From contig NZ_UWOS01000001.1 in the NCBI RefSeq assembly GCF_900604515.1, positions 310,001 through 374,000 on the forward strand: a stretch of 64,000 nucleotides of DNA, written 5' to 3'. Below the pieces are notes generated by a model. It had not been told where the DNA came from and made no database searches. It saw nothing but the letters and a program-made list of their open reading frames with translations. A program made the position numbers and the translations under genes. Positions 1 to 64,000 of the stretch are shown here, one piece after another (position 1 is the first letter of the stretch; each line of letters opens with the position of its first letter). This DNA is from Arcanobacterium ihumii (lineage in GTDB: Bacteria; Actinomycetota; Actinomycetes; Actinomycetales; Actinomycetaceae).

Positions 1-2
1 CA

Positions 3-656
3 ACGGGTGTCGATCCAACGGAGGCTCGGCTCGTTACCGCTTCTGTCGTCGTCGTTGATGCCGACCAGATCACAAAGCATTACTGGCTGGCTGATCCAGA
101 AGTTGAGATCCCTCTTTCTGCCCAAAACGTCCACGGTATTTCAACCGAGAAAGCACGCCGGGAGGGTCGTCCAATCCGGGAGGTCCTCAGTGAGTTAGCC
201 GAGCTCCTACACTTCCATATGCAGCAGAAGCACGCAATCGTCGCATTTAATGCTTCGTATGATTTGACGCTTATCGAAAGCGAGTTGAGCCGGCATAACC
301 TCCCTACGTTAGAAGAACGGCTCGGGCATCCAATTTCCCCGGTGGTGGATCCTTTTATCCTTGATAAGACCCTTGATCGGTGGCGCCGTGGAAAACGCAC
401 GCTAGAACTGGTTGCTCAGCACTACGGCGTTTGGGATGATGATTCCTTCCATAATGCGGAAGCGGACGTGCTTGTGACACTTCGGGTTTTGGGAGCAATC
501 CTTCGCAAATTCCCAGACGCGGCTTCTTCAAGTCTGGAAGAACTCATGGCCCGCCAGCTCGAAACCTATACAGAGACCGCGAATTACTTCGCTAAGAGAG
601 CCGCCGAGCGTGGGCAGTCATACACTCAGCCGGTTGGATGGCCGGTTGCCAGGTAG
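3..656 (+). CDS. DnaQ-like 3'-5' exonuclease, 5'-truncated by window edge
   Basis: This is the C-terminal part of a DEDDh 3'-5' exonuclease of the DnaQ / DNA polymerase III epsilon family. The open frame continues beyond the left edge, so the ExoI Asp-Glu motif is probably just outside; the first visible residues, TGVDPTEARLV, are the stretch that normally follows it. ExoII is visible as AFNASYDLTLIE (codons near 240-275) and ExoIII as HNAEAD (near 450-470), which has the His-x4-Asp spacing of the DEDDh class. The visible part is about 217 residues and the family is usually about 220-250, so little is missing. The ATG at 219 is internal. No polymerase or GIY-YIG domain follows; it is a stand-alone nuclease, and its role in replication or repair cannot be told from sequence. 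Confidence 0.85.
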   Translation, partial: TGVDPTEARLVTASVVVVDADQITKHYWLADPEVEIPLSAQNVHGISTEKARREGRPIREVLSELAELLHFHMQQKHAIVAFNASYDLTLIESELSRHNLPTLEERLGHPISPVVDPFILDKTLDRWRRGKRTLELVAQHYGVWDDDSFHNAEADVLVTLRVLGAILRKFPDAASSSLEELMARQLETYTETANYFAKRAAERGQSYTQPVGWPVAR

Positions 657-701
657 GTCATTAAATCCGGTCGATAAATCGGTAACGAGGTCTGGTCAAA
701 A

Positions 702-1700
702 TTGGAAATCAAATCACGATGGTCGCGGTCGATGATGCCACGCTTTGCAATTACATTAGTAGTTTTGATTTTCTTTGCTCTCTTGGTATTTTTTATCCGA
801 CCAACTTCCTCCCAGCTTAACGTCATATGTTCAAATAACTTGGAATCGTGTGAGGCGCTGGCGCGCTCCTTTGAGAAAAATTCACATAAACGAGTTTCTG
901 TCGTGCGCCTTCCAACTTCAGAAGCACTTGCCCGCCTTAAAGGCATGAAATATCGCAATGACTTTGATGTTTGGGTAGGTGGGCCGACCGAAGCCTATGT
1001 TTTGGCAGACGACGCCGGAATTCTAGAAACTACTTTCGTTCAAGGTAGAGATCAAACCTGGATTGGGATTTACGGGGGTGTTCTCGCTTTTTGTGTATCT
1101 GATTCAATTAGGAACCAGCCTCACAGCTGGGAAGAACTCGTTCAAACCAATGGAATCTCGCTTGCTTCTCCGAATCCCGCAACATCAGGTACGGCGGGAA
1201 CGATGCTGTGGGTTCAGTACCTTCGGAAACACAATAAAGAAGATATGAATCATTTCTTGAAGCAACTCGATTCCCGAGTTTCTACCTACACGGACTCAGG
1301 AATTGCGCCGGCGAAGCTCGTTGCTAGAAAGAAGGTAGATGTAGGCATTACATTTGCTCCCTACTGCGAACGCGAACGCGCTCGTGGCGCTGACGTCACT
1401 ACGATTTATCCAAAAGATGGAACAGGATTCGAGATTGGTGGCATTGCGAAACTTAAGAATGCGCCTAACCCCGATGTCGCTGAAAAGTTTGTGCAGTATG
1501 CAGCTTCTGATGAAGGCCAAGAAATCAGTGCGGAATCAGCTATGCAAAATCCGATTTCACCAAGTTTAGATAACAATCTTAATCAAGCGTTGAGCACGGT
1601 TGGAGCACCTATTTTCACAGACCGAATCACCACCAACGCACACTTACGAAGCATGTTAATTTCAAACTGGATAAACGTGGTGAGAAATGGTCAATATTAA
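702..1700 (+). CDS. ABC transporter solute-binding protein, FbpA/AfuA-like
   Basis: Extracytoplasmic solute-binding protein of the ferric/organophosphate group (cluster D periplasmic fold), 332 aa. An N-terminal hydrophobic segment (about residues 13-32) acts as signal peptide or membrane anchor; there is no lipobox Cys. The mature part opens with LNVICSNNLESCEALARSFEK, the usual start of this family, and has SPNPATSGTAG in the middle and PKDGTGFEIGG further on. The tandem Tyr pair that binds iron in FbpA-type proteins is absent from the whole chain, which argues against iron. It overlaps the permease gene by 14 nt and heads an operon with an ATPase and a two-component system, so it may both deliver substrate and report it to the kinase. 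The TTG at 702 is given; ATG 732 or 735 are realistic alternative starts. Confidence 0.8.
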   Translation: MEIKSRWSRSMMPRFAITLVVLIFFALLVFFIRPTSSQLNVICSNNLESCEALARSFEKNSHKRVSVVRLPTSEALARLKGMKYRNDFDVWVGGPTEAYVLADDAGILETTFVQGRDQTWIGIYGGVLAFCVSDSIRNQPHSWEELVQTNGISLASPNPATSGTAGTMLWVQYLRKHNKEDMNHFLKQLDSRVSTYTDSGIAPAKLVARKKVDVGITFAPYCERERARGADVTTIYPKDGTGFEIGGIAKLKNAPNPDVAEKFVQYAASDEGQEISAESAMQNPISPSLDNNLNQALSTVGAPIFTDRITTNAHLRSMLISNWINVVRNGQY

Positions 1701-3318
1701 ACGTCCTCTCCCGTTGCCACATTTGGTTATTGCACAGGTCAACCGACCGCAACAGCTAATATTCTGGTTGCTTGGTAGCATAATAGGAATCATTGTTACC
1801 CTTTACATCGCGATACCAAACTACTTTGCCCACGCCTTCGTTTTTAACTTTGCTTATTCCATCGCAATTACATCTTTAAGCAGTATCGTTGCCAGCCTCG
1901 TTGCACTGCCTATTGCGCTTACGATGATGGCGCTCTCTACTCGCAAACTTCTGCTTTATCTAGGATTCCTTTGTATTCCGCTAACAATTTCACCATTAGC
2001 CGTTGCGACTGTTCTTTCCACCGGGCACTTCCAGTTCTCTCCTTATGGTGAAACAATCATTATCGCCACTCAATTCATTTCGGTCTTTCCTTTTTCGGTA
2101 CTGCTTGAACTCTTCGTTCTTGACCGGCTAGGTTCACATTTAGTTATCCAAAGCCTGCAACTGTCTCTTGGATCACCACGTTGGATGTGGAAAGCACATA
2201 AATCCACATTAGCTCAAGCAATCATCCTTTCCTTTGTACTCGGCACCGGAATCCTCCTTGCAGATCCATCCCTTCACCTTGTGTTCGGAGGAACCACTCC
2301 GTTCCTTTCAAACCATATCTTCCACGTACTAAGTTCCGGCGAAGTCCAAACACTCGCCCTTCCGCATACCGCTGCACTGGTGTTGTTGTCTATCATCGCA
2401 GCATTGATACTAAGCGCGACTCTGCAAAGTTCAACTGCTTCCTCAGTAGCGATTTCAGACGACGAAAGAAATATTTTCTGGAAATTCCCTCTCACCCGAC
2501 TCGTAGTACGGCTAGGTAAAGTGATTAGCGGTATATACTTTGGACTCACGATCCTAATTCTTATCCGTATCGTTTTTGACGGCTTCCTCCCAGGGCGACT
2601 CTTAGGATCAACAGCAGCGGACATAACAAAGCTACCTTTTGGTTTCAGCCACGCTCTATGGTCTACGGCCATTTCTGTGATTCCAGTTGTGCTGATTTCT
2701 TGGGCATTGAGTCTTTATTCAGCCAGCATTACACTTCATCGGCCCAAACTAGCTGCTATTTGCAATTCATTGATGGTTTTCCAGCTCCTCATTTCCCTAA
2801 CAGCAGGAGGAATCTTAATCGCATTCCTGCACCAAGATTGGATAGCGATTGGTGGGCTATACCTCGTTCCACCACTAGTTGGAAACGCGGGCTATGGAAA
2901 CGGATACTTTGCGATCGCACTCTCTTATCTGAGCATCGCGTTCCCAGTAGCACACCTCGTGAGTTATTCAGTATTTGAAACCTATCGACCTGCCGTCCTT
3001 ACTGCTCGCGATCTTGGCGCAGGTAGAATCCGAATATTCTTCACGATTATTTTGCCGAACGTTTTCTCTGTTTGGATCCCAACTTTCGCGCTGCTACTAG
3101 GCTTGTTGTTAGCCCGCAACACCCCATCAATCTTCGTTGATTCGGCAACCTTCCCTCAGATCGGTCCCACAATCGTTTCCGCTGCTGAAGAAGGAAATGA
3201 CTCCGTGGTCTACGCGCTCACTGCCGCCTCGTCACTCCTTTCGATCACATTCTTCGTAATCGGTCTTGGTGGCCTACTATTATTCCTAAACCGCCGGAGG
3301 AGCCATGAGCCGATTTAA
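1687..3318 (+). CDS. ABC transporter permease, fused two-domain (FbpB/AfuB-like)
   Basis: Inner-membrane permease of 543 aa with about twelve hydrophobic segments, the size of FbpB/AfuB proteins in which two binding-protein-dependent permease domains are fused in one chain. The C-terminal half carries a recognisable EAA coupling loop (ARDLGAGRIRIFFTIILPN, near residues 437-455). The equivalent loop in the N-terminal half (near 155-175) is degenerate, so the two halves may contact the ATPase unequally. The ATG at 1687 overlaps the end of the binding-protein gene, and the end of this gene overlaps the ATPase gene by 14 nt, so the three are probably translated together. Annotation pipelines usually call this family iron permease; the neighbouring two-component system and antiporter favour a phosphorylated organic substrate. 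Confidence 0.85.
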   Translation: MVNIKRPLPLPHLVIAQVNRPQQLIFWLLGSIIGIIVTLYIAIPNYFAHAFVFNFAYSIAITSLSSIVASLVALPIALTMMALSTRKLLLYLGFLCIPLTISPLAVATVLSTGHFQFSPYGETIIIATQFISVFPFSVLLELFVLDRLGSHLVIQSLQLSLGSPRWMWKAHKSTLAQAIILSFVLGTGILLADPSLHLVFGGTTPFLSNHIFHVLSSGEVQTLALPHTAALVLLSIIAALILSATLQSSTASSVAISDDERNIFWKFPLTRLVVRLGKVISGIYFGLTILILIRIVFDGFLPGRLLGSTAADITKLPFGFSHALWSTAISVIPVVLISWALSLYSASITLHRPKLAAICNSLMVFQLLISLTAGGILIAFLHQDWIAIGGLYLVPPLVGNAGYGNGYFAIALSYLSIAFPVAHLVSYSVFETYRPAVLTARDLGAGRIRIFFTIILPNVFSVWIPTFALLLGLLLARNTPSIFVDSATFPQIGPTIVSAAEEGNDSVVYALTAASSLLSITFFVIGLGGLLLFLNRRRSHEPI

Positions 3319-4411
3319 GACGCAACCTTTTCCCTCTCCCACCGAATCCCATCACGGACTCGTCGTCAAGAACATAAGTATTCATCGTGGCTCAAAACCC
3401 GAACCGGTAGTACGAAACGTTTCACTATCGATCGAGCCGGGAAAGGTTCTTTCCCTGGTTGGACCTTCAGGATCGGGAAAAACTACACTGATGCAAGCAT
3501 TAGCGGGACTTCTCAATGTATCCAAGGGGTCAATCCGCATCGGGGGCAAAGACGTCACCCATCATTCGATCGATCGGAGGCCAACCGGCTACGTATCACA
3601 AGATCCAACGCTTTTCGAAAATATGAACGTGTGGCAAAACGTCGCCTACGGTCTAGACGATCCGGTGATGGCTGACCACAAGTACCACGACATGATTGAC
3701 ATTGCTTTGGCGGAAATGAACATTTCGGGTATCGCTGAAGAAAAACCTTCACGACTCTCGGGAGGTCAGCGCCAACGAGTCGCGCTAGCACGCACCCTCA
3801 TCAGGCGCCCTCACCTTCTCCTTCTCGACGAACCTCTCGCTCATGTAGATGACTCTGTCCGTAAAGTAATCCGAAAAGATATTCTTTTGCACATCCGTCG
3901 TCTCAATATTTCTGCCGTCTACGTAACTCATGACGTTGACGAAGCTTGCGCTATGGGTGATGCCTTGGCAATCATTCGCGATGGCGAAATCGTTCAGTGC
4001 GCCCGTCCACAGGAGGTTTATGAGCAGCCAAAGTCTCGCTTCGTTGCACATTTTATGGGGATCCCCAATATCGTTGACATCAAAGTCGATCGGACTTCTA
4101 CACCGTATCGTGTTTCCCTAGGGAAGAAATTTTGTGCCTTCCCTGGAAATTTTGACGGTGAAAAATCAGTTCTGTGTATTCCTTCTGAACGCATCCGGAT
4201 ACTTCCCAGCAATGAGGGAGAAACTGGAACATCAGTTATCAGGGGCCACATCATTGATCGTTTCTATTCACGCAGTTTTTACGCATACGAAGTCGAAACC
4301 GAGCTCGGCACGATCGTTGTTCGCGAAGTTTCCCATGGTTTAGCAAAAGATATTGGTCAAGGAGTACATCTCGAAATCGACTATGGGTGGGTGGTTCCCT
4401 ATGGAAGCTAA
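3305..4411 (+). CDS. ABC transporter ATP-binding protein, FbpC/AfuC-like
   Basis: ATPase subunit of the same importer, 368 aa. Walker A is GPSGSGKTT (about residues 53-61), the ABC signature is LSGGQRQRVALAR (about 151-163), Walker B with catalytic Glu is LLLLDEPLAHVD (about 171-182) and the switch His lies in VTHDVDEA (about 207-214). The region after about residue 250 is the size of the TOBE-type regulatory extension found in FbpC/PotA/MalK ATPases. An almost perfect Shine-Dalgarno sequence (GGAGGAG, 2 nt before the ATG) lies inside the permease gene, supporting translational coupling. The 3' end overlaps the start of the histidine kinase by 11 nt, so transport and sensing proteins are made from the same transcript. 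Confidence 0.92.
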   Translation: MSRFKTQPFPSPTESHHGLVVKNISIHRGSKPEPVVRNVSLSIEPGKVLSLVGPSGSGKTTLMQALAGLLNVSKGSIRIGGKDVTHHSIDRRPTGYVSQDPTLFENMNVWQNVAYGLDDPVMADHKYHDMIDIALAEMNISGIAEEKPSRLSGGQRQRVALARTLIRRPHLLLLDEPLAHVDDSVRKVIRKDILLHIRRLNISAVYVTHDVDEACAMGDALAIIRDGEIVQCARPQEVYEQPKSRFVAHFMGIPNIVDIKVDRTSTPYRVSLGKKFCAFPGNFDGEKSVLCIPSERIRILPSNEGETGTSVIRGHIIDRFYSRSFYAYEVETELGTIVVREVSHGLAKDIGQGVHLEIDYGWVVPYGS

Positions 4412-5213
4412 CATATTCAGCTTTGTTTCCTTGCTTTCCGTTGTTCTAGTGCTATCAGTGCTAGCAGTAGTTATTATTGCGCAGTGGCAATCGAATCGTG
4501 AGCTCCACCGAAAACTCACCAAAATTGAAATTCGTAATGACTACCTAGAACGCCGCCCTGCGATGATTTCACATGAAATTCGAACTCCGCTTTCCCTTGT
4601 GCAAGGTTCAGCTGAGCTCCTAGCTGAGGAAACTCCCGGACCATTAAACGAACTACAACGTTCTTTTGTGGACACCATTTTTGAAAACTCCCGCCAAGCG
4701 ATCGATATCGCCGAAAACTTCCTTATTGACCTCAATATGGAGATTCGTCCATTACAACTCCAAGAAATCAACATTCGAGCTATCATCGCAGATACTGCCC
4801 GTGAGATACGCAAAATTTTCCCAATCCCGATTAATATCGATGCCGCAGGAGGTTTACTTCCTATCTATGCGGATAAACAACTCATTCGGCAATTGGTGTG
4901 GAACCTGATTAATAACGCTGCACGTCATGCCGAGAGTGAAGACGGAATCACGGTACGAATCGAGAACGGCGAAGGAACCGGTGCCCATATCTCGATTACA
5001 GATAACGGTGGTGGGATGACCGACCAAGAACTAGAAAACCTCTTCACCCCTTTCTATTCAGGAAGTACTCGCCGCCCCGGAAGCGGGATAGGAATGATGG
5101 TCTCAAAGAAGATCGTTGACGTTCACCATGGAAAAATCCTAGTAGACTCAGCAGTAGGGATTGGAACCGTGATTCACATAATCCTTCCGCATGTGCCACC
5201 AAAAGATTCCTAA
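4401..5213 (+). CDS. Sensor histidine kinase with minimal membrane sensor
   Basis: Membrane histidine kinase of 270 aa from the ATG at 4401, chosen because the longer frame would start deep inside the ATPase gene and lacks a hydrophobic start. One transmembrane segment (about residues 7-28) is followed by a short linker and a HisKA domain; the phosphoacceptor is His58 in ISHEIRTPL. The HATPase domain has the N box (WNLINNAARHA), G1 (DNGGGM) and G2 (GSGIGMMVSKKIV). There is no extracytoplasmic sensor domain at all, as only four or so residues precede the membrane segment. The signal therefore probably comes from another protein, most simply the binding protein or the ABC transporter encoded immediately upstream. 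The response regulator follows after 41 nt. Confidence 0.9.
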   Translation: MEANIFSFVSLLSVVLVLSVLAVVIIAQWQSNRELHRKLTKIEIRNDYLERRPAMISHEIRTPLSLVQGSAELLAEETPGPLNELQRSFVDTIFENSRQAIDIAENFLIDLNMEIRPLQLQEINIRAIIADTAREIRKIFPIPINIDAAGGLLPIYADKQLIRQLVWNLINNAARHAESEDGITVRIENGEGTGAHISITDNGGGMTDQELENLFTPFYSGSTRRPGSGIGMMVSKKIVDVHHGKILVDSAVGIGTVIHIILPHVPPKDS

Positions 5214-5254
5214 AAGCAGTTAAGAACACCTTCATAGCAGACCAAGGAAAGCGT

Positions 5255-5956
5255 ATGAAAAAACCTGTTGCACTCGTCGTCGACGACGAAGCTCAGATGG
5301 TTTCTATCATCCGCTTCGCGTTGGAAACCCAAGGGTTTGAATGCTTAGACGCTAAGAATGCCGGTGACGCATGGAGTTTAATTCAGAAAAATTGGATCGA
5401 TCTCGCTGTTCTTGACGTTATGCTGCCAAACGGTTCAGGGGTCGAACTTACGAAGAAGATTCGGCATCACCATCTAAAGTTCCCCATTATTTTGTTGACG
5501 GCACTCGGCGATGAAGAAGATCGCATCCGCGGCCTCGAAGCCGGCGCGGATGACTATGTAACTAAGCCATTTTCACCCCGCGAACTTGCATTGCGCGCGC
5601 TTGCAGCCGCGCGACGGTTCGGTGATCACGATGTATTCCCCACTACCGAAATCGGTCCCCTTAGCATTCACAGCGCTGATTCCACTGCCTACTGGAATGG
5701 ATCAAAATTAGATCTGACCGAGATCCAAGTCAGGTTACTTGGAATACTTGCACAGAAATACGGCGATATCGTCAGCCATCGCGATATTCTCTCGCACGTT
5801 TGGAATACAGCGGAGACGACTGGTGGTCGCGAAATGATTAAGACGTCAATCTACCGTTTACGTAGGGATCTTACACAGCAAGGTATCGAGGAAATTGAAA
5901 TTTCGTCGATTCGTTCCCGTGGATACTTCCTTAAGATCCTCGATACGTCGTCATAA
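5255..5956 (+). CDS. OmpR/PhoB-family response regulator
   Basis: Two-component response regulator of 233 aa. The receiver domain has the acidic pair in VVDDEAQM (residues 8-15), phosphoacceptor Asp54 in LDVMLPNGSG and the conserved Lys in VTKPFSPREL (about 103-112). The C-terminal half is a winged-helix OmpR-type DNA-binding domain (about 135-230) with LTEIQVRLLGILAQ and the recognition helix region around TSIYRLRRDL. It is the partner of the kinase upstream. The most likely target is the promoter of the organophosphate antiporter gene 214 nt downstream, where short direct repeats of the kind bound by this family are present. This differs from the LuxR-type UhpA and AraC-type HptR regulators that control hexose-phosphate uptake in other bacteria. 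Confidence 0.93.
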   Translation: MKKPVALVVDDEAQMVSIIRFALETQGFECLDAKNAGDAWSLIQKNWIDLAVLDVMLPNGSGVELTKKIRHHHLKFPIILLTALGDEEDRIRGLEAGADDYVTKPFSPRELALRALAAARRFGDHDVFPTTEIGPLSIHSADSTAYWNGSKLDLTEIQVRLLGILAQKYGDIVSHRDILSHVWNTAETTGGREMIKTSIYRLRRDLTQQGIEEIEISSIRSRGYFLKILDTSS

Positions 5957-6054
5957 CGCCGGCGTTAAATAGACATAGCTCAGCAAGGATACATCCAATC
6001 GGCACAACAGGCGATTAATACCTAAACGACAAGCTTCGCACTGCGACACGCCTC

Positions 6055-6150
6055 GGTAACAAGGCTGTTACCAACTGTGACCGTGAACGAATCCTTGGTT
6101 ACTCTCTTCCATGCATCCTTAGATATGTAATTGAAACATTGAAGTTTCAA
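6055..6150 (+). promoter_or_regulatory. Candidate response-regulator and operator sites upstream of antiporter gene
   Basis: The 214-nt gap before the antiporter gene holds three ordered elements. A perfect dyad, GGTAAC-N6-GTTACC, lies at 6055-6072. A direct repeat TGTTACC / TGTGACC with exactly 10 bp between starts (6066 and 6076) overlaps it and resembles the tandem half-sites of OmpR/PhoB proteins. A second perfect dyad, TTGAAAC-N6-GTTTCAA, lies at 6131-6150, 20 nt before the ATG at 6171. The Shine-Dalgarno is AAGGAG. The sites are seen directly; their use by the adjacent regulator is inference. Confidence 0.45.
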
Positions 6151-6170
6151 AAATATGTGAAGGAGCAATC

Positions 6171-7553
6171 ATGGCAAAAAGCCTCGGATTCTTATCCGCT
6201 CCCGGACCAGCACCGCGACTCCCCGAGTCACAGATCGCATCTGTGTACAAGAAGGCTCGTTTTAATGCCTTCATGGGTATCTTCATTGGATACGCGGGTT
6301 TCTACCTGATCCGGAATAACGTCTCTCTTGTTTCAGCTATGTTGAAGGAACACGATATCCTCAACACGGTTGGAATCGGTATCGTCGCAAACGCAGTTCT
6401 TTTCTCCTACGGACTTTCCAAGTTCTTCATGGCGATGCTGTCTGATCGAGCAAATGCCCGCTACTTTTTGCCACTGGGTCTTGCACTCTCAGCAATCACG
6501 AACCTCGCAATCGCATTTATTCCGGCGATTTCCGCAAGCGTCGGAGTATTTGCAACCGTCATGTTCATCAACGGCTGGTTCCAAGGAATGGGATGGCCTC
6601 CGTCAGGCCGCGTCCTTGTCCAGTGGTTCTCAACTTCGGAGCGTGGCTGGAAGACGTCGATCTGGAACTGTGCTCACAACGTGGGTGGCGCCGGCGTCGG
6701 TATCGCAGCAGCGTACGCACTTGCACACTGGCAGCGCACTGAAGCTGACTGGACCCCGGCGTTCTGGTTCCCGGCAATCATCGCACTCGTCGTAGCAGCA
6801 ATTGCATTCCTACTCATTCATGATAATCCTGAATCGCTTGGACTCCCTCCAATCGAAGAATACAACGATGACCCAGCAAAAGTTGTCAGCGATACCTCCG
6901 AGCTCGAAGGCTCTTGGTTCAAGGTGGTATGGACCCACGTACTTACCAATCCAGTCATTGTTCTCCTTGCAGTCGCCAACGTATTCGTGTACACGCTACG
7001 TTACGGTGTCTTGAACTGGATTCCGATCTACCTCACCACTGAACTTGGCGTAACAAATACCGAAGGCGGAATCCTCGGATTCTCCATCTACGAAATCGCC
7101 GGTATCGTAGGCACCCTGCTCTGCGGCTGGATTTCGGACAAGGTATTCAAGGGCTGGCGTTCTGGAGCAGGAATGCTCTTCATTGCCGGTGTTGGAATCG
7201 CGCTCGTGATCTACTGGCAGCTCCCAGCAACTGCACCAGCTTGGATCTTCTACCTCTTGATCGCAATGATCGGTGGTTTGATCTATGGTCCAGTAATGCT
7301 CATCGGACTCCAGGCAATCGATCTTTCGCCTAAGCACGTTGCAGGAACCTCCGCAGGATTCACTGGACTCTTCGGTTACCTCCTTGGGGCCTCCCTTGCA
7401 TCTACCGGCGTCGGTATTCTCATTCACAACTTTGGATGGAACGTCACCTACATCTGCCTAATTGTAGTTGTTGCCCTCGCCTTCATCTTGATGATGATCG
7501 TCGGCAAGTACGAGCGCAAGCTCATGGATGAGCACACAGCTCGACACAAGTAA
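6171..7553 (+). CDS. Organophosphate:phosphate antiporter (GlpT/UhpT/PgtP family)
   Basis: Twelve-helix MFS transporter of the OPA family, 460 aa, exchanging an organophosphate for inorganic phosphate across the cytoplasmic membrane. Family hallmarks are GYAGFYLIRNN in helix 1, GWFQGMGWPPSGR (about 135-147), NCAHNVGG (166-173), GLPPIEEY (224-231) and FVYTLRYGVLNW (272-283). The two phosphate-binding arginines of GlpT (R45 and R269) correspond to Arg48 and Arg277, and the GlpT helix-5 His to His169. The loop signature is closest to glycerol-3-phosphate transporters, but substrate choice among glycerol-3-P, hexose-6-P and phosphoglycerate cannot be fixed by eye. It is separated from the two-component genes by its own regulatory region and ends before two hairpins. 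The codon use looks more biased than in the upstream ABC genes, suggesting high expression. Confidence 0.92.
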   Translation: MAKSLGFLSAPGPAPRLPESQIASVYKKARFNAFMGIFIGYAGFYLIRNNVSLVSAMLKEHDILNTVGIGIVANAVLFSYGLSKFFMAMLSDRANARYFLPLGLALSAITNLAIAFIPAISASVGVFATVMFINGWFQGMGWPPSGRVLVQWFSTSERGWKTSIWNCAHNVGGAGVGIAAAYALAHWQRTEADWTPAFWFPAIIALVVAAIAFLLIHDNPESLGLPPIEEYNDDPAKVVSDTSELEGSWFKVVWTHVLTNPVIVLLAVANVFVYTLRYGVLNWIPIYLTTELGVTNTEGGILGFSIYEIAGIVGTLLCGWISDKVFKGWRSGAGMLFIAGVGIALVIYWQLPATAPAWIFYLLIAMIGGLIYGPVMLIGLQAIDLSPKHVAGTSAGFTGLFGYLLGASLASTGVGILIHNFGWNVTYICLIVVVALAFILMMIVGKYERKLMDEHTARHK

Positions 7554-7560
7554 AACGAGA

Positions 7561-7589
7561 GAATCACACTACGCTCTAAAATGTGATTC
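7561..7589 (+). terminator. Weak hairpin after antiporter gene
   Basis: Eight-base-pair stem (GAATCACA / TGTGATTC) with a 13-nt loop, starting 7 nt after the stop codon and followed by only three or four T residues. It could be a weak intrinsic terminator or a 3'-end protecting hairpin ahead of the much stronger one at 7614. Confidence 0.45.
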
Positions 7590-7613
7590 TTTGCCGTGTG
7601 GGCTAGCCACACA

Positions 7614-7651
7614 GAATGGGGCGGCATTGGGATGGGAATGCCGCCCCATTC
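7614..7651 (+). terminator. Strong GC-rich hairpin between antiporter and FNT genes
   Basis: A perfect 15-bp stem (left arm 7614-7628, right arm 7637-7651) with an 8-nt G-rich loop. It follows the first hairpin by 24 nt and is not followed by a clear T tract. It most likely ends antiporter transcription; because it also precedes the FNT gene by 76 nt it could instead be a leader structure. Confidence 0.6.
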
Positions 7652-7727
7652 ATTATGTGAACTAAATGACCACATTTTTCGAGTAAGGTCCCACGTTATT
7701 CGGCTAAATGTTAGGGAGAATGGCTGG

Positions 7728-8561
7728 GTGATATCACTTAACAACACTCTTTCCATTCAGATGAAGTCGGGTCGCCACAAAGCACACGAGGTGGAAAGCC
7801 CGGGAACTTTCATTATCTCAACAATGCTCGCGGGTGCTCTTATTGGAGTTGCAGACATCGCTATGTTCACCACTGCGGGTCCGTTCTACGTAACCCATGC
7901 GCCCGCTGCCATGCTTATCGCGGGCCTTTCGTTCGGTGTCGGCCTCATCTTGGTTGTGACCTCCGGATCGAACCTCGCTACTTCAGCGATGATGGCACTC
8001 CCCCAAGCTGCGACTGGACGCCTTATATCCTGGAAACGCGCTGCGATCGTCTTGCTTCTAGTTTTTCTCGGAAATCTAATCGGTGCGATTTTTCTGTCAC
8101 TTATCATGAGTGGCACGCACGTATTTCACGGCGATACCGCCGCTCAAGGAATGCTTGAAATGTTGATTGTGGCGAAAGCAGAGAAATCTTCACTTGCTCT
8201 TTTTACCCGTGGAATCATGTGTAACGTGCTTGTTTGCTTCGCTATCTGGAGTCAATCTCGCACCAAGAACGACGCCGGTAAGATGATCATCATCTTCCTT
8301 TGCGTAGCTGCGTTTATTTCATCGGGATTTGAACACGTTGTGGCCAATATGACTACCTTCTCCCTCGGTCTTTTCCACGGCATTGATCAAGCGACTCTCC
8401 TCGAAGCCGCACGCAATTTCCTTTTCGTGGGGCTTGGAAATCTCGTTGGTGGAGGCGTTATCGTGGGAGGTTCGATGCTTGCTCTTTCGGGTTCGATTGA
8501 GACAGCTGCGCATAACGCTCATCATATTTCGGACGACGGCGTTATATCCCACGTGAAGTAG
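7728..8561 (+). CDS. Formate/nitrite transporter (FNT) family channel
   Basis: Membrane channel of the FocA/NirC family, 277 aa, forming pentameric pores for small monovalent anions such as formate, nitrite or lactate. The GTG at 7728 is preferred because AGGGAG lies 9 nt upstream and the length then matches the family; the longer open frame runs back through a hairpin and is not coding. Six hydrophobic segments are visible. The GFEHVVANM motif places the conserved pore His at about residue 203, and ARGIMCNVLVC-like sequence in helix 4 (FTRGIMCNVLVC) matches the family. It appears to be a single-gene unit. Nearby ldh and sdh genes fit a fermentative lifestyle in which formate or lactate efflux is useful, but the substrate is not settled by sequence. 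ATG 7761 is an alternative start. Confidence 0.88.
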   Translation: MISLNNTLSIQMKSGRHKAHEVESPGTFIISTMLAGALIGVADIAMFTTAGPFYVTHAPAAMLIAGLSFGVGLILVVTSGSNLATSAMMALPQAATGRLISWKRAAIVLLLVFLGNLIGAIFLSLIMSGTHVFHGDTAAQGMLEMLIVAKAEKSSLALFTRGIMCNVLVCFAIWSQSRTKNDAGKMIIIFLCVAAFISSGFEHVVANMTTFSLGLFHGIDQATLLEAARNFLFVGLGNLVGGGVIVGGSMLALSGSIETAAHNAHHISDDGVISHVK

Positions 8562-8638
8562 AAACATATTTTTTCATAGCGGTTTTGAATAGTGTGTAGT
8601 AGCTGTTACAACCACTATTTACGCTCCGGCAATTTTTC

Positions 8639-8711
8639 TAAGAGGGCAACGTCCTTAATACGAACCGTCGCCCAAAGCGTCGTTACGTTACTTATACGTT
8701 GAGCCCTCTTA
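8639..8711. other. Long-range inverted repeat downstream of FNT gene
   Basis: TAAGAGGGC at 8639-8647 pairs with GCCCTCTTA at 8703-8711, and the next four bases (AACG / CGTT) extend the stem past a 2-nt bulge. The enclosed 45-nt loop is rich in CG-containing short repeats. The rest of the 283-nt gap (8562-8844) holds only this element and the terminator at 8746. Function unknown; a 3'-UTR structure or small RNA are possible. Confidence 0.35.
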
Positions 8712-8745
8712 AAGCACGGCGCATTCGTAAGACAATAAAACAAAA

Positions 8746-8794
8746 GTGCACCCCTGGTAGTTCCGTTTATTTTTTCGATCTACCAGGGGCGCAC
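8746..8794 (-). terminator. Bidirectional terminator after ribokinase-family gene
   Basis: Stem of 10 bp (CCCCTGGTAG / CTACCAGGGG) extended by GTGC/GCAC after one mismatch, with a 19-nt loop. T-rich tracts flank both sides (ATTTTT on the plus side, TTTTGTTTTATT on the minus side), so it can stop the deoxyribose operon from the right and any transcript from the FNT side. Confidence 0.8.
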
Positions 8795-8844
8795 CATTTT
8801 TGGGCAATCAACCCGATCCATCCGCGTCCGTAAGGAATCAGCTA

Positions 8845-9765
8845 TCAGGCCTCAACTTCTGGAAACGCCTTGAGAAACTCATCGCGAGTTGCATATGAGG
8901 TCTGTGTTCCGAGCTTGGTTACTGAATCCGCTGCGTAAAGGTTTGCCATACGCAGCGAAGCTTCAACGTCACCGGTTTGGACTAGGTGGTGGCTGAAGCA
9001 ACCGATAAACGCATCTCCTGCACCGGTCGTGTCTTTAGCGTTGACTTGAGTACCAGCAAGAAGAATTTCCTTCTCGTTACTAACCCATAGAACGCCCCTC
9101 CAGCCAAGGGTAACGATTACGTTCTTAACGCCCGCTTCGAGTAATGCTCCCGCGGCGTTGCGAACATCATCAACCGTATCAACTGGCATTCCGGTAAGAA
9201 GAGAAAGCTCAGACTCGTTTGGAACGAAGTACTCACAGTCCTTAACTTCAGCTAGAACGAGGTCTGGCTGAGCAGGTGCTGGGTTTAGCAGAACTGGAAT
9301 GTTGTGTTCTTTTCCGAAACGGATTGCAGCATATACGGTTTCAAGCGGTACTTCTAACTGCAGAACAATGAGTTTGCACTTGGAAATATCTTCTTTGGCA
9401 TCTTCGATATCCTGTGGAGAAAGCTGCGCATTTGCACCCTTCACGATGATGATCGAGTTATGTGATTCAGGATCAACGAAGATCGGTGCAACACCAGAAG
9501 TAGCCTCGGTACGAATGACGTACTTAGTGTCAATTCCGTTTGCTTCGAAATTCTGAATCGTATTATCTGCGAAAACATCATTTCCGACGCGGGTAAGCAT
9601 AAGGACATCCGACCCAAGGCGGGCAGCTGCTACTGCTTGGTTGGCGCCTTTTCCACCACAGCCGAGCTTAAAATCGGGTGCTTCAATCGTTTCGCCCTCT
9701 TTAGGCATACGGTGAATATATGAAATCAAATCCACCATGTTCGAACCGATTACTGCAATATCCAC
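8845..9765 (-). CDS. PfkB-family sugar kinase, probable deoxyribokinase
   Basis: Ribokinase-like PfkB carbohydrate kinase of 306 aa. The first signature includes CGGKGANQA (residues 36-44) and the second is DTTGAGDAF (245-253), with catalytic base Asp251. By similarity alone it would be called RbsK, but it is the last gene of an operon with deoC, a FucP/DeoP-type permease and a mutarotase-like protein, the same set as the Salmonella deoK-deoP-deoX genes for deoxyribose use. A second, separate kinase lies in the rbs operon at 20.0-21.0 kb, so the two are probably specialised. The inferred reaction is ATP-dependent phosphorylation of 2-deoxy-D-ribose at C5, giving the DeoC substrate. The start is 1 nt after the preceding stop codon, which indicates coupling. 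Confidence 0.85.
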   Translation of the reverse strand: MDIAVIGSNMVDLISYIHRMPKEGETIEAPDFKLGCGGKGANQAVAAARLGSDVLMLTRVGNDVFADNTIQNFEANGIDTKYVIRTEATSGVAPIFVDPESHNSIIIVKGANAQLSPQDIEDAKEDISKCKLIVLQLEVPLETVYAAIRFGKEHNIPVLLNPAPAQPDLVLAEVKDCEYFVPNESELSLLTGMPVDTVDDVRNAAGALLEAGVKNVIVTLGWRGVLWVSNEKEILLAGTQVNAKDTTGAGDAFIGCFSHHLVQTGDVEASLRMANLYAADSVTKLGTQTSYATRDEFLKAFPEVEA

Positions 9766-9766
9766 C

Positions 9767-10786
9767 CTAGTTCTCCTTTATTCCGGTGGTCACTGAGAAT
9801 GACTTTGTTTCGCCAGCCCCAAGTTGAATCAATGTTCCAGCCTCCTTCGCTGCCAAGAATCCCTCTGGACGGGATGTCCCTGGAAGAACAAAGGCTGCCA
9901 CTTGCTGATCCGCATTGAAAAGTATCCAACGCGTTGCCACTGGGAACGATTCCGTCTTGAATTTAGTCACAAACGTCGTTCCATCTGGAGCAGAAAGCTC
10001 GAATTCGGCAGTTTCTCCATATTGTGGCAGGTTGTCTGCAAAGTAGACGATCTCAGGGTCGAACTCTTTGGCTTCTGCCAAGGAGTTCGCATCGATCTTT
10101 CCAGACAAAATCTGTTCGTTAATCTCAGTCCACCGTGGGGTCGGGTTGACATGCGCAGGTACCGAGCGACGGAGTTGGAATGCGTCGTCTGGAAGTGACT
10201 GACGGGTAATACCATTCTCGACGAACGCGTAGTTCATGTGGCACATGTACTGCAACGGCATTGGTGCGTAAGCAGAAAGGTTAGTTACGCCAAGATCAAT
10301 ATCGAACAGAGCAGAATCTGCCGTCATCAAAACCGATGGTTGCGCACGGTAGTGTGCACCAAAGCCTTGAACGTACTCGTAAGACGAAACTATACGAACC
10401 TTTTTTCCTTCAACTTCAAGCCAAGCGGAATCCATCGTCGCCGTCGGGAATTCTCCGTGTAGCGGGTGGGAGTCAGCTGGGCTTGGGCACCCTGCGGAAA
10501 GCAAACCCGAATGGAATGCGAAGCAACCGTATGTGTCAACAATTTCGCGGCACGGCTGAGGAGCATCGAACATGTTCTTCATGCGGAGGGATTTGCCATC
10601 AAAGTTGGCGTCCCAGATGATTTGCCCCATGAAGGGTAGAACTTCTACGTATCCACGGGAGTTCTCGATCCGAATTGATTCGATTCCCTTAGGATAGGTG
10701 AAACCTACTACCTTGAAATCATTATTCTGGGCGAAGGTTTTCTCTGCTTCGGTAAATGTATTGCGATGTAATGGAATTCTTAACAT
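9767..10786 (-). CDS. Aldose-1-epimerase-like protein (DUF4432 type)
   Basis: Protein of 339 aa with a galactose-mutarotase-like beta fold. Visible features are a PFMGQIIWDANFDG segment near residue 51, FHSGLLSAGCPSPAD near 90 and HPLHGEFPTA near 107, the last two resembling the active-site region of DUF4432/aldose-1-epimerase proteins. No signal peptide is present. Position between a sugar permease and a sugar kinase suggests it interconverts anomers of the incoming pentose; the counterpart in the Salmonella deoxyribose cluster is DeoX/DeoM. Substrate assignment is inference from context. It starts 14 nt after the permease stop codon. Confidence 0.75.
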   Translation of the reverse strand: MLRIPLHRNTFTEAEKTFAQNNDFKVVGFTYPKGIESIRIENSRGYVEVLPFMGQIIWDANFDGKSLRMKNMFDAPQPCREIVDTYGCFAFHSGLLSAGCPSPADSHPLHGEFPTATMDSAWLEVEGKKVRIVSSYEYVQGFGAHYRAQPSVLMTADSALFDIDLGVTNLSAYAPMPLQYMCHMNYAFVENGITRQSLPDDAFQLRRSVPAHVNPTPRWTEINEQILSGKIDANSLAEAKEFDPEIVYFADNLPQYGETAEFELSAPDGTTFVTKFKTESFPVATRWILFNADQQVAAFVLPGTSRPEGFLAAKEAGTLIQLGAGETKSFSVTTGIKEN

Positions 10787-10800
10787 CTATCTATTTCCTC

Positions 10801-12162
10801 TCAAGCGACCTTGCCTGCACGGTAGCGACGCAGGAAGTATACAAGCACGGCCAAGAAGCAAACGAGCGATACTGAGAACGCGGTCTGCATGGAACCGGTT
10901 GAGTCAGAAACGAAACCTTGGATAACTGGGATTACTGCACCACCAATGATCGACATAACGATCACGGCGCCACCGGTTTCGGTGTGACGCTTGTCTTCAA
11001 TTGAGTCAAGGGTACGAGCGTAGATGGTTGCCCAACAAGGGCCAAAGAGACCGGAGGTCAAGATCGCGGCATAAACAGCGGTCATATTTGGTACGAAGAT
11101 AACGTAAGCAAGTGCAAGAACACCAGCAACCGAGTAGCCAATGAGCACGAGGTCAGCATTGAACCTCGTCATCAAGATGTTCGCGAAAACCTTGCCAAGG
11201 AAGAAGGCAACGAATGCTGCAACCATATAGTTGGATGCTGCGCGTTCATTCAAGCTGTCGTCAAGGTTGAGAGCCAAACGAATCGTGAATGACCAAACCG
11301 CCGTCTGCATTCCGACGTATAGGAACTGAGCGAGGATCCCCTCACGGAACTTAGCATTCTTGACCAGGTAAGAAAGGGTCTCACCGATTGTCGCCTTGGT
11401 TTCGTGATGATCACGCATTGGCTTGCAGTGTGGGAACTGGGTAATTGCGATAATGATGAACAGAATAGCCAAAACGATGATAATGAAGCGGTAAGGCTGC
11501 AAGGTGCGCTGAAGCATGTCGTTCGCAAGCTGAGTGCGCTCTGCACCAGAAAGCTCGCCGAGTTGCTTGTGGAGCGCGTCGCCTTCGGTGAAGATAAGGT
11601 ACTTACCAAGTAAGATACCGAAGATTGAGCCAAGCGGGTAGAAGGTCTGTGATATGTTCAAACGAAGAGTTGCAAGACGGCGAGGACCAATCATCGAGGA
11701 GTAAGTATTTGCCGAGGTCTCAAGGAAGGAAAGACCGGTTGCAATGGCGAAGAGCGCTGCGAGGAACACGGTGTAGGTTGCCATATGTGAAGCCGGGAAA
11801 AACAGCGTACAACCAATAATGTAGAAGCTCAGACCAACCAAGATGCCCGATTTGTAGCTCCACTTACGGATAACTCGCGATGCTGGGATAGCAAGAAGGA
11901 AGTAGCCACCATAGAAAGCGGATTGAACGAATGCAGATGCGAAGTCTGAAAGTTCGAAGATCGCCTTGAACTGGGTGATGAGGATGTCATTCAAGCTCGC
12001 GGCTGCACCCCACATCGGGAAGCAGATTGAGAGCAGAATGTACTGGAGAATCGGCGTCTTGTTGAGGTAACCGTCCGAGAGTTGAAGGGACGGATCTTTA
12101 ACGAGACCAAAAGTTTCGTTCTTCACACCCTTTTCGTGGGTGGAGTTATCAATTGTTGTCAT
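10801..12162 (-). CDS. FucP-family MFS sugar permease, probable deoxyribose transporter
   Basis: Twelve-helix sugar:proton symporter of the L-fucose permease subfamily, 453 aa from the ATG at 12162. This start is preferred over the longer frame because GGAG lies upstream and it begins 1 nt after the deoC stop. Typical sequence includes ILLSICFPMWGAAASLNDIL in helix 1 and AFVQSAFYGGYFLLAIPAS in helix 2, both close to FucP. A large loop (about 200-240) separates the halves. In Salmonella the deoxyribose permease DeoP belongs to this same subfamily, and the neighbouring deoC, mutarotase-like and kinase genes make 2-deoxy-D-ribose (or deoxynucleoside-derived sugar) the best-supported substrate. 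Confidence 0.82.
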   Translation of the reverse strand: MTTIDNSTHEKGVKNETFGLVKDPSLQLSDGYLNKTPILQYILLSICFPMWGAAASLNDILITQFKAIFELSDFASAFVQSAFYGGYFLLAIPASRVIRKWSYKSGILVGLSFYIIGCTLFFPASHMATYTVFLAALFAIATGLSFLETSANTYSSMIGPRRLATLRLNISQTFYPLGSIFGILLGKYLIFTEGDALHKQLGELSGAERTQLANDMLQRTLQPYRFIIIVLAILFIIIAITQFPHCKPMRDHHETKATIGETLSYLVKNAKFREGILAQFLYVGMQTAVWSFTIRLALNLDDSLNERAASNYMVAAFVAFFLGKVFANILMTRFNADLVLIGYSVAGVLALAYVIFVPNMTAVYAAILTSGLFGPCWATIYARTLDSIEDKRHTETGGAVIVMSIIGGAVIPVIQGFVSDSTGSMQTAFSVSLVCFLAVLVYFLRRYRAGKVA

Positions 12163-12163
12163 T

Positions 12164-12805
12164 TTACTCTCCGATGAGTGATTTGCCGGCCGATGCTCCA
12201 ATGCGATTGGCTCCAGCATTTACCATTTCATTAAAATCAGCGGCGGTGCGGATTCCGCCTGATGCCTTGACTCCGAAGTCGGGACCAACTGTTTTCCGCA
12301 TGAGTGAAACAGCATGAGCTGTCGCACCGCCGGTCGAGAAACCGGTCGATGTTTTCACAAACCTTGCGCCCGACGCAACGGATGCTTCGCAAGCACGCAC
12401 GATTTCATCGTCGGTAAGGAGACAGGTTTCTAGGATCACTTTGACAAGGGCGCTTCCAGAAACGTCTACGACGGCAGCAATGTCCGATTCAACGAGGTCC
12501 CAGTTTCCGTCTTTAACCGCACCGATATTGATCACCATATCAACTTCAACCGCACCGGCTTCGACCGCTTGCTTTGCTTCGTATGCTTTCGCACCTGATG
12601 TCATCGCACCGAGTGGAAAGCCGACGACGGTACAAATGTTTACGTCAGATCCAGCGAGCAATTCGACGCAGGTTTCGATCCACGTAGGATTGATGCATAC
12701 CGCTCCCATCCCCCACTCGATTGCTTCAGAGCACAATTGTGCTACTTGTGCATGAGAAGCATCAGGTTTTAGCAGGGTATGATCGATCATCTTTGATTTA
12801 TTCAC
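12164..12805 (-). CDS. deoC: Deoxyribose-phosphate aldolase
   Basis: Class I aldolase of 213 aa that splits 2-deoxyribose-5-phosphate into glyceraldehyde-3-phosphate and acetaldehyde. The Schiff-base Lys is Lys151 in [14 protein letters not shown]; the second active-site Lys is Lys180 in VKASGGIRT, and the proton-relay Asp is Asp89 in EVDMVINIG. The GTG at 12805 is chosen because AAAGGAG lies 8 nt upstream and the chain then begins [14 protein letters not shown] as in other DeoC proteins. It is the first gene of the deoxyribose operon. The 211-nt gap before it separates it from the deoR-like gene on the same strand and carries a candidate operator. Confidence 0.95.
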
Positions 12806-12910
12806 CGTGGAAACTCCTTTGTTCTGGGCAGTTATCCACAACTTAACAAGGGATCAAGCATTTATAAAGAGGTCCGATTTCTAAGCGAAATTTAACGAAA
12901 ACGGCTTTAA

Positions 12911-12927
12911 ATCAAGGAAAACTTGAT
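12911..12927 (-). promoter_or_regulatory. Candidate operator upstream of deoC
   Basis: A perfect dyad ATCAAG-N5-CTTGAT lies in the AT-rich 211-nt gap between deoC and its presumed regulator. It sits 106 nt before the deoC start and is the only clear dyad in the gap. Assignment to the SorC-type regulator next door is inference. Confidence 0.4.
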
Positions 12928-13016
12928 ATTTTTAACGTGTTCTAGACAACAAACTCGCCCATAAGTTCCCAAGCGGCACAAATGTTCCACACTTAAATAG
13001 CAACATTGATACTAGG

Positions 13017-14000
13017 TCAGACAGAACGCAAATAGGACTGCATAGACTCACTCTGAACGATTGCTCTTGCCGTATCTACATCTGTGACCAGTCGATTCAC
13101 ATACCCATTTTCTAACGCTGCACGGATCACTTTAATCTTCGATGCTCCCCCAGCAACCAGGATCTTTTGCTCTTTATGCCGTAAATCCGGCAAAGAGATA
13201 CCAAGCGTTCGGTTATTGAAATCAGGAAGGCAAACCCGGCCACACTCGTCTACGAACCGAGAACAAATATCCCCTACCGAACGCGCAAAGAGATCTTCTC
13301 GATCATGCTGTGTAAGCGGACTGCGTTCAATGAGATGGCGATTAGTTTTAATGTCCCCCACCGTGTAAAGGACGATCCTTGCTTGAACTGCAAGATCAAG
13401 GACGTGGCGAAATTCCGGTACCTTCATCAAACGGTTTTGTACAGCAACTGAACCTAAGAATGTTGGCGCTGTGAGTGCTACACAACGAGCATCAAATGCC
13501 TGCGCTAGGCGTTGAAGAGTCGTAGGCTGCCCGTCAGCAACTCGCGGTTCAGAAAGCCCATTCGAAACCTGAACCACAGTGACATCTCTGCGAGGCATGC
13601 GTTCAAGATGATCCGCCAGCGCCGCTACCGTTCGTGATGGAACGACGCCAATCATATCGCCGTCGCGTACCAGTGACTTGAGGAGGGTTGCACCCGCTTG
13701 TCCCAAGGCCTGGCGAAGAGAATCATCGTCTGGACGCGCTGGGCTAACCAAAATCAAATCAAGCAAGTGATAGCGCTGAACAAGGGTGTCAACGAGCATT
13801 TCATCGCGCTCACGCGGGTCTAACACTTGCACCCGAATGAAGCCACGCTTTTCTGCGTGTGCCAAAAGTTTAGACACAGTTGGCCTCGCAACGTGCAATT
13901 TATCTGCAACTTCAGCCTGCGTCATCCCAGAATAATACAACTTCGCCGCGTCGATCGATTGAATATCGCGCGGTTGTAGAGAAATTGATTTTTCTGGCAT
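13017..14000 (-). CDS. deoR: SorC/DeoR-type sugar-binding transcriptional regulator
   Basis: Regulator of 327 aa of the SorC family, to which Bacillus subtilis DeoR belongs. The N-terminal helix-turn-helix is at about residues 26-46 (MTQAEVADKLHVARPTVSKLL); the rest is the phosphosugar-binding domain typical of the family, with VDTARAIVQ near the C-terminus. It lies directly upstream of the deoC operon on the same strand, so it most likely represses that operon and is relieved by deoxyribose-5-phosphate, as known for B. subtilis DeoR. That ligand is inferred from context. It is preceded by the guaB terminator and therefore has its own promoter. Confidence 0.82.
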   Translation of the reverse strand: MPEKSISLQPRDIQSIDAAKLYYSGMTQAEVADKLHVARPTVSKLLAHAEKRGFIRVQVLDPRERDEMLVDTLVQRYHLLDLILVSPARPDDDSLRQALGQAGATLLKSLVRDGDMIGVVPSRTVAALADHLERMPRRDVTVVQVSNGLSEPRVADGQPTTLQRLAQAFDARCVALTAPTFLGSVAVQNRLMKVPEFRHVLDLAVQARIVLYTVGDIKTNRHLIERSPLTQHDREDLFARSVGDICSRFVDECGRVCLPDFNNRTLGISLPDLRHKEQKILVAGGASKIKVIRAALENGYVNRLVTDVDTARAIVQSESMQSYLRSV

Positions 14001-14018
14001 ATCGCTAACCTAAATTAA

Positions 14019-14051
14019 CGTGGGTGGGCAAGCCATACTTGCCCACCCACG
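14019..14051 (-). terminator. guaB terminator
   Basis: Perfect 14-bp stem (14019-14032 with 14038-14051) and 5-nt loop, 39 nt after the guaB stop on the minus strand, followed by a TTAATTTAGG run. Confidence 0.8.
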
Positions 14052-14090
14052 AATGACTTCTTGAGGCTAGTTTAGGATGCTCGTCAAGAA

Positions 14091-16017
<1,927 letters not shown>

Positions 16018-16314
16018 TTGGTTGCTCACATCAAAGATGTGCAAGGAGCACTTGTGGACTTTTGGGATTGGCAAGTCCTAGGGAGCTGCAACAACCTTGA
16101 TCCGGAGTTTTTCTTCCACCCCGAAGGAGAGCGTGGCGGCCCTCGACGTCGACGTATCGAACGCGCAAAGAGAATCTGTCAAAATTGCCCAGTAATTGAG
16201 CAATGCCGCGAATACGCTCTTTCTCATCACGAACCGTATGGCGTATGGGGCGGACTGTCTGAAGAGGAACGTGGTCGAATCTTGCAGCAACGTCGTCGTA
16301 GCAAGACCGCGTAA
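16018..16314 (+). CDS. WhiB-family iron-sulfur transcriptional regulator
   Basis: Small redox-responsive regulator of the WhiB family, 98 aa from the TTG at 16018. Four Cys ligands of the [4Fe-4S] cluster are visible: one in LGSCNNLD and three in ICQNCPVIEQC. They are followed by the family GVWGGLSEEER beta-turn and a basic C-terminal tail. The segment FFHPEGERG resembles WhiB4 proteins most, but subclass is uncertain. Two starts are equally well supported: TTG 16018 has AGGAAGGA 8 nt upstream, and GTG 16054 has AAGGAG 5 nt upstream and would give 86 aa beginning VDFWDWQ. It is a single gene ended by the hairpin at 16387. Confidence 0.9.
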   Translation: MVAHIKDVQGALVDFWDWQVLGSCNNLDPEFFFHPEGERGGPRRRRIERAKRICQNCPVIEQCREYALSHHEPYGVWGGLSEEERGRILQQRRRSKTA

Positions 16315-16386
16315 TTTACGTGATTCCCTCCAAACCAAAGCATAAAAGTTTCGGTCTCATATACACGTCAAAATCTTGTTAATAGT

Positions 16387-16420
16387 CTAGTTGAGTTTTC
16401 TTTTCAGAAAACACGACTAG
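16387..16420 (+). terminator. whiB terminator
   Basis: Fourteen-position stem with 12 matches (16387-16400 with 16407-16420), 6-nt loop, then a long T-rich run (GCTTTTAGTTTTG and onward). Typical intrinsic terminator. Confidence 0.75.
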
Positions 16421-16483
16421 GCTTTTAGTTTTGTTTATCTTTTTCCCGTACAGTTTTCTTCGAGACTGCTCATTAATCCACAT

Positions 16484-16500
16484 TATGACAAACCGTCATA
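16484..16500 (+). promoter_or_regulatory. Candidate operator before SGNH hydrolase gene
   Basis: Perfect dyad TATGAC-N5-GTCATA, 22 nt before the GTG start of the hydrolase gene. The position near the transcript start fits a repressor site. No regulator is encoded next to it. Confidence 0.45.
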
Positions 16501-16522
16501 CCTATCGGAGAAAGGCACCGAC

Positions 16523-17617
16523 GTGAAAAAGCAATCCCGAATTTTATCAATGGCTACCGCTATAGTTCTAAGCTTGGGTTTTACTACATCTGCCAGTGCA
16601 GACGATCTTCAAATGAAAACAGATGAAGATAAAATCAACGTCGTTCAACTTGGCGATTCCTATTCATCTGGTAATGGCGCAAATAGTTACTATGAAACGA
16701 TCTGTCACCGATCTTTCGAAAACTACGGAAACCAAGCCGCTGCATCAATCGGCGCAAACTACCGCAACGTAGCGTGTGGGAATGCCGTCGGAGCTAATCT
16801 CCTAGACCAGCCTCAGTACCTTGGCAAAATGTCCTTCGTTACTCGTGGCTATTATCTACCAACAAGCACCTATCCCGATCAAGCTGCAGAATGGATGAAC
16901 CGAGTCAAAGCAGAAAACCGTTGTGGCGCTGTACCGATTGACAATGCATTTTGGGAGTACCGCATGGTTGCTCCTGCACCAGCTGGAGATTTATTCACCG
17001 CTACACTCGAATGCCACCTCTATAACGATGCTCAGCTCAATGCAGTAACTCCTCAAACCGACGCCGTTTTCCTAACCATCGGCGGTAACGACGCAAACTT
17101 CGTGGGTATTGTTTTACACTGCTTCGTGCTGCGAAATGCGGGAAGTTGCAATACTCGGATGGAAGAAGGCAAAAAAGTTGCTTCCACTGTTGCTCCAGAT
17201 CTCCTTAAACGTATTTTCACGGAAATTGAACGTCGTTCCGAAGGTAATGCGCGAGTTTACCTCCTCAACTACCCAGATCTCCTCAATACTGATTCCTACG
17301 TTCTCCCAGAAGGTCCAGCGGGTTGGTACAACGTCGGCAACCAGCTTCGCGCGCTACAGACGGACTACGATACCGCCCAGTCAACTGCGGTTACGAAGAT
17401 GAATACACTTACGAAGTCCAACCGTTACAACTTTGTAGATGTAAAACCTGCTTTTGCTGGTCACGGCCTTGACCCATACATCTTTGCGTCCCAGGCACAC
17501 TCATGGATCGTGCCTCCACTCAGCAACTTTTCGATGTCCAGTTACATGCACCCAACTCAAACGGGATGGAATGCTGAAGCCGCTGTTCTAAGCGAACGGA
17601 TCAAAGCGGATTTCTAG
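16523..17617 (+). CDS. Secreted SGNH/GDSL-family hydrolase
   Basis: Extracellular esterase/lipase of 364 aa from a GTG with GGAGAAAGG upstream. A Sec signal peptide (residues 1-26) ends with ASA before DDLQ. Block I is GDSYSSGNG with nucleophile Ser46; the oxyanion Asn is Asn189 in IGGND; and the catalytic His is in MHPTQTGW close to the C-terminus. Several Cys residues (for example in TICHRSF, NRCGAVP and LECHLY) could form disulfides in the secreted form, as in the Streptomyces scabies esterase group. It stands alone between the whiB terminator and a long convergent hairpin. A lipid or carbohydrate ester substrate and a role on host tissue are plausible but unproven. Confidence 0.88.
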   Translation: MKKQSRILSMATAIVLSLGFTTSASADDLQMKTDEDKINVVQLGDSYSSGNGANSYYETICHRSFENYGNQAAASIGANYRNVACGNAVGANLLDQPQYLGKMSFVTRGYYLPTSTYPDQAAEWMNRVKAENRCGAVPIDNAFWEYRMVAPAPAGDLFTATLECHLYNDAQLNAVTPQTDAVFLTIGGNDANFVGIVLHCFVLRNAGSCNTRMEEGKKVASTVAPDLLKRIFTEIERRSEGNARVYLLNYPDLLNTDSYVLPEGPAGWYNVGNQLRALQTDYDTAQSTAVTKMNTLTKSNRYNFVDVKPAFAGHGLDPYIFASQAHSWIVPPLSNFSMSSYMHPTQTGWNAEAAVLSERIKADF

Positions 17618-17653
17618 AGTTTTCTCTAAGAAGTCCCCGCTCTATCCCAACAA

Positions 17654-17702
17654 ATTGAATGTTGCCTCTATTACCAAAACGGTAATAGAGGCAACATTGA
17701 AT
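17654..17702. terminator. Long hairpin between hydrolase and groES genes
   Basis: Perfect 18-bp stem (17658-17675 with 17681-17698), 5-nt loop, extended by 3 more pairs beyond a single mismatch. It lies between convergent genes and probably ends both transcripts, although T tracts are weak. Confidence 0.65.
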
Positions 17703-17774
17703 CTAATGTATTACACCAAGCCCTTTTACGTCCGCCGGAACACGGCGCTCGCCTAGGCCGGGCGTGTAATCCTA

Positions 17775-18071
17775 CTAGCGCTCAACGATAGCGAGGATGT
17801 CACGTGCGGAAAGAATGATATACTCATCCGCTCCGTACTTAACTTCCGTACCACCGTAACGCGAGTAGATGACGACGTCACCCACCGAAACATCGAGTGG
17901 AACGCGGTTTCCGTTGTCGTCGATACGACCTGGACCTACTTCAACAACCTTGCCTTCCTGTGGCTTTTCCTGAGCGCTGCCAGGAAGCACCAAACCAGAT
18001 GCGGTTGTTTCTTCTGCCTCAACCTGCTGGATAACAATTCGATCCTCGAGGGGCTTAATGGAGACCGACAT
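17775..18071 (-). CDS. groES: Co-chaperonin GroES
   Basis: Ten-kilodalton co-chaperonin, 98 aa, capping GroEL during protein folding. The mobile loop is [12 protein letters not shown] (about residues 20-31), and the beta-barrel roof and C-terminal [12 protein letters not shown] are intact. No groEL follows: the next gene downstream is the oppositely oriented hydrolase, so groEL must be elsewhere. Its promoter overlaps a textbook CIRCE operator, so it should be repressed by HrcA and induced by heat. Confidence 0.97.
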
Positions 18072-18197
18072 GCGGTTCCCCCTTTTCTAAACTCGTAACT
18101 TGTTGACGAACCTAGTGGACCCGCCGTCGCGGGGGTCGAGCCCAACCCAGGTGTAGTTTTTCACCACTCAATGTAGCTTCAACTACTAACGCTTCTA

Positions 18198-18226
18198 AGG
18201 TTATTCCTGATCTAGCACTCGGTCAA
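18198..18226 (-). promoter_or_regulatory. groES promoter
   Basis: On the minus strand, -35 TTGACC (18226-18221) and -10 TAACCT (18203-18198) are separated by exactly 17 nt. The -35 hexamer lies in the spacer of the CIRCE dyad. This predicts a leader of about 120 nt. Confidence 0.7.
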
Positions 18227-18238
18227 TTCGAGTGCTAG
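18212..18238. promoter_or_regulatory. CIRCE operator (HrcA site)
   Basis: CTAGCACTC-N9-GAGTGCTAG, a perfect 9-bp dyad with the exact 9-nt spacing of the CIRCE consensus; it differs from the consensus only in the outermost base pair. It covers the groES -35 box. Confidence 0.92.
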
Positions 18239-18347
18239 ATCACCCAGATGTTACTCGCTCTGCGCGAAACGATAACCTCTCCATTTGGCATTCTACGAAT
18301 TCCCACAACGTATCCACACACCCAATTATCCAAACGCCACGATATGT

Positions 18348-18353
18348 CATACT
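18348..18353 (+). promoter_or_regulatory. Candidate -10 box for a leaderless transcript
   Basis: CATACT ends 6 nt before the GTG start at 18360, and no Shine-Dalgarno is present. The expected transcription start would coincide with the start codon, as is common in actinobacteria. Confidence 0.4.
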
Positions 18354-18359
18354 TAGAGT

Positions 18360-19550
18360 GTGAGCATTAAAAATTTGTTGACCGATACCGGCGCTCAACT
18401 GCTTAACTCCCTACCTTCCTATCGTGAGCAAGATGTTTTCTCTCTTTCCATGAAATTACGTGCTGAAGGTTATGATCCTCAGCTAATATCCGAAGCGCTT
18501 ACACAAGCACGTCTGCGCCAAAAAGCGACCGCAAAATTCGGTGACGATGCTTCCCACCTCATTTTCACAGCCGATGGCATCGAACAAGCTACTCGTAAAG
18601 AAGTAGCTACGATACACGCCAAACATTTTATTGACGCACACTGCAGCCACATCCTCGATTTTGGATGTGGGATCGGCGCTGATTCGTTTTCATTTGCTTC
18701 TCATGGACTGGCTGTCACATCGATCGAAATAGACGACGACGCCGCTGCCGCCGCTAGCTTTAACCTCTCGCTTTATAGCTCCGCAACCGTTATTCATGAC
18801 GACGCTAATAACGTCGACCTAGCGGCTACCGGTGCAGACGCAATATGGATAGATCCAGCTCGGCGTCGTAATGGGAAACGAATTAAGGACCCTGAGCAGT
18901 GGTATCCGAGTTTCAGCCACACACTGGAATTGGCCACGCAGTTCAACGCTGCCGGGATTAAGGTCGCACCCGGAATCGATTATTCTTTATTACCTCGCCA
19001 TTGTCATGTCCAGTGGATCAGCGTAAATGGCGATTTAGTCGAGGCTGTTATTTGGCTCGGAAATGCCTCACCACGCCCCGGACGTAGCGCATTGATCATC
19101 AAGAATGGCATTGAACACCAATTTGATTCAGGCTACGAAGATCCCCGAATCCCCTCAATCGAATTGGAACCCAGAGAGCTTGGCACCTTTATATTCGAAC
19201 CGGATCCTGCTGTGATTAGGTCTGGATCAATTTCGGCGTTGGCAAAGAAGTACGGTTTGGCACCAGTATCTAATCGAATCGCCTACATGACCGGTGACTG
19301 CCCTATCGATGCCCCTGAAATTTCCTGCTTTAAGGTTGAGACCGTGATAGACCTCAATCCAAAAGCTTTGCGAAAAGAGCTTAATTCCCGAGGTATTGGA
19401 CGGGTCGAAATCAAGAAAAGAGGAACGGATGTTGTTCCTGAAGAATTACGGAAGAAATTAAAGCTCAATCCTAAGCATCCAGGCAGTGCCACCATTATTG
19501 CAACGCCGTTGCTCGGCAAACACCGCGCAGTCCTTGCTCACCGCCAATAG
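18360..19550 (+). CDS. Class I SAM-dependent methyltransferase with THUMP-like C-terminus
   Basis: Protein of 396 aa. A Rossmann methyltransferase core starts near residue 95 with the SAM-binding loop LDFGCGIGADSFSFA, followed by SIEIDDDAA (motif II) and a WIDPARR motif near residue 160, where a catalytic motif of this group is expected. The last 90 residues (with SCFKVETVIDLNPKALRKEL and PGSATIIATPL) match the THUMP-like domain at the end of an actinobacterial family with unknown substrate. An RNA base is a reasonable guess but not shown. The gene begins with GTG without a ribosome-binding site and is flanked by a convergent terminator. Confidence 0.8.
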   Translation: MSIKNLLTDTGAQLLNSLPSYREQDVFSLSMKLRAEGYDPQLISEALTQARLRQKATAKFGDDASHLIFTADGIEQATRKEVATIHAKHFIDAHCSHILDFGCGIGADSFSFASHGLAVTSIEIDDDAAAAASFNLSLYSSATVIHDDANNVDLAATGADAIWIDPARRRNGKRIKDPEQWYPSFSHTLELATQFNAAGIKVAPGIDYSLLPRHCHVQWISVNGDLVEAVIWLGNASPRPGRSALIIKNGIEHQFDSGYEDPRIPSIELEPRELGTFIFEPDPAVIRSGSISALAKKYGLAPVSNRIAYMTGDCPIDAPEISCFKVETVIDLNPKALRKELNSRGIGRVEIKKRGTDVVPEELRKKLKLNPKHPGSATIIATPLLGKHRAVLAHRQ

Positions 19551-19565
19551 AATCTCATAGAAACC

Positions 19566-19609
19566 AGGTGGGGTGGGTACTTCACTTCAGTGAAATACCC
19601 ACCCCACCT
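19566..19609. terminator. Convergent terminator, methyltransferase / rbsD
   Basis: Stem of 14 GC-rich base pairs (19566-19579 with 19596-19609), continued after one mismatch by 5 bp and a 4-nt loop. It lies between two converging genes. Confidence 0.75.
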
Positions 19610-19637
19610 GAGATCGCGTGAAAAGTTCCGTTCCTTC

Positions 19638-20039
19638 TTAGAAAGGGACACCGCTCCGAAGCAAAACATTCGCATAAGGAGTTGTTTCTCCCGTTCTAAT
19701 CACAAACGCCGCATCTGAAACCAGCTGCTTTAATTCCTCGTGCGAGACGTATTTAATCCCCTGAGCTAGATCATCAGACTTGAACCGTTCGTCAATCCAA
19801 TGCTCAGTTACACTATTCCGGGCTTCGTCGGCCAATGTAATTCCCTCAATCACGATTTCCTTACGTACGGCATCCAATACTTCGTTAAACCTAGGAATGC
19901 CAAAGACCAAAGCCAAGTCAATCACTTCAACATGGTCTGGAATCGGTAAACCGCAATCAGCCACCACGAAAGTATCTGTGTGACCAAGTCGCGCGATAGC
20001 TCGGCACAACTCCGGGTTGAGGATTCCATCTTTTTTCAT
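19638..20039 (-). CDS. rbsD: D-ribose pyranase
   Basis: Cytoplasmic ribose mutarotase of 133 aa that converts beta-ribopyranose to ribofuranose, the form used by ribokinase. The N-terminus MKKDGILNPELCRAIARLGHTD contains the catalytic His (His16 or His20 region) and the C-terminus ends RTGETTPYANVLLRSGVPF as in the family. It is the last gene of the rbs operon and overlaps rbsK by 4 nt (ATGA). Confidence 0.95.
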   Translation of the reverse strand: MKKDGILNPELCRAIARLGHTDTFVVADCGLPIPDHVEVIDLALVFGIPRFNEVLDAVRKEIVIEGITLADEARNSVTEHWIDERFKSDDLAQGIKYVSHEELKQLVSDAAFVIRTGETTPYANVLLRSGVPF

Positions 20040-20956
20040 TGTTTTTCCTCTACAGAGGGCAATTCATCCGCAGCGGTCGGATAGGATGTCTGTGCACCGT
20101 GACCGGTGCACGCATACGCGCCAACTCGGGTTGCGAAACGAGCAGCTTCGATCAAAGAATCACCAGCTGCTAAGCGGTATGAAAGACCACCGACAAAGGC
20201 GTCCCCCGCTCCCGTAGTGTCGACTGCAGTAACGTGCGGTGAGGGGACACTAATTACGCCGTCGTCGCAAGAAACAAGTGCGCCTTGCGAACCTACAGTC
20301 ATCACCACGGAAGCGAACCCTTGTGCAAGGAGAGCGTCAACCATGTCGATAGGAGAGGAAGACTCTGGAACTGACGCTCCCAACTGCTCAAGGACGAGTG
20401 CGCCTTCATGTTCATTGACGATGAGAGGGTCAGCTTTCAACAGCAAATCACGATCAACGTCAACAACTGGTGCAAGATTGATGATCAGGCGATGCCGAGC
20501 CAGCCGAGCAGCTGCTTCAAACCCGGAGCGAGGAATTTCTCCTTGCATCACAACGATCGAAGCTTCAGAAATAAGTTCCGAATAGCTATCTACCAGCTCA
20601 GATGTCATTGTGGTATTGGCGCCACCGATAACGATAATGTTGTTTTCACCAGCGTCATCAACAACAACGACGGCGAGCCCAGTTACATCCTCAACTTCAC
20701 TCACGCCCGCTAGACTTACGTTCGCTTTCTTAAGGAGCTCCAGGGCCGGCTGTGCATTTGAATCTGTACCAACTGCACCAACCATCGTCACATCTGCACC
20801 TAGAGCTGCCGCAGCCACCGCTTGGTTGGCTCCTTTACCTCCAGGCGCAATATTGCCGCCGCTACCATGCAATGTTTCACCTGGTAGCGGATGCCTATCA
20901 ACGCGAACCATGAGATCCGCATTGATAGAACCCACTACTACAATCTTGTTTGTCAC
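20036..20956 (-). CDS. rbsK: Ribokinase
   Basis: PfkB-family kinase of 306 aa that phosphorylates ribose at O5 with ATP. PfkB signature 1 is PGGKGANQAVAAAALG (about 38-53), and signature 2 is DTTGAGDAF (246-254) with catalytic Asp252. The substrate-binding GSINADL motif sits at the N-terminus. The gene overlaps rbsB by 4 nt and rbsD by 4 nt. Its placement in a full rbs operon makes ribose the substrate, in contrast to the related kinase at 8.8-9.8 kb. Confidence 0.95.
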   Translation of the reverse strand: MTNKIVVVGSINADLMVRVDRHPLPGETLHGSGGNIAPGGKGANQAVAAAALGADVTMVGAVGTDSNAQPALELLKKANVSLAGVSEVEDVTGLAVVVVDDAGENNIIVIGGANTTMTSELVDSYSELISEASIVVMQGEIPRSGFEAAARLARHRLIINLAPVVDVDRDLLLKADPLIVNEHEGALVLEQLGASVPESSSPIDMVDALLAQGFASVVMTVGSQGALVSCDDGVISVPSPHVTAVDTTGAGDAFVGGLSYRLAAGDSLIEAARFATRVGAYACTGHGAQTSYPTAADELPSVEEKQ

Positions 20957-21900
20957 TTGTAATCGCCTACGTTTTCTTTAGTAACAGTAACAACGGATAC
21001 AGGAACTTCTGCTTCAACCTTGCCACCGTCAATTGCCTTTTTAGCTTGTTGAATTGCAAGTTTACCAAGTTGCTCAGGCTGCTGAGCAATCGTTGCTACC
21101 ATACGATCACCTTCAATTGCGGCTAGGCCATCCTTAGTACCGTCAAATCCAACAACCTTGATACCCTTTGGATTCTGCCCAAGAGCTTCGATTGCGCCGA
21201 GTGCCATTTCATCATTTTCGGCGAAGATACCCTTAATGTTTGGATTTGCTTGGAGAAGGTTATTGGTAACGTCTAGCCCTTTGGCACGGTCAAACTCTGC
21301 GGTCTGTTTTGCTGCTACCTTGATACCCTTGAATGCTGCGATTCCTTCTTCGAAGCCCTTACCACGATCACGGGAAGCCGAAGATCCAGGAACGCCTTGA
21401 AGTACTAGAACGTCGCCCGTCTCACCAATTGCCTTAGCAAGGGACTCAGCAGCTTGTTTTCCTCCTGCAACATTGTCCGAAGATACAAATGAAGTTAGCT
21501 TTGCGTCGGTAACACCGCGGTCAACTGCGATGACGGGAATCTTCGCTTCGTTAAGCTTCTTTACACCAGGGGCTGCGGCGTCGGAATCAACTGGGTTGAT
21601 GATAACGAGGTCAGCGCCCGTTGCAATTGCGTTATCGATCTGGTTGGTCTGGGTTGAGGCATCGTCGCGTGCGTCTTGAACCTTGAGCTCAACACCAGCA
21701 GCTTCGGCTTCCTTCTGAGCGCCATCACGGAGTTGAACGAAGAATGGGTTCGACAGCGTCGACACCAAGAGAACTACGGTTGGCTTGTCTCCACCGGACT
21801 TTCCACCTTCGGAGGAGGAATCACGGTTACATGCACCGAGGCTGGTTACAGCCACTGCTCCAGCAGCGAGCACCGCTGCTACCCTACGGAACTTCTTCAT
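20953..21900 (-). CDS. rbsB: Ribose-binding lipoprotein
   Basis: Solute-binding protein of the RbsB/periplasmic-binding I group, 315 aa. The signal sequence ends in lipobox SLGAC with lipidation at Cys24, expected in a Gram-positive. The mature domain starts with PTVVLLVSTLSNPFFVQLRDG and has IINPVDSDAA, the hinge region and GFDGTKDGLAAI as in RbsB. It captures ribose outside the membrane for RbsAC. A 54-nt gap separates it from rbsC, the largest in the operon. Confidence 0.95.
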   Translation of the reverse strand: MKKFRRVAAVLAAGAVAVTSLGACNRDSSSEGGKSGGDKPTVVLLVSTLSNPFFVQLRDGAQKEAEAAGVELKVQDARDDASTQTNQIDNAIATGADLVIINPVDSDAAAPGVKKLNEAKIPVIAVDRGVTDAKLTSFVSSDNVAGGKQAAESLAKAIGETGDVLVLQGVPGSSASRDRGKGFEEGIAAFKGIKVAAKQTAEFDRAKGLDVTNNLLQANPNIKGIFAENDEMALGAIEALGQNPKGIKVVGFDGTKDGLAAIEGDRMVATIAQQPEQLGKLAIQQAKKAIDGGKVEAEVPVSVVTVTKENVGDYK

Positions 21901-21954
21901 TGGAGTTTCCTTTCTTAAGAACGACGTCGTTCAGTTTGTTTTTATTGGAAGGGA

Positions 21955-22944
21955 TTAGTTAGTCTTTCGGCGCAGTACGTCGATACCCACTGCGATTGCA
22001 ATGACGCATCCGATAACTACCTGTTGCCAGAAAGAGTTGACATTAAGGATGTTCAGTCCATTACGTATAACGGCCAGAAGTAGTGCACCAACGAGCGTTC
22101 CCGATGCTTTACCGGAACCACCCGCTAGCGAAGCTCCACCGATAACGACGGCGGCAATCGCATCCATTTCGTATCCGGTTGCAGCACCAGGTTGTGCTGA
22201 GGAAAGTCGACCAGCGATCAACAAACCCGCGAATCCAGCAAAGAGACCGGAAAGTGCGTAAACCGAAACTAGTGTGCGTTTGACGGGCAGACCAGAGAGA
22301 CGAGCTGCCTCAAGGTTTCCGCCAACCGCATACATCGAACGCCCAAGGACCGTCCTACTGAGGATGAACCAACAGACCAGACCAGCAATAACGAGCATTA
22401 GAACTGGAACAGGGATCGGACCAATATAGGATCCAAGGAAGTTCACTTCATCAGCAGTCGCAATTGGGCGGCCATCCGAAAGAACAAGAGTAAGACCACG
22501 CGCAATCGACATCATTGCCAGAGTTGCGATGAAGGCTGGAAGTTTACCGTATGCAACACCGATTCCAGAGATACCTCCGGCAAGAAGTCCGATCAATAAG
22601 CCAACAAGGAGGGTAACAAAACCAGGCAAGCCGAGGTTCGTGAACATGTATGCACTAACCATAGCTCCCAGAGCGGCGATTGAACCAACGGCAAGATCGA
22701 TACCAGCGGTAACGATAACGAAGGTCATGCCGAAAGCGAGGATCGCCGTCGTTGCTGACTGAATTCCTACATTGAGGAGGTTTCGGGTAGTTAGGAAGTC
22801 CGGTGTAGCAATGAAAAGTGCAATGCACAGAAAAACTAGTCCAACCAGTGCACCATTTTCGGCCAGAAAATGACCAATTTTGGAATGACGGGGAGCACTC
22901 AGCGACTTCTTCGCCGCCGTTGTTTTCTCAGTAGCTGTAGTCAT
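21955..22944 (-). CDS. rbsC: Ribose ABC transporter permease
   Basis: Permease of 329 aa with about ten hydrophobic segments, BPD_transp_2 family. Typical sequence includes GMTFVIVTAGIDLAVGS, GLPVKRTLVSVYALSG and AIAAVVIGGASLAGGSG. A basic cytoplasmic N-terminus of about 25 residues precedes the first helix. The stop/start junction with rbsA is TAATG (1 nt shared). Confidence 0.96.
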   Translation of the reverse strand: MTTATEKTTAAKKSLSAPRHSKIGHFLAENGALVGLVFLCIALFIATPDFLTTRNLLNVGIQSATTAILAFGMTFVIVTAGIDLAVGSIAALGAMVSAYMFTNLGLPGFVTLLVGLLIGLLAGGISGIGVAYGKLPAFIATLAMMSIARGLTLVLSDGRPIATADEVNFLGSYIGPIPVPVLMLVIAGLVCWFILSRTVLGRSMYAVGGNLEAARLSGLPVKRTLVSVYALSGLFAGFAGLLIAGRLSSAQPGAATGYEMDAIAAVVIGGASLAGGSGKASGTLVGALLLAVIRNGLNILNVNSFWQQVVIGCVIAIAVGIDVLRRKTN

Positions 22945-24554
22945 TAGAGTTCTCCTTTTTCACTCTGATGTTCACATGTGTCCGTATCTGCGACGGCTGG
23001 CGGTTCATTAAAAGATTTGGATTCGGTTGGAGTTTCAGAGGAAGGCTCAGGATCGACGTGGACGGCGGCCGTAACATTACGTACAGCCATGGTCATTACT
23101 GCGTCTTGAGTGGCATCCTTAGCATCGATCTCTCCCGAGATCCTGCCACGGCTCATGACCAAGATCCGGTCGCTCATACCTAATACCTCCGGAAGCTCAG
23201 AGGACACCATGACGACGGCACCTCCACGGGCCGTAACCTCATTAATGAGTTGGTAGATCTCAACCTTCGCTCCCACGTCAACGCCACGAGTTGGTTCATC
23301 AAGCAGCAGAATCTCCGAGTTTGCAAGCATCCACCTGCCGAATACCACCTTCTGTTGATTTCCACCCGAAAGGTTACGAATCCGCTGTTCGACTGAAGCC
23401 ATTCGTACCCGGAGCTTTTCTGCAACACTCGTTGCACGGCGTCGCTGCCCACGGCGATCAGCAAGTCCCATCGACGACGTCGAGGTCAACGTTGCGTAAC
23501 CCAGGTTTTCGTTCACCGAAGCATCAAGGACCAGACCCTGCATCTTTCGGTCTTCAGGGACATGCCCGATACCGGCTGCGATACCAGCAGCAACGTTAAA
23601 CGACGGGATCTTTTTGCCACATGCCGTCACAGTACCGGAGTCATATGGATCGGCACCGGCGATTGAACGAATCACTTCAGTTCTTCCTGCACCAACTAGA
23701 CCAGCAACACCAACCACTTCGCCGGCACGCACCTCGAAGCTGATATCTTCAAATACTCCTGCTCGGGTCAAGCCATCAACTTTAAGAAGCACGTTCCCAG
23801 GCTCCTGGCGAACCCTTGGGAATTGCTGGTCGATCGAGCGGCCAACCATAAGTTGAACCAGTTCCTTCTCTGGCGTATTTGCAGGTACTTCTTCAACAAA
23901 TTCTCCGTCACGTAAGACCGTAACCATATCGCCGATTTCTGCAATTTCATCGAGATGATGGGAGATGAATACCATTGCCACCCCTTTGGCACGCAGATCA
24001 TTCATAACTGCAAAGAGTTGCTTGATTTCCGGGGTAGTTAACGTTGCAGTTGGCTCATCAAGAATCAAGATTCGCGCGTCTTGGCTTAGCGCCTTAGCAA
24101 TCTCAACCAACTGTTGTTTTGCAACACCAAGCTGGTAAACCGGCGTAGAGAGATCCACATCGAGACCGATGATGTCAAGCGCTACCTGAGCCTGCTTGTA
24201 CGTCTCCCGCTTGTCGAAAAGACCCATCTTGCTCGGGGTTCGTCCCAGCATGATGTTCTCAGCAACAGAAAGGTTTGGAGCTAGGTTCAGTTCTTGGTGA
24301 ATCGTGGCAATACCATAAGCTTCAGCAGCTTTCGTATTTGGCAACGTAACTTCTTTACCATCGATAATGATGCGACCGCCGTCGGGCTGGTAAATACCTG
24401 ACATCATCTTAATCAGCGTTGATTTTCCTGCGCCGTTCTCTCCAAGTAACACCTGGACTTTCCCGGGGCGAACTGGCACCGTCACGTCGTCGATAACGGT
24501 AACGGGCCCAAAACGCTTTGTAACGTGGTCTAACACTAATACAGCGTCTGTCAT
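22944..24554 (-). CDS. rbsA: Ribose ABC transporter ATPase, tandem domains
   Basis: ATP-binding subunit of 536 aa with two ABC domains. The N-terminal domain has a full Walker A (GENGAGKSTLIKM), Q loop and LDEPTATLT; the C-terminal domain has the degenerate GLVGAGRTEVIRS loop usual in sugar ATPases of this family, with signature LSGGNQQKVVFGRW. The chain is about 35 residues longer than E. coli RbsA, with an acidic, Glu- and Thr-rich tail (after about residue 500) of unknown purpose. It overlaps rbsR by 4 nt. Confidence 0.95.
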   Translation of the reverse strand: MTDAVLVLDHVTKRFGPVTVIDDVTVPVRPGKVQVLLGENGAGKSTLIKMMSGIYQPDGGRIIIDGKEVTLPNTKAAEAYGIATIHQELNLAPNLSVAENIMLGRTPSKMGLFDKRETYKQAQVALDIIGLDVDLSTPVYQLGVAKQQLVEIAKALSQDARILILDEPTATLTTPEIKQLFAVMNDLRAKGVAMVFISHHLDEIAEIGDMVTVLRDGEFVEEVPANTPEKELVQLMVGRSIDQQFPRVRQEPGNVLLKVDGLTRAGVFEDISFEVRAGEVVGVAGLVGAGRTEVIRSIAGADPYDSGTVTACGKKIPSFNVAAGIAAGIGHVPEDRKMQGLVLDASVNENLGYATLTSTSSMGLADRRGQRRRATSVAEKLRVRMASVEQRIRNLSGGNQQKVVFGRWMLANSEILLLDEPTRGVDVGAKVEIYQLINEVTARGGAVVMVSSELPEVLGMSDRILVMSRGRISGEIDAKDATQDAVMTMAVRNVTAAVHVDPEPSSETPTESKSFNEPPAVADTDTCEHQSEKGEL

Positions 24555-25603
24555 TGTATTCCTCCTGTGGAACTTCGGACGATCAGCTCGCCTGGGAATT
24601 CAAAATCACGGTTCGGGCTTTGGGGCGCCGAATTATCGATCATAGTAATGAGGTATTCGACCGCAGCATTCGTAATCTCACGAATCGGTTGGCGGTAACT
24701 CGTTAGAGAAGGGTGGACCCACGTGCAAAGCTCAAGTCCGTCGAAACCTGCAATCATAACGTCACGCCCAATTGTTAATCCAGCCATTTCCGCTGCTTTA
24801 ATTGCACCGATTGCCATCAGGTCGTTATCTGCAAAGATAAGGCGAGGATGCGGCAGCCGTAGCGAAAGGTCAGAATTCTTTAGGTAGGTAGAGACGACAT
24901 CGAAACCAGATTGCGAAGTGAAGTCTCCATGTTCAGTTACGAAGACGTCTTCAGAAACATTGGAATCCGACAAAGCTTTTTCAGTTCCGACTCTGCGATG
25001 ATCTGTGATCGATAGGTTTTTAGGTCCACGGATATGAAGAAAGCTGCGCGGTGCCAGTTTAGGTCCTATCACAGATACGCATTCAAGGAGGTGAGATACC
25101 ACCTCGAATGCTCCTTTCTCATTAGTTGCAGAGAATCGTGGAAAGTTAAGACCATCAATCGCACGATCGATTGCAACGATCGGCATTCTCTCGAATTTCT
25201 CGGCGTGTTCAGGCATATCAGCTTCGGAGGCTCCCCCAACTAGTAAGACGCCGTCAACCAGTGGCGCTTGGAAGAGCTCACGTGCAGCTTTGAGCGGATC
25301 GTGGGAAATCGTTATATTCACAGCAAGGTTGTGACGCTCTGCTACCTCTGTGACTTGTTCGATTAGGGTTGGGAAGAATGGATTTTGAATCGAATCGAGG
25401 ACGAATCCAATTGATTCAGTGCGTGAGCGACGGAGGTTTCTTGCCACTCGCGATGGACGATAGTCAAGCTTTGTAACAGCATCTTCTACACGCTGGCGAA
25501 GATTATCAGCAACCGGTTTTGATCCGTTGAGAACACGCGAAACCGTTGCGGGTGATACACCTGCATACTTGGCAATATCGCGAATAGCTACGTTCGTCAT
25601 CAT
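24551..25603 (-). CDS. rbsR: LacI-family ribose operon regulator
   Basis: LacI/GalR repressor of 350 aa. The N-terminal helix-turn-helix is IRDIAKYAGVSPATVSRVLNG (about residues 7-27), followed by the hinge helix and a periplasmic-binding-like effector domain (GFVLDSIQNPFFPTLIEQV, IAGFDGLELCTWVHPSLTS). As first gene of the rbs operon it is presumably autoregulated, with ribose or ribose-5-phosphate as inducer (inferred). A 12-bp palindrome with central CG, the form of LacI-family operators, lies 168 nt upstream. Confidence 0.9.
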   Translation of the reverse strand: MMTNVAIRDIAKYAGVSPATVSRVLNGSKPVADNLRQRVEDAVTKLDYRPSRVARNLRRSRTESIGFVLDSIQNPFFPTLIEQVTEVAERHNLAVNITISHDPLKAARELFQAPLVDGVLLVGGASEADMPEHAEKFERMPIVAIDRAIDGLNFPRFSATNEKGAFEVVSHLLECVSVIGPKLAPRSFLHIRGPKNLSITDHRRVGTEKALSDSNVSEDVFVTEHGDFTSQSGFDVVSTYLKNSDLSLRLPHPRLIFADNDLMAIGAIKAAEMAGLTIGRDVMIAGFDGLELCTWVHPSLTSYRQPIREITNAAVEYLITMIDNSAPQSPNRDFEFPGELIVRSSTGGIQ

Positions 25604-25746
25604 TGACCTATCGTTTGCTTTTACTAATTGAGCTTAAAGCCCGGTTAGTTTTTGATAACCAAAGTTGTTCAAACCTTGGATTTGTTTGTGAATCATTGCG
25701 ATCCATCAGCTTCGATGAAATACCTGATTCTTTGGTAAGGCCAGAT

Positions 25747-25782
25747 TCGATTTCTAACTATCAGAGTTAGGAAATCGATTTC
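25747..25782. promoter_or_regulatory. Candidate RbsR operator
   Basis: GAAATCGATTTC at 25771-25782 is a perfect 12-bp palindrome with the central CG typical of LacI-family sites. Its left half is also the right arm of a 13-bp dyad with one bulge (25747-25759 with 25765-25778), so two overlapping sites may exist. On the minus strand a TTGCAC sequence just upstream could be a -35 box. Confidence 0.6.
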
Positions 25783-25872
25783 CTTATGTGCAATATAACC
25801 ACATGACTCAGATCACGTCAAGGGTTAAGTATAGAATTTTACAAAGTATGACCAAGCCTGCAGTTGTAAATT

Positions 25873-25916
25873 AAGCGGGAGGGGTTGCACGATTCCTCGC
25901 GCAACCCCTCCCGCTT
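25873..25916 (-). terminator. rbs-proximal terminator of the sdhCAB operon
   Basis: Perfect 16-bp GC-rich stem (25873-25888 with 25901-25916) with a 12-nt loop. It lies upstream of sdhB in plus coordinates, which is downstream of its stop on the minus strand (31 nt). Confidence 0.8.
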
Positions 25917-25946
25917 GAGAGTTCGCTATTCGGAATTAACCGATTT

Positions 25947-26690
25947 TTACTTTACTCGTGAGCCAGACTTCATAAGGTCACGGTTAAGCATCGAGATGAA
26001 CTCGAGTGGAACTTGCTTCGGGCAAGCAGATGCACAAGCACCAGTGTTGGTGCATCCGCCGAAGCCTTCAGCGTCGTGCTGGTGAAGCATGTTAACAACA
26101 CGCTCCTTACGCTCAGGTTGCCCCTGTGGGAGCAGTCCCAAGTGGACGACCTTTGCCGATGTAAACAGCATTGCCGAACCGTTTGGACATGCCGCTACAC
26201 AAGCCCCACAGCCGATGCAAGCAGCAGCTTCGAATGCCTTATCTGCATTTTCTTTGCGAATTGGAACTGCGTGAGCATCTGGAGCCGCGCCAGTGTTAAC
26301 CGAGATGTAGCCACCTGCTTGAACAATGCGATCCAAAGCAGAGCGGTCAACAACAAGGTCACGGAGAACGGGGAATGCGGTTGAACGCCATGGCTCAATC
26401 GTGATGGTATCGCCGTCTTTGAAATGACGCATGTGCAACTGGCATGTGGTAGTCACTTCTGGACCGTGAGGATCGCCGTTGATAACGATTCCACACTGAC
26501 CACAAATACCTTCGCGACAGTCAGAATCGAACGCAACTGGCTCTTTACCTTCGTCGAAAAGCTCTTCATTTAGCTGATCAAGCATTTCAAGGAAGGAAGC
26601 CTCTGCTTCAACATTTTGGATGGTGTGCGTCTCGAAGTGGCCCTTGTCTTCTGGACCAGTCTGACGCCAATATTCGAGGTTAATTTTCAC
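25947..26690 (-). CDS. sdhB: Succinate dehydrogenase / fumarate reductase iron-sulfur subunit
   Basis: Iron-sulfur subunit of 247 aa that passes electrons between the flavoprotein and cytochrome b. Cys ligands are visible for the [2Fe-2S] cluster ([11 protein letters not shown], about 57-67, plus a later Cys), and for the [4Fe-4S] and [3Fe-4S] clusters ([14 protein letters not shown] near 147 and [18 protein letters not shown] near 204). The spacing is that of the actinobacterial/Bacteroides-type enzyme rather than the E. coli SdhB. It overlaps sdhA by 4 nt. Direction of the reaction (succinate oxidation or fumarate reduction) cannot be told from sequence. Confidence 0.94.
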
Positions 26691-28657
26691 TTGTAGCTCC
26701 GCTGCTTCATATGGACGAATTCGTAGTTAAGGTCTTCTTTGTGGAGAACCGGGGCTTCACCGTCACCAGCAAACTCCCAAGCTGCCACATAAGCGAACTT
26801 ATCGTCGTGGCGAAGTGCTTCACCTTCTTCGGTCTGAGATTCACCACGGAAGTGACCACCACAGGATTCTTCGCGATGGAGAGCGTCGATACACATCAGC
26901 TCACCCAACTCGAAGAAGTCTGCAACTCGTCCAGCCTTTTCGAGGGCTTGGTTGAGTTCGTTAGCACGACCGGTAACGCGAACGTTCTTCCAGAACTCCT
27001 CACGAAGTTCACGGATCATTCCGATAGCCTTCTTCAAACCAGCTTCAGTACGCTCCATTCCGCAGTACTCCCACATGATTTGTCCGAGTTCCTTATGGAA
27101 TGAATCAACTGACCGATTTCCGTTATTAGCCATAAAGTGCTCAATGCGATCGTTGTTTTCCTTCTGGATCGCCTTAAGTTCTTCGTTGTCTGTACTAACA
27201 GCTGGGAACGGACCATCAGCGAGGTAATCGTTAATGGTGTTCGGAAGAACGAAGTAACCATCTGCCAATCCCTGCATAAGCGCAGATGCCCCGAGACGGT
27301 TAGCACCGTGATCGGAGAAGTTTGCTTCTCCTGCCACGAACAAACCAGGAATCGTCGACTGGAGATCGTAGTCAACCCAAAGACCGCCCATGGTGTAGTG
27401 AACAGCTGGGTAGATACGCATTGGTACCTCGTATGGGTTCTCTCCGGTGATGCGTTCGTACATATCGAAGAGGTTGCCATACTTAGCGGAAACCTGTGCC
27501 TTACCCATACGCTGAATTGGCTCAGCAAAGTCAAGATAAACACCGCGCGCAACGCCGTCAATCTCAGGTCCAACTCCACGGCCCTCGTCACACATATTCT
27601 TTGCTTGACGTGAAGCGATATCTCGTGGAACGAGGTTTCCGAAAGACGGGTAGATGCGCTCCAAATAGTAGTCACGATCTTCTTCTGGAATATCGCGTGG
27701 ATCCTTCTTGGTGTCTTCTGCTTTCTTAGGAACCCAAATACGACCGTCGTTGCGGAGGGATTCGGACATCAGCGTCAGCTTCGACTGAGACGTACCGTGC
27801 TGTGGGATACAGGTTGGGTGGATCTGTGTGTAGCAAGGGTTACCGAAGAACGCGCCACGACGATGCGCACGCCAGATTGCCGAACCGTTACATCCCATTG
27901 CGTTCGTGGAGAGGAAGAATACATTTCCGTATCCACCAGAAGCAATGACGACGGCGTCAGCAAGGTGGGTTCCGATCTCACCGGTGACCATGTCACGCGC
28001 AATGATTCCACGTGCCCTACCATCAATAACGATGAGGTCAATCATTTCGTGACGGCTAAAGAGTTCAACTGTTCCAGCCTTTGCCTGACGCATCAGTGCC
28101 TGGTAGGCACCGATAAGCAACTGCTGGCCCGTCTGACCACGCGCATAGAACGTACGTGATACCTGAACACCACCAAAGGATCGGTTATCTAGTAGACCGC
28201 CGTATTCACGAGCAAAAGGAACACCTTGTGCTACGCACTGATCAATGATGTTTGCCGAAACCTCAGCGAGGCGGTAAACATTGGACTCACGAGCACGGAA
28301 GTCACCACCCTTGATCGTGTCATAGAACAAACGGTAGGTCGAATCATTGTCATTCTTGTAGTTCTTAGCTGCATTGATACCACCCTGTGCCGCGATGGAG
28401 TGAGCACGGCGAGCCGAATCTTGGTAGAAGAACGCCTTGACGTTGTATCCCATTTCACCAAGAGAAGCAGCACCTGCACCACCGGCAAGTCCGGTTCCGA
28501 CGACGATGACGGAGAGCTTACGACGGTTGGCTGGATTCACCAAGCGAGCTTCGAATTTACGCTGTTCCCAGCGCTTTTCGAGTGGTCCTTGTGGAGCTTT
28601 GGCATCAGCGATTGCCTCTCCCTCACGATAAAGACCTTGAATTAATGTTTCAGTCAT
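26687..28657 (-). CDS. sdhA: Succinate dehydrogenase / fumarate reductase flavoprotein subunit
   Basis: Catalytic flavoprotein of 656 aa. The FAD dinucleotide motif is [19 protein letters not shown] (about 52-70), and the covalent-FAD His is in [15 protein letters not shown] (about 86-100). Substrate-site sequence includes HPTCIPQHG and the C-terminal Arg-rich helical domain with [10 protein letters not shown]. The length and motifs match the type that pairs with a single cytochrome b subunit. It lies between sdhC (16-nt gap) and sdhB (4-nt overlap). Confidence 0.95.
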
Positions 28658-28673
28658 TTCTAATTTCCTATTC

Positions 28674-29384
28674 TTAAAGGAGTCCGAACAGGATCATGGT
28701 TGGAGGAGTCATGAATCCAACGAGCAGCGCAAATGCCACGATGTCACCGGTAAGCTTGAATGCACGCTCACGGGTACGGGTAGACAGACCAAGCGTTGCT
28801 AGGGCAGACCAGACTCCGTGACGGACGTGGAGAGCTACTGCGATCATTGCAATTAAGTAGAAAGCCCACAGCCAAGGCACAGAGAAGCCAGCAACAACCC
28901 GGTCATACGGCTGCATTGCCGCATAGTTATCCGCACCAACGGAAATATTCAAGGTGGTGAACTGAAGCAAGTGGAAGACGATGAAGATAGCGATGATAAC
29001 GCCACCCCAACGCATCGTGCGAGCAGTGTAGGTTTGACCTGCGCGCACCTTCTTTCCGGTACTTACCTTGTAGGCGTTTCCACGTGCCTTGTTTGCACGT
29101 GCCCACAGGGCAATAGCTGAGTAAGCATGACCGGCGATTGCTAGGAGAAGCACAATACGCATCAACCAAACTCCACCCTCAGGAGGAAGGATTGGGTAGA
29201 GCAGATCATTATGAAGCCAATGTGCATAATGATTGAAAGCTTCTGGTCCCAGCAACATCTTCAAGTTGCCGTACATATGGAACAGCAGGAATAGGACGAA
29301 AATCAGGCCAGTGCCGGCCATGAGCACCTTAAGTGCCACGGTCGTCTTACGGCCGCTTTTTTTAATAACAGTTGAGTTAGCCAC
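28674..29384 (-). CDS. sdhC: Succinate dehydrogenase cytochrome b subunit
   Basis: Membrane anchor of 236 aa with five hydrophobic helices, the single-subunit diheme b558 type found in Bacillus and many actinobacteria. Candidate heme His ligands occur in the helices (for example [39 protein letters not shown] and [12 protein letters not shown]). It is the first gene of sdhCAB and anchors SdhAB to the membrane and to the quinone pool. The 206-nt gap upstream separates it from rimI and should contain the operon promoter. Confidence 0.9.
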
Positions 29385-29590
29385 AATTCGAAAATACCAG
29401 AAAGGCCCTCCGAATTATCGGGCGAAAGTACCTAGAAAGGCTTATTTTCCGCCAATTCCAGCTTTCGTCAATTTTGTTATTTTTCAATTATGTGAAGCAA
29501 ACCGCTTACTCTAGCCAATTACAGTTCGCTATTAAATTGGCGCGATTTTAGTAAGACTTTACTTGCGTATATTGATCAACATCTAAAATT

Positions 29591-30058
29591 TCAGAATTCA
29601 AGCCGCATAACTACTGCATCATCATCGGAATAGTATTTTTTTCGCAACGCAATAGACTCGAAACCGAATCCCTCATACAGCACCTGCGCACCGGCGTCGG
29701 CCTTACGAACCTCTAGAAAAACTCGCTCCGCCCCACGTTCTTTAGTGTGCTCAAGCAAAGTAGCAATCAAATGACGTGCAATACCAAGCCGACGGAAATC
29801 TGCATCTACTGCAATCGTGAGCAGTTCAGCATCGGGTCCAAAAGAAATCCCAGCGAGAGCAACTACCCTGCCGAGGCTCTGATGAGGCTCGGGATCAGCC
29901 ACCACCGCAAGGTATTCGCGATCATTAGCCAATAACTCTTGCTCCCAAATAGGCAAAGACCACGCATCACGTGCGAAGTTCTGTACGTCAAAATCAGCGC
30001 AACGCCTACTCCATGACGCCGGAACCGTGCATAATTTAGTTTTGAGCGGTAGCACCAT
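29591..30058 (-). CDS. rimI: Ribosomal-protein-alanine N-acetyltransferase-like GNAT protein
   Basis: GNAT acetyltransferase of 155 aa. The ATG at 30058 is chosen; the longer frame runs back inside tsaB. The acetyl-CoA loop is VDADFRRLGIARHLIATLLEH (about residues 90-110), and FLEVRKADAGAQVLYEGFGF is typical RimI sequence. Its start overlaps the end of tsaB by 23 nt, so the two are co-translated. In most actinobacteria tsaD follows rimI; here the next gene is sdhC and tsaD is absent. RimI acetylates the N-terminus of ribosomal protein S18, and its substrate here is assumed. Confidence 0.88.
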   Translation of the reverse strand: MVLPLKTKLCTVPASWSRRCADFDVQNFARDAWSLPIWEQELLANDREYLAVVADPEPHQSLGRVVALAGISFGPDAELLTIAVDADFRRLGIARHLIATLLEHTKERGAERVFLEVRKADAGAQVLYEGFGFESIALRKKYYSDDDAVVMRLEF

Positions 30059-30752
30059 AAGGATTTCCAGTTGCCACAGGCTGGGCTTTTGCTCCCCCGT
30101 GCACATCTGGGCGACGCAGGTACTGAGGTTCAGTGTCGAAATCAAATGTTTCGCCAGCATCAACCCGTGCCATTCGGGATAGAAGGAGTCGCGTCATAAT
30201 AGCTGGATCACAATCCACTGTGACGCGTTCACCAAGAATATCACTGTAAAGGGTTTCGTCGGCGCAAGCAAGGACTGCTGGATCCGCCTCAAGCTCTACT
30301 GCTAACTCTTGAGGTTTAAGAATTCGAACCGGAGTCAAAATTTCGATGTCGTCTGCACCCATTGCCCGGGCACGCAAGCTATACACTTCTTTGCGGCGTG
30401 CATTGATCACCGCTTCAACCAAGTTCGCGCCCGCGTCGCATCCTGCCAAAGCCATCACTTCTGCCGAAGACACACCATACAACGGAACATTCCACGCACG
30501 AGCCAAAGTACGAGCGGTCACCAGCCCCGCACGCAAACCTGTAAACGCCGCTGGTCCTGTTCCCACAATTACCGCATCTGGCTTCGATATATCTGCTTCT
30601 GTCAACACTTGTTGAACCATCGGCGAAAGCAATTCAGCATGATGGCGTGAATCAGCGGACCTCAAAACACTGATTTCCCGGACAGTGCCAGTATCAACCT
30701 CACACACACCCACAATGACGTGGTGAGAAGCATCGATAGTCAGGTATTTCAT
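30036..30752 (-). CDS. tsaB: tRNA threonylcarbamoyladenosine biosynthesis protein TsaB
   Basis: ASKHA-fold protein of 238 aa needed for the t6A37 modification of ANN-decoding tRNAs, where it partners TsaD and TsaE. The N-terminus (YLTIDASHHVIVGVCEV) and VGTGPAAFTGLRAGLVTARTLA (about 63-84) are family hallmarks; a C-terminal extension carries RRPDVHGGAKAQ. It overlaps the unknown membrane-protein gene by 4 nt (ATGA) and rimI by 23 nt. Confidence 0.93.
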   Translation of the reverse strand: MKYLTIDASHHVIVGVCEVDTGTVREISVLRSADSRHHAELLSPMVQQVLTEADISKPDAVIVGTGPAAFTGLRAGLVTARTLARAWNVPLYGVSSAEVMALAGCDAGANLVEAVINARRKEVYSLRARAMGADDIEILTPVRILKPQELAVELEADPAVLACADETLYSDILGERVTVDCDPAIMTRLLLSRMARVDAGETFDFDTEPQYLRRPDVHGGAKAQPVATGNPYGATAQN

Positions 30753-31750
30753 TCTTCAGTCTCTTTTTCTTCGGTATTTTGTTCTTCATTTGATTTAGTT
30801 TCGGAATCAATATCCGATTTTCGGTAAAGCGAGATCCTACCAGCGGAGTCTCTAAACTTAGTTTTCCTGGACTTGGAACTATGGTCCACAATGCTCCACT
30901 TACCCAACTCAGGTCGATGAATCTTCAAATCATTTTCTGATTTTCGAGCACTACTCTCCGCTTGCTCCCACCTCAGCCAAATCAGCGAAACCGTAACAAT
31001 TGCTACCACGAACAGCAAAATCAAAATAATCTGAACAAGGCTTAGTCCATTTTCCTGCGAGGTTTCATAGGACGAGGTCGTGGAAGGGGCACTCGTCCCG
31101 TTTCCGTCAGCTACAAGCCGTTGGCGCTGAATAATGAACCGGTCGAAAGGAATCGCCCCAAGTAGGTGTTTCTTCGCATTTGCATCAACAGCCGTTACAG
31201 TCGATTCTTTTACCGAGAACCACGACTTTAGCGAACGATCATAAACGATGGCGCGCGAGGATTCTAGGTTCGCAATAGCCACGCCCAAATCTGAATCGCC
31301 GACGACATTTTCCTCGGCAGGCCTTTCCCCCGCGAAATTCGCTGAAATTGCTCCAACTGCTTCATTGACCTGATTAAAGATTGGAGCGACCCAAATATCC
31401 GATACCGCCAAACGAGGAGACTTTTGATTGATTTCGAATCGGGAGCAACGAACCGGTTTCCCGACGCTCCATTGAGAAACGTCAGCCGTCGTCGCCTTCG
31501 GGAAAGCATCGGGGGCATATGCAAGTAAAAGTGCTTTTGAGTTTTGGTTGAACCAGCCAGCAACATCAGATTCATTTGCCGCCTCTAGGGGAACTAACCC
31601 ATTACTTCCCATTGATTGCGCGGATGTGCCAACGCTAGTGGAAAGACTTGATACCTCAGCGTACGCAGGAGCTGTTTGCACATCGCTAAAAAACCCTGCT
31701 GAGATAAACACAGCGAGGCCGATTCCAGTTAGTCGACGTGTCCGGCGCAT
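30749..31750 (-). CDS. Unknown single-pass membrane protein in tsa operon
   Basis: I do not recognise this 333-aa protein. It starts with a signal peptide (about 1-31, ending AYA before EVSS), then has an extracytoplasmic region of about 205 residues, a Ser/Thr-rich stalk (about 215-233), one transmembrane helix (about 237-259) and a charged cytoplasmic tail of 74 residues that is basic first and strongly acidic at the end. The ectodomain has a single visible Cys (RCSRFEINQ). It overlaps tsaB by 4 nt and starts 4 nt after tsaE, so it is fully embedded in a tRNA-modification operon, where no membrane protein is expected. It may have been inserted there or may use the operon simply for expression. 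Confidence 0.85.
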   Translation of the reverse strand: MRRTRRLTGIGLAVFISAGFFSDVQTAPAYAEVSSLSTSVGTSAQSMGSNGLVPLEAANESDVAGWFNQNSKALLLAYAPDAFPKATTADVSQWSVGKPVRCSRFEINQKSPRLAVSDIWVAPIFNQVNEAVGAISANFAGERPAEENVVGDSDLGVAIANLESSRAIVYDRSLKSWFSVKESTVTAVDANAKKHLLGAIPFDRFIIQRQRLVADGNGTSAPSTTSSYETSQENGLSLVQIILILLFVVAIVTVSLIWLRWEQAESSARKSENDLKIHRPELGKWSIVDHSSKSRKTKFRDSAGRISLYRKSDIDSETKSNEEQNTEEKETEE

Positions 31751-31754
31751 CCTA

Positions 31755-32318
31755 TTACTCCGGCTGTTCGAGAGAAGCTCGCGTTGATTCCGTAGCCTCT
31801 ACGAGTGCAAGCACGTCGGGGTCAGCAAGTAAGGCAGTCAAGAAGGCATCGCCACGGCAACCATAGGACGTCAAGGTAAGCATTCGAGGAGCATCAACGA
31901 ACAGATCTTCAGGGTCTTCGCCTGCGTTGGCACCTTGTGGGCGCTCAATCGCAATTTCGATTCGATCTCCAGAAAGAACTTCAACTTTTCCCGCTCCCCA
32001 TTCAACGACTGTGAGCGAGATGTCAAGTGAGGTATCGAGATCAAGGGCATCAAGCTCTTCGATGGATTCCAAACGGTATGCATCAACATGTACAAGATCC
32101 ATCGAAGAACCGTGGTGGATTTGTGCGATTACGAAGGTAGGAGAGGAAACCGTACCCTTGACGCCCAAACCACGTGCGATTCCTTGCGTCATCGTCGTCT
32201 TCCCCGCACCTAGCGGACCGTTAAGCATGACCATATCACCGGGCATGGCGGCGCGCCCCAAGGCAGCTCCAACTGCTTGGATGTCCGTCGCAAGCGGGAC
32301 ACACATCGAAATTTCCAT
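31755..32318 (-). CDS. tsaE: tRNA threonylcarbamoyladenosine biosynthesis ATPase TsaE
   Basis: P-loop ATPase of 187 aa that drives the TsaB-TsaD cycle in t6A synthesis. Walker A is GPLGAGKTTMTQG (about 35-47), followed by SSPTFVIAQIHHG (switch region) and VHVDAYRLES; VVEWGAGKVE is the conserved Trp segment. The C-terminal 50 residues are longer than in E. coli TsaE, as is common in actinobacteria. AGAGGAG lies 7 nt before the start. It starts the tsaE-unknown-tsaB-rimI unit, 27 nt downstream of alr. Confidence 0.93.
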   Translation of the reverse strand: MEISMCVPLATDIQAVGAALGRAAMPGDMVMLNGPLGAGKTTMTQGIARGLGVKGTVSSPTFVIAQIHHGSSMDLVHVDAYRLESIEELDALDLDTSLDISLTVVEWGAGKVEVLSGDRIEIAIERPQGANAGEDPEDLFVDAPRMLTLTSYGCRGDAFLTALLADPDVLALVEATESTRASLEQPE

Positions 32319-32345
32319 CTCAATACTCCTCTAGATGAACTCTAC

Positions 32346-33497
32346 TTAGTCTACGAAATAACGAGGAACTCGAGTTCCTAAACGTGACACAATTTCATAA
32401 CCGATCGTGTCGCAATGCTGTGCCCAGTCATCTGCAGTAAGGTAACCGTCTGCCGAAGCGCCAAAGAGAGTCACCGTATCACCGGCCACTGCGCCAGGAG
32501 CCGCTACAACAAACTGATCCATACACACTCGACCAATTAATTCGTGGCGTTGATTGCCGATCACAACCTCGACGCTATTCGAAGCATGACGCGGAATCCC
32601 ATCCGCATATCCCAATGGAACTGTGCCCAGGCGCATTGGAATCGGGGTAGTTGCGGTATGTCCATAGCTTACGCCGGTTCCTGCAGGTACATCACGCACT
32701 GAAACAAGATCTGCTTCTAAGCGCATTACCGGTTCGAGTCCCATTTCCTCTGCCGTTGCAACTTCTGGTGCCGGACTCAAACCATAGAGCATAATGCCTG
32801 GGCGAACCATAGAAAACCTGGTGTCTGGATGCCAGAGTAATCCACCCGATGCGGCAAGATGATGGAATTGAATATCTATTCCTGCATCGGCGAACATTGT
32901 ACTTGCATGTACGAACTCAGCTGTTTGACGTTCAGTTTCGTCCGAATCTAAGACATCGGCCATGGCAAGGTGGGACCACAAACCAACCGTCTCAATCAGA
33001 CCATTTTCGGCGTATTCTGCGATTGTTGGAAGAACTGAAGGCAGTTCCGCAAGCGAGAAACCACCGCGCGCCATCCCTGTATCAACTTCGATATGAACAC
33101 GAGCACAGATTTTTGATTCGTTTGCGGCAAGAGCAATCTCATCTAGTTCCCAGCTAGCACCAACCGATAAATCAATTCCCAGTTCGAGTGCTTCCCAAAA
33201 CGGAGCACCTGGTTCTGCGATTAATGCGAGCATTCGGCCACGTTCGTGTAAAGCTTTGCGCAATGCAATTGCTTCGCCAAGTTGAGCTACTGCGAGCCAT
33301 TCAACGCCCGCGTCCAATGCCCATTCGCCGATCTTTTCTGCACCATGACCATAAGCATCTGCTTTGATGACGGCCATAACCTGCGCGTCTCCCGCCAAGT
33401 CTTTAGCTTTTGCTAAATTATGTTCGAAGGCGCTACGAGAGATGAGAGCGCGCGAAGGAAAATGCGGCTCTCCGTTGTACGCATGTTTTAAGCTCAT
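32346..33497 (-). CDS. alr: Alanine racemase
   Basis: PLP-dependent enzyme of 383 aa providing D-alanine for peptidoglycan. The PLP Lys is in AVIKADAYGHGA (about 43-54), and the opposing catalytic Tyr is in VSYGHTATT (near 270). The ATG at 33497 is chosen because GGAG lies 5 nt upstream and it starts 1 nt after the nnr stop; the longer frame is inside nnr. Neighbours tsaE, nnr and glmS form a gene order common in actinobacteria. Confidence 0.95.
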   Translation of the reverse strand: MSLKHAYNGEPHFPSRALISRSAFEHNLAKAKDLAGDAQVMAVIKADAYGHGAEKIGEWALDAGVEWLAVAQLGEAIALRKALHERGRMLALIAEPGAPFWEALELGIDLSVGASWELDEIALAANESKICARVHIEVDTGMARGGFSLAELPSVLPTIAEYAENGLIETVGLWSHLAMADVLDSDETERQTAEFVHASTMFADAGIDIQFHHLAASGGLLWHPDTRFSMVRPGIMLYGLSPAPEVATAEEMGLEPVMRLEADLVSVRDVPAGTGVSYGHTATTPIPMRLGTVPLGYADGIPRHASNSVEVVIGNQRHELIGRVCMDQFVVAAPGAVAGDTVTLFGASADGYLTADDWAQHCDTIGYEIVSRLGTRVPRYFVD

Positions 33498-33498
33498 A

Positions 33499-35040
33499 TC
33501 ATCTCCAAGGATTGAGAATCTCATCCATAATATTCGGTACCGAATCGATAATATCGCTTGCTGCGATAGGAATACCCAATCCGCGTTGGTCGTGTAATTC
33601 ACGTCTCGATGCAAAAGATGCTGCTCTGCCGTGAATATGGACGCCTATTGCCGCAGCCAGAGCAAGGTCTTTCGATAAAACGTTCTCACCACTTTGTTCT
33701 GCACGTGCTTGAAACATTGCCACTACCGCGCCGATAATTCCTGCAAGAACATCACCGGAGCCAGCCGTGCCTGTCCACGCAGGCGCATCCGCTTGGACAT
33801 AGCATTCACCCGACGGCGCGGCAATCACGGTTGAAGCCCCTTTTAATACCACAATGCAACAAGTGTGTTCAGCAGCGATACAGGCGAACTTACGTGGATT
33901 TGCTTCGATGGAAGTACGATCAATGCCAAAGCCAGAATCGTCCAAAAGTTTTTGAAGCTCACCTGCATGCGGGGTCAAAATAGTTGGTTTTTGCCAATTG
34001 GGATCCAGTGCCAAACTAATCGCACCTGCATCTAAAACCACAGGGAGAGCTGGATCTAGCTCATTGAGCCAAGATTCTACCGGCTCAAGTTCAACCAATC
34101 CTGAACCTGCCAATGCGGCTTGTATCTTACCGTTACCTATTACGACTTCTGGGTAGGTATCGACTACTTTTGTATTTCCACCTAAGTAGCGCACCATCCC
34201 AAGGCCTAACCGACTCGCTCCCCCAACACTTAAGATTCCGGCACCCGGATATTGCTGCGAACCGGTAAAAATACCGAGTACTCCGCGCGAGTATTTGTGA
34301 TCTTCGGACGTTGGAACCAACCAATTATCCCGAACATCGATATCATTCACCCGAAGAACTACGTCGCTACTAGCGGAAGCATTCTGAAACAGGATCGGAT
34401 CGAAACCAAGGTCCACTGTTTCTACTGATCCTGCGAAATCTGCCGCTGGGTATTCCAAAAGCGCCGGTTTCAAACATCCCATTGTTACCGTAAGATCAGC
34501 TTTCAAAACGTCATTGCAGACTTCAGATGAATCGGCATTAATTCCCGATGGTATATCCACAGCTACAATCAGCGGTTTAGCGGCACTCTGCGCGGACTCT
34601 TGGTTAAGGATGCTGAGCCAATTCGAAAATGGCTCGCGGATTTTTCCCGTTACACCGATTCCTAGAATCCCATCTATCCAGGTCCCACAGTCTCGGGCTA
34701 GGCTCCTAAGTTCCTGCTCATTCGGGTTATGAGTCACGGAGACTCCAGCTCGTAGCGCAGCGTGCAATCCCTCCTCGTGGCATTTATCCCCAACAACGGC
34801 GCTCACCTTTAGACCTCTACGAGCCAGGTAGGACCCGGCAAAGAGGGCATCTCCACCATTGTTCCCAGTTCCCGCCAATACCAATACCGTAGAGCCAGAA
34901 AGACGAAACCCACGTTCCTTGAGTAAGCATAAAATGTGAGAAGCGAGCGCAAAGGACGCTTGTTCCATGAGTGGTGTTCCCTGCTCCAACAGCGCGTTTT
35001 CAGCCAACCGAATTACCGATGTGGAAAAGGCATAGTCCAT
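33499..35040 (-). CDS. nnr: Bifunctional NAD(P)H-hydrate epimerase / dehydratase
   Basis: Metabolite-repair enzyme of 513 aa that restores damaged NADHX and NADPHX. The N-terminal epimerase domain (about 1-210) has GTGNNGGDALFAG and DIPSGINAD; the C-terminal ADP-dependent dehydratase domain (about 230-510) has LTPHAGELQKLL, VLKGASTVI and GTAGSGDVLAGIIGA. Both active sites look complete. It is immediately upstream of alr with a 1-nt gap. The gene is also known as yjeF. Confidence 0.94.
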   Translation of the reverse strand: MDYAFSTSVIRLAENALLEQGTPLMEQASFALASHILCLLKERGFRLSGSTVLVLAGTGNNGGDALFAGSYLARRGLKVSAVVGDKCHEEGLHAALRAGVSVTHNPNEQELRSLARDCGTWIDGILGIGVTGKIREPFSNWLSILNQESAQSAAKPLIVAVDIPSGINADSSEVCNDVLKADLTVTMGCLKPALLEYPAADFAGSVETVDLGFDPILFQNASASSDVVLRVNDIDVRDNWLVPTSEDHKYSRGVLGIFTGSQQYPGAGILSVGGASRLGLGMVRYLGGNTKVVDTYPEVVIGNGKIQAALAGSGLVELEPVESWLNELDPALPVVLDAGAISLALDPNWQKPTILTPHAGELQKLLDDSGFGIDRTSIEANPRKFACIAAEHTCCIVVLKGASTVIAAPSGECYVQADAPAWTGTAGSGDVLAGIIGAVVAMFQARAEQSGENVLSKDLALAAAIGVHIHGRAASFASRRELHDQRGLGIPIAASDIIDSVPNIMDEILNPWR

Positions 35041-35117
35041 AGTCCGTCCATCCGCTCGCTTCTAAAATCTGAGATCAGCAAACCAGCTTCAGTCATTTGA
35101 TCGCTAGATTGCTAGGC

Positions 35118-36977
35118 TTACTCGACCGTCACAGCTTTGGCTAGGTTTCGAGGCTTATCAACGTCATACCCCTTCTGCCGCGCTAACTCGCAGGCAAAAA
35201 TCTGAAGCGGGATAATCGTCACCAGTGGCATCATGAGCGTTGGGGTCGAATGTGGAACTCTAATAATGAGCTCTGCCAAGTCGTTCACTGCGGTGTCGCC
35301 TTCTTCAGCTACGACGACGACGCGCGCACCTCGTGTCTTAACTTCTTCAAGGTTAGAAATCACCTTTGAATGAAGGAGAGGACGACGCGGAGTTGGAACG
35401 ATAACGAAGATTGGAAGACCTTCCTCAACCAACGCAATGGGACCATGTTTGAGTTCTCCGGCAGCAAATCCTTCAGCGTGAATATATGCAAGTTCTTTGA
35501 GCTTCAACGCACCTTCTAAGGCAATCGGGAAACCAACATGGCGTCCCAAGAAAAGCACAGATTCGACGTCACTCATCTTGCGAGCAAGCTCCTTGACCGC
35601 GTCTTCCTGTTCCAAAACAGAAGCCATCCGCTCAGGCATCTGCGCAAGTTCATCAAGATATGTTGCCACTTCATCGGGATACTTATTTCCGCGAAGCTGC
35701 GCTAGGTACAAACCTAAAAGGTAGGCCGCAGCGATCTGGGCAGAGAAAGCCTTCGTCGAGGCAACCGCAACTTCAGGGCCAGCGTGCGTGTAAAGGACGG
35801 CATCGGCTTCACGGGCGATAGTAGAACCAAAGACATTAACAATAGCCAAAACACGAGCACCCTGCTCACGAGCGTGACGTACGGCCATCAGGGTATCCAT
35901 TGTCTCACCTGATTGAGAGATCGCAACAACCAATGTCTTTGAATTAACAACTGGATCGCGGTAACGGAATTCATGGGCGAGCTCAACTTCAACCGGAATA
36001 CGGCACCAGTGCTCAATAGCGTAACGAGCAACATGTCCAGCATAGGCTGCAGATCCACAGGCAATAACGATGATCTTATCAATTGCACGAAGCTCAGCCT
36101 CATCAATTCGCAGTTCATCGAGGTGGAGTTCACCGTTCTTAGAGCGACGTCCGAGCAAGGTGTCTACTACTGCACGAGGCTGTTCGTGAATTTCCTTTTC
36201 CATGTAGGTATCAAAGCCGTCGGTCATTGCGGCGTTGACGTCCCAATCAACTTCGTAGGTCTTTGGTTCAACCGCGTTACCATCAAAATCACTAACTGTA
36301 ACTGAATTAGCGGTGACTACGACCATTTGATCCTGGTCAATCGCCATAGCCAACTTTGTGTAGCCCACGAAAGCGGCGACGTCGGACCCCAAGAAGTTTT
36401 CACCCTCACCAATTCCTACCACGAGTGGTGAATTACGGCGAGCAGCGACCATACGGTCTGGGTCTCGGTGTGCAATCGCAACTAGTGCAAAAGATCCTTC
36501 GAGGCGTTTAACAACATTACGCATGGCTTGTTCAAGGTCACCGATTCGAGCGAACTCCTTGCCAAGGAGGTGCACAACGATTTCCGAATCGGTTTCAGAT
36601 GAAAAGCTAGCGCCCTGGGCGAGGAGTTCTTCACGTAGCTCTTGATGATTCTCAACAATGCCGTTATGAACAATAGCTACTTCACTATCCGGAGACAGAT
36701 GTGGATGAGAATTCAAGTCTGAGGGTGAACCATGAGTCGCCCATCGGGTATGTCCAATTGCCGATTTGCCTTCTGGGATGGGCTCAGCTTCAAGCAGGGC
36801 GTTTAAGTTTTCTACACGACCGGCTTTCTTTCGAACCTCAATACCAGATTCTGCGTTAATGGCAATTCCAGCCGAGTCATATCCGCGGTATTCAAGTCGA
36901 GTTAGACCTTCAATAACTACTTGTAATGGTCGCAAGGGCCCACCCAAGGAACCAATATATCCTACAATTCCACACAT
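35118..36977 (-). CDS. glmS: Glutamine--fructose-6-phosphate aminotransferase (isomerizing)
   Basis: Enzyme of 619 aa that makes glucosamine-6-phosphate, the first step to UDP-GlcNAc. The N-terminal glutaminase has nucleophile Cys2 (MCGIVGYIG) and HTRWATHG; two SIS isomerase domains (about 290-620) include SQSGETMDTLMA and the C-terminal KPRNLAKAVTVE. No ribozyme-like leader is visible upstream. It pairs functionally with glmM located 1.1 kb away, with coaA between on the other strand. Confidence 0.97.
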   Translation of the reverse strand: MCGIVGYIGSLGGPLRPLQVVIEGLTRLEYRGYDSAGIAINAESGIEVRKKAGRVENLNALLEAEPIPEGKSAIGHTRWATHGSPSDLNSHPHLSPDSEVAIVHNGIVENHQELREELLAQGASFSSETDSEIVVHLLGKEFARIGDLEQAMRNVVKRLEGSFALVAIAHRDPDRMVAARRNSPLVVGIGEGENFLGSDVAAFVGYTKLAMAIDQDQMVVVTANSVTVSDFDGNAVEPKTYEVDWDVNAAMTDGFDTYMEKEIHEQPRAVVDTLLGRRSKNGELHLDELRIDEAELRAIDKIIVIACGSAAYAGHVARYAIEHWCRIPVEVELAHEFRYRDPVVNSKTLVVAISQSGETMDTLMAVRHAREQGARVLAIVNVFGSTIAREADAVLYTHAGPEVAVASTKAFSAQIAAAYLLGLYLAQLRGNKYPDEVATYLDELAQMPERMASVLEQEDAVKELARKMSDVESVLFLGRHVGFPIALEGALKLKELAYIHAEGFAAGELKHGPIALVEEGLPIFVIVPTPRRPLLHSKVISNLEEVKTRGARVVVVAEEGDTAVNDLAELIIRVPHSTPTLMMPLVTIIPLQIFACELARQKGYDVDKPRNLAKAVTVE

Positions 36978-37106
36978 GTATTTAAGCCTAACCTAAAGTT
37001 AAGATGAGGGAGAAGTGCATTCACGTTCGACTTATCTAACAAGACATAGCTCATAAAACACGCGATCAATAGCGCTTCTATTCGGATTACTGCAAAACTA
37101 ATAATC

Positions 37107-38060
37107 ATGAGTTCTTTCTTTTCGGATTCCCATTCCCCCTACGTTCGGATCCCGAGTGAGGAATGGAGAAAACTGGCCAAGACTACTGAGCTACCGTTAA
37201 CTGATGCGGATATCCATCATCTCGCCAGTCTTGGCGATCCGGTCGATTTGGCGGAAGTTGACGCAATTTATCGTCCTCTTTCTGCGTTGATGCAAATGTA
37301 CGGACGAAAAACGATGCAACTCTTGGCAGACGAAAATGCTTTTTTAAATAGAGCCGATACTAAAACCCCATGGATTATTGGCATCGCGGGTTCGGTTGCG
37401 GTTGGTAAATCAACTGCAGCACGTCTCCTTCAAGAACTTATGAAACGCTGGCCACAGACGCCTAACGTTGATCTCATTACAACGGACGGCTACCTCCTCC
37501 CCAACCATGAACTTGAAAAGCAACAGCTTATGGAGAGAAAAGGCTTCCCAGAATCCTATGATCGCCACGGATTGATTAATTTCCTTTCGGCGATTAAAGC
37601 TGGGGAAAGAAATCTTCGCGTTCCCATGTATGACCATGTTACTTACGATGTAGTTCCAGATCGTTTTATCACGGTTGATCAGCCAGATATTCTCATCGTC
37701 GAAGGACTTAATGTGCTCCAGCCACCGCGTTTATCCACCACTGATGGAGAATTTAGAGCGGTGTCCGATTACTTCGACTTCTCGATCTATTTAGATGCCA
37801 GTGAAGAAAGCCTTGAGCAATGGTACATCGAACGATTCCGCAAACTACGGGCAACTGCATTTACTGATGAACGCTCGTTCTTCAAAAATTATTCACATTT
37901 GTCCGACGAGGCAGCAGAATCGATGGCTCGCGAAATTTGGCACGCAATTAACCTACCGAATCTCAGGGAAAATATCGCTCCTACCAGAACGCGAGCTACG
38001 GTCGTCTTACACAAGGGGGCAGACCATGTCATTGATGAAATTTCCCTGCGCAAGCTCTAG
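37107..38060 (+). CDS. coaA: Type I pantothenate kinase
   Basis: Kinase of 317 aa that commits pantothenate to coenzyme A. The P-loop is GIAGSVAVGKSTAARLLQ (about 92-109); family sequence VDLITTDGYLLPN and RKGFPESYD follow. It is the only plus-strand gene between glmS and glmM and is divergent from glmS across a 129-nt gap. The same single inverted coaA is seen in the comparable region of many actinobacteria. Confidence 0.96.
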   Translation: MSSFFSDSHSPYVRIPSEEWRKLAKTTELPLTDADIHHLASLGDPVDLAEVDAIYRPLSALMQMYGRKTMQLLADENAFLNRADTKTPWIIGIAGSVAVGKSTAARLLQELMKRWPQTPNVDLITTDGYLLPNHELEKQQLMERKGFPESYDRHGLINFLSAIKAGERNLRVPMYDHVTYDVVPDRFITVDQPDILIVEGLNVLQPPRLSTTDGEFRAVSDYFDFSIYLDASEESLEQWYIERFRKLRATAFTDERSFFKNYSHLSDEAAESMAREIWHAINLPNLRENIAPTRTRATVVLHKGADHVIDEISLRKL

Positions 38061-38063
38061 AAA

Positions 38064-38093
38064 TCTGGCGCTGGTTTAATGACCAGCGCCAGA
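38064..38093. terminator. Convergent terminator, coaA / glmM
   Basis: Perfect 12-bp stem (38064-38075 with 38082-38093) and 6-nt loop between the ends of two converging genes. Confidence 0.75.
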
Positions 38094-38114
38094 CAACAAA
38101 TTGAGCAACTTAGC

Positions 38115-39449
38115 CTAGAGGCTGAGCTTTTCTTTAACTACTTCAGCAAGATGTTGCGCTGCACGATCGGCGTCCTCTTGGGTGGCTGCCTCAACCATGA
38201 CTCGAATCAGTGGTTCAGTACCCGAAGCACGAAGCAAGACTCGTCCAGTTTCACCGAGTTGAGCTTCGACTTCTGCAACTTCGGCCGCAACCTTGTCCAC
38301 GCCGGTTTTATCCACATTTGGAACATTGATAAGAGTTTGCGGAAGTCGCCTAATAAACGAAACAAGTTCCTCGAGGGGCTTACCGCTCTTCGCGATTTCA
38401 CTTGCTACGAGGACCGCGGTAAGAGTTCCATCGCCGGTAGTGGCGTTATCGAGATTGATAATGTGCCCCGACTGTTCGCCGCCTAGGTTGTAGCCCTTGG
38501 CAAGCATTTCTTCAAGAACATAGCGATCTCCAACCTTCGTGGAAACCGTCTTAACGCCCTTTTCCTTCATCGCCAAATGTAGACCAAGGTTAGACATAAC
38601 CGTAAGTACCAGGGTATTGCGCTTGAGTCTACCATCTTCTTTCATTGCGACCGCGAGCATGCCCATGATTTGATCGCCGTCCACAAGCTCCCCCTTGTGA
38701 TTGACAGCGAGGCAGCGATCGGCGTCTCCATCAAAAGCGAAGCCAAAATCAGCCTTCGTGGCAACAGTCAGTGCTTGGAGCTGTTCAGGATGCGTTGAGC
38801 CGCAGTTATCATTGATGTTCTTCCCGTCCGGAGCAGCGTTGATTACGACGACGTCCGCACCCAGTTTCTGGAAAACACGCGGAGCAACGTCTGAAGCTGC
38901 GCCATTTGCACAATCTAGCGCGATGCGAAGCCCATGGAGGTCTCCACCAATCTTAATGAGGTGATCCATGTAAAAACGGTCCGAAACCTCCGCACTTTCA
39001 CTGATAGTACCTACACCCGCTGCGATTGGGCGATCCCACTCTTGACCAAGGACAGCTTCGATTTCGTCTTCGATTGCATCATCGAGTTTGAAACCGTTGG
39101 AGTTGATGAACTTGATACCATTATCTTGCATCGGATTGTGCGATGCGGAGATCATGACACCTAGGTCGTAATCTTCTTCTGCGGTAAGGTAAGCGACACC
39201 CGGCGTCGGGATTTCACGAACGTGTTCGACGTCAACACCAGCACTAGCAAGACCCGCTGCGATAGCGTGGGAGAGCATTCCAGAGGACTGGCGGGTATCT
39301 CGGCCAATAATTGCACGTGGGCGATGTTTGAGACCTTTCTTGTTGACAAGGACTCGTGCTGCCGCTTCGCCCAACTGGAGAGCGAATCTTGCAGTGATTT
39401 CTTTGTTAGCTAATCCACGTACACCATCGGTGCCGAATAACCGAGACAT
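38115..39449 (-). CDS. glmM: Phosphoglucosamine mutase
   Basis: Alpha-D-phosphohexomutase of 444 aa that converts glucosamine-6-phosphate to glucosamine-1-phosphate. The N-terminus SRLFGTDGVRGLANKEI is diagnostic. The phosphoserine is in MISASHNPMQDNGIK (about 98-112), the metal loop is DGDADRCLAV (about 239-248) and the phosphate-binding loop is LLRASGTEPLIRVMVE near the end. It starts 9 nt after ldh ends. Confidence 0.96.
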   Translation of the reverse strand: MSRLFGTDGVRGLANKEITARFALQLGEAAARVLVNKKGLKHRPRAIIGRDTRQSSGMLSHAIAAGLASAGVDVEHVREIPTPGVAYLTAEEDYDLGVMISASHNPMQDNGIKFINSNGFKLDDAIEDEIEAVLGQEWDRPIAAGVGTISESAEVSDRFYMDHLIKIGGDLHGLRIALDCANGAASDVAPRVFQKLGADVVVINAAPDGKNINDNCGSTHPEQLQALTVATKADFGFAFDGDADRCLAVNHKGELVDGDQIMGMLAVAMKEDGRLKRNTLVLTVMSNLGLHLAMKEKGVKTVSTKVGDRYVLEEMLAKGYNLGGEQSGHIINLDNATTGDGTLTAVLVASEIAKSGKPLEELVSFIRRLPQTLINVPNVDKTGVDKVAAEVAEVEAQLGETGRVLLRASGTEPLIRVMVEAATQEDADRAAQHLAEVVKEKLSL

Positions 39450-39458
39450 ATTTTTCCT

Positions 39459-40481
39459 TTACTCAACTTTTCCTTCTGGAATTTTAACACCCAGATCCTC
39501 TTCAAGCTTCGCAAACGAGGTTTCGATGGTGTCCTTCAAAAGCTTCGCCGATGCACGCATCGCTTCGTGCTCGGTCATTTCAAGTGGAATCCCCACAACC
39601 TGTGTGATTCCGTCCGCCCCAACGATTGCTGGCGTGCCGATATAGAGATCGTCAAAACCATATTCGCCATTCATGTAGCCAGAAACAGCAAGAATTGAAT
39701 TTTCGTCCGAAAGAATTGCTCGAGTGATACGAGCAAGTGCTGCTCCGATACCGTAGTAGGTTGCACCTTTTGCCTCAATGATGCGGTAGGCAGCTTGCTG
39801 GACATTTTGGAAAGCTTCCTTAAGCGCCCGCGATGAGGTTTCTGGATTTCGCATAATCCATTCACTTAAAGCCATTCCGCCCACATTTGCGTGGGACCAT
39901 ACGGGAAATTCCGAATCGCCGTGTTCACCCATAATGTAGGCATGAACATTACGTGCATCAACGTCGAGTAGTTCGGCGAGCTCTTGGCGCAAGCGGGCTG
40001 AGTCAAGAGCAGTACCCGAGCCAAGTACGCGACTTGATGGAAGGCCGGAGAATCGCCAGGTGGCGTAAGTAAGAACATCAACAGGATTGGTTGCAACTAA
40101 GAAGATTCCGTCAAAGCCCGAAGCCATGACTTGGCCGATCATGTCATGGAAGATTCGAAGGTTCTTGTCTACCAGATCAAGGCGAGTTTCTCCTGGTTTC
40201 TGGGCAGCACCCGCCGCGATCACTACCAAACCGGCGTCGGCGCAATCCTCGTAGGTAGCTGCATAAATCTTCTTCGGAGAAGTAAAGGAAAGGGCATCTG
40301 CAAGATCCATTGCATCACCTTTTGCCTTCTCCATATTCATATCAATAATGCCCAGTTCGCGGCCGACTCCGAGCAGTGTAAGGGCATAGGCATAGCTAGA
40401 ACCAACCGCACCGTCGCCAATAAGAATAATCTTTGAATGCTTAGTTGTGATATGAGCGTTTTTCGCCTTCTTTGTTGCCAC
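39459..40481 (-). CDS. ldh: L-lactate dehydrogenase
   Basis: NAD-dependent L-lactate dehydrogenase of 340 aa. The dinucleotide motif is [14 protein letters not shown] (about 21-34), substrate Arg lies in [15 protein letters not shown], and the catalytic His is in [14 protein letters not shown] (near 196). An extra basic N-terminus of about 17 residues ([14 protein letters not shown]) precedes the fold. The gene sits between rpsI and glmM, which in many actinobacteria are adjacent, so it looks like an insertion into a conserved cluster. Its upstream region contains the long inverted repeat at 40602-40655. Confidence 0.95.
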
Positions 40482-40601
40482 AATTCTCCGATCGTTGTGC
40501 TTGTTCTATGAAAATTCTACCTTTCCAGCACGTTGATTCCACCTATTCTTTGCATTTTCTACATCCTTTTGTAGGCGGAATCACCCAGAGGCTTCATGAT
40601 T

Positions 40602-40655
40602 TGGGGAGATTTTCGCTTCATCTGTACATATATCCAGATGTTGCGAAAATCTCCC
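40602..40655. repeat. Long imperfect inverted repeat upstream of ldh
   Basis: GGGGAGATTTTCGC (40602-40615) pairs with GCGAAAATCTCCCC (40642-40655). After a symmetric TT/TT internal loop the stem continues with CATCTG/CAGATG, leaving a 10-nt loop. In all 20 bp over 54 nt, 121 nt before the ldh start. It is not followed by a T tract on either side. Confidence 0.7.
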
Positions 40656-40712
40656 CACGAATCTACACAAGCCATGCTAAGGCAACCTGAAATGTTTTAT
40701 AGACATACAAAA

Positions 40713-40737
40713 GTGGCTCGTCCACAGGACGAGCCAC
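40713..40737 (-). terminator. rpsI terminator
   Basis: Perfect 11-bp stem (40713-40723 with 40727-40737), 3-nt loop, and a CTTTTGTATG tail on the minus strand, 41 nt after the rpsI stop. Confidence 0.85.
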
Positions 40738-40777
40738 CAAAGTTTGTAGCCGAATTATCAGCCTTGCTGAATAAAAA

Positions 40778-41266
40778 TCAGCGCTTCGAGAACTGTGAAG
40801 CCTTACGTGCCTTCTTGAGGCCGGCCTTCTTACGTTCTACAGCACGAGCATCGCGAGTGAGGAAGCCAGCCTTCTTTAAAGCTGGGCGGTTAGCCTCACG
40901 ATCGATCTCGTTAAGCGCACGGGAAATACCCATACGCAATGCGCCAGCCTGACCGGAAGGTCCGCCACCGTTGATGCGAGCAACAACGTCAAAGCGTCCT
41001 TCAATGTCAAGGAGCACAAATGGGGAACGTACCAGCTGCTGGTGCAACTTATTCGGGAAGTAATCTTCGAGGGTACGTCCGTTGATCTTCCATTCGCCGG
41101 TTCCGGGAATGAGGCGGACACGAGCAATGGCTTCCTTACGGCGACCAAGGCCCTGGCCCGGTGCGGTCAAGGATGCACCCTGACCGGTCTGCGGAGCTTC
41201 GCTCTCGCTGGTGTACGAGCTCAGAGTCTCCTCGAGCTCTTCAGTTTCGACGGTGGTCTCAGCCAC
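40778..41266 (-). CDS. rpsI: 30S ribosomal protein S9
   Basis: Ribosomal protein of 162 aa. The core ([17 protein letters not shown] to the C-terminal [10 protein letters not shown]) begins near residue 41; the preceding 40 residues are an acidic, Ser/Thr/Glu-rich extension of the sort seen in actinobacterial S9. The basic C-terminal tail ends in KR, which contacts P-site tRNA. It is 34 nt downstream of rplM. Confidence 0.97.
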
Positions 41267-41300
41267 GGTTCTCCTTAAAATCTGTCCGGTTCATTCCGGA

Positions 41301-41744
41301 TTACTGTGCGACCTGCTTGAGCTCGTAGACTTCCGGCTGCTGTGCAGCGTGTGGATGCTCCGCACCACGATAGATCTTGAGCTTGGAAAGCTGCTGACGT
41401 CCCAAAGTGTTCTTTGGAAGCATGCCAGCAACCGCCTTCTGCACAGCCCGCTCTGGGTTAACTGCAAGAAGTTCGGTGTAAGACGTTGCCTTCAAACCAC
41501 CTGGGAAACCAGAGTGGCGGTAAGCAAACTTCTGCTCGCGCTTCGAACCGGTCAATGCGACCTTTTCAGCGTTGATGATGATGACGAAATCGCCAGTATC
41601 CGCATGCGGAGCGAAATTCGGCTTATGCTTCCCACGGAGCAGGGTGGCAACTTGAGCTGCCAAACGGCCAAGAACGACGTCGGTAGCATCGATGATGTAC
41701 CACTTCTTCTCTACGTCGCCGGGCTTCGGTGAATACGTGCGCAC
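41301..41744 (-). CDS. rplM: 50S ribosomal protein L13
   Basis: Ribosomal protein of 147 aa from the GTG at 41744, giving the usual N-terminus [19 protein letters not shown]; the longer frame adds 27 non-conserved residues. [15 protein letters not shown] and [19 protein letters not shown] are diagnostic. It leads the rplM-rpsI operon; the 278-nt gap to truA upstream should carry its promoter. Confidence 0.96.
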
Positions 41745-42022
41745 TTGCGTAGCCTTCGTTTCTTTTGTAGTGGACCTTGTCTTAAGAATGTGCGATGTTA
41801 TGGCTTTTAATCGAGCACATTCCAAACTAGTCCAATGGTCAAGATATTATTCATCGCTGTGCTATGAACGCAACGAGTGGGATAGCGTCAACGTACAAAC
41901 TGCACAACATTAGTAAACTTTAATGGCAGTAGTCGAAGCAGTCAAAGGGCAACCTCGAGCTGTGAGCCGATTCATTCAGAAAATGTTTACGAAATCAACG
42001 CAGAATTTCAGCGCAACCGAAA

Positions 42023-42946
42023 TTAACAGTCGCATTCCAAACAAGTATCGGACTCGCCACCATCGTTACCACCATCGATTCCTCGATATCTTCGAGCTGC
42101 TTGCGCCTGCTTGCCGTAATCCTCAGGCTCAGGATAGCCAACTTTTTCTAGGGTCAAGGGGTGGGGTGCAGCAACAATTACACCACTATTCCTGCTTGCT
42201 TCTTCAAGGCGACGAGCTGGAAAGTCTTCACCTTGAGCACCCCTTCCAACTTCAATGAGCGTTCCCATCAGTGTTCGCACTTGGGAATGACAAAACGCAT
42301 CAGCACGAGCAAAACCGCATAAGATACCGTCGTCACTACGTTGGAATCCTAATTCTAGAAGCGTGCGAATGGTAGATGCACCCTTCCTAGGTTTGCAGTA
42401 CGAAAGAAAATCATGTTCACCGAGCAGGGGTTGTGCCGCACGATTCATCGCTTCAACATCCAATGGATAGTCGAGCCACAAGACGTCGGTGCGCCGTGGG
42501 TTCCAACGCTCAACACCGTCGGCAATGCGGTAAGTATAGGAACGCCAGAGCGCCGAAAAACGCGCGTCGAACTCTGGACTCACTTCACAAACCGAAGAGA
42601 CGACGACGTCCGAATATCCACGTACACCACCAGTGCCGTGGGACAACACGGCATTAAGGCGACGGCGCATCGCCTCGCCTGGCTTGAGCGTGGACCTACC
42701 GGGAAGTTGCATCCATACTGACGCCAGTACGTCACAGTGCGCTACTTGACCAGCGGCATGAACACCTGCGTCAGTCCTTCCAGCCACCGTCAGCTCCACC
42801 GGAATACGGAGGATTTTCGCAAGCGCAGCTTCGAGTTCGCCCTGCACAGTTCGCAGTCCTTGTTGCTTTGCCCAACCGTGGAATTGAGCACCGTCATAGC
42901 TAAGATCAAGCCTAAGGCGCACATTTTGCGATATTGTCTCCCTCAT
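42023..42946 (-). CDS. truA: tRNA pseudouridine(38-40) synthase TruA
   Basis: Enzyme of 307 aa that makes pseudouridine at tRNA positions 38-40. The catalytic Asp is in VAGRTDAGVHAAGQVAH. LDLSYDGAQFHGWAKQQGLRTVQGELE is the typical N-terminal region, although it is quoted here only as a family landmark starting near residue 13. The ATG at 42946 is chosen; GTG 42922 is an alternative, and the longer frame lies in the kinase gene on the other strand. Its start codon overlaps that of the divergent ROK kinase. Usually truA follows rplQ directly, but here 14.3 kb separate them. Confidence 0.92.
   Translation of the reverse strand: MRETISQNVRLRLDLSYDGAQFHGWAKQQGLRTVQGELEAALAKILRIPVELTVAGRTDAGVHAAGQVAHCDVLASVWMQLPGRSTLKPGEAMRRRLNAVLSHGTGGVRGYSDVVVSSVCEVSPEFDARFSALWRSYTYRIADGVERWNPRRTDVLWLDYPLDVEAMNRAAQPLLGEHDFLSYCKPRKGASTIRTLLELGFQRSDDGILCGFARADAFCHSQVRTLMGTLIEVGRGAQGEDFPARRLEEASRNSGVIVAAPHPLTLEKVGYPEPEDYGKQAQAARRYRGIDGGNDGGESDTCLECDC
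42932..42937 (+). promoter_or_regulatory. Candidate -10 box for ROK kinase gene
   Basis: TATTGT ends 7 nt before the ATG at 42945. There is no Shine-Dalgarno before that ATG (the preceding bases are TCTCCCTC), so a leaderless transcript is likely. The box lies inside the first codons of truA on the other strand. Confidence 0.4.
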
Positions 42947-43871
42947 GGAAAAAGCTTCGCACAGTAACGCAGATGGATCAAAGATGCCGACTTCCACGAG
43001 CACCATTCGCTCTGAGGCCTCTCTATCTTCAGACTCTGCTACCGGCACAAATATCAGTAACACAGGTGCTGATGTTCATACGCTGTGCGTTGATTGCGGT
43101 GGCGGCGGAATCAAATCCGCTGTGGTTAATAGCAACGGTGACGCGGCTACCACAACAGTCCGCTCCGGCGTCGTCTATCCGTTCACTCCATCGGATCTGA
43201 TTGAAACCGTACGCAACCACATTTCTGCACTTAACAATCCGGATTTTCAACGAATTACCGTCGGTCTGCCAGGCGTGATCCGTAATGGAAACGTCGTTTT
43301 TACGCCGCATTACATTCGCGATAACGGCCCGCACACCCAAGCCCTTCCCGCCTTGGCTTCCCAGTGGAATGGTCTTGATGCCGAAGAACTTTTTGTAGGT
43401 TCGTTCGGCGTTCCCACCTTGGCATTTAATGATGCCGAAGTCGCTGCTTGCTCAGTAATTCAAGGCGTAGGTTCGGAACTCGTATTGACGCTTGGTACTG
43501 GCCTAGGATGCGCATTTTTTGTGGACGGTCGCCTCATTCCACATATTGAAATGTCTCACGCCCCTTTTAAAGATGGACAAACATTCGATCAAGTTCTAGG
43601 TGAGCATCGTCGACTGTTTCTGGATGACGCCGAATGGTCACGTTTGGTTTTCGATGCGGTACGTGCTTTGTGGCCCGTTTTCCGGTGGGATCATCTATTC
43701 ATCGGAGGTGGAAACGCTGCTCGAATTACGCCCGAAGTTCGAGATGCCCTCAATCAATCGCGCGACGCGATCGAAGGAATCAAGCCTAATACGGTAAAGT
43801 TTATCGATAATTTCGCTGGTCTCTCGGGCGGAAATGCCGCGTGGGAGCTCTTAACCCAAGCAGATTCGTAA
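42945..43871 (+). CDS. ROK-family kinase, polyphosphate-glucokinase-like
   Basis: Sugar kinase of 308 aa. After a Ser/Thr-rich N-terminal extension of about 45 residues the ASKHA fold starts with CVDCGGGGIKSAVV (phosphate-1 loop). Asp163 in FNDAEVAA is the catalytic base of ROK kinases, and TLGTGLGCAFFVDGRLIPH is the phosphate-2 region. It resembles actinobacterial polyphosphate glucokinase more than ATP glucokinase, but the polyphosphate preference cannot be confirmed by eye. The ROK zinc-finger motif is not present. ATG 42984 would remove 13 residues. The start codon overlaps that of divergent truA. Confidence 0.75.
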   Translation: MEKASHSNADGSKMPTSTSTIRSEASLSSDSATGTNISNTGADVHTLCVDCGGGGIKSAVVNSNGDAATTTVRSGVVYPFTPSDLIETVRNHISALNNPDFQRITVGLPGVIRNGNVVFTPHYIRDNGPHTQALPALASQWNGLDAEELFVGSFGVPTLAFNDAEVAACSVIQGVGSELVLTLGTGLGCAFFVDGRLIPHIEMSHAPFKDGQTFDQVLGEHRRLFLDDAEWSRLVFDAVRALWPVFRWDHLFIGGGNAARITPEVRDALNQSRDAIEGIKPNTVKFIDNFAGLSGGNAAWELLTQADS

Positions 43872-43954
43872 TTTCGTCTCACCATACGTTCAAAATAAGT
43901 CCGCGATTTAATACAATCAAGAAATGCGGGTATTGACTCACTAGGGTTACTTAT

Positions 43955-44845
43955 GTGACCTTAATGAAACACAGCCCAGTGTCCGAAGTTCCCCTTCTTT
44001 CTCAAGGTAAGGTTCGAGACCTCTATGATCTCGGAGATAACTTACTGATCGTCGTTACGGATCGTGTTTCCGCATTCGACGTCGTTTTTGACGAAGCTAT
44101 TCCAGATAAAGGCTGCATCCTTAATAGCATTTCCGCGTTTTGGTTTAAGAAGTTGGAACATATCATCCCCAATCACATGATCTCGGTTGATCCAACAGAG
44201 TATCCAGAGCCATTTTCCGATTATGCGGAAGAATTGGCTCGTCGCTCCATGCTCGTTCGTAAGCTAGATATGGTCAACGCCGAATGTATCGTGCGTGGCT
44301 ACCTTGAAGGTTCTGCATTGAAGTCGTACCAAAAAGACGGCACCATCAATGGCATACAAATGCCCGCTGGCCTTAAGCAGGGCGACGCTCTGCCCGAACC
44401 AATCTTCACGCCGTCCACTAAAGAAGAAAATGGCCACGATATTAATATCTCCGTTGCTGAACTTCGCAACGTCGTGGGCACTGAAACCGCCGAGGCGCTT
44501 GAGTCTGCATCGCTACAGCTCTTCACCGAAGCCTCGGACTATGCCCGCGAGCGCGGAATCCTCTTGGCTGACACCAAGTTTGAGTTCGGTTATCTAGACG
44601 GCGTTCTGACACTTGGAGATGAAGCCTTTACTCCAGATTCATCTCGATTCTGGGCCGCTGAGAGCTGGGAGCCAGGTCACGCACAGGCGAGCTTCGATAA
44701 GCAGTTCCTTCGTGAATGGCTCGAGACTCTAGATTGGGATAAAACCCCACCGGCTCCAGCACTTCCTCAGGACGTCGTTAGCAACACTGCTACACGTTAC
44801 CGCGATGCGTTCGAACGCCTAACCGGCACTGCGTGGAACTCTTAA
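43955..44845 (+). CDS. purC: SAICAR synthetase
   Basis: Phosphoribosylaminoimidazole-succinocarboxamide synthase, 296 aa, the larger actinobacterial/yeast-like form. Landmarks are LLSQGKVRDLYDLGDNLLIV, NAECIVRGYLEGSALKSY and DTKFEFG near residue 208. It ligates Asp to CAIR in purine synthesis. The GTG at 43955 has AGGG 8 nt upstream; ATG 43964 (MKHSPVSE) is the other option. A hairpin at 44849 separates it from purE. Confidence 0.95.
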   Translation: MTLMKHSPVSEVPLLSQGKVRDLYDLGDNLLIVVTDRVSAFDVVFDEAIPDKGCILNSISAFWFKKLEHIIPNHMISVDPTEYPEPFSDYAEELARRSMLVRKLDMVNAECIVRGYLEGSALKSYQKDGTINGIQMPAGLKQGDALPEPIFTPSTKEENGHDINISVAELRNVVGTETAEALESASLQLFTEASDYARERGILLADTKFEFGYLDGVLTLGDEAFTPDSSRFWAAESWEPGHAQASFDKQFLREWLETLDWDKTPPAPALPQDVVSNTATRYRDAFERLTGTAWNS

Positions 44846-44848
44846 TTT

Positions 44849-44883
44849 TTTGACCGCCTGCACTCACCTTGTAGGCGGTCAAA
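44849..44883 (+). terminator. Hairpin between purC and purE
   Basis: Stem of about 13 bp (44849-44861 with 44871-44883, one GU pair) and 9-nt loop, starting 4 nt after the purC stop. No T tract follows, so partial termination or transcript protection is more likely than a full stop. Confidence 0.5.
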
Positions 44884-44961
44884 CACTTAGTAACAAAAAC
44901 AGTTCCGCAATCTACCAAAACAACGCTTACTACCTATTCACTTGCGAAGCTAGGAGAAAAT

Positions 44962-45450
44962 ATGACTGCCAAAGTGGCAATTATTATGGGATCACGTTCT
45001 GATCTGGAAGCTATGGACGAAGCACGCACTGTGCTAAGGCAGTTTGGTATCGAATACGAAACCCGCGCACTTTCAGCACACCGCACTCCAGCAGCTGTTG
45101 AGGAATTTATTTCCGGTTTAGCAGATCGTGGCTTCGCAGCCGTTATCGCTGGTGCAGGAGGAGCAGCTCATCTAGCGGGGGTATGTGCTTCACATACCCA
45201 CCTGCCCGTATTTGGTGTTCCAATGCGCACCACGTTAGCCGGTGGACTCGATTCCCTACTCTCCACTGTTCAAATGCCACGTGGCATTCCGGTGGCAACC
45301 ACGGCCACCGGCGGAACCGGCGCATATAACGCAGCACTTCTTGCAGTTTCTGTGATCGCTCTGAACGACCCGGAAACCAACAAGGCATACATTGAGTTCC
45401 GTCAGAACCAAACCAAGAAGGTTATTGATCAGTCTGTTGTTTCGGACTGA
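44962..45450 (+). CDS. purE: N5-CAIR mutase
   Basis: Catalytic subunit of phosphoribosylaminoimidazole carboxylase, 162 aa. IMGSRSDLEAMDEA, SAHRTPAAVEEF and AGAGGAAHLAGVCASHT carry the Ser/His active-site residues of class I PurE, which needs a PurK partner. No purK is in this window. AGGAG lies ahead of the ATG. Confidence 0.96.
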   Translation: MTAKVAIIMGSRSDLEAMDEARTVLRQFGIEYETRALSAHRTPAAVEEFISGLADRGFAAVIAGAGGAAHLAGVCASHTHLPVFGVPMRTTLAGGLDSLLSTVQMPRGIPVATTATGGTGAYNAALLAVSVIALNDPETNKAYIEFRQNQTKKVIDQSVVSD

Positions 45451-45533
45451 AAGCCATTTAGAAAAATACTTAACGTAAAACTTGGCTGGTTGTTTGCGCG
45501 ATAGCGCACCGTCACTGAAAGAAAATCTTGCCC

Positions 45534-48500
45534 ATGGATAAGCGCTTATTGGTCCGCAGAAAGCCGAATTTTCGCGACGAGGAGTGCGCATTTACTCAAA
45601 CGCTAAATACGTTAGCCGGAGTCAACGTGCGTAGCCTTGCCGTTTATAACGTATATGACGTCTTCAATGCCACCGAAGATGAGCTCGCTCTTCTCCAAGC
45701 ATCGGTAGTGCGTGATGCGCGCGTAGACGACATCGTACCGAGCAATTCACTTCAGGATCTGTTGACTCAACCCCACCTTGGCGTCCAATTCCTACCTGGT
45801 CAGTACGATCAACGTGCCGATGCTGCCACTCAAGCACTCGGTCTGCTTTCGCCGAATTCAAAAGCACAGATTTTTTCCGCACGTCTTTACGTTTTCAATG
45901 ATGACCTCACCAACGTTGAACTAAAAGCCATTGCACAGTTCCTTATCAACCCTGTTGAAGCAGGAAAAAAGGATTTCTCACAGCTATCATTACCGGCGGT
46001 GACCAGCGCTAAGCCGCTAGAACAGTTCCCTGATTTTCTTGAACTCACCTCAGAACAACTCGATAGTCTTCGTGCTCAGCGTTCGATGGCGATGTCCATT
46101 GACGATCTCCAGCTTATTCAAGACTACTTTCGGTCTGAAGGCAGAGCCCCCACTGAGGTTGAACTAGCAGCACTCGATACCTACTGGTCTGACCATTGCC
46201 GTCACACCACTTTCGAAACCGAGTTAGTAGATATCGAAAACTTCTCACTACGATTCCACGATACTTTCGAACACCTCCTTAATCGCTGGGACGAGATGCG
46301 TGCTCAGTGTGGTCGCGAAACAAAACCGCGCACCCTTATGGACTTAGGTACGATCGCTGCCCGCGATCTACGACGCCGCGGAGAACTTGAATCTCAAGAG
46401 GTTTCCGAAGAAATCAATGCGTGCTCAGTTTTCGTTGAAGCCGATACACGAGAAGGCAAGAAACCTTGGCTCTTAATGTTCAAAAACGAAACCCACAATC
46501 ATCCAACAGAAATTGAACCATTCGGCGGAGCTAGCACCTGCTTAGGCGGCGCTATCCGTGATCCGCTATCTGGTCGTTCTTGGGCTTATCAAGCCCTTCG
46601 ACTTTCCGGCGCAGGAGATGTAACAACTCCACGAGCCGAAACCATCAAAGGAAAACTTCCTCAGTGTGATATTTCCACGCGTGCCACTGCGGGCTATTCC
46701 TCCTATGGTAACCAAATCGGCCTAGCAACCACCTACGTTCGCGAATATGTTCACCCTGGTTATGTGGCCAAGCGTATGGAGTTAGGTGCCGTTGTGGCAG
46801 CTGCGCCCATTGAAAACGTACGTCGCGCCGAACCACGCCCAGGCGACGTCGTCGTAATTTTGGGCGGGCGTACCGGACGAGACGGAATCGGTGGCGCTAC
46901 GGGTTCATCGAAAGCTCATGACGAAGAATCCCTTGAAAGTTTTGGTGCGGAGGTTCAGAAGGGAAACCCTGTAAACGAACGCAAAATCCAACGTTTATTC
47001 CGCCGCGCGGATATAGCTCAGATGATTCGCCGATGCAACGATTTCGGAGCCGGAGGCGTCGCAGTTGCGGTAGGCGAACTGGCCGACAGTCTAGATATTC
47101 ACCTCGACCGTGTTCCGCTCAAATACGCCGGACTTAACCCGCTTGAAATCGCAATTTCCGAATCTCAAGAACGGATGGCGGTCGTGGTTGATCCGGCCGA
47201 CGCCGATACCTTCATTCGCGCTACTGAGCAAGAAAACCTCGAGGCAGTAACGCTCGCGAAGGTCACCGACACCGGACGCTTACGGATGTTTTATCAAGAT
47301 TCAGTTGTACTTGACCTCTCGCGCGAATTCCTCAATACAAATGGTGCCCACCGAACTCAAAAAGTTTTACTTGCCGATGTTACGTCCAGTGCAAATACTG
47401 GAACAGCACCTAAGGTGGCAGTACAAGGGAAAGAAGAAATCAACCGCGAAGCTGTTCTAACTACCTTGGCAAAGCTCGGTAGAGGATCACAGGAAGGCAT
47501 GGTGGAACAATTCGATTCGAGCATTGGACGTTCAACCGTTCTTATGCCATACGGTGGTACAACACAGAAGTCCGAAGAAGACGTTTCAGTTCAAACACTT
47601 CCTGTGCCTGGAGGAACTTCAACCGCATCGCTGATGGCCGCCGGTTATTCGCCAGAACTTGCCGATGATTCACCATACCTTATGGGTGCTTATTCAGTAG
47701 TAGAAGCGCTGGCAAGGCTCGCAGCGGCTGGTGCAGATGTTACAAATGCCTGGTTGACCGTCCAAGAGTACTTCCAACGTCCTACCAGCGCAGAAATATG
47801 GGGTATTCCGCTTCAAGCCTTGCTCGGTCTTTTGGAAGCACAAGACGAATTCGGCGTCGGCGCAATCGGCGGAAAAGACTCAATGTCTGGTTCATATTCA
47901 GATGAACTCCATGTTCCCCCAACTCTTGTAACATTTGCGGTCAGTGTCAATGATTGCGACGACGTCGTAACCGCCACGCTTCCACGCGAAGAACTTGATC
48001 TCTATTTCTTAGCGCATCAGCCTCAAGAAAATGGCGCCCCAAATTACGCTCAGTTGCGCGCAAACTTCGCCGCGATGAGGGCTTGGAATACTCAAGGAAT
48101 TGTTTCTTGCGCGCGGTCAATCACAAACGATGGATTTGTGACTGCTCTGGTGAAATCTGCTCTCGGAAACCGGGTAGGGATCGACGTCGACGCCAACGCC
48201 GCATCGGAGCTCGGTCCCAAACGCGCAATCGGTGGTATCTTCTTCGCCGTGCCTCGGGGCGGTGTTCCTGAATTCGACGGCGTACAACCAGTGTTGTTTG
48301 GATCGACGAATACTACGCGCGAAGCATTGGCTATCGGTTCGGACGTCGTGGATTACGATTCTGCGCTTGACTCGCTCGAAAGCGCCTATCGTCAGGTGTT
48401 CCCGATCAACAAAAACGATCGAGCTGAATTGCCTTCCTTCGCTCGCGAGCTGAGTGAATATGGTTGCAATGAAAGCAACGAAGATGCGGGTTTTGATAGA

Positions 48501-49346
48501 AAAACCACAACCCAACGTGGTGACCACCAAGTACACGTACTACTCCCGGTATTCCCTGGCACGAACTCAGAATACGATACCGCTGAGGCCTTCGAGGCAG
48601 CCGGAGCAACCACCGAGTTCCACGTCATCAGGAACATCACTCCTGAACTACTGTTGGAAGACACCCGTGCCTTCATCGAGAAGCTCAAAACGGCAGATAT
48701 CTTGGCGCTTTCGGGAGGATTCTCCCTTGGAGATGAACCGGACGGTTCGGCAAAGTTCATCGCCAACTTCCTAACGAGCCCCGAGGTTTGTGAAGCTGTT
48801 AAAGAATTCGTAGCTCGCGATTGCCTAGTATTGGGAATCTGTAATGGTTTCCAGGCGTTGGTGAAGTCCGGATTCCTCCCCTACGGAGATCCGGCACAGC
48901 TTCACGACGGCTCACCCACGCTCACCCATAATGCTCAGCTTCGCCATGTGTCTCGCATCGCAACCACTCGCGTTGGTACTGTGAAATCTCCTTGGTTAGC
49001 TGATTTTAAGTGCGGAGACTTGCATCGCGTACCGGTTTCACACGGGGAAGGCCGCTTTACGGTAGACGAAGAAACCGCACGCGAGCTCTTTGAACGCAAG
49101 CAGGTTGCATTCCAGTATGTAGACGCATCAGGCACACCGACGGCGAGCGCACCTGCGAACCCGAATGGTTCAGCTTTTGCCATCGAGGGCATCATTTCTC
49201 CTGACGGGCGAATCCTAGGCAAGATGGGTCATCCAGAACGCTACCGTCCAGGATTGATGAAGAACATCCCAGATATCGCTGTTCAAGACATTTTCGGGAA
49301 CGCGGTGCGTTACTGCGCCCGGCGTAAACGCCGTTCCAAACAGTAA
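45534..49346 (+). CDS. purL: Phosphoribosylformylglycinamidine synthase, PurL-PurQ fusion
   Basis: Single-chain FGAM synthetase of 1270 aa from ATG 45534 (TTG 45528 is possible). It has an N-terminal PurS-like part, a linker, two AIRS-type synthetase halves (with KNETHNHPTEIEPFGG and GGKDSMSGSY) and a C-terminal class I glutamine amidotransferase domain (about 1000-1270) with nucleophile Cys near 1103 in GICNGFQ and a GFSLGD oxyanion segment. Most actinobacteria encode purS, purQ and a shorter purL separately; this large fusion resembles the forms in Bifidobacterium, some clostridia and proteobacteria. Separate purS or purQ genes are correctly absent here. It sits between purE and purM, and the C-terminus is basic (RRKRRSKQ). 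Confidence 0.95.
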   Translation: MDKRLLVRRKPNFRDEECAFTQTLNTLAGVNVRSLAVYNVYDVFNATEDELALLQASVVRDARVDDIVPSNSLQDLLTQPHLGVQFLPGQYDQRADAATQALGLLSPNSKAQIFSARLYVFNDDLTNVELKAIAQFLINPVEAGKKDFSQLSLPAVTSAKPLEQFPDFLELTSEQLDSLRAQRSMAMSIDDLQLIQDYFRSEGRAPTEVELAALDTYWSDHCRHTTFETELVDIENFSLRFHDTFEHLLNRWDEMRAQCGRETKPRTLMDLGTIAARDLRRRGELESQEVSEEINACSVFVEADTREGKKPWLLMFKNETHNHPTEIEPFGGASTCLGGAIRDPLSGRSWAYQALRLSGAGDVTTPRAETIKGKLPQCDISTRATAGYSSYGNQIGLATTYVREYVHPGYVAKRMELGAVVAAAPIENVRRAEPRPGDVVVILGGRTGRDGIGGATGSSKAHDEESLESFGAEVQKGNPVNERKIQRLFRRADIAQMIRRCNDFGAGGVAVAVGELADSLDIHLDRVPLKYAGLNPLEIAISESQERMAVVVDPADADTFIRATEQENLEAVTLAKVTDTGRLRMFYQDSVVLDLSREFLNTNGAHRTQKVLLADVTSSANTGTAPKVAVQGKEEINREAVLTTLAKLGRGSQEGMVEQFDSSIGRSTVLMPYGGTTQKSEEDVSVQTLPVPGGTSTASLMAAGYSPELADDSPYLMGAYSVVEALARLAAAGADVTNAWLTVQEYFQRPTSAEIWGIPLQALLGLLEAQDEFGVGAIGGKDSMSGSYSDELHVPPTLVTFAVSVNDCDDVVTATLPREELDLYFLAHQPQENGAPNYAQLRANFAAMRAWNTQGIVSCARSITNDGFVTALVKSALGNRVGIDVDANAASELGPKRAIGGIFFAVPRGGVPEFDGVQPVLFGSTNTTREALAIGSDVVDYDSALDSLESAYRQVFPINKNDRAELPSFARELSEYGCNESNEDAGFDRKTTTQRGDHQVHVLLPVFPGTNSEYDTAEAFEAAGATTEFHVIRNITPELLLEDTRAFIEKLKTADILALSGGFSLGDEPDGSAKFIANFLTSPEVCEAVKEFVARDCLVLGICNGFQALVKSGFLPYGDPAQLHDGSPTLTHNAQLRHVSRIATTRVGTVKSPWLADFKCGDLHRVPVSHGEGRFTVDEETARELFERKQVAFQYVDASGTPTASAPANPNGSAFAIEGIISPDGRILGKMGHPERYRPGLMKNIPDIAVQDIFGNAVRYCARRKRRSKQ

Positions 49347-49431
49347 TTTAAATCCGAACCTTTCTACATGGTTACAGTCACCTAAACAAGCCAATATCCC
49401 GTCGTTTTCACTAACAACACCAGGAGAAACA

Positions 49432-50490
49432 GTGGTAGACAACAGCGAACACACCCCACAAGTTGCAGCGGCTTCAGCATACGCGGCCGCCGGCGTCGAT
49501 CTTGAGCGCGGTTACGAAGTAGTACGCCGTATTCGTTCTGACGTTGCCGCCACCAAACAACCTGGTGTAATGGGAGGTATCGGAGGTTTCGGTGGCATGT
49601 TCGACCTCAGCTCTCGTGGTTACCGCGAACCCGTGTTGGTCTCTGGAACAGACGGTGTAGGCACCAAATTGTTCCTCGCTTTTCAAACTGGTATCCATCA
49701 CACCATCGGAATTGATGCCGTAGCTATGTGTGTTAACGACGTCGTCGTCCAGGGTGCTCAGCCACTGTTTTTCCTCGACTACCTTGCCATTCCGAAAGCA
49801 GATCCGCAGATTGTTTCTCAGATAGTGCACGGTGTTTCCGTTGCCTGCCAAGAAACTGACTGTGCGTTAGTCGGTGGGGAAACAGCTGAAATGAACGATC
49901 TTTACGAGTCAGACACCTACGATATCGCAGGTTTTTGCGTAGCAGCAGTGGAAAAGTCGGAAATCATTACGGGTGAAAAGGTTAAGCCTGGTGATGTTTT
50001 GCTTGGGTTGGCTTCTTCAGGTCCACATTCAAACGGTTATTCACTATTACGCAAGATCTTCTTTGTAAATAATGACTTCACGGTAGATTCCCAGATCAAA
50101 GGTCTTGACCGATCACTTGGCGAAGAACTCCTTACGCCAACTAAGCTCTATGTTCGCCCCATCATGCAACTACTCAAAAAGGTACGACCACACGGAATGG
50201 CGAATATTACCGGTGGCGGTTTCTTCGAGAACATTCCACGAATGAATGGTGAACTCGGGTACGAAATCCAGCTTGGTTCGTGGCCGTCTTTGCCAATTTT
50301 TGACGTCGTCACCCGTTACGGCGAACTGTCCGAAACCGAGCTCTACAACGTCTTTAACATGGGGATCGGATTCGTCATCGCGCTCGATCCAGCTGACGTT
50401 AAAGCAGCTCAATCGGTACTTAGAGCATCAAATACCGAGTCTTATGTGATGGGTAAAGTGACCGAGTCAGGTGGGGTCTCACTAGTATGA
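49432..50490 (+). CDS. purM: AIR synthetase
   Basis: Phosphoribosylformylglycinamidine cyclo-ligase, 352 aa, from a GTG with AGGAG upstream. Diagnostic sequence includes SGTDGVGTKLFLAF, GIDAVAMCVNDVVVQGA and LVGGETAEM, which form the ATP-binding clamp. HGMANITGGGFFENIPR is the substrate region. It overlaps purN by 4 nt. Confidence 0.96.
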   Translation: MVDNSEHTPQVAAASAYAAAGVDLERGYEVVRRIRSDVAATKQPGVMGGIGGFGGMFDLSSRGYREPVLVSGTDGVGTKLFLAFQTGIHHTIGIDAVAMCVNDVVVQGAQPLFFLDYLAIPKADPQIVSQIVHGVSVACQETDCALVGGETAEMNDLYESDTYDIAGFCVAAVEKSEIITGEKVKPGDVLLGLASSGPHSNGYSLLRKIFFVNNDFTVDSQIKGLDRSLGEELLTPTKLYVRPIMQLLKKVRPHGMANITGGGFFENIPRMNGELGYEIQLGSWPSLPIFDVVTRYGELSETELYNVFNMGIGFVIALDPADVKAAQSVLRASNTESYVMGKVTESGGVSLV

Positions 50491-51146
50491 ACCCGGGTTC
50501 GAATGTGAACTGTATTGGTGATGATATTGCTAGGAAATTCGCCCTAGCGATTTTCGCGTCGGGAAAAGGTTCAAACTTCCGAGCCATCTGTCAAGCAGCA
50601 CAAGTGGGAGATTTGGGACTTGCAAAGCCGACGGTACTTATCTGCGATCGAGACTGTGAAGCATTAAGGGTGGCAGATGAATATGGCGTTCCCAGCCTTG
50701 TCATTTCTCCAGGTAGTTTTGCTAACCATGACCAGTGGGAACATCAACTTATCAAAACATTGCGCAACTGCGATGTGAAACTTGTGGCACTCGCGGGTTT
50801 TATGAAAATTCTGGGTACCAACTTCCTTGACGCGTTCCCTCAACGCATTCTCAATATTCATCCCTCTGTACTGCCAGACTATCCGGGAGTTAACGCAATC
50901 AGGCGTGCATATGCGGACCAGGTTGACTCAGGGGTCACCGTTCATTGGGTCGATTCAGGAATTGACACCGGAGCCGTCATCGCTCAAGTCCGAGTTCCCT
51001 GGAAAGAAAACGAACCATGTGAAGCCTTCGAAAAACGAATCCACATGGCAGAGCACGTGCTTTATCCACGAGTCATCGCTGAAGTTTCAGAAGAAATCAT
51101 GACCAACCATATTCAAGCTCTTACCACAACAACCAAGGATCAATAA
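50487..51146 (+). CDS. purN: GAR transformylase
   Basis: Phosphoribosylglycinamide formyltransferase, folate-dependent, 219 aa. The phosphate loop is FASGKGSNFRAI (near 30), the catalytic Asn-His are in NIHPSVLPDYPG, and the catalytic Asp is in VDSGIDTGAVIAQ. About 14 extra N-terminal residues precede the fold. It overlaps purM by 4 nt and purD by 1 nt (TAATG). Confidence 0.95.
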   Translation: MNPGSNVNCIGDDIARKFALAIFASGKGSNFRAICQAAQVGDLGLAKPTVLICDRDCEALRVADEYGVPSLVISPGSFANHDQWEHQLIKTLRNCDVKLVALAGFMKILGTNFLDAFPQRILNIHPSVLPDYPGVNAIRRAYADQVDSGVTVHWVDSGIDTGAVIAQVRVPWKENEPCEAFEKRIHMAEHVLYPRVIAEVSEEIMTNHIQALTTTTKDQ

Positions 51147-52402
51147 TGAAAGTAATGGTAGTTGGCGGCGGTGGCCGCGAAATGGCACTTGTTACCGCTA
51201 TTGCAAAGTATCACAACGTTATCGTTGCCGGTGGCTCAGAAGCAATTGACCAGATTGCCGATGAAGTACTCTCCATTTCCAGGGAGTCTCCTTGGGAAAA
51301 GCTCGCAGATGAAGCTATCGCACATGGAGTTGTGCTCACTATCGTTGGTCCAGAAACGCCTCTGGCTTCAGGGATTGTGGACGTGTTCCGCGAGCGCGGT
51401 CTTGTGATTTTTGGACCTACTAAGGCTGCGGCGAGTATTGAAAGCTCAAAAGCGTTCGCAAAGCAGATCATGACTGAAGCCGGAGTGCCCACCGCTGCCT
51501 ATCAAGTTTTTACAAAACGTGAGGACGCGCAAGCCTACCTTGAAACAGTTTCGTATCCGCAAGTTCTCAAAGAAAATGGACTACGCTCCGGCAAGGGTGT
51601 AACTATCTGCCCTGATCTCCAGGCAGCACGCATCGTGGTCGATTCCATTGTGATTGACCACGAAAACCCGTTACTCATTGAAGACTTCTTGGATGGGTTC
51701 GAGTACTCGTTGATCGTCATGGTGAACGGAGAGAATTTTGTGGCGTTGCCGGTAGCGCAAGATCACAAGCCCATTGGCGAGGGAAATACTGGCCCTAACA
51801 CAGGCGGGATGGGGGCGGTTTCTCCTGTTCCACGAGTTACCCCCGAAATCTACAACGAGGCAATTGATCAGGTAATCAAGCCTACATTAGCTCAAATGGT
51901 TACCAGCGGCACTCCATTCACCGGTTTTCTTTATGCAGGGCTGATTCAGACTGCCAAGGGCGTTCGTGTTATCGAGTTCAATGCTCGCTTAGGAGATCCC
52001 GAATGCGAAGTGATTTTACCTAGGATTAAAAGCGACATCGCCTCAGTCGCACTTCACTTATTGAAGGGTGAGGCTGCTGAGGTAAGTATTGATGACTCCG
52101 TATGCCTGGGAGTTGTATTGAGCTCTCCCGGATACCCTGGAGTAATAACCTCATCACCAGCACTTCCTAAGGTGTTGATTGATCGCGTTGTGCAGAGTCC
52201 AAATGCTTCCATTATTCACATGGGAACTCATTTTGATTTCGACGCCGGAACCTGGGTTGCAGCCGGAGGGCGCGTCGCAATCGTTACTATGAAAGGTAAC
52301 GATATCGATGAGTGCCGACGTGAGCTACTCCCACTTTTGGAAGAGGCACTCTCGGGTTCTGATTTGTACTGGCGAAAGGACATTGGAACCTTCGCTGGAT
52401 AA
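51146..52402 (+). CDS. purD: GAR synthetase
   Basis: Phosphoribosylamine--glycine ligase, 418 aa, ATP-grasp family. Landmarks are VVGGGGREMAL at the N-terminus, VVGPETPLASGIVD, KENGLRSGKGVTI, NTGGMGAVSPVPR and EFNARLGDPECEVILPR. It is the last gene of the purL-purM-purN-purD run and is followed 18 nt later by a terminator. purF, purK, purB and purH are not in the window. Confidence 0.96.
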   Translation: MKVMVVGGGGREMALVTAIAKYHNVIVAGGSEAIDQIADEVLSISRESPWEKLADEAIAHGVVLTIVGPETPLASGIVDVFRERGLVIFGPTKAAASIESSKAFAKQIMTEAGVPTAAYQVFTKREDAQAYLETVSYPQVLKENGLRSGKGVTICPDLQAARIVVDSIVIDHENPLLIEDFLDGFEYSLIVMVNGENFVALPVAQDHKPIGEGNTGPNTGGMGAVSPVPRVTPEIYNEAIDQVIKPTLAQMVTSGTPFTGFLYAGLIQTAKGVRVIEFNARLGDPECEVILPRIKSDIASVALHLLKGEAAEVSIDDSVCLGVVLSSPGYPGVITSSPALPKVLIDRVVQSPNASIIHMGTHFDFDAGTWVAAGGRVAIVTMKGNDIDECRRELLPLLEEALSGSDLYWRKDIGTFAG

Positions 52403-52419
52403 CTTCACGATAGGAACTT

Positions 52420-52439
52420 AGTCCCCCACCGCGGGGACT
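52420..52439 (+). terminator. purD terminator
   Basis: Seven-base-pair GC-rich stem (AGTCCCC / GGGGACT) with 6-nt loop, followed by TTTCCTTATATTTG. Intrinsic terminator of the pur operon. Confidence 0.8.
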
Positions 52440-52506
52440 TTCCTTATATTTGCCAATGTTTTGTCAATTTCTCAGTTAATTCCTTGAGCGCTCGTGTGGC
52501 ATTTCA

Positions 52507-52536
52507 TTGACACTATGTCAACAAAATTCTTAGATT
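52507..52536 (+). promoter_or_regulatory. tetR promoter with overlapping operator
   Basis: Consensus -35 TTGACA (52507-52512) and -10 TAGATT (52531-52536) with 18-nt spacing. The -35 box is the left arm of a perfect dyad TTGACA-CTA-TGTCAA (52507-52521), so a repressor bound there would block the promoter. Autoregulation by the adjacent TetR protein is inferred. Confidence 0.65.
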
Positions 52537-52577
52537 GTGATTGATTGAAGAGGCAATAGAAGAAAGACTCAAGGATC

Positions 52578-53156
52578 ATGTCCAAACAAGTACGGCGGAG
52601 TGCTGCGAAGTCAGCGATTATTAGCGCCGCCCGCGCGGAGATCATGGAAAAAGGCTTCGAGAGAATGTCTATTTCTTCCATCGGTACCCGCACAGACACT
52701 TCACGCTCGCTTTTCTATCACTACTTTGGGAGCAAAGAAGAAGTAGCCACCGCCGTCTTAGACGACGTAATCGACGAGTTCTTAACGAAATTAAAGAACT
52801 GGAACGAATCACGCGAACCAGGAAATATTTCACGAGCACTCGATGACGCTACCGATTTGATGCGATCAACCATCGATAACGATGGACCATTCCATCAAAA
52901 ACTCGTTTCTGGGCCAAACGCTTCTTTGTATATGGCATTCACAGACAGAACCTCGCGAAAAGTTGCTGACTACATCGCACAGACGACGGTAAAAGACTTT
53001 GCCCTGAAGCATGAGATCGAGATCCAGTTCGTCCCAGAGACCTTCTACATGATGATCACTGGACTGGTTGCTCTGATCCGATCAAATCCATCGATTTCAA
53101 ACGAAACAATCAAACAAATAGCAGCACAAACTCTTCATCTTGAAAAATTTCTCTAA
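52578..53156 (+). CDS. TetR-family transcriptional regulator
   Basis: Regulator of 192 aa. The N-terminal helix-turn-helix (about residues 10-52) has the family pattern SAIISAARAEIMEKGFERMSI then DTSRSLFYHYFGSKEEV. The C-terminal ligand domain matches no class I can name. It is the first gene of a two-gene unit with the membrane protein 64 nt downstream, so that protein is its likely target; a dyad overlaps its own promoter. Confidence 0.88.
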   Translation: MSKQVRRSAAKSAIISAARAEIMEKGFERMSISSIGTRTDTSRSLFYHYFGSKEEVATAVLDDVIDEFLTKLKNWNESREPGNISRALDDATDLMRSTIDNDGPFHQKLVSGPNASLYMAFTDRTSRKVADYIAQTTVKDFALKHEIEIQFVPETFYMMITGLVALIRSNPSISNETIKQIAAQTLHLEKFL

Positions 53157-53220
53157 GCCGTTCTCATTGGCTTTCGGCATTCACTCATCCACTCATCCAC
53201 ACATTTAGAAAGGCATACCA

Positions 53221-54216
53221 ATGTTATTCAACGTCTATGGTGACTCCGCAGGCTACCAGTGGCTTGGCTGGATCCTAGTATTCTGTGCGCTCATTGGTGC
53301 GAACGAAATTGCACGACGCTCCAAGGTTGGCGGTATCTTCTGCTTCTTGGTAGTTCCTGCAGTACTCTCAGTATATTTCATTGCGATCTATGTAGGTGCC
53401 GCATCTGGCGCTGAATGGGCACTCAACAACCCTACTTACGTTCATATGAACAGCTGGTTCCACTACGCAAAGCTATATGCAGCAACGGCAGGCTGCATCG
53501 GTTTCATGATGCTCAAGTACAAGTGGGGCTCAATCGGTAAATCCGAATGGTTCAAGGTTTTCCCATTCGTGATTGTTGCTATCAACATCCTTATCGCTGT
53601 AGTTTCTGATTTTGAATCAGCAATCCGCGCATGGAACACCACTTGGGTTTCGTCCGAAGGAGTTACCCTCTACGGTGGCTGGCACAACGTCTTTAACGGT
53701 CTTGCCGGAATCTTGAACATCTTTGTTATGACTGGCTGGTTCGGTATCTATGTAGGCAAGAAGAAGCAAGATATGATCTGGGCCGATATGACCTGGGTGT
53801 TTATCATTTCCTACGATCTTTGGAACTTCTGCTACACCTACAACTGCCTTCCAACCCATGCGTTCTACTGCGGATTTGCTTTGTTGCTGGCACCAACGGT
53901 TGCTAACGCAATCTGGAACAAGGGTGGATGGATCCAGAACCGCGCTAATACGCTAGCTATGTGGTGTATGTTTGCTCAAGTTGTACCAATATTCCAAGAT
54001 TACTCGGTATTCTCGGTTGAATCCGTGAACAACCCAAATATCAACCTCACGGTTTCGATCATTGCATTCATCGCTAACGTTGCCGCAGTTGGCTACGTTA
54101 TCTACCGTGCTCGCAAGCTCAAGGTCAACCCATACACCCACGAAGTATTCGTTGGTACCCGCGACTTCGAGCAGGCAATGGCACGCCGCGAGAGCGCTAA
54201 ACACATCGCAGCCTAG
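53221..54216 (+). CDS. Multi-pass membrane protein, DUF5692-like
   Basis: Integral membrane protein of 331 aa with about nine hydrophobic helices and many aromatic residues (Trp, Tyr). It looks like the DUF5692 group: a WLGWILVFCALIGANEIARRSK start, then GGIFCFLVVPAVLSVYF. Polar, well-conserved-looking spots such as NSWFHYAKLYAA, GGWHNVFNGLAGI and SYDLWNFCYTYN sit in or next to helices and could line a substrate or cofactor site. Function is unknown. Codon use is strongly biased, suggesting high expression when derepressed. It is controlled by the TetR regulator upstream, and a good terminator follows. Confidence 0.75.
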   Translation: MLFNVYGDSAGYQWLGWILVFCALIGANEIARRSKVGGIFCFLVVPAVLSVYFIAIYVGAASGAEWALNNPTYVHMNSWFHYAKLYAATAGCIGFMMLKYKWGSIGKSEWFKVFPFVIVAINILIAVVSDFESAIRAWNTTWVSSEGVTLYGGWHNVFNGLAGILNIFVMTGWFGIYVGKKKQDMIWADMTWVFIISYDLWNFCYTYNCLPTHAFYCGFALLLAPTVANAIWNKGGWIQNRANTLAMWCMFAQVVPIFQDYSVFSVESVNNPNINLTVSIIAFIANVAAVGYVIYRARKLKVNPYTHEVFVGTRDFEQAMARRESAKHIAA

Positions 54217-54227
54217 TAAATTATGGG

Positions 54228-54266
54228 AAGGTGCGGATCGACGTTACAGACGACGGTCCGCACCTT
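54228..54266 (+). terminator. Terminator after DUF5692-like gene
   Basis: Perfect 10-bp stem (54228-54237 with 54257-54266), 19-nt loop containing a short inner pairing, then TTCTTTG. Starts 11 nt after the stop codon. Confidence 0.8.
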
Positions 54267-54584
54267 TTCTTTGACGGAAACTCCCCTATTCGTTTTGCGC
54301 ACGTCCATTCCACGTCTGGCTCGAACGGCATCGCACCAATACGTGAGCATACCTCGTAACCTGCGAAAGCGCCGTCTTCACCTTCTAAAATAGACAAGGT
54401 AACTGCGCTTCCATATTTGCTACTCGGATAGCTTGCGCGTTGAATACTTTTCGTATTCATGCAAGATGACGCACCAGGTCATTGAACTGGAATCGACGAA
54501 TCGTTCAATCGCGCACTCAACGCCGTCGCGGTTGGGGAAAATATCTTGATAGTAGCCGATCCACAGATAAATGATGCTGCTCAG
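54267..54584 (-). pseudogene. Possible decayed coding remnant, minus strand
   Basis: Two overlapping minus-strand frames read like parts of one small protein. The upstream frame (about 54584 to 54420) gives IIYLWIGYYQDIFPNRDG and continues to CVILHEYEKYST before a stop; the next frame (54460 downward) gives SYPSSKYGSAVTLSILEGED and then FAGYEVCSRIGAMPFEPDV. A frameshift would join them near 54440. No family is recognised, there is no clear start or ribosome-binding site, and the second frame runs into the terminator on the other side. It may be chance. Confidence 0.25.
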
Positions 54585-54815
54585 CTAGTCCCATTCTCAA
54601 TTCTTTCTAAGTATTGATAAGTTCAGACTCAATCATGCGTAACAGTAACTATTGCACTATTTCAATGTAACAATACTTCCCGATCGACCATACGTTTTGC
54701 CGTGTATGAAGCGGCTGACATACACTATTCTTTCGATAGACCAGCTCCCGAATACCATATTCCAGATTAGTTAGCTTCCCTATCATTTTTAAATGACACA
54801 AGAAAAGGATGTCAC
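54267..54815. other. Long intergenic region before NCS1 permease gene
   Basis: 549 nt without a convincing gene apart from the possible minus-strand remnant. The right half is AT-rich and should hold the permease promoter; CTGACA at 54715 with TAGACC 16 nt further on is the best but weak candidate. No riboswitch-like structure was recognised. Confidence 0.5.
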
Positions 54816-56240
54816 ATGGCAAACGTCGAAATGACGGGTATCGAAATCGTCAAAGATGCCGAACGAACTGCCCAACCACACAATTTGTTCCTCCCTTGGT
54901 TCGCTTCGAACATTTCTGTGTTCGGAATGAGCTACGGCGCCTGGATCTTAGGATTTGGCATTTCCTTTTGGCAGGCTGCAATCATCTCCATTGTTAGCGT
55001 AATTCTCTCCTTTGCGATCTGTGGTGTAATCGCGCTTGGTGGTAAACGCGGTTCGGTACCAACGATGGTGATGTCTCGCTCCGCGTTCGGCGTCCACGGA
55101 GCAAAAATCCCAGGAATCATCTCATGGCTAACGTCAATCGGCTGGGAAACCTCCCTAGCAATCACCGCCGTCTTAGCAACAAACACCGTGCTTGCTAGGC
55201 TCGGATGGGCAGGAGACAACTCCACCACCGTCAAGGTGCTTGCCGCAGCAATTGTTGCTGCTCTCATTGTTCTTGGCGCAGTTGCTGGCTATCACATCAT
55301 CATGCGAATGCAGGCTTGGTTGACCTGGATCACCGGCATTACAACAATCATTTATGTTTTCCTTGTGATTCCTCATATTAATTGGTCAACCTTAATGTCC
55401 GCTCCAAGTGGATCAGTTCCAGCTATGATTGGCGCCGGCGTCATGGCTATGACAGGCATGGGACTAGGATGGGTAAATATCGCTGCTGATTGGGCACGTT
55501 ATCAGAAGCGCGAAGCCAAAGGCTCCCACATCGTTTTCTGGAATACCCTTGGTGGTTCACTCGGACCGGTTGCACTAATCACCTTCGGTCTCATGCTAGC
55601 CGGCTCTAATTCGGATCTTTCGGAAGCAATCGGTTCTGACCCAGTCGGTGCACTAGCAACATTGCTCCCAACCTGGTTCCTCATCCCATTCCTTCTGACT
55701 GCAATTCTCTCCCTTCTCTCAGGTGCAATTAATGGTATTTACTCCTCTGGTTTGACGCTCCTCACCCTTGGAATCAAGGTTCCTCGTCCACTCGCATCTT
55801 TGATTGACGGCGTCATCCTCACAACTGGAACAATCTACGTAACCTTCTTCTCCCCTACGTTTATCGGACCGTTCCAATCCTTCCTCGTTACTCTTGGAGT
55901 TCCACTTGCTGCTTGGGCAGGAATTATGATGGCAGACATCGCTATGCGCAAGAAGAATTACGACGAACGAGCACTTTTCGATCCACAAGGACGCTACGGC
56001 GCATTCAATATCAGTGCCCTTATTGTACTTGCCGTGTGCTGTGTGATCGGCTGGGGATTCGTTGTCAACGGTTACTCAGATGCTTCCTTCAACGACTGGC
56101 AAGGTTATCTTCTTCCACTCATTGGCGGAAAAGAAGGTGCCTGGGGCGGCGGCAACATCGGCGTCATCCTTGCATTGATTCTGGGCTTCACCGGATACTA
56201 CGCATTCTCCGCAAAGCGTGTTCGTAGCCAGGAAAGCTGA
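54816..56240 (+). CDS. NCS1-family nucleobase permease
   Basis: Nucleobase:cation symporter-1 protein of 474 aa with twelve hydrophobic helices, in the purine/cytosine permease branch. Family sequence includes NLFLPWFASNISVFGMSYGA in helix 1, RGSVPTMVMSRSAFGVHG and GMGLGWVNIAADWARYQ. It imports a nucleobase (purine, cytosine or a relative). The stop codon and the phosphorylase start share a base (TGATG), so import and phosphorolysis are coupled. Together with the pur genes upstream it places salvage and synthesis side by side. Confidence 0.88.
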   Translation: MANVEMTGIEIVKDAERTAQPHNLFLPWFASNISVFGMSYGAWILGFGISFWQAAIISIVSVILSFAICGVIALGGKRGSVPTMVMSRSAFGVHGAKIPGIISWLTSIGWETSLAITAVLATNTVLARLGWAGDNSTTVKVLAAAIVAALIVLGAVAGYHIIMRMQAWLTWITGITTIIYVFLVIPHINWSTLMSAPSGSVPAMIGAGVMAMTGMGLGWVNIAADWARYQKREAKGSHIVFWNTLGGSLGPVALITFGLMLAGSNSDLSEAIGSDPVGALATLLPTWFLIPFLLTAILSLLSGAINGIYSSGLTLLTLGIKVPRPLASLIDGVILTTGTIYVTFFSPTFIGPFQSFLVTLGVPLAAWAGIMMADIAMRKKNYDERALFDPQGRYGAFNISALIVLAVCCVIGWGFVVNGYSDASFNDWQGYLLPLIGGKEGAWGGGNIGVILALILGFTGYYAFSAKRVRSQES

Positions 56241-57070
56241 TGAATCTAGAACGATACGCGCGACTTCAAGATTGCTACCAAGATCCCTTTATACTACGCA
56301 GCCTCCAGGCGGGCTCGGAGCTGATTGAAGAGCTGACGGGTGTTGAACAGCACGATGCATTCGTCGTTCTAGGCTCCGGACTCACAGACAGCATCTTGAA
56401 TCTTGGTGAGGTACGTAAACGTATTCCGTTGGCGTGGCTCCCACTGGTACGGGAGCCAGCTGCCGAAGGTCACGGGCGCGAATTGCTCTCTATCGACCTT
56501 GACATTAACTCACATGTGCACCACATCCTCGTAAGTACAGGACGTATCCATCTCTATGAAGGCTACACCCCAGCGGAAATCAGCTACTTGGCACAGGTAG
56601 CTGCACTCACCGGCATCGACCGTGCATTCTTAACTAACGCCGGAGGTTGCCTACGCGACTGGAAGCTAGGTGAGGTTATGGCGATCTCCGACCACGTCAA
56701 CATGAGTGGGTACTCCCCTTTCACGGGTCCTGCTTTTACTGATATTTGGGAACTGTGGGACCCAGAGTTGACGACGGCGATGAAGGCTGTAACTCAGCAG
56801 AATGGAACCTACGCGATACTTCGCGGTCCCGAGTTTCAAACTCAACGAGAATCAGAGATCATGCGGTCAAACGGGATCGATATGGTTGGTATGAGCACCG
56901 TACTTGAGGCGATTGCATTGCACCAACTTGGAGTGAGGCTAGCCGGGGTTTCCGTCGTGTCTGACCTATCATTCGACGCAACTCCGACTACTCATGAGGA
57001 CGTCTTAGAGGCAGTTCAAGGGGCGCATTCGACCGTATTAAAGGCACTCAACACCATGCTCAGTTGCTGA
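56240..57070 (+). CDS. Purine-nucleoside-phosphorylase-like enzyme
   Basis: Trimeric-type nucleoside phosphorylase of 276 aa. The phosphate loop is VVLGSGLTDSI (43-53), and STGRIHLYEGYTP (99-111) has the His and Tyr that contact phosphate and ribose. VGMSTVLEAIA (216-226) is the base-site region. Two residues that define 6-oxopurine specificity in human PNP, Glu201 and Asn243, align here with Gln200 (in GPEFQTQRE) and Asp242 (in VVSDLS), so the base preference may differ. It overlaps the permease stop by 1 nt. The reaction would give a free base plus (deoxy)ribose-1-phosphate, feeding the pentose pathways elsewhere in the window. Confidence 0.85.
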   Translation: MNLERYARLQDCYQDPFILRSLQAGSELIEELTGVEQHDAFVVLGSGLTDSILNLGEVRKRIPLAWLPLVREPAAEGHGRELLSIDLDINSHVHHILVSTGRIHLYEGYTPAEISYLAQVAALTGIDRAFLTNAGGCLRDWKLGEVMAISDHVNMSGYSPFTGPAFTDIWELWDPELTTAMKAVTQQNGTYAILRGPEFQTQRESEIMRSNGIDMVGMSTVLEAIALHQLGVRLAGVSVVSDLSFDATPTTHEDVLEAVQGAHSTVLKALNTMLSC

Positions 57071-57285
57071 TATACGAACGTAACTAAAGGGACCTGAAAA
57101 CGCAGTAACTTGAACCAAGGATAATGCACCAAGAGTGTGGCATCCTGACGGCTATGATCACTAAAGTAGCAGACGACGATGGCAACCGAGAAACCAACCA
57201 CATTATTCGGGCACTGATACTTTGCAACTGATTGCATCCGATAAGTAAGTTAGGAGCGCTTTAGCGCAAGTATGCACAATATGCT

Positions 57286-57317
57286 GGTGGGCTGGGATTT
57301 TTCAATCCCAGCCCACC
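57286..57317. terminator. Convergent terminator, phosphorylase / rplQ
   Basis: Perfect 14-bp GC-rich stem (57286-57299 with 57304-57317) and 4-nt loop between converging genes. The remaining part of the 278-nt gap (57071-57285) shows nothing else beyond a small GCGC hairpin. Confidence 0.8.
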
Positions 57318-57348
57318 AATCTTTAAGCTATTAGCTAGTTAAACAAGT

Positions 57349-57873
57349 TTACTTAGCTTCTTCAGCAGTTTCGGTAGCTTCAGCTTCTGGAGCTTCCGCC
57401 TCAACGGCTTCGGTCTCTTCTACTACAGTTTCCTCAACCTTAGCTTCTTCTTCCTTAGCAGCAGCGTGCTCAGCAACCTTCTCGGCTTCCTTTACAACTG
57501 CTTGCTTTGGCGAAACTGGCTCAAGGACGAGTGAGAGCTCGGCCATCGGAGCGTTGTCGCCCTTGCGGTTAGGAAGCTTTACGATACGGGTGTATCCACC
57601 GTTTCGCTCAGCAAACTTTGGAGCTAGTTCTTCGAATAAGATGTAAGCGGTCTCGCGATCGCGAAGCACCTTAAGAGCAAGACGACGGTTGTGGGTGTCG
57701 CCCTTCTTAGCCTTGGTAATGAGCTTTTCCATGTACGGACGTACACGCTTTGCTTTTGCTTCGGTTGTAACAACGGATTCGTTGTGGATGAGCTGACGGC
57801 ACATATTGGCAATGATTAGACGCTCATGCGCCGGGGAACCACCCAGGCGTGCACCCTTTGTGGGCTTAGGCAT
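57349..57873 (-). CDS. rplQ: 50S ribosomal protein L17
   Basis: Ribosomal protein of 174 aa. The core PTKGARLGGSPAHERLIIANMCRQL to about residue 118 is standard; beyond it lies a 55-residue tail made almost only of Glu, Ala, Val and Thr. Such acidic tails are frequent in actinobacterial L17. It is the last gene of the alpha-type operon and follows rpoA by 31 nt. truA, its usual next neighbour, is 14.3 kb away. Confidence 0.97.
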   Translation of the reverse strand: MPKPTKGARLGGSPAHERLIIANMCRQLIHNESVVTTEAKAKRVRPYMEKLITKAKKGDTHNRRLALKVLRDRETAYILFEELAPKFAERNGGYTRIVKLPNRKGDNAPMAELSLVLEPVSPKQAVVKEAEKVAEHAAAKEEEAKVEETVVEETEAVEAEAPEAEATETAEEAK

Positions 57874-57904
57874 TGTTTCTCCTAGAAATTATTGTGCAGA
57901 ACCC

Positions 57905-58909
57905 TTAGCCCTGCAGATCGTCACTGAAAGTCATCGAGTAGTTATCGTCGCCATATCCGGAAACGAAGCCGGCTGGGGAATCCTTCAAACGCAAGTCGAG
58001 CTTTGCAAGTTCGTCCTTGACATCTTCGATCGACTTAGCACCGAAGTTACGAATATCCAACAAATCAGCTTCTGAACGAAGAACAAGTTCACCGATGGTA
58101 TGGATTCCTTCGCGCTGCAAGCAGTTCTGTGAACGAGCTGGCAGGTTAAGAATCGTGATAGGACGCTGAAGATCGGAAGACTGGGTCTCCTGAACTGGGG
58201 CTTCCTTCAACTCAAGACCTTCAACCTCTTCATTAAGCTCGGTGCACAAGCCGAAGAGCTCAACAAGGGTCTTACCAGCGGATGCAAAAGCATCGCGCGG
58301 AAGCATCGAAGCCTTGGTTTCAACATCAACGATGAGCTTATCAAAATCGGTACGCTGTCCAACACGAGTTGCCTCAACCTTGTATGAAACCTTCACAACC
58401 GGTGAGTAAATCGAGTCAACAGGAATACGACCAATTTCGTACTCTGGCGAGTTGTTCTGTGCAGCGGAAACATAACCGCGTCCACGCTCAACAGTCAGAT
58501 CGATCTCGATCTTGCCTTTGTCGTTCAAAGTGGCAATCACAAGATCAGGGTTGTGGATCTCAACACCTGCTGGAGGGGTGATATCCGAAGCAAGAACCTG
58601 CCCTGGTCCCTGCTTACGCAGGTACATAAGAACTGGTTCGTCATGCTCTGAGGTAACAACAAGATCCTTGAGGTTAAGGATGATCTCAGCTACGTCTTCC
58701 TTACAACCTTCGATGGTTGAGAACTCGTGAAGAACTCCATCGATGTGGATCGACGTAACTGCCGATCCCGGAATCGAAGAAAGCAAAGTACGACGAAGAG
58801 AGTTACCAAGCGTGTAGCCAAATCCAGGCTCAAGCGGGTTGAGTGTGAAGCGAGAACGAGTCTCGGAGACCTTTTCTTCGGTCAGCATAGGACGCTGTTC
58901 GATGATCAC
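57905..58909 (-). CDS. rpoA: RNA polymerase alpha subunit
   Basis: Protein of 334 aa. The N-terminal assembly domain has [21 protein letters not shown] (about 16-36) and the C-terminal domain (about 255-320), with [20 protein letters not shown], contains the UP-element-binding residues. An acidic tail follows. It lies between rpsK (116-nt gap) and rplQ; rpsD, found between rpsK and rpoA in some bacteria, is not here. Confidence 0.98.
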
Positions 58910-59025
58910 TGTGTTTTCCTTTCGCAGACGCCCACCATATGACGTCTATTTATGTTTCCGAGCTGGTGAACAACCAGCGGAATGGGTAACTACATACCCG
59001 AGGAAGGGGTCGAAACCCCAAAGCA

Positions 59026-59421
59026 TCAAACGCGGCGGCGCTTGGGTGGACGGCAACCGTTGTGAGCCTGAGGGGTTACGTCAGAAATCGAGGTAACTTC
59101 CAAACCTGAAGCGGTCAAAGAGCGGATAGCGGTTTCGCGTCCTGAGCCTGGGCCCTTAACGAAAACGTCTACCTTCTTCATTCCCTGGTCCATAGCGCGG
59201 CGTGCTGCATTCTCAGCGGCAAGCTGAGCAGCATACGGCGTGGACTTACGGGAGCCCTTGAAGCCGACCATACCTGACGAGCAAGTTGCAATAACTTCAC
59301 CCTTTGGGTCGGTAATGGAAACGATTGTGTTGTTGAAGGTCGACTTGATATGAGCCTGACCCGTTGTTACGTTCTTGCGCACATTGCGACGCGGACGACG
59401 CGCCTGTGTCTTAGGTGGCAT
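59026..59421 (-). CDS. rpsK: 30S ribosomal protein S11
   Basis: Ribosomal protein of 131 aa from the ATG at 59421 (GGAG 9 nt upstream). [18 protein letters not shown] and the C-terminal [15 protein letters not shown], which carries the conserved Asn-Gly site, are diagnostic. Confidence 0.98.
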
Positions 59422-59471
59422 TCTAAAATTCTCCTGAATTAATCGTCGATTCACGCCCGAAGGCGGAACTA

Positions 59472-59840
59472 CTACTTCTTCTTACCTGCAACGGTACGCT
59501 TTGGACCCTTACGGGTACGTGCGTTCGTCTTAGTGCGCTGACCATGAACAGGCAGACCACGACGGTGGCGAAGACCTTGGTAGCAACCAATCTCGATCTT
59601 GCGGCGAATATCAGCCTGAACTTCACGGCGGAGATCACCTTCGACCTTGTAGTTCTCATCGATGTGGTTCTTAAGCTTAACCAAATCGTCTTCAGAGAGA
59701 TCTTTCACGCGAGTATCTGGATTTACTCCAGTAGCGGCAAGAGTTTCATGCGCGCGCGTACGACCGATGCCAAAAATATATGTAAGCGCGATTTCAACTC
59801 GCTTTTCGCGAGGCAAATCAACGCCAGATAGACGTGCCAT
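59472..59840 (-). CDS. rpsM: 30S ribosomal protein S13
   Basis: Ribosomal protein of 122 aa: [19 protein letters not shown] at the N-terminus, [20 protein letters not shown] and a basic C-terminal tail that contacts tRNA. It is separated from rpmJ by 144 nt containing two hairpins and from rpsK by 50 nt. Confidence 0.98.
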
Positions 59841-59900
59841 TCTTATTGGCTCCTATTTGTCCATTCCGAAGGTGTGGAACACTGCAACCCCATTTTAGGG

Positions 59901-59938
59901 CCTCGGCCTTCGGACCGAGGGTTGCGCGTTTTACGCGC
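59901..59938 (-). other. Two hairpins in the rpmJ-rpsM gap
   Basis: CCTCGG-N8-CCGAGG (59901-59920) and GCGCGT-N3-ACGCGC (59924-59938) lie side by side in the 144-nt gap before rpsM. An alternative pairing of GCAACCC (59884-59890) with GGGTTGC (59919-59925) would disrupt both, so the leader could switch between two forms. Confidence 0.45.
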
Positions 59939-59984
59939 TAACAGTGCTAGTACATCTCCCCCACCTCAGTGAGGGATGCCAGAA

Positions 59985-60101
59985 TTAACCCTGGCGCTGC
60001 TTGTGCCGCGGATTTGAGTCACAAATGACCATAACGCGACCGTGACGACGGATAATCTTGCAGTTTTCGCAGATCCGCTTCACGCTTGGTTTGACCTTCA
60101 T
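59985..60101 (-). CDS. rpmJ: 50S ribosomal protein L36
   Basis: A 38-aa ribosomal protein found by reading the gap between infA and rpsM. It begins [20 protein letters not shown] and ends RHKQRQG, with zinc ligands Cys11, Cys14, Cys27 and His33, so it is the zinc-binding (C+) type. The position between infA and rpsM is the standard one. Confidence 0.97.
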
Positions 60102-60152
60102 AGTGTCTTTCCTTTGCCGATTCCGAAGAGTCGGCAGATTGACTCGACGGGC

Positions 60153-60374
60153 TTACTTGTAGCGATAAACAATCCGACCACGACTTAGATCGTAGGGCGT
60201 GAGCTCTACAACGACGCGATCTTCTGGAAGGATCTTGATGTAGTGTTGACGCATCTTACCCGAGATGTGAGCAAGCACTTGGTGCCCATTCTCCAACTCG
60301 ACCTTGAACATCGCATTAGGCAACGCCTCAAGGACGGTTCCTTCTACTTCGATGACGCCTTCTTTTTTCGCCAT
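60153..60374 (-). CDS. infA: Translation initiation factor IF-1
   Basis: OB-fold factor of 73 aa: [21 protein letters not shown] and the C-terminal [16 protein letters not shown] are diagnostic. It binds the ribosomal A site during initiation. The 178-nt gap upstream to map is large enough for a promoter of its own. Confidence 0.98.
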
Positions 60375-60552
60375 GTTACCCGCTTACTTTATTTTTCTTT
60401 CCAATTCAGCCAGCAAATACTGCCTGATCGATGCTCTATATTGAATACAAAGCACCAACGAACAATTCTACGACATCAACATTCTTTTAGAAAGACGGAT
60501 TTCGGTGGAGCACGTCACGCCAGAATTCCATCTTCTGTCCTGGATCCACACC

Positions 60553-61392
60553 TCAGTCCAAAGGTGCAACATCAATGCCATACTTTGCGAGTCCAACCGC
60601 ACCACCGTCGGGAGCCGAAAGTACCCATACACCACCGGCATGCAACGCGACTTGATGCTCCCAGTGGCACGCATCGCCACCGTCTTGCGTAACAACCGTC
60701 CACTCATCATCAAGCGTGCGGTATGCCTGACTCTTTTGTGCCAAAATCGGTTCAATACATAGCACCATTCCTGGGCGTAGCTTCGGGCCCTTACGCGAAG
60801 TTCGGAAATTGAGCACATCTGGTTCCATATGCATCTTGGTGCCAATACCGTGTCCAATGAAATCCTCGACGATATCCGGTCGAATTGCAGGATCAAGGCT
60901 AACAATGTAGTCGTCAATCGCGTTTCCGATATCTGAAACGTATTTACCCTTAGCCATTGCAGCAATTCCACGCCACATTGCTTCTTTGGTGATGCTGGAA
61001 AGTTGTTCCCGACGCTCACGCACGGCGTTCTCCCCTCCTGGAAGGACCTTTGTAAAGCAGGCATCACCATGCCAGCCGTTTAATACCGCACCGCAGTCCA
61101 TCGAAACAATATCTCCAGGTTGAAGCACTTCAGCACCCGGAATCCCATGGACAACCGTACTATTTACCGAGATACAAGTCTGGCGCGGATAGTCGTAGTA
61201 GCCGTAAAAGTTGGATTTTGCATCGTGAGAAGCAATGACGTCACGTGCGATATCATCCAACTCGCCCGTCGTGATTCCTGGTACAGCGGCGTCGTCCAAG
61301 GCCTTGTGTATATCGGCGACAACGAGGGCCGATTTGCGCATCTGACGGATCTGATCGTTCGTCTTAAGCTCGATTTTGTTGCTATTAAACAT
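60553..61392 (-). CDS. map: Methionine aminopeptidase, type I
   Basis: Dinuclear metal peptidase of 279 aa that removes N-terminal Met. Metal ligands are visible as Asp in DIVSMDCGAVLNG and GWHGDACF, His in FIGHGIGTKMHMEP, and Glu in CIEPILA and WEHQVALH. It follows adk after 75 nt that contain a terminator-like hairpin. Confidence 0.96.
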   Translation of the reverse strand: MFNSNKIELKTNDQIRQMRKSALVVADIHKALDDAAVPGITTGELDDIARDVIASHDAKSNFYGYYDYPRQTCISVNSTVVHGIPGAEVLQPGDIVSMDCGAVLNGWHGDACFTKVLPGGENAVRERREQLSSITKEAMWRGIAAMAKGKYVSDIGNAIDDYIVSLDPAIRPDIVEDFIGHGIGTKMHMEPDVLNFRTSRKGPKLRPGMVLCIEPILAQKSQAYRTLDDEWTVVTQDGGDACHWEHQVALHAGGVWVLSAPDGGAVGLAKYGIDVAPLD

Positions 61393-61410
61393 GGTTTCGC
61401 TTTCTAAAAG

Positions 61411-61440
61411 ACGATAACCGCCCTCACGGACGGCTATCGT
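61411..61440 (-). terminator. Terminator-like hairpin between adk and map
   Basis: Stem of 6 + 3 bp with one mismatch (61411-61420 with 61431-61440) and a 10-nt loop, followed on the minus strand by CTTTTAG. It could reduce transcription from adk into map. Confidence 0.45.
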
Positions 61441-61467
61441 TCTACATATTTAAAGAGCTAGATGCGC

Positions 61468-62064
61468 TCATTGTTCTTCATCGGAGATGTTCAAGAAGGA
61501 TTTGAGTTCGCGAACCAAACGATCAAGAACTTCATCAATCTGACCAGTGCCATCGACAGTTAGAAGAATTCCACGCTGACGATAAACGTCAGTCAGCGGA
61601 GCAGTTGCCGAGTGGTAAACATCAATGCGATGGCGAATAACTTCCTCAGTATCATCGGCACGATCTTCGACTTCTGCACGGTAGAGAAGCCGTCCGACGA
61701 TATCTTCATCTGGGATCGAAAGCTCAATGACAGCGTTTAGCTTTTCTCCACGTTCTGCAAGAATTGCATCCAAAGCTTCAACTTGATGTAAATTACGCGG
61801 ATAACCATCAAGCAAGAACCCCTGTTCTACATCGTCTTGATTGAGGCGATCGCGAACGAGCGCGTCGGTAACTTCGTCTGGAACCAAGTTTCCGTTGTCG
61901 ATATAAGATGCGGCGAGTTTTCCAAGCTCAGTTTGTTCCGCAATGTGTGACCGGAAAATAGCTCCAGTGGAAATGTTTGCAATATTTAATTTTTCTGTGA
62001 GTACCTTTGCTTGGGTGCCCTTTCCTGCTCCAGGAGGACCAACCATAACAAAACGTGCCTTCAT
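61468..62064 (-). CDS. adk: Adenylate kinase, short form
   Basis: Nucleoside monophosphate kinase of 198 aa interconverting ATP + AMP and 2 ADP. P-loop VGPPGAGKGTQA (about 8-19), STGAIFRSHI in the AMP site, and GFLLDGYPRN. The LID region is the short form without the zinc-binding insert. It overlaps secY by 4 nt. Confidence 0.97.
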   Translation of the reverse strand: MKARFVMVGPPGAGKGTQAKVLTEKLNIANISTGAIFRSHIAEQTELGKLAASYIDNGNLVPDEVTDALVRDRLNQDDVEQGFLLDGYPRNLHQVEALDAILAERGEKLNAVIELSIPDEDIVGRLLYRAEVEDRADDTEEVIRHRIDVYHSATAPLTDVYRQRGILLTVDGTGQIDEVLDRLVRELKSFLNISDEEQ

Positions 62065-63347
62065 CGTAAGAAACCTTCATAGTGACGTTGTTGGAGCTGC
62101 GCGTCAATATCTTTGACTGTTTGGAGTCCAACTCCAACGAGGATGATAATCGAAGTTCCACCAAATCCACCGGATGCGATTCCGAGTTGGTTGAACACGA
62201 TATGTGGAATAAGCGCAATAATCGCAAGGTAGAGTGCACCAACCCAATTGATGCGGTTAATGACGTAGCGTAAGTAATCCGCGGTTGGCTGTCCAGCACG
62301 AATACCTGGGATGAATCCCCCGTAGCGCTTCATGTTATCTGCAACTTCTTCTGGGTTGAATGTAATCGACGTGTAGAAGAAAGCGAAGAAAATGATTAGT
62401 AACGCGTAAACGACCATGTACCATGGCGACGTCCACGTGAAGTTTGCATGTAGCCACTGAACCCAACCAGAATTCTGGTTACCAAACTGGGCAATCATCT
62501 GAGGAAGCGAAAGGATAGAGGACGCGAAGATCACTGGGATCACGTTCGCCATATTGATCTTCAGAGGAATATAAGTGGACGTGCCGCCGTAGGTGCGTCG
62601 TCCAACAACACGCTTAGCATACTGAACTGGAATACGTCGCTGAGACTGCTCAACGAAAACAACGACCACAGTGATTGCCAAGAACATGACGACGACGATC
62701 GCTACGTCCATCCAGCCACCTGCGGACTTGGAAACGGTTCCGAGCATCGCTGGGAAGTTTGCAGCGATTCCGGTGAAGATCAAGAGGGACATTCCATTGC
62801 CGACGCCGCGCTCCGTGATTATTTCCGCGAGCCACATGACCAAAGCCGTACCAGCAGTCATTGAGAGGATTGTTAAAAGCTTTGTTCCAATCGTGGCATC
62901 TGGAATCGGCTGAACGTTACATCCAGCAAAGAGTCCTGTATTGGCAACAGAAACGATCACCGATGACTGAAGGACTGCCAAGAATATCGTGAGGTAACGC
63001 GTGTACTCTGTGAGCTTCGCGGTACCCGACTGACCTTCCTTGTGGAGCTCTTCAAAACGTGGGATGACGACGCGCATCAACTGGATGATAATCGACGCAG
63101 TAATGTACGGCATGATTCCCAAAGCAAAGACCGAAAGTTGAAGCATGCCACCACCGGCGAACATGTTCATCATGGTTAGCAAGTCAGCCGAACCTGCCTG
63201 ATCCAAACAAATTCGGACATTCTCATATGAAATGAACGGAGCCGGAACGTATGTACCAAGGCGGTAAATCGCCATGATAAACATCGTTAAGAGCAGCTTG
63301 CGACGCAAGTCTGGAGTACGGAACGCCGATCCTAGTGCTTTCAGCAA
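62061..63347 (-). CDS. secY: Preprotein translocase subunit SecY
   Basis: Core of the Sec channel, 428 aa with ten helices. The N-terminus LKALGSAFRTPDLRRKLL, the plug region and the RRIPVQYAKR loop are standard. The start codon is TTG with AGAGGA 6 nt upstream, and that ribosome-binding site lies within a short palindrome. No rplO is next to it; the gene upstream encodes a surface protein, so the spc-type operon is broken here. A consensus -10 (TATAAT) is found 86 nt upstream. Confidence 0.97.
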   Translation of the reverse strand: MLKALGSAFRTPDLRRKLLLTMFIMAIYRLGTYVPAPFISYENVRICLDQAGSADLLTMMNMFAGGGMLQLSVFALGIMPYITASIIIQLMRVVIPRFEELHKEGQSGTAKLTEYTRYLTIFLAVLQSSVIVSVANTGLFAGCNVQPIPDATIGTKLLTILSMTAGTALVMWLAEIITERGVGNGMSLLIFTGIAANFPAMLGTVSKSAGGWMDVAIVVVMFLAITVVVVFVEQSQRRIPVQYAKRVVGRRTYGGTSTYIPLKINMANVIPVIFASSILSLPQMIAQFGNQNSGWVQWLHANFTWTSPWYMVVYALLIIFFAFFYTSITFNPEEVADNMKRYGGFIPGIRAGQPTADYLRYVINRINWVGALYLAIIALIPHIVFNQLGIASGGFGGTSIIILVGVGLQTVKDIDAQLQQRHYEGFLR

Positions 63348-63360
63348 GAGAGGTCCTCTC
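63348..63360 (-). repeat. Palindrome covering secY ribosome-binding site
   Basis: GAGAGG-T-CCTCTC (plus strand) abuts the TTG start of secY and contains its Shine-Dalgarno sequence, so the mRNA could mask it partly. The loop is only 1 nt, so an RNA hairpin would need to open a pair or two. Confidence 0.5.
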
Positions 63361-63432
63361 GGTCAGGCCAATTTCTGGCTATTCGGTTTTGTGAGCCGAA
63401 TGTTAGTGCGCGAGCATATACGCCAATGAAAC

Positions 63433-63438
63433 ATTATA
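63433..63438 (-). promoter_or_regulatory. secY -10 box
   Basis: Perfect TATAAT on the minus strand, 85 nt before the secY start. The matching -35 position is poor (ATCAAG at 17-nt spacing). Predicts a leader of about 80 nt. Confidence 0.5.
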
Positions 63439-63644
63439 CCGGTAAATGAGCAATTCTTGATACGCAAATTTGAGAGACTTACAACGCGTTTGGAAACATT
63501 TTGCCTACAAATCGGTCATTTAAGGTCCAAAGGACTGGCATTGACCGATGAAGATATGACATAGAACTTATTGAGCCACGTTTTTGGTATGGATTTGGTG
63601 CGATATTTTGGCAGTTTGGAGTGCTCGACGGTAACTGGATAGCA

Positions 63645-63685
63645 CTGTGGGATTGGAAACCGTTGTTTCGGCTCCAATCCCACAG
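63645..63685 (-). terminator. Terminator of the surface-protein gene
   Basis: Perfect 13-bp stem (63645-63657 with 63673-63685) with a 15-nt loop that can form three further pairs. It lies 137 nt after the surface-protein stop codon on the minus strand; the tract after it is not T-rich. Confidence 0.6.
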
Positions 63686-63822
63686 CGGTTTGGGTGTTTA
63701 ATATGTGCTTGTCAGAAAACACCCAAGTCTTGTCCCCTACCCATGGTTGCCACGCCGGTTAGCGCAATTTCAGTGTTCACACATAAAGTGTGGCTACCAA
63801 AGAGGTTCAAGGAGATAATGCG

Positions 63823-63999
63823 TCAGGCATTCTTGCGGCGAGTCACTAGCGCGCCCACACCAGTAAGAGTAGCCATCATGGCGATCAGGCCAAGACCAAG
63901 ACTGGTCGAACCAGTCTTTGCAAGACCACCACCAGCACCGCCAGCGTCAGTGCTGGCACTGGCATCGCCGAGTGCGATCGAGTCAGCAGTCACTTCCAA
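63823..63999 (-). CDS. C-terminus of sortase-anchored surface protein (LAKTG), truncated by window edge
   Basis: The last 58 residues of a protein whose rest lies beyond the right edge. A Gly/Ala/Ser-rich linker (SASTDAGGAGGG) leads to LAKTG, a hydrophobic helix (SLGLGLIAMMATLTGVGALV) and the basic tail TRRKNA before the stop codon. This is a cell-wall sorting signal. LAXTG, rather than LPXTG, is the motif used by class E sortases of actinobacteria. What the protein does outside the cell cannot be known from this part. No sortase gene is in the window. Confidence 0.85.
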   Translation of the reverse strand: MEVTADSIALGDASASTDAGGAGGGLAKTGSTSLGLGLIAMMATLTGVGALVTRRKNA

Positions 64000-64000
64000 C

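Follow-up and report, generated by a model that had tools for sequence, protein, structure and literature searches.

HptA of Staphylococcus aureus is, as the available part of the source describes it, a solute-binding protein (SBP) of the AfuA superfamily that provides the input to a two-component system controlling an organophosphate:phosphate antiporter, and it contacts the extracytoplasmic domain of the kinase HptS (PMC8774646). For AfuA, the accessible text names S37, S148-G149-T150 and S184-G185 as the phosphate-coordinating residues (PMC4546632, PMC8427247), and binding of glucose-6-phosphate (G6P) is abolished by mutating any of three residues, H205 and D206 among them (PMC4546632). Two ABC transporters are described, in the portion available, as partners of kinases: the importer PstSCAB is coupled with a kinase that has no canonical sensor domain in the periplasm, and BceAB is the sensor for a kinase without an extracellular domain (PMC6978683). 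In the literature on Actinomycetaceae, surveyed at overview level, we recognised no locus of the kind reported here.

Layout and conservation of the locus

The window is a stretch of 64,000 nucleotides from Arcanobacterium ihumii, and the locus consists of six genes:

702-1700, + strand: AfuA-like SBP with TTG start, anchored in the membrane by its N-terminus, which has a short cytosolic tail (SRW)
1687-3318, + strand: fused two-half ABC permease with about 12 transmembrane segments (TMs; hydropathy)
3305-4411, + strand: ABC ATPase with Walker A, Q-loop, LSGGQ, Walker B and H-loop all intact
4401-5213, + strand: histidine kinase with ATG start, a single N-terminal TM (residues 8-26) and phospho-acceptor H58
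5255-5956, + strand: OmpR/PhoB-type response regulator, D54 from sequence
6171-7553, + strand: GlpT-type organophosphate:phosphate antiporter

The first four genes overlap by 11-14 bases, 41 bases separate kinase and regulator and 214 bases separate regulator and antiporter; the open reading frame list also has a longer TTG form of the kinase, starting at 4353. All six open reading frames are present where the first-pass annotation had put them, and the families agree: profiles assign the SBP to SBP_bac_11/SBP_bac_6, the ATPase to ABC_tran, the kinase to HisKA/HATPase_c, the regulator to Response_reg/Trans_reg_C and the antiporter to MFS_1, with glpT as its best NCBIfam model. The permease scores 23.6 bits against BPD_transp_1 (cut-off 26.4 bits) and is therefore divergent.

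A survey of gene neighbourhoods in Actinomycetaceae, suggested earlier as a check, finds the antiporter inside the same ABC/two-component cluster in 42 of the 56 genomes that have the antiporter. The cluster occurs in three gene orders. Because it recurs in other genera and in different orders, it is not a chance neighbourhood, and the idea that the antiporter forms one unit with the ABC genes and the two-component system is upheld. The antiporter-linked set used below consists of 42 loci plus the window (43); it was compared with 42 antiporter-less two-component relatives (17 and 25 added loci) and with 14 loci of stand-alone antiporters. Broken frames were noticed in only two of the 42 loci, L114 and L123; L114 (SBP and kinase frames broken) was left out of the tree, and L122 ends before its ATPase. 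A glycerophosphodiesterase (GDPD) gene is found within one cluster (L071) and adjoins two of the stand-alone antiporters. One genome (G507) has a second, interrupted copy of the antiporter.

The operator upstream of glpT

The 214-base gap upstream of the antiporter gene contains a conserved operator with the following parts:

6055-6103, + strand: whole operator, about 105 bp upstream of glpT
6055-6061, + strand: inverted half-site GGTAACA
6066-6082, + strand: operator core TGTTACC-AAC-TGTGACC, a direct repeat with period 10 and the genome's only exact match to TGTNACCNNNTGTNACC
6097-6103, + strand: GGTTACT, third half-site in direct orientation, 31 bases downstream of the first

The third half-site would lie roughly at the position expected for a -35 element. 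A sigma-70 scan gave one promoter-like site, below the shuffle mean of 8.5, and a terminator scan gave eight hits, close to the 7.2 of shuffles; neither scan is informative.

Within the window, the operator is present before glpT only and not before the ABC genes, and this arrangement is conserved: upstream of glpT, the operator score is above the 99th shuffle percentile in 40 of the 43 antiporter clusters (three are below). Upstream of the SBP gene, the operator is found in none of these 43 clusters, versus 15/17 and 15/25 of the two groups of antiporter-less loci; the other 10 of the 25 added loci have no operator above threshold. Exact matches number 13 in 31 genomes and all 13 are upstream of glpT, while a reversed control gave none; the copies of the 18 genomes without an exact match are weaker. 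The 14 stand-alone loci have no operator upstream of glpT, and the one locus that has kinase and regulator without intact ABC genes does have it. By this association, the operator is linked to the regulator, and the antiporter is very likely the target of the adjacent two-component system, as the first-pass annotation had suggested. In most loci glpT directly follows the regulator gene; the only loci that distinguish a position near the target from a position after the regulator are L019 and L136 and, with respect to the SBP gene, L070. Of these, L019 carries another operator upstream of the kinase gene; in L071 the operator is before the GDPD gene and not before glpT.

Kinase input and the role of the ABC genes

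The kinase of the window has a single TM and no extracytoplasmic domain. A simple hydropathy count gives one TM in the window and in 39 of the 40 readable rows (one has two; three are unreadable), and one TM in 15 of the 17 kinases of the antiporter-less clade (one has two, one has none). Neither this lack of a sensor domain nor the glpT operator was part of the first-pass annotation. With no domain outside the cell, the kinase probably receives its input via the ABC complex, relying on the neighbouring importer and SBP as its receptor.

The locus shares with HptA-HptS-HptR-UhpT an SBP as likely input to a two-component system for an organophosphate:phosphate antiporter, but HptS has the extracytoplasmic domain that is absent here, and the locus retains a full ABC importer and has an antiporter of the GlpT type. 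PhoB operators are direct repeats, and the PstSCAB-PhoU-PhoR/PhoB system resembles the locus in this operator type, in the PhoB-type regulator and in the ABC-coupled kinase without canonical sensor. It differs in that the locus has an AfuA-like SBP, a single predicted target, a one-TM kinase (the membrane layout of PhoR is different) and no PhoU gene: all other open reading frames of at least 80 amino acids in 702-7553 overlap the six genes. BceAB-BceS/BceR likewise has a kinase without extracellular domain encoded with an ABC transporter; however, this system deals with peptide antibiotics and BceB has a big extracellular loop, whereas the importer of the locus is binding-protein-dependent and its permease has no such loop (12 hydropathy segments with gaps of at most about 40 residues).

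We consider it somewhat probable that the locus is a ligand-induced switch with glpT as its one target and the ABC complex as receptor. Anchored in the membrane, the AfuA-like SBP would capture its extracellular ligand, a small organophosphate that is most likely glycerol-3-phosphate, and would dock on the permease/ATPase. The kinase would read the state of the ABC complex (occupancy or turnover) via membrane or cytosolic contacts, as PhoR does with PstSCAB and BceS with BceAB, and would phosphorylate the OmpR/PhoB-type regulator, which would activate transcription by binding to the direct TGTTACC repeats that precede glpT.

The ABC genes of the antiporter-linked clade evolve fast. At a regulator identity of 45-55%, median identities are 19% for permeases and 36% for ATPases; the antiporter-less clade, at the same regulator divergence, reaches 69% and 62% (permeases were obtained for 40/43 and 14/17 clusters, respectively). 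In the window permease, the EAA loop of the first half is degenerate (residues 155-175) and the loop of the second half is near canonical (from residue 439). The Q-loop Gln is retained in just 21 of 42 antiporter-linked ATPases; the Lys of Walker A, the Asp/Glu of Walker B and the His of the H-loop are retained in 42/42, and the reading of the fast-evolving ABC genes as pseudogenes was rejected on this ground. Among three Arcanobacterium, dS is mostly saturated; where it could be estimated, dN/dS is 0.02-0.09 for SBP, ATPase, kinase, regulator and antiporter, and it was never estimable for the permease.

Such rapid change at the coupling interface is no less compatible with a receptor than with an importer. 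It is a real, if not the leading, possibility that the ABC genes encode a working high-affinity importer of the organophosphate of GlpT and that the kinase senses flux, transport and sensing being combined as in the precedent of PstSCAB-PhoR. The complete catalytic and coupling motifs of the window ATPase, the near-canonical second EAA loop and the low dN/dS values argue for this; the divergence of permeases and ATPases at equal regulator divergence, the loss of the Q-loop Gln in half of the ATPases and the degenerate first EAA loop argue against it. Tentatively, the importer may instead have become a dedicated receptor that still binds ligand and ATP and mainly signals via the kinase to glpT, with import minor or lost.

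We regard it as rather unlikely that the ABC transporter is a bystander and that the SBP signals to the kinase directly, via its own TM and the SRW tail in the cytosol. An N-terminal TM does replace the SBP lipobox in the window's subclade, and the S[RL]W tail, which also backs the TTG start, is present in the window and in 22 of its 42 antiporter-linked relatives. However, kinase topology is the same where the SBP is lipoprotein-like (15/42 antiporter-linked and 16/17 antiporter-less loci), and the SBP is fused to the permease in 13 clusters. Less probable still is a two-component system that senses phosphate limitation or a phosphonate, with glpT as a phosphorus-scavenging output. PhoB is the best-scoring model for the regulator, PnpS and PhoR rank second and third after AtoS for the kinase, and 2-aminoethylphosphonate models are the top NCBIfam models for SBP (PhnS2) and ATPase (PhnT2), all of the kinase, SBP and ATPase models being far below cut-off. 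Yet a single exact copy of the operator core in the genome, at glpT, is no phosphate regulon, and the antiporter has GlpT-type positions.

Binding pocket, antiporter type and ligand

The SBP of the window has the phosphate cage of AfuA, as the first-pass assignment to an AfuA-like family implied: T72, S162-G163-T164 and S199-G200 align with S37, S148-G149-T150 and S184-G185, and Y124 and E244 are the equivalents of Tyr103 and Glu229. Two hexose residues are replaced (H205 by P220 and D206 by Y221) and the third, E229, is retained. The 43 antiporter-linked SBPs are alike in this: S148-G149-T150 and E229 are kept in 43/43, Ser or Thr at position 37 in all 42 readable sequences and S184 in 41/43, and H205 and D206 are both lost in 43/43. 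The antiporter-less relatives keep D206 and E229 in 42/42 and H205 in 39/42. Pocket change and antiporter linkage have a common single origin in the tree (support 0.85) and therefore count as one event; independent repeated loss of H205/D206 was rejected in view of the single antiporter-linked clade. An AlphaFold model of the SBP (from an alignment of the window with L016, L017 and L018; L019 contains X and was left out) was poor, with a mean pLDDT of 41.3, and the reading of the pocket thus rests on the sequence alignment. AfuABC, known from Actinobacillus and Citrobacter, is further set apart from the locus by its reported function, import, and the available text on AfuABC describes no dedicated one-target kinase.

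R45, K80, H165 and R269 form the substrate site of GlpT, and W138 and Y362 are GlpT-specific. All six are present in the window; W138 is kept in 42 and the other five in all 43 antiporters. The positions of UhpT D388/K391 are A/T as in GlpT (43/43), and the antiporter is 42% identical to E. coli GlpT versus 30% to UhpT. From its sequence, it is thus of the GlpT type and not of the UhpT type. It differs from E. coli GlpT in having Asn at the position of K46 (43/43) and does not reach the cut-off of the glpT equivalog TIGR00712 (463.7 versus 632.55 bits), though this is the best of the listed models. Our best guess for the ligand, judged from these residues, is glycerol-3-phosphate or another small organophosphate; given the PhnS2 and PhnT2 matches, it could also be a different organophosphate or a phosphonate.

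Two uptake routes for hexose phosphate under one sensor, an ABC importer and an antiporter, had been proposed for this locus. The single unit and glpT as its target are retained from this proposal; the window operator before glpT only and the fast ABC coupling interface make two parallel routes under one sensor doubtful. Hexose phosphate as the ligand was dropped, and we consider this two-route reading quite improbable: the AfuA-like family, the phosphate cage and the intact ATPase motifs are compatible with it, but the residues needed for G6P in AfuA are replaced throughout the antiporter-linked set and the antiporter has the GlpT positions. An iron importer with a coincidental neighbour is hardly credible: FbpA binds Fe(III) by tandem tyrosines and, as already noticed in the first pass, the SBP sequence has no Tyr-Tyr pair; it belongs to the same broad superfamily, but its matches to FbpA chains in the PDB are far weaker than those to 8x1a, AfuA and P5PA, and the linkage to an organophosphate antiporter is conserved, so that iron binding was rejected. 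A distant PDB match of the SBP is 6lkg, which we take to be HptA.

Sensor-less kinases that read ABC transporters are best known from Pst-PhoR and Bce-type systems. As a one-target switch with the ABC complex as receptor, this family would be a compact version that occurs in three gene orders and has one importer, kinase, regulator and operator each, and apparently a single target. Its sister clade has a similar two-component system with the operator upstream of an importer in which the coupling loops are canonical and the hexose-phosphate residues are present. If the importer has indeed been converted to a receptor, the fusions of SBP and permease and the altered coupling loops would represent steps on the way. 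Where such loci are annotated as systems for iron or hexose phosphate, this would be corrected.

Conservation of the six-gene cluster

The six genes proposed by the first-pass annotation are all present at 702-7553, and the gene types it assigned match those of Pfam and NCBIfam. A. bovis and A. pluranimalium have the same six genes in identical order, and, as in the window, an exonuclease gene and a formate-transporter gene flank them. In the window, a formate/nitrite transporter gene (PF01226, 7755-8561) is situated downstream of the antiporter gene glpT, a position kept in the two sister species. It is followed on the minus strand (8845-12219) by three genes whose products, by eye, resemble a sugar kinase of the ribokinase type, an aldose-epimerase-like or DUF4432-like protein and an MFS permease for sugars.

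A search for homologues of the AfuA-like binding protein (E<=1e-20) was positive for 83 of 213 family genomes; in a phylum-wide sample of 396 genomes it was positive for 7, one of them the window's own. We examined the neighbourhoods of 68 loci and then of the 34 remaining places from the family-wide search. Binding protein, histidine kinase, OmpR/PhoB-type regulator and antiporter are found together in 42 of the 68 loci, plus the window; all these antiporter-linked clusters also have the ATPase, except L122, where the contig ends. A further 17 of the 68 loci have kinase, regulator and ABC genes without the antiporter. The 34 added places all lack an antiporter within 6.5 kb; a kinase is present at 25 of them. 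The antiporter-linked clusters have three gene orders:

Gene orders of antiporter-linked clusters (HK, kinase; RR, regulator)
ABC-HK-RR-glpT: window and 5 loci
HK-RR-glpT-ABC: 34 loci, plus L122 (tabulated separately solely owing to overlapping open frames)
HK-RR-ABC-glpT: 2 loci, in one of which glpT is on the other strand

An antiporter census (E<=1e-60) returned 56 family genomes: the antiporter is inside the cluster in 42 and alone (within about 6 kb) in 13, and in the last (L170) kinase and regulator are kept and the ABC genes have decayed. The earlier claim that the locus is one unit thus holds, with the antiporter in the cluster in 42 of 56 genomes and in three gene orders. In L170, antiporter and ABC ATPase are merged in a single 858-aa frame (5414-7987), apparently after the genes for binding protein and permease had been lost; the locus still has kinase, regulator and operator.

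A putative operator upstream of glpT

The intergenic region of the window contains the following sites:

6066-6082: TGTTACC-N3-TGTGACC, upstream of glpT
6097-6103: another half-site, at a distance of 31 bases from TGTTACC
6055-6061: half-site GGTAACA, N4 before TGTTACC

A 17-base matrix was built from 37 sites and used with leave-one-out for glpT, which is a partial control as training rows are related; scores above the 99th shuffle percentile were called as operators. By this measure, 40 of the 43 antiporter clusters have the operator upstream of glpT (median 113 bp), and it is upstream of the binding-protein gene in 0/43, the ATPase gene in 0/42, the kinase gene in 1/43 and the regulator gene in 2/43. 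In the antiporter-less loci, a clade outside the training set, it precedes the binding-protein gene in 15 of 17 and kinase, regulator and ATPase genes in none (0/17 each). Fifteen of the 25 added antiporter-less loci have it at the binding-protein gene too, and several others have weaker copies at a similar distance. Exact TGTKACCNNNTGTKACC has 13 matches in the 31 antiporter-cluster genomes, one per genome in 13, and comparison with the antiporter positions places all 13 upstream of glpT; it is absent from 18 of the 31, and the reversed TGTKACCNNNTGTKACC has no match in any of them. TGTNACCNNNTGTNACC has one exact match in the window's genome.

Upstream of glpT at the 15 antiporter loci outside full clusters, an operator of at least 12 bits was found in none of the 14 without a two-component system and in L170, the only one that has such a system. 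In L019 and L136 glpT is away from the regulator gene and the operator is still at glpT. The operator thus follows the two-component system and marks its probable target. L019 has a second operator before the kinase gene, and L071 has one before a glycerophosphodiesterase gene.

A perfect inverted repeat, TTGAAAC-N6-GTTTCAA (6131-6150), lies shortly before the ribosome-binding region of glpT. A. bovis and A. pluranimalium conserve it, it has one exact place in the window's genome, and it may be a further operator or an mRNA hairpin.

Predicted ligands of antiporter and binding protein

The best NCBIfam model for the antiporter is glpT (463.7 bits, cut-off 632.55), followed by the PgtP, UhpC and UhpT models, and its PDB match is E. 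coli GlpT (1pw4, 5e-114). The 43 cluster members were read, in an alignment with GlpT, UhpT and UhpC of E. coli, at positions that we take to matter for these antiporters: all 43 have R45, K80, H165 and R269, all have Ala/Thr, as in GlpT, at D388/K391 of UhpT, and in all Asn replaces K46. L071 has a glycerophosphodiesterase gene (PF03009) between its regulator and antiporter genes, and in L166 and L169 such a gene adjoins the stand-alone antiporter. In the window's genome there are three genes of this kind, all outside the cluster, and a gene for a glycerol kinase (56% identity to E. coli GlpK). Taken together, matches, residues, neighbours and glycerol kinase point to glycerol-3-phosphate as the probable substrate. 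In L071, the glycerophosphodiesterase gene shares its place with a further MFS transporter gene (9880-11987 for the two, minus strand).

The top PDB matches of the binding protein are 8x1a, AfuA (4r72) and P5PA (6wce). In AfuA, H205A, D206A and E229A are each described as abolishing G6P binding, and S37 and T150 as holding the phosphate (PMC4546632); further ligand contacts are from PMC8427247. The window's protein aligns with the phosphate side intact (T72, S162-G163-T164, S199-G200) and also retains Y124 and E244, and P220 and Y221 replace the AfuA His and Asp. Across the 43 antiporter-linked proteins (AfuA numbering), S148-G149-T150, G185 and E229 are invariant and S184 is present in 41; position 205 holds P, A, S, Q, N or T, and at position 206 Tyr is found in 40 and His in 3. 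H, D and E are all retained in 17/17 of the first antiporter-less two-component relatives and in 22/25 of the added ones, so that D206 splits the sets completely (0/43 versus 42/42) and H205 nearly (0/43 versus 39/42). A hexose-phosphate ligand is therefore not upheld: the His/Asp pair that AfuA needs for G6P is replaced in 43/43 antiporter-linked proteins. In a tree of the first locus set (L114 left out), these form a single clade (42 sequences, support 0.85) and the H-D type a separate one (22 sequences, support 0.92); thus, the pocket change is a single ancient event and not repeated evidence.

In the antiporter-less, two-component loci L211, L212 and L234 the three residues are Q-D-E and the phosphate cage is altered, with TSST for SGT; they are perhaps a third ligand class. 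Four more distant proteins without a nearby kinase (L240-L243) have S-D-E. The 17 sister systems without antiporter from the first locus set (L069, L070, L073, L127-L130, L132-L135, L137, L139, L140, L147, L148, L152) carry an H-D-E binding protein, an ABC importer, and a kinase and regulator similar to the antiporter-linked ones, and are possibly self-inducing hexose-phosphate importers.

Signal input and the proposed role of the ABC complex

The window's kinase starts with MEANIFSF and has one hydrophobic helix (residues 8-26), and its phospho-acceptor is His58. A simple count from hydropathy gives one transmembrane helix for 39 antiporter-linked kinases (window counted) and two for one, with three unreadable; of the first 17 antiporter-less kinases, 15 have one, one has two and one has none. 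As predicted from its sequence, the window's kinase cannot sense outside the cell. S. aureus HptS is described as informed of G6P via its extracytoplasmic domain (PMC8774646), a route unavailable here. PhoR and BceS likewise have no sensor domain outside the membrane and are reported to read ABC transporters (PMC6978683, PMC7828314). By this analogy, the receptor is likely to be the ABC complex.

We compared pairs at equal regulator identity (45-55%). Median identities of binding protein, permease and ATPase are 35%, 19% and 36% for the 560 antiporter-linked pairs, which are not independent, and 70%, 69% and 62% for the 34 antiporter-less pairs. Between window and A. bovis, identity is 94% for the antiporter, 74% for kinase and regulator, 73% for the binding protein, 61% for the ATPase and 57% for the permease. 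Of the permeases read, all 14 antiporter-less ones have near-textbook EAA coupling loops; in the 40 antiporter-linked ones the loops are divergent, with the Micropruina locus L019 nearer canonical and the central Gly mostly retained (33/40 and 40/40, by half). Catalytic ATPase residues are conserved in 42/42 antiporter-linked proteins; the Q-loop Gln is present in 21/42 versus 17/17 antiporter-less and the signature's first Gly in 27/42 versus 17/17, the window's ATPase being intact at all of these. Binding protein and permease are fused in a single ORF in 13 clusters (L018, L064, L066, L067, L107-L113, L115, L116), and in the 11 fusions inspected the C-terminus of the binding protein appears, by eye, to enter the would-be second permease transmembrane helix. 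In the window's subclade a transmembrane anchor replaces the lipobox, and the window and 22/42 antiporter-linked loci have an S[RL]W tail on the binding protein. Fast divergence, altered EAA loops and Q-loop, fusions, anchor and tail together suggest that coupling and docking were rebuilt, with ATP use kept. It is possible that the ABC system is an importer with fast-evolving contacts, and the first-pass proposal of two uptake routes may hold; a receptor role explains well why coupling would be rebuilt with ATP use kept. The locus is a novel variation on transporter-coupled two-component signalling, resembling HptARS in purpose and Pst/Bce in architecture.
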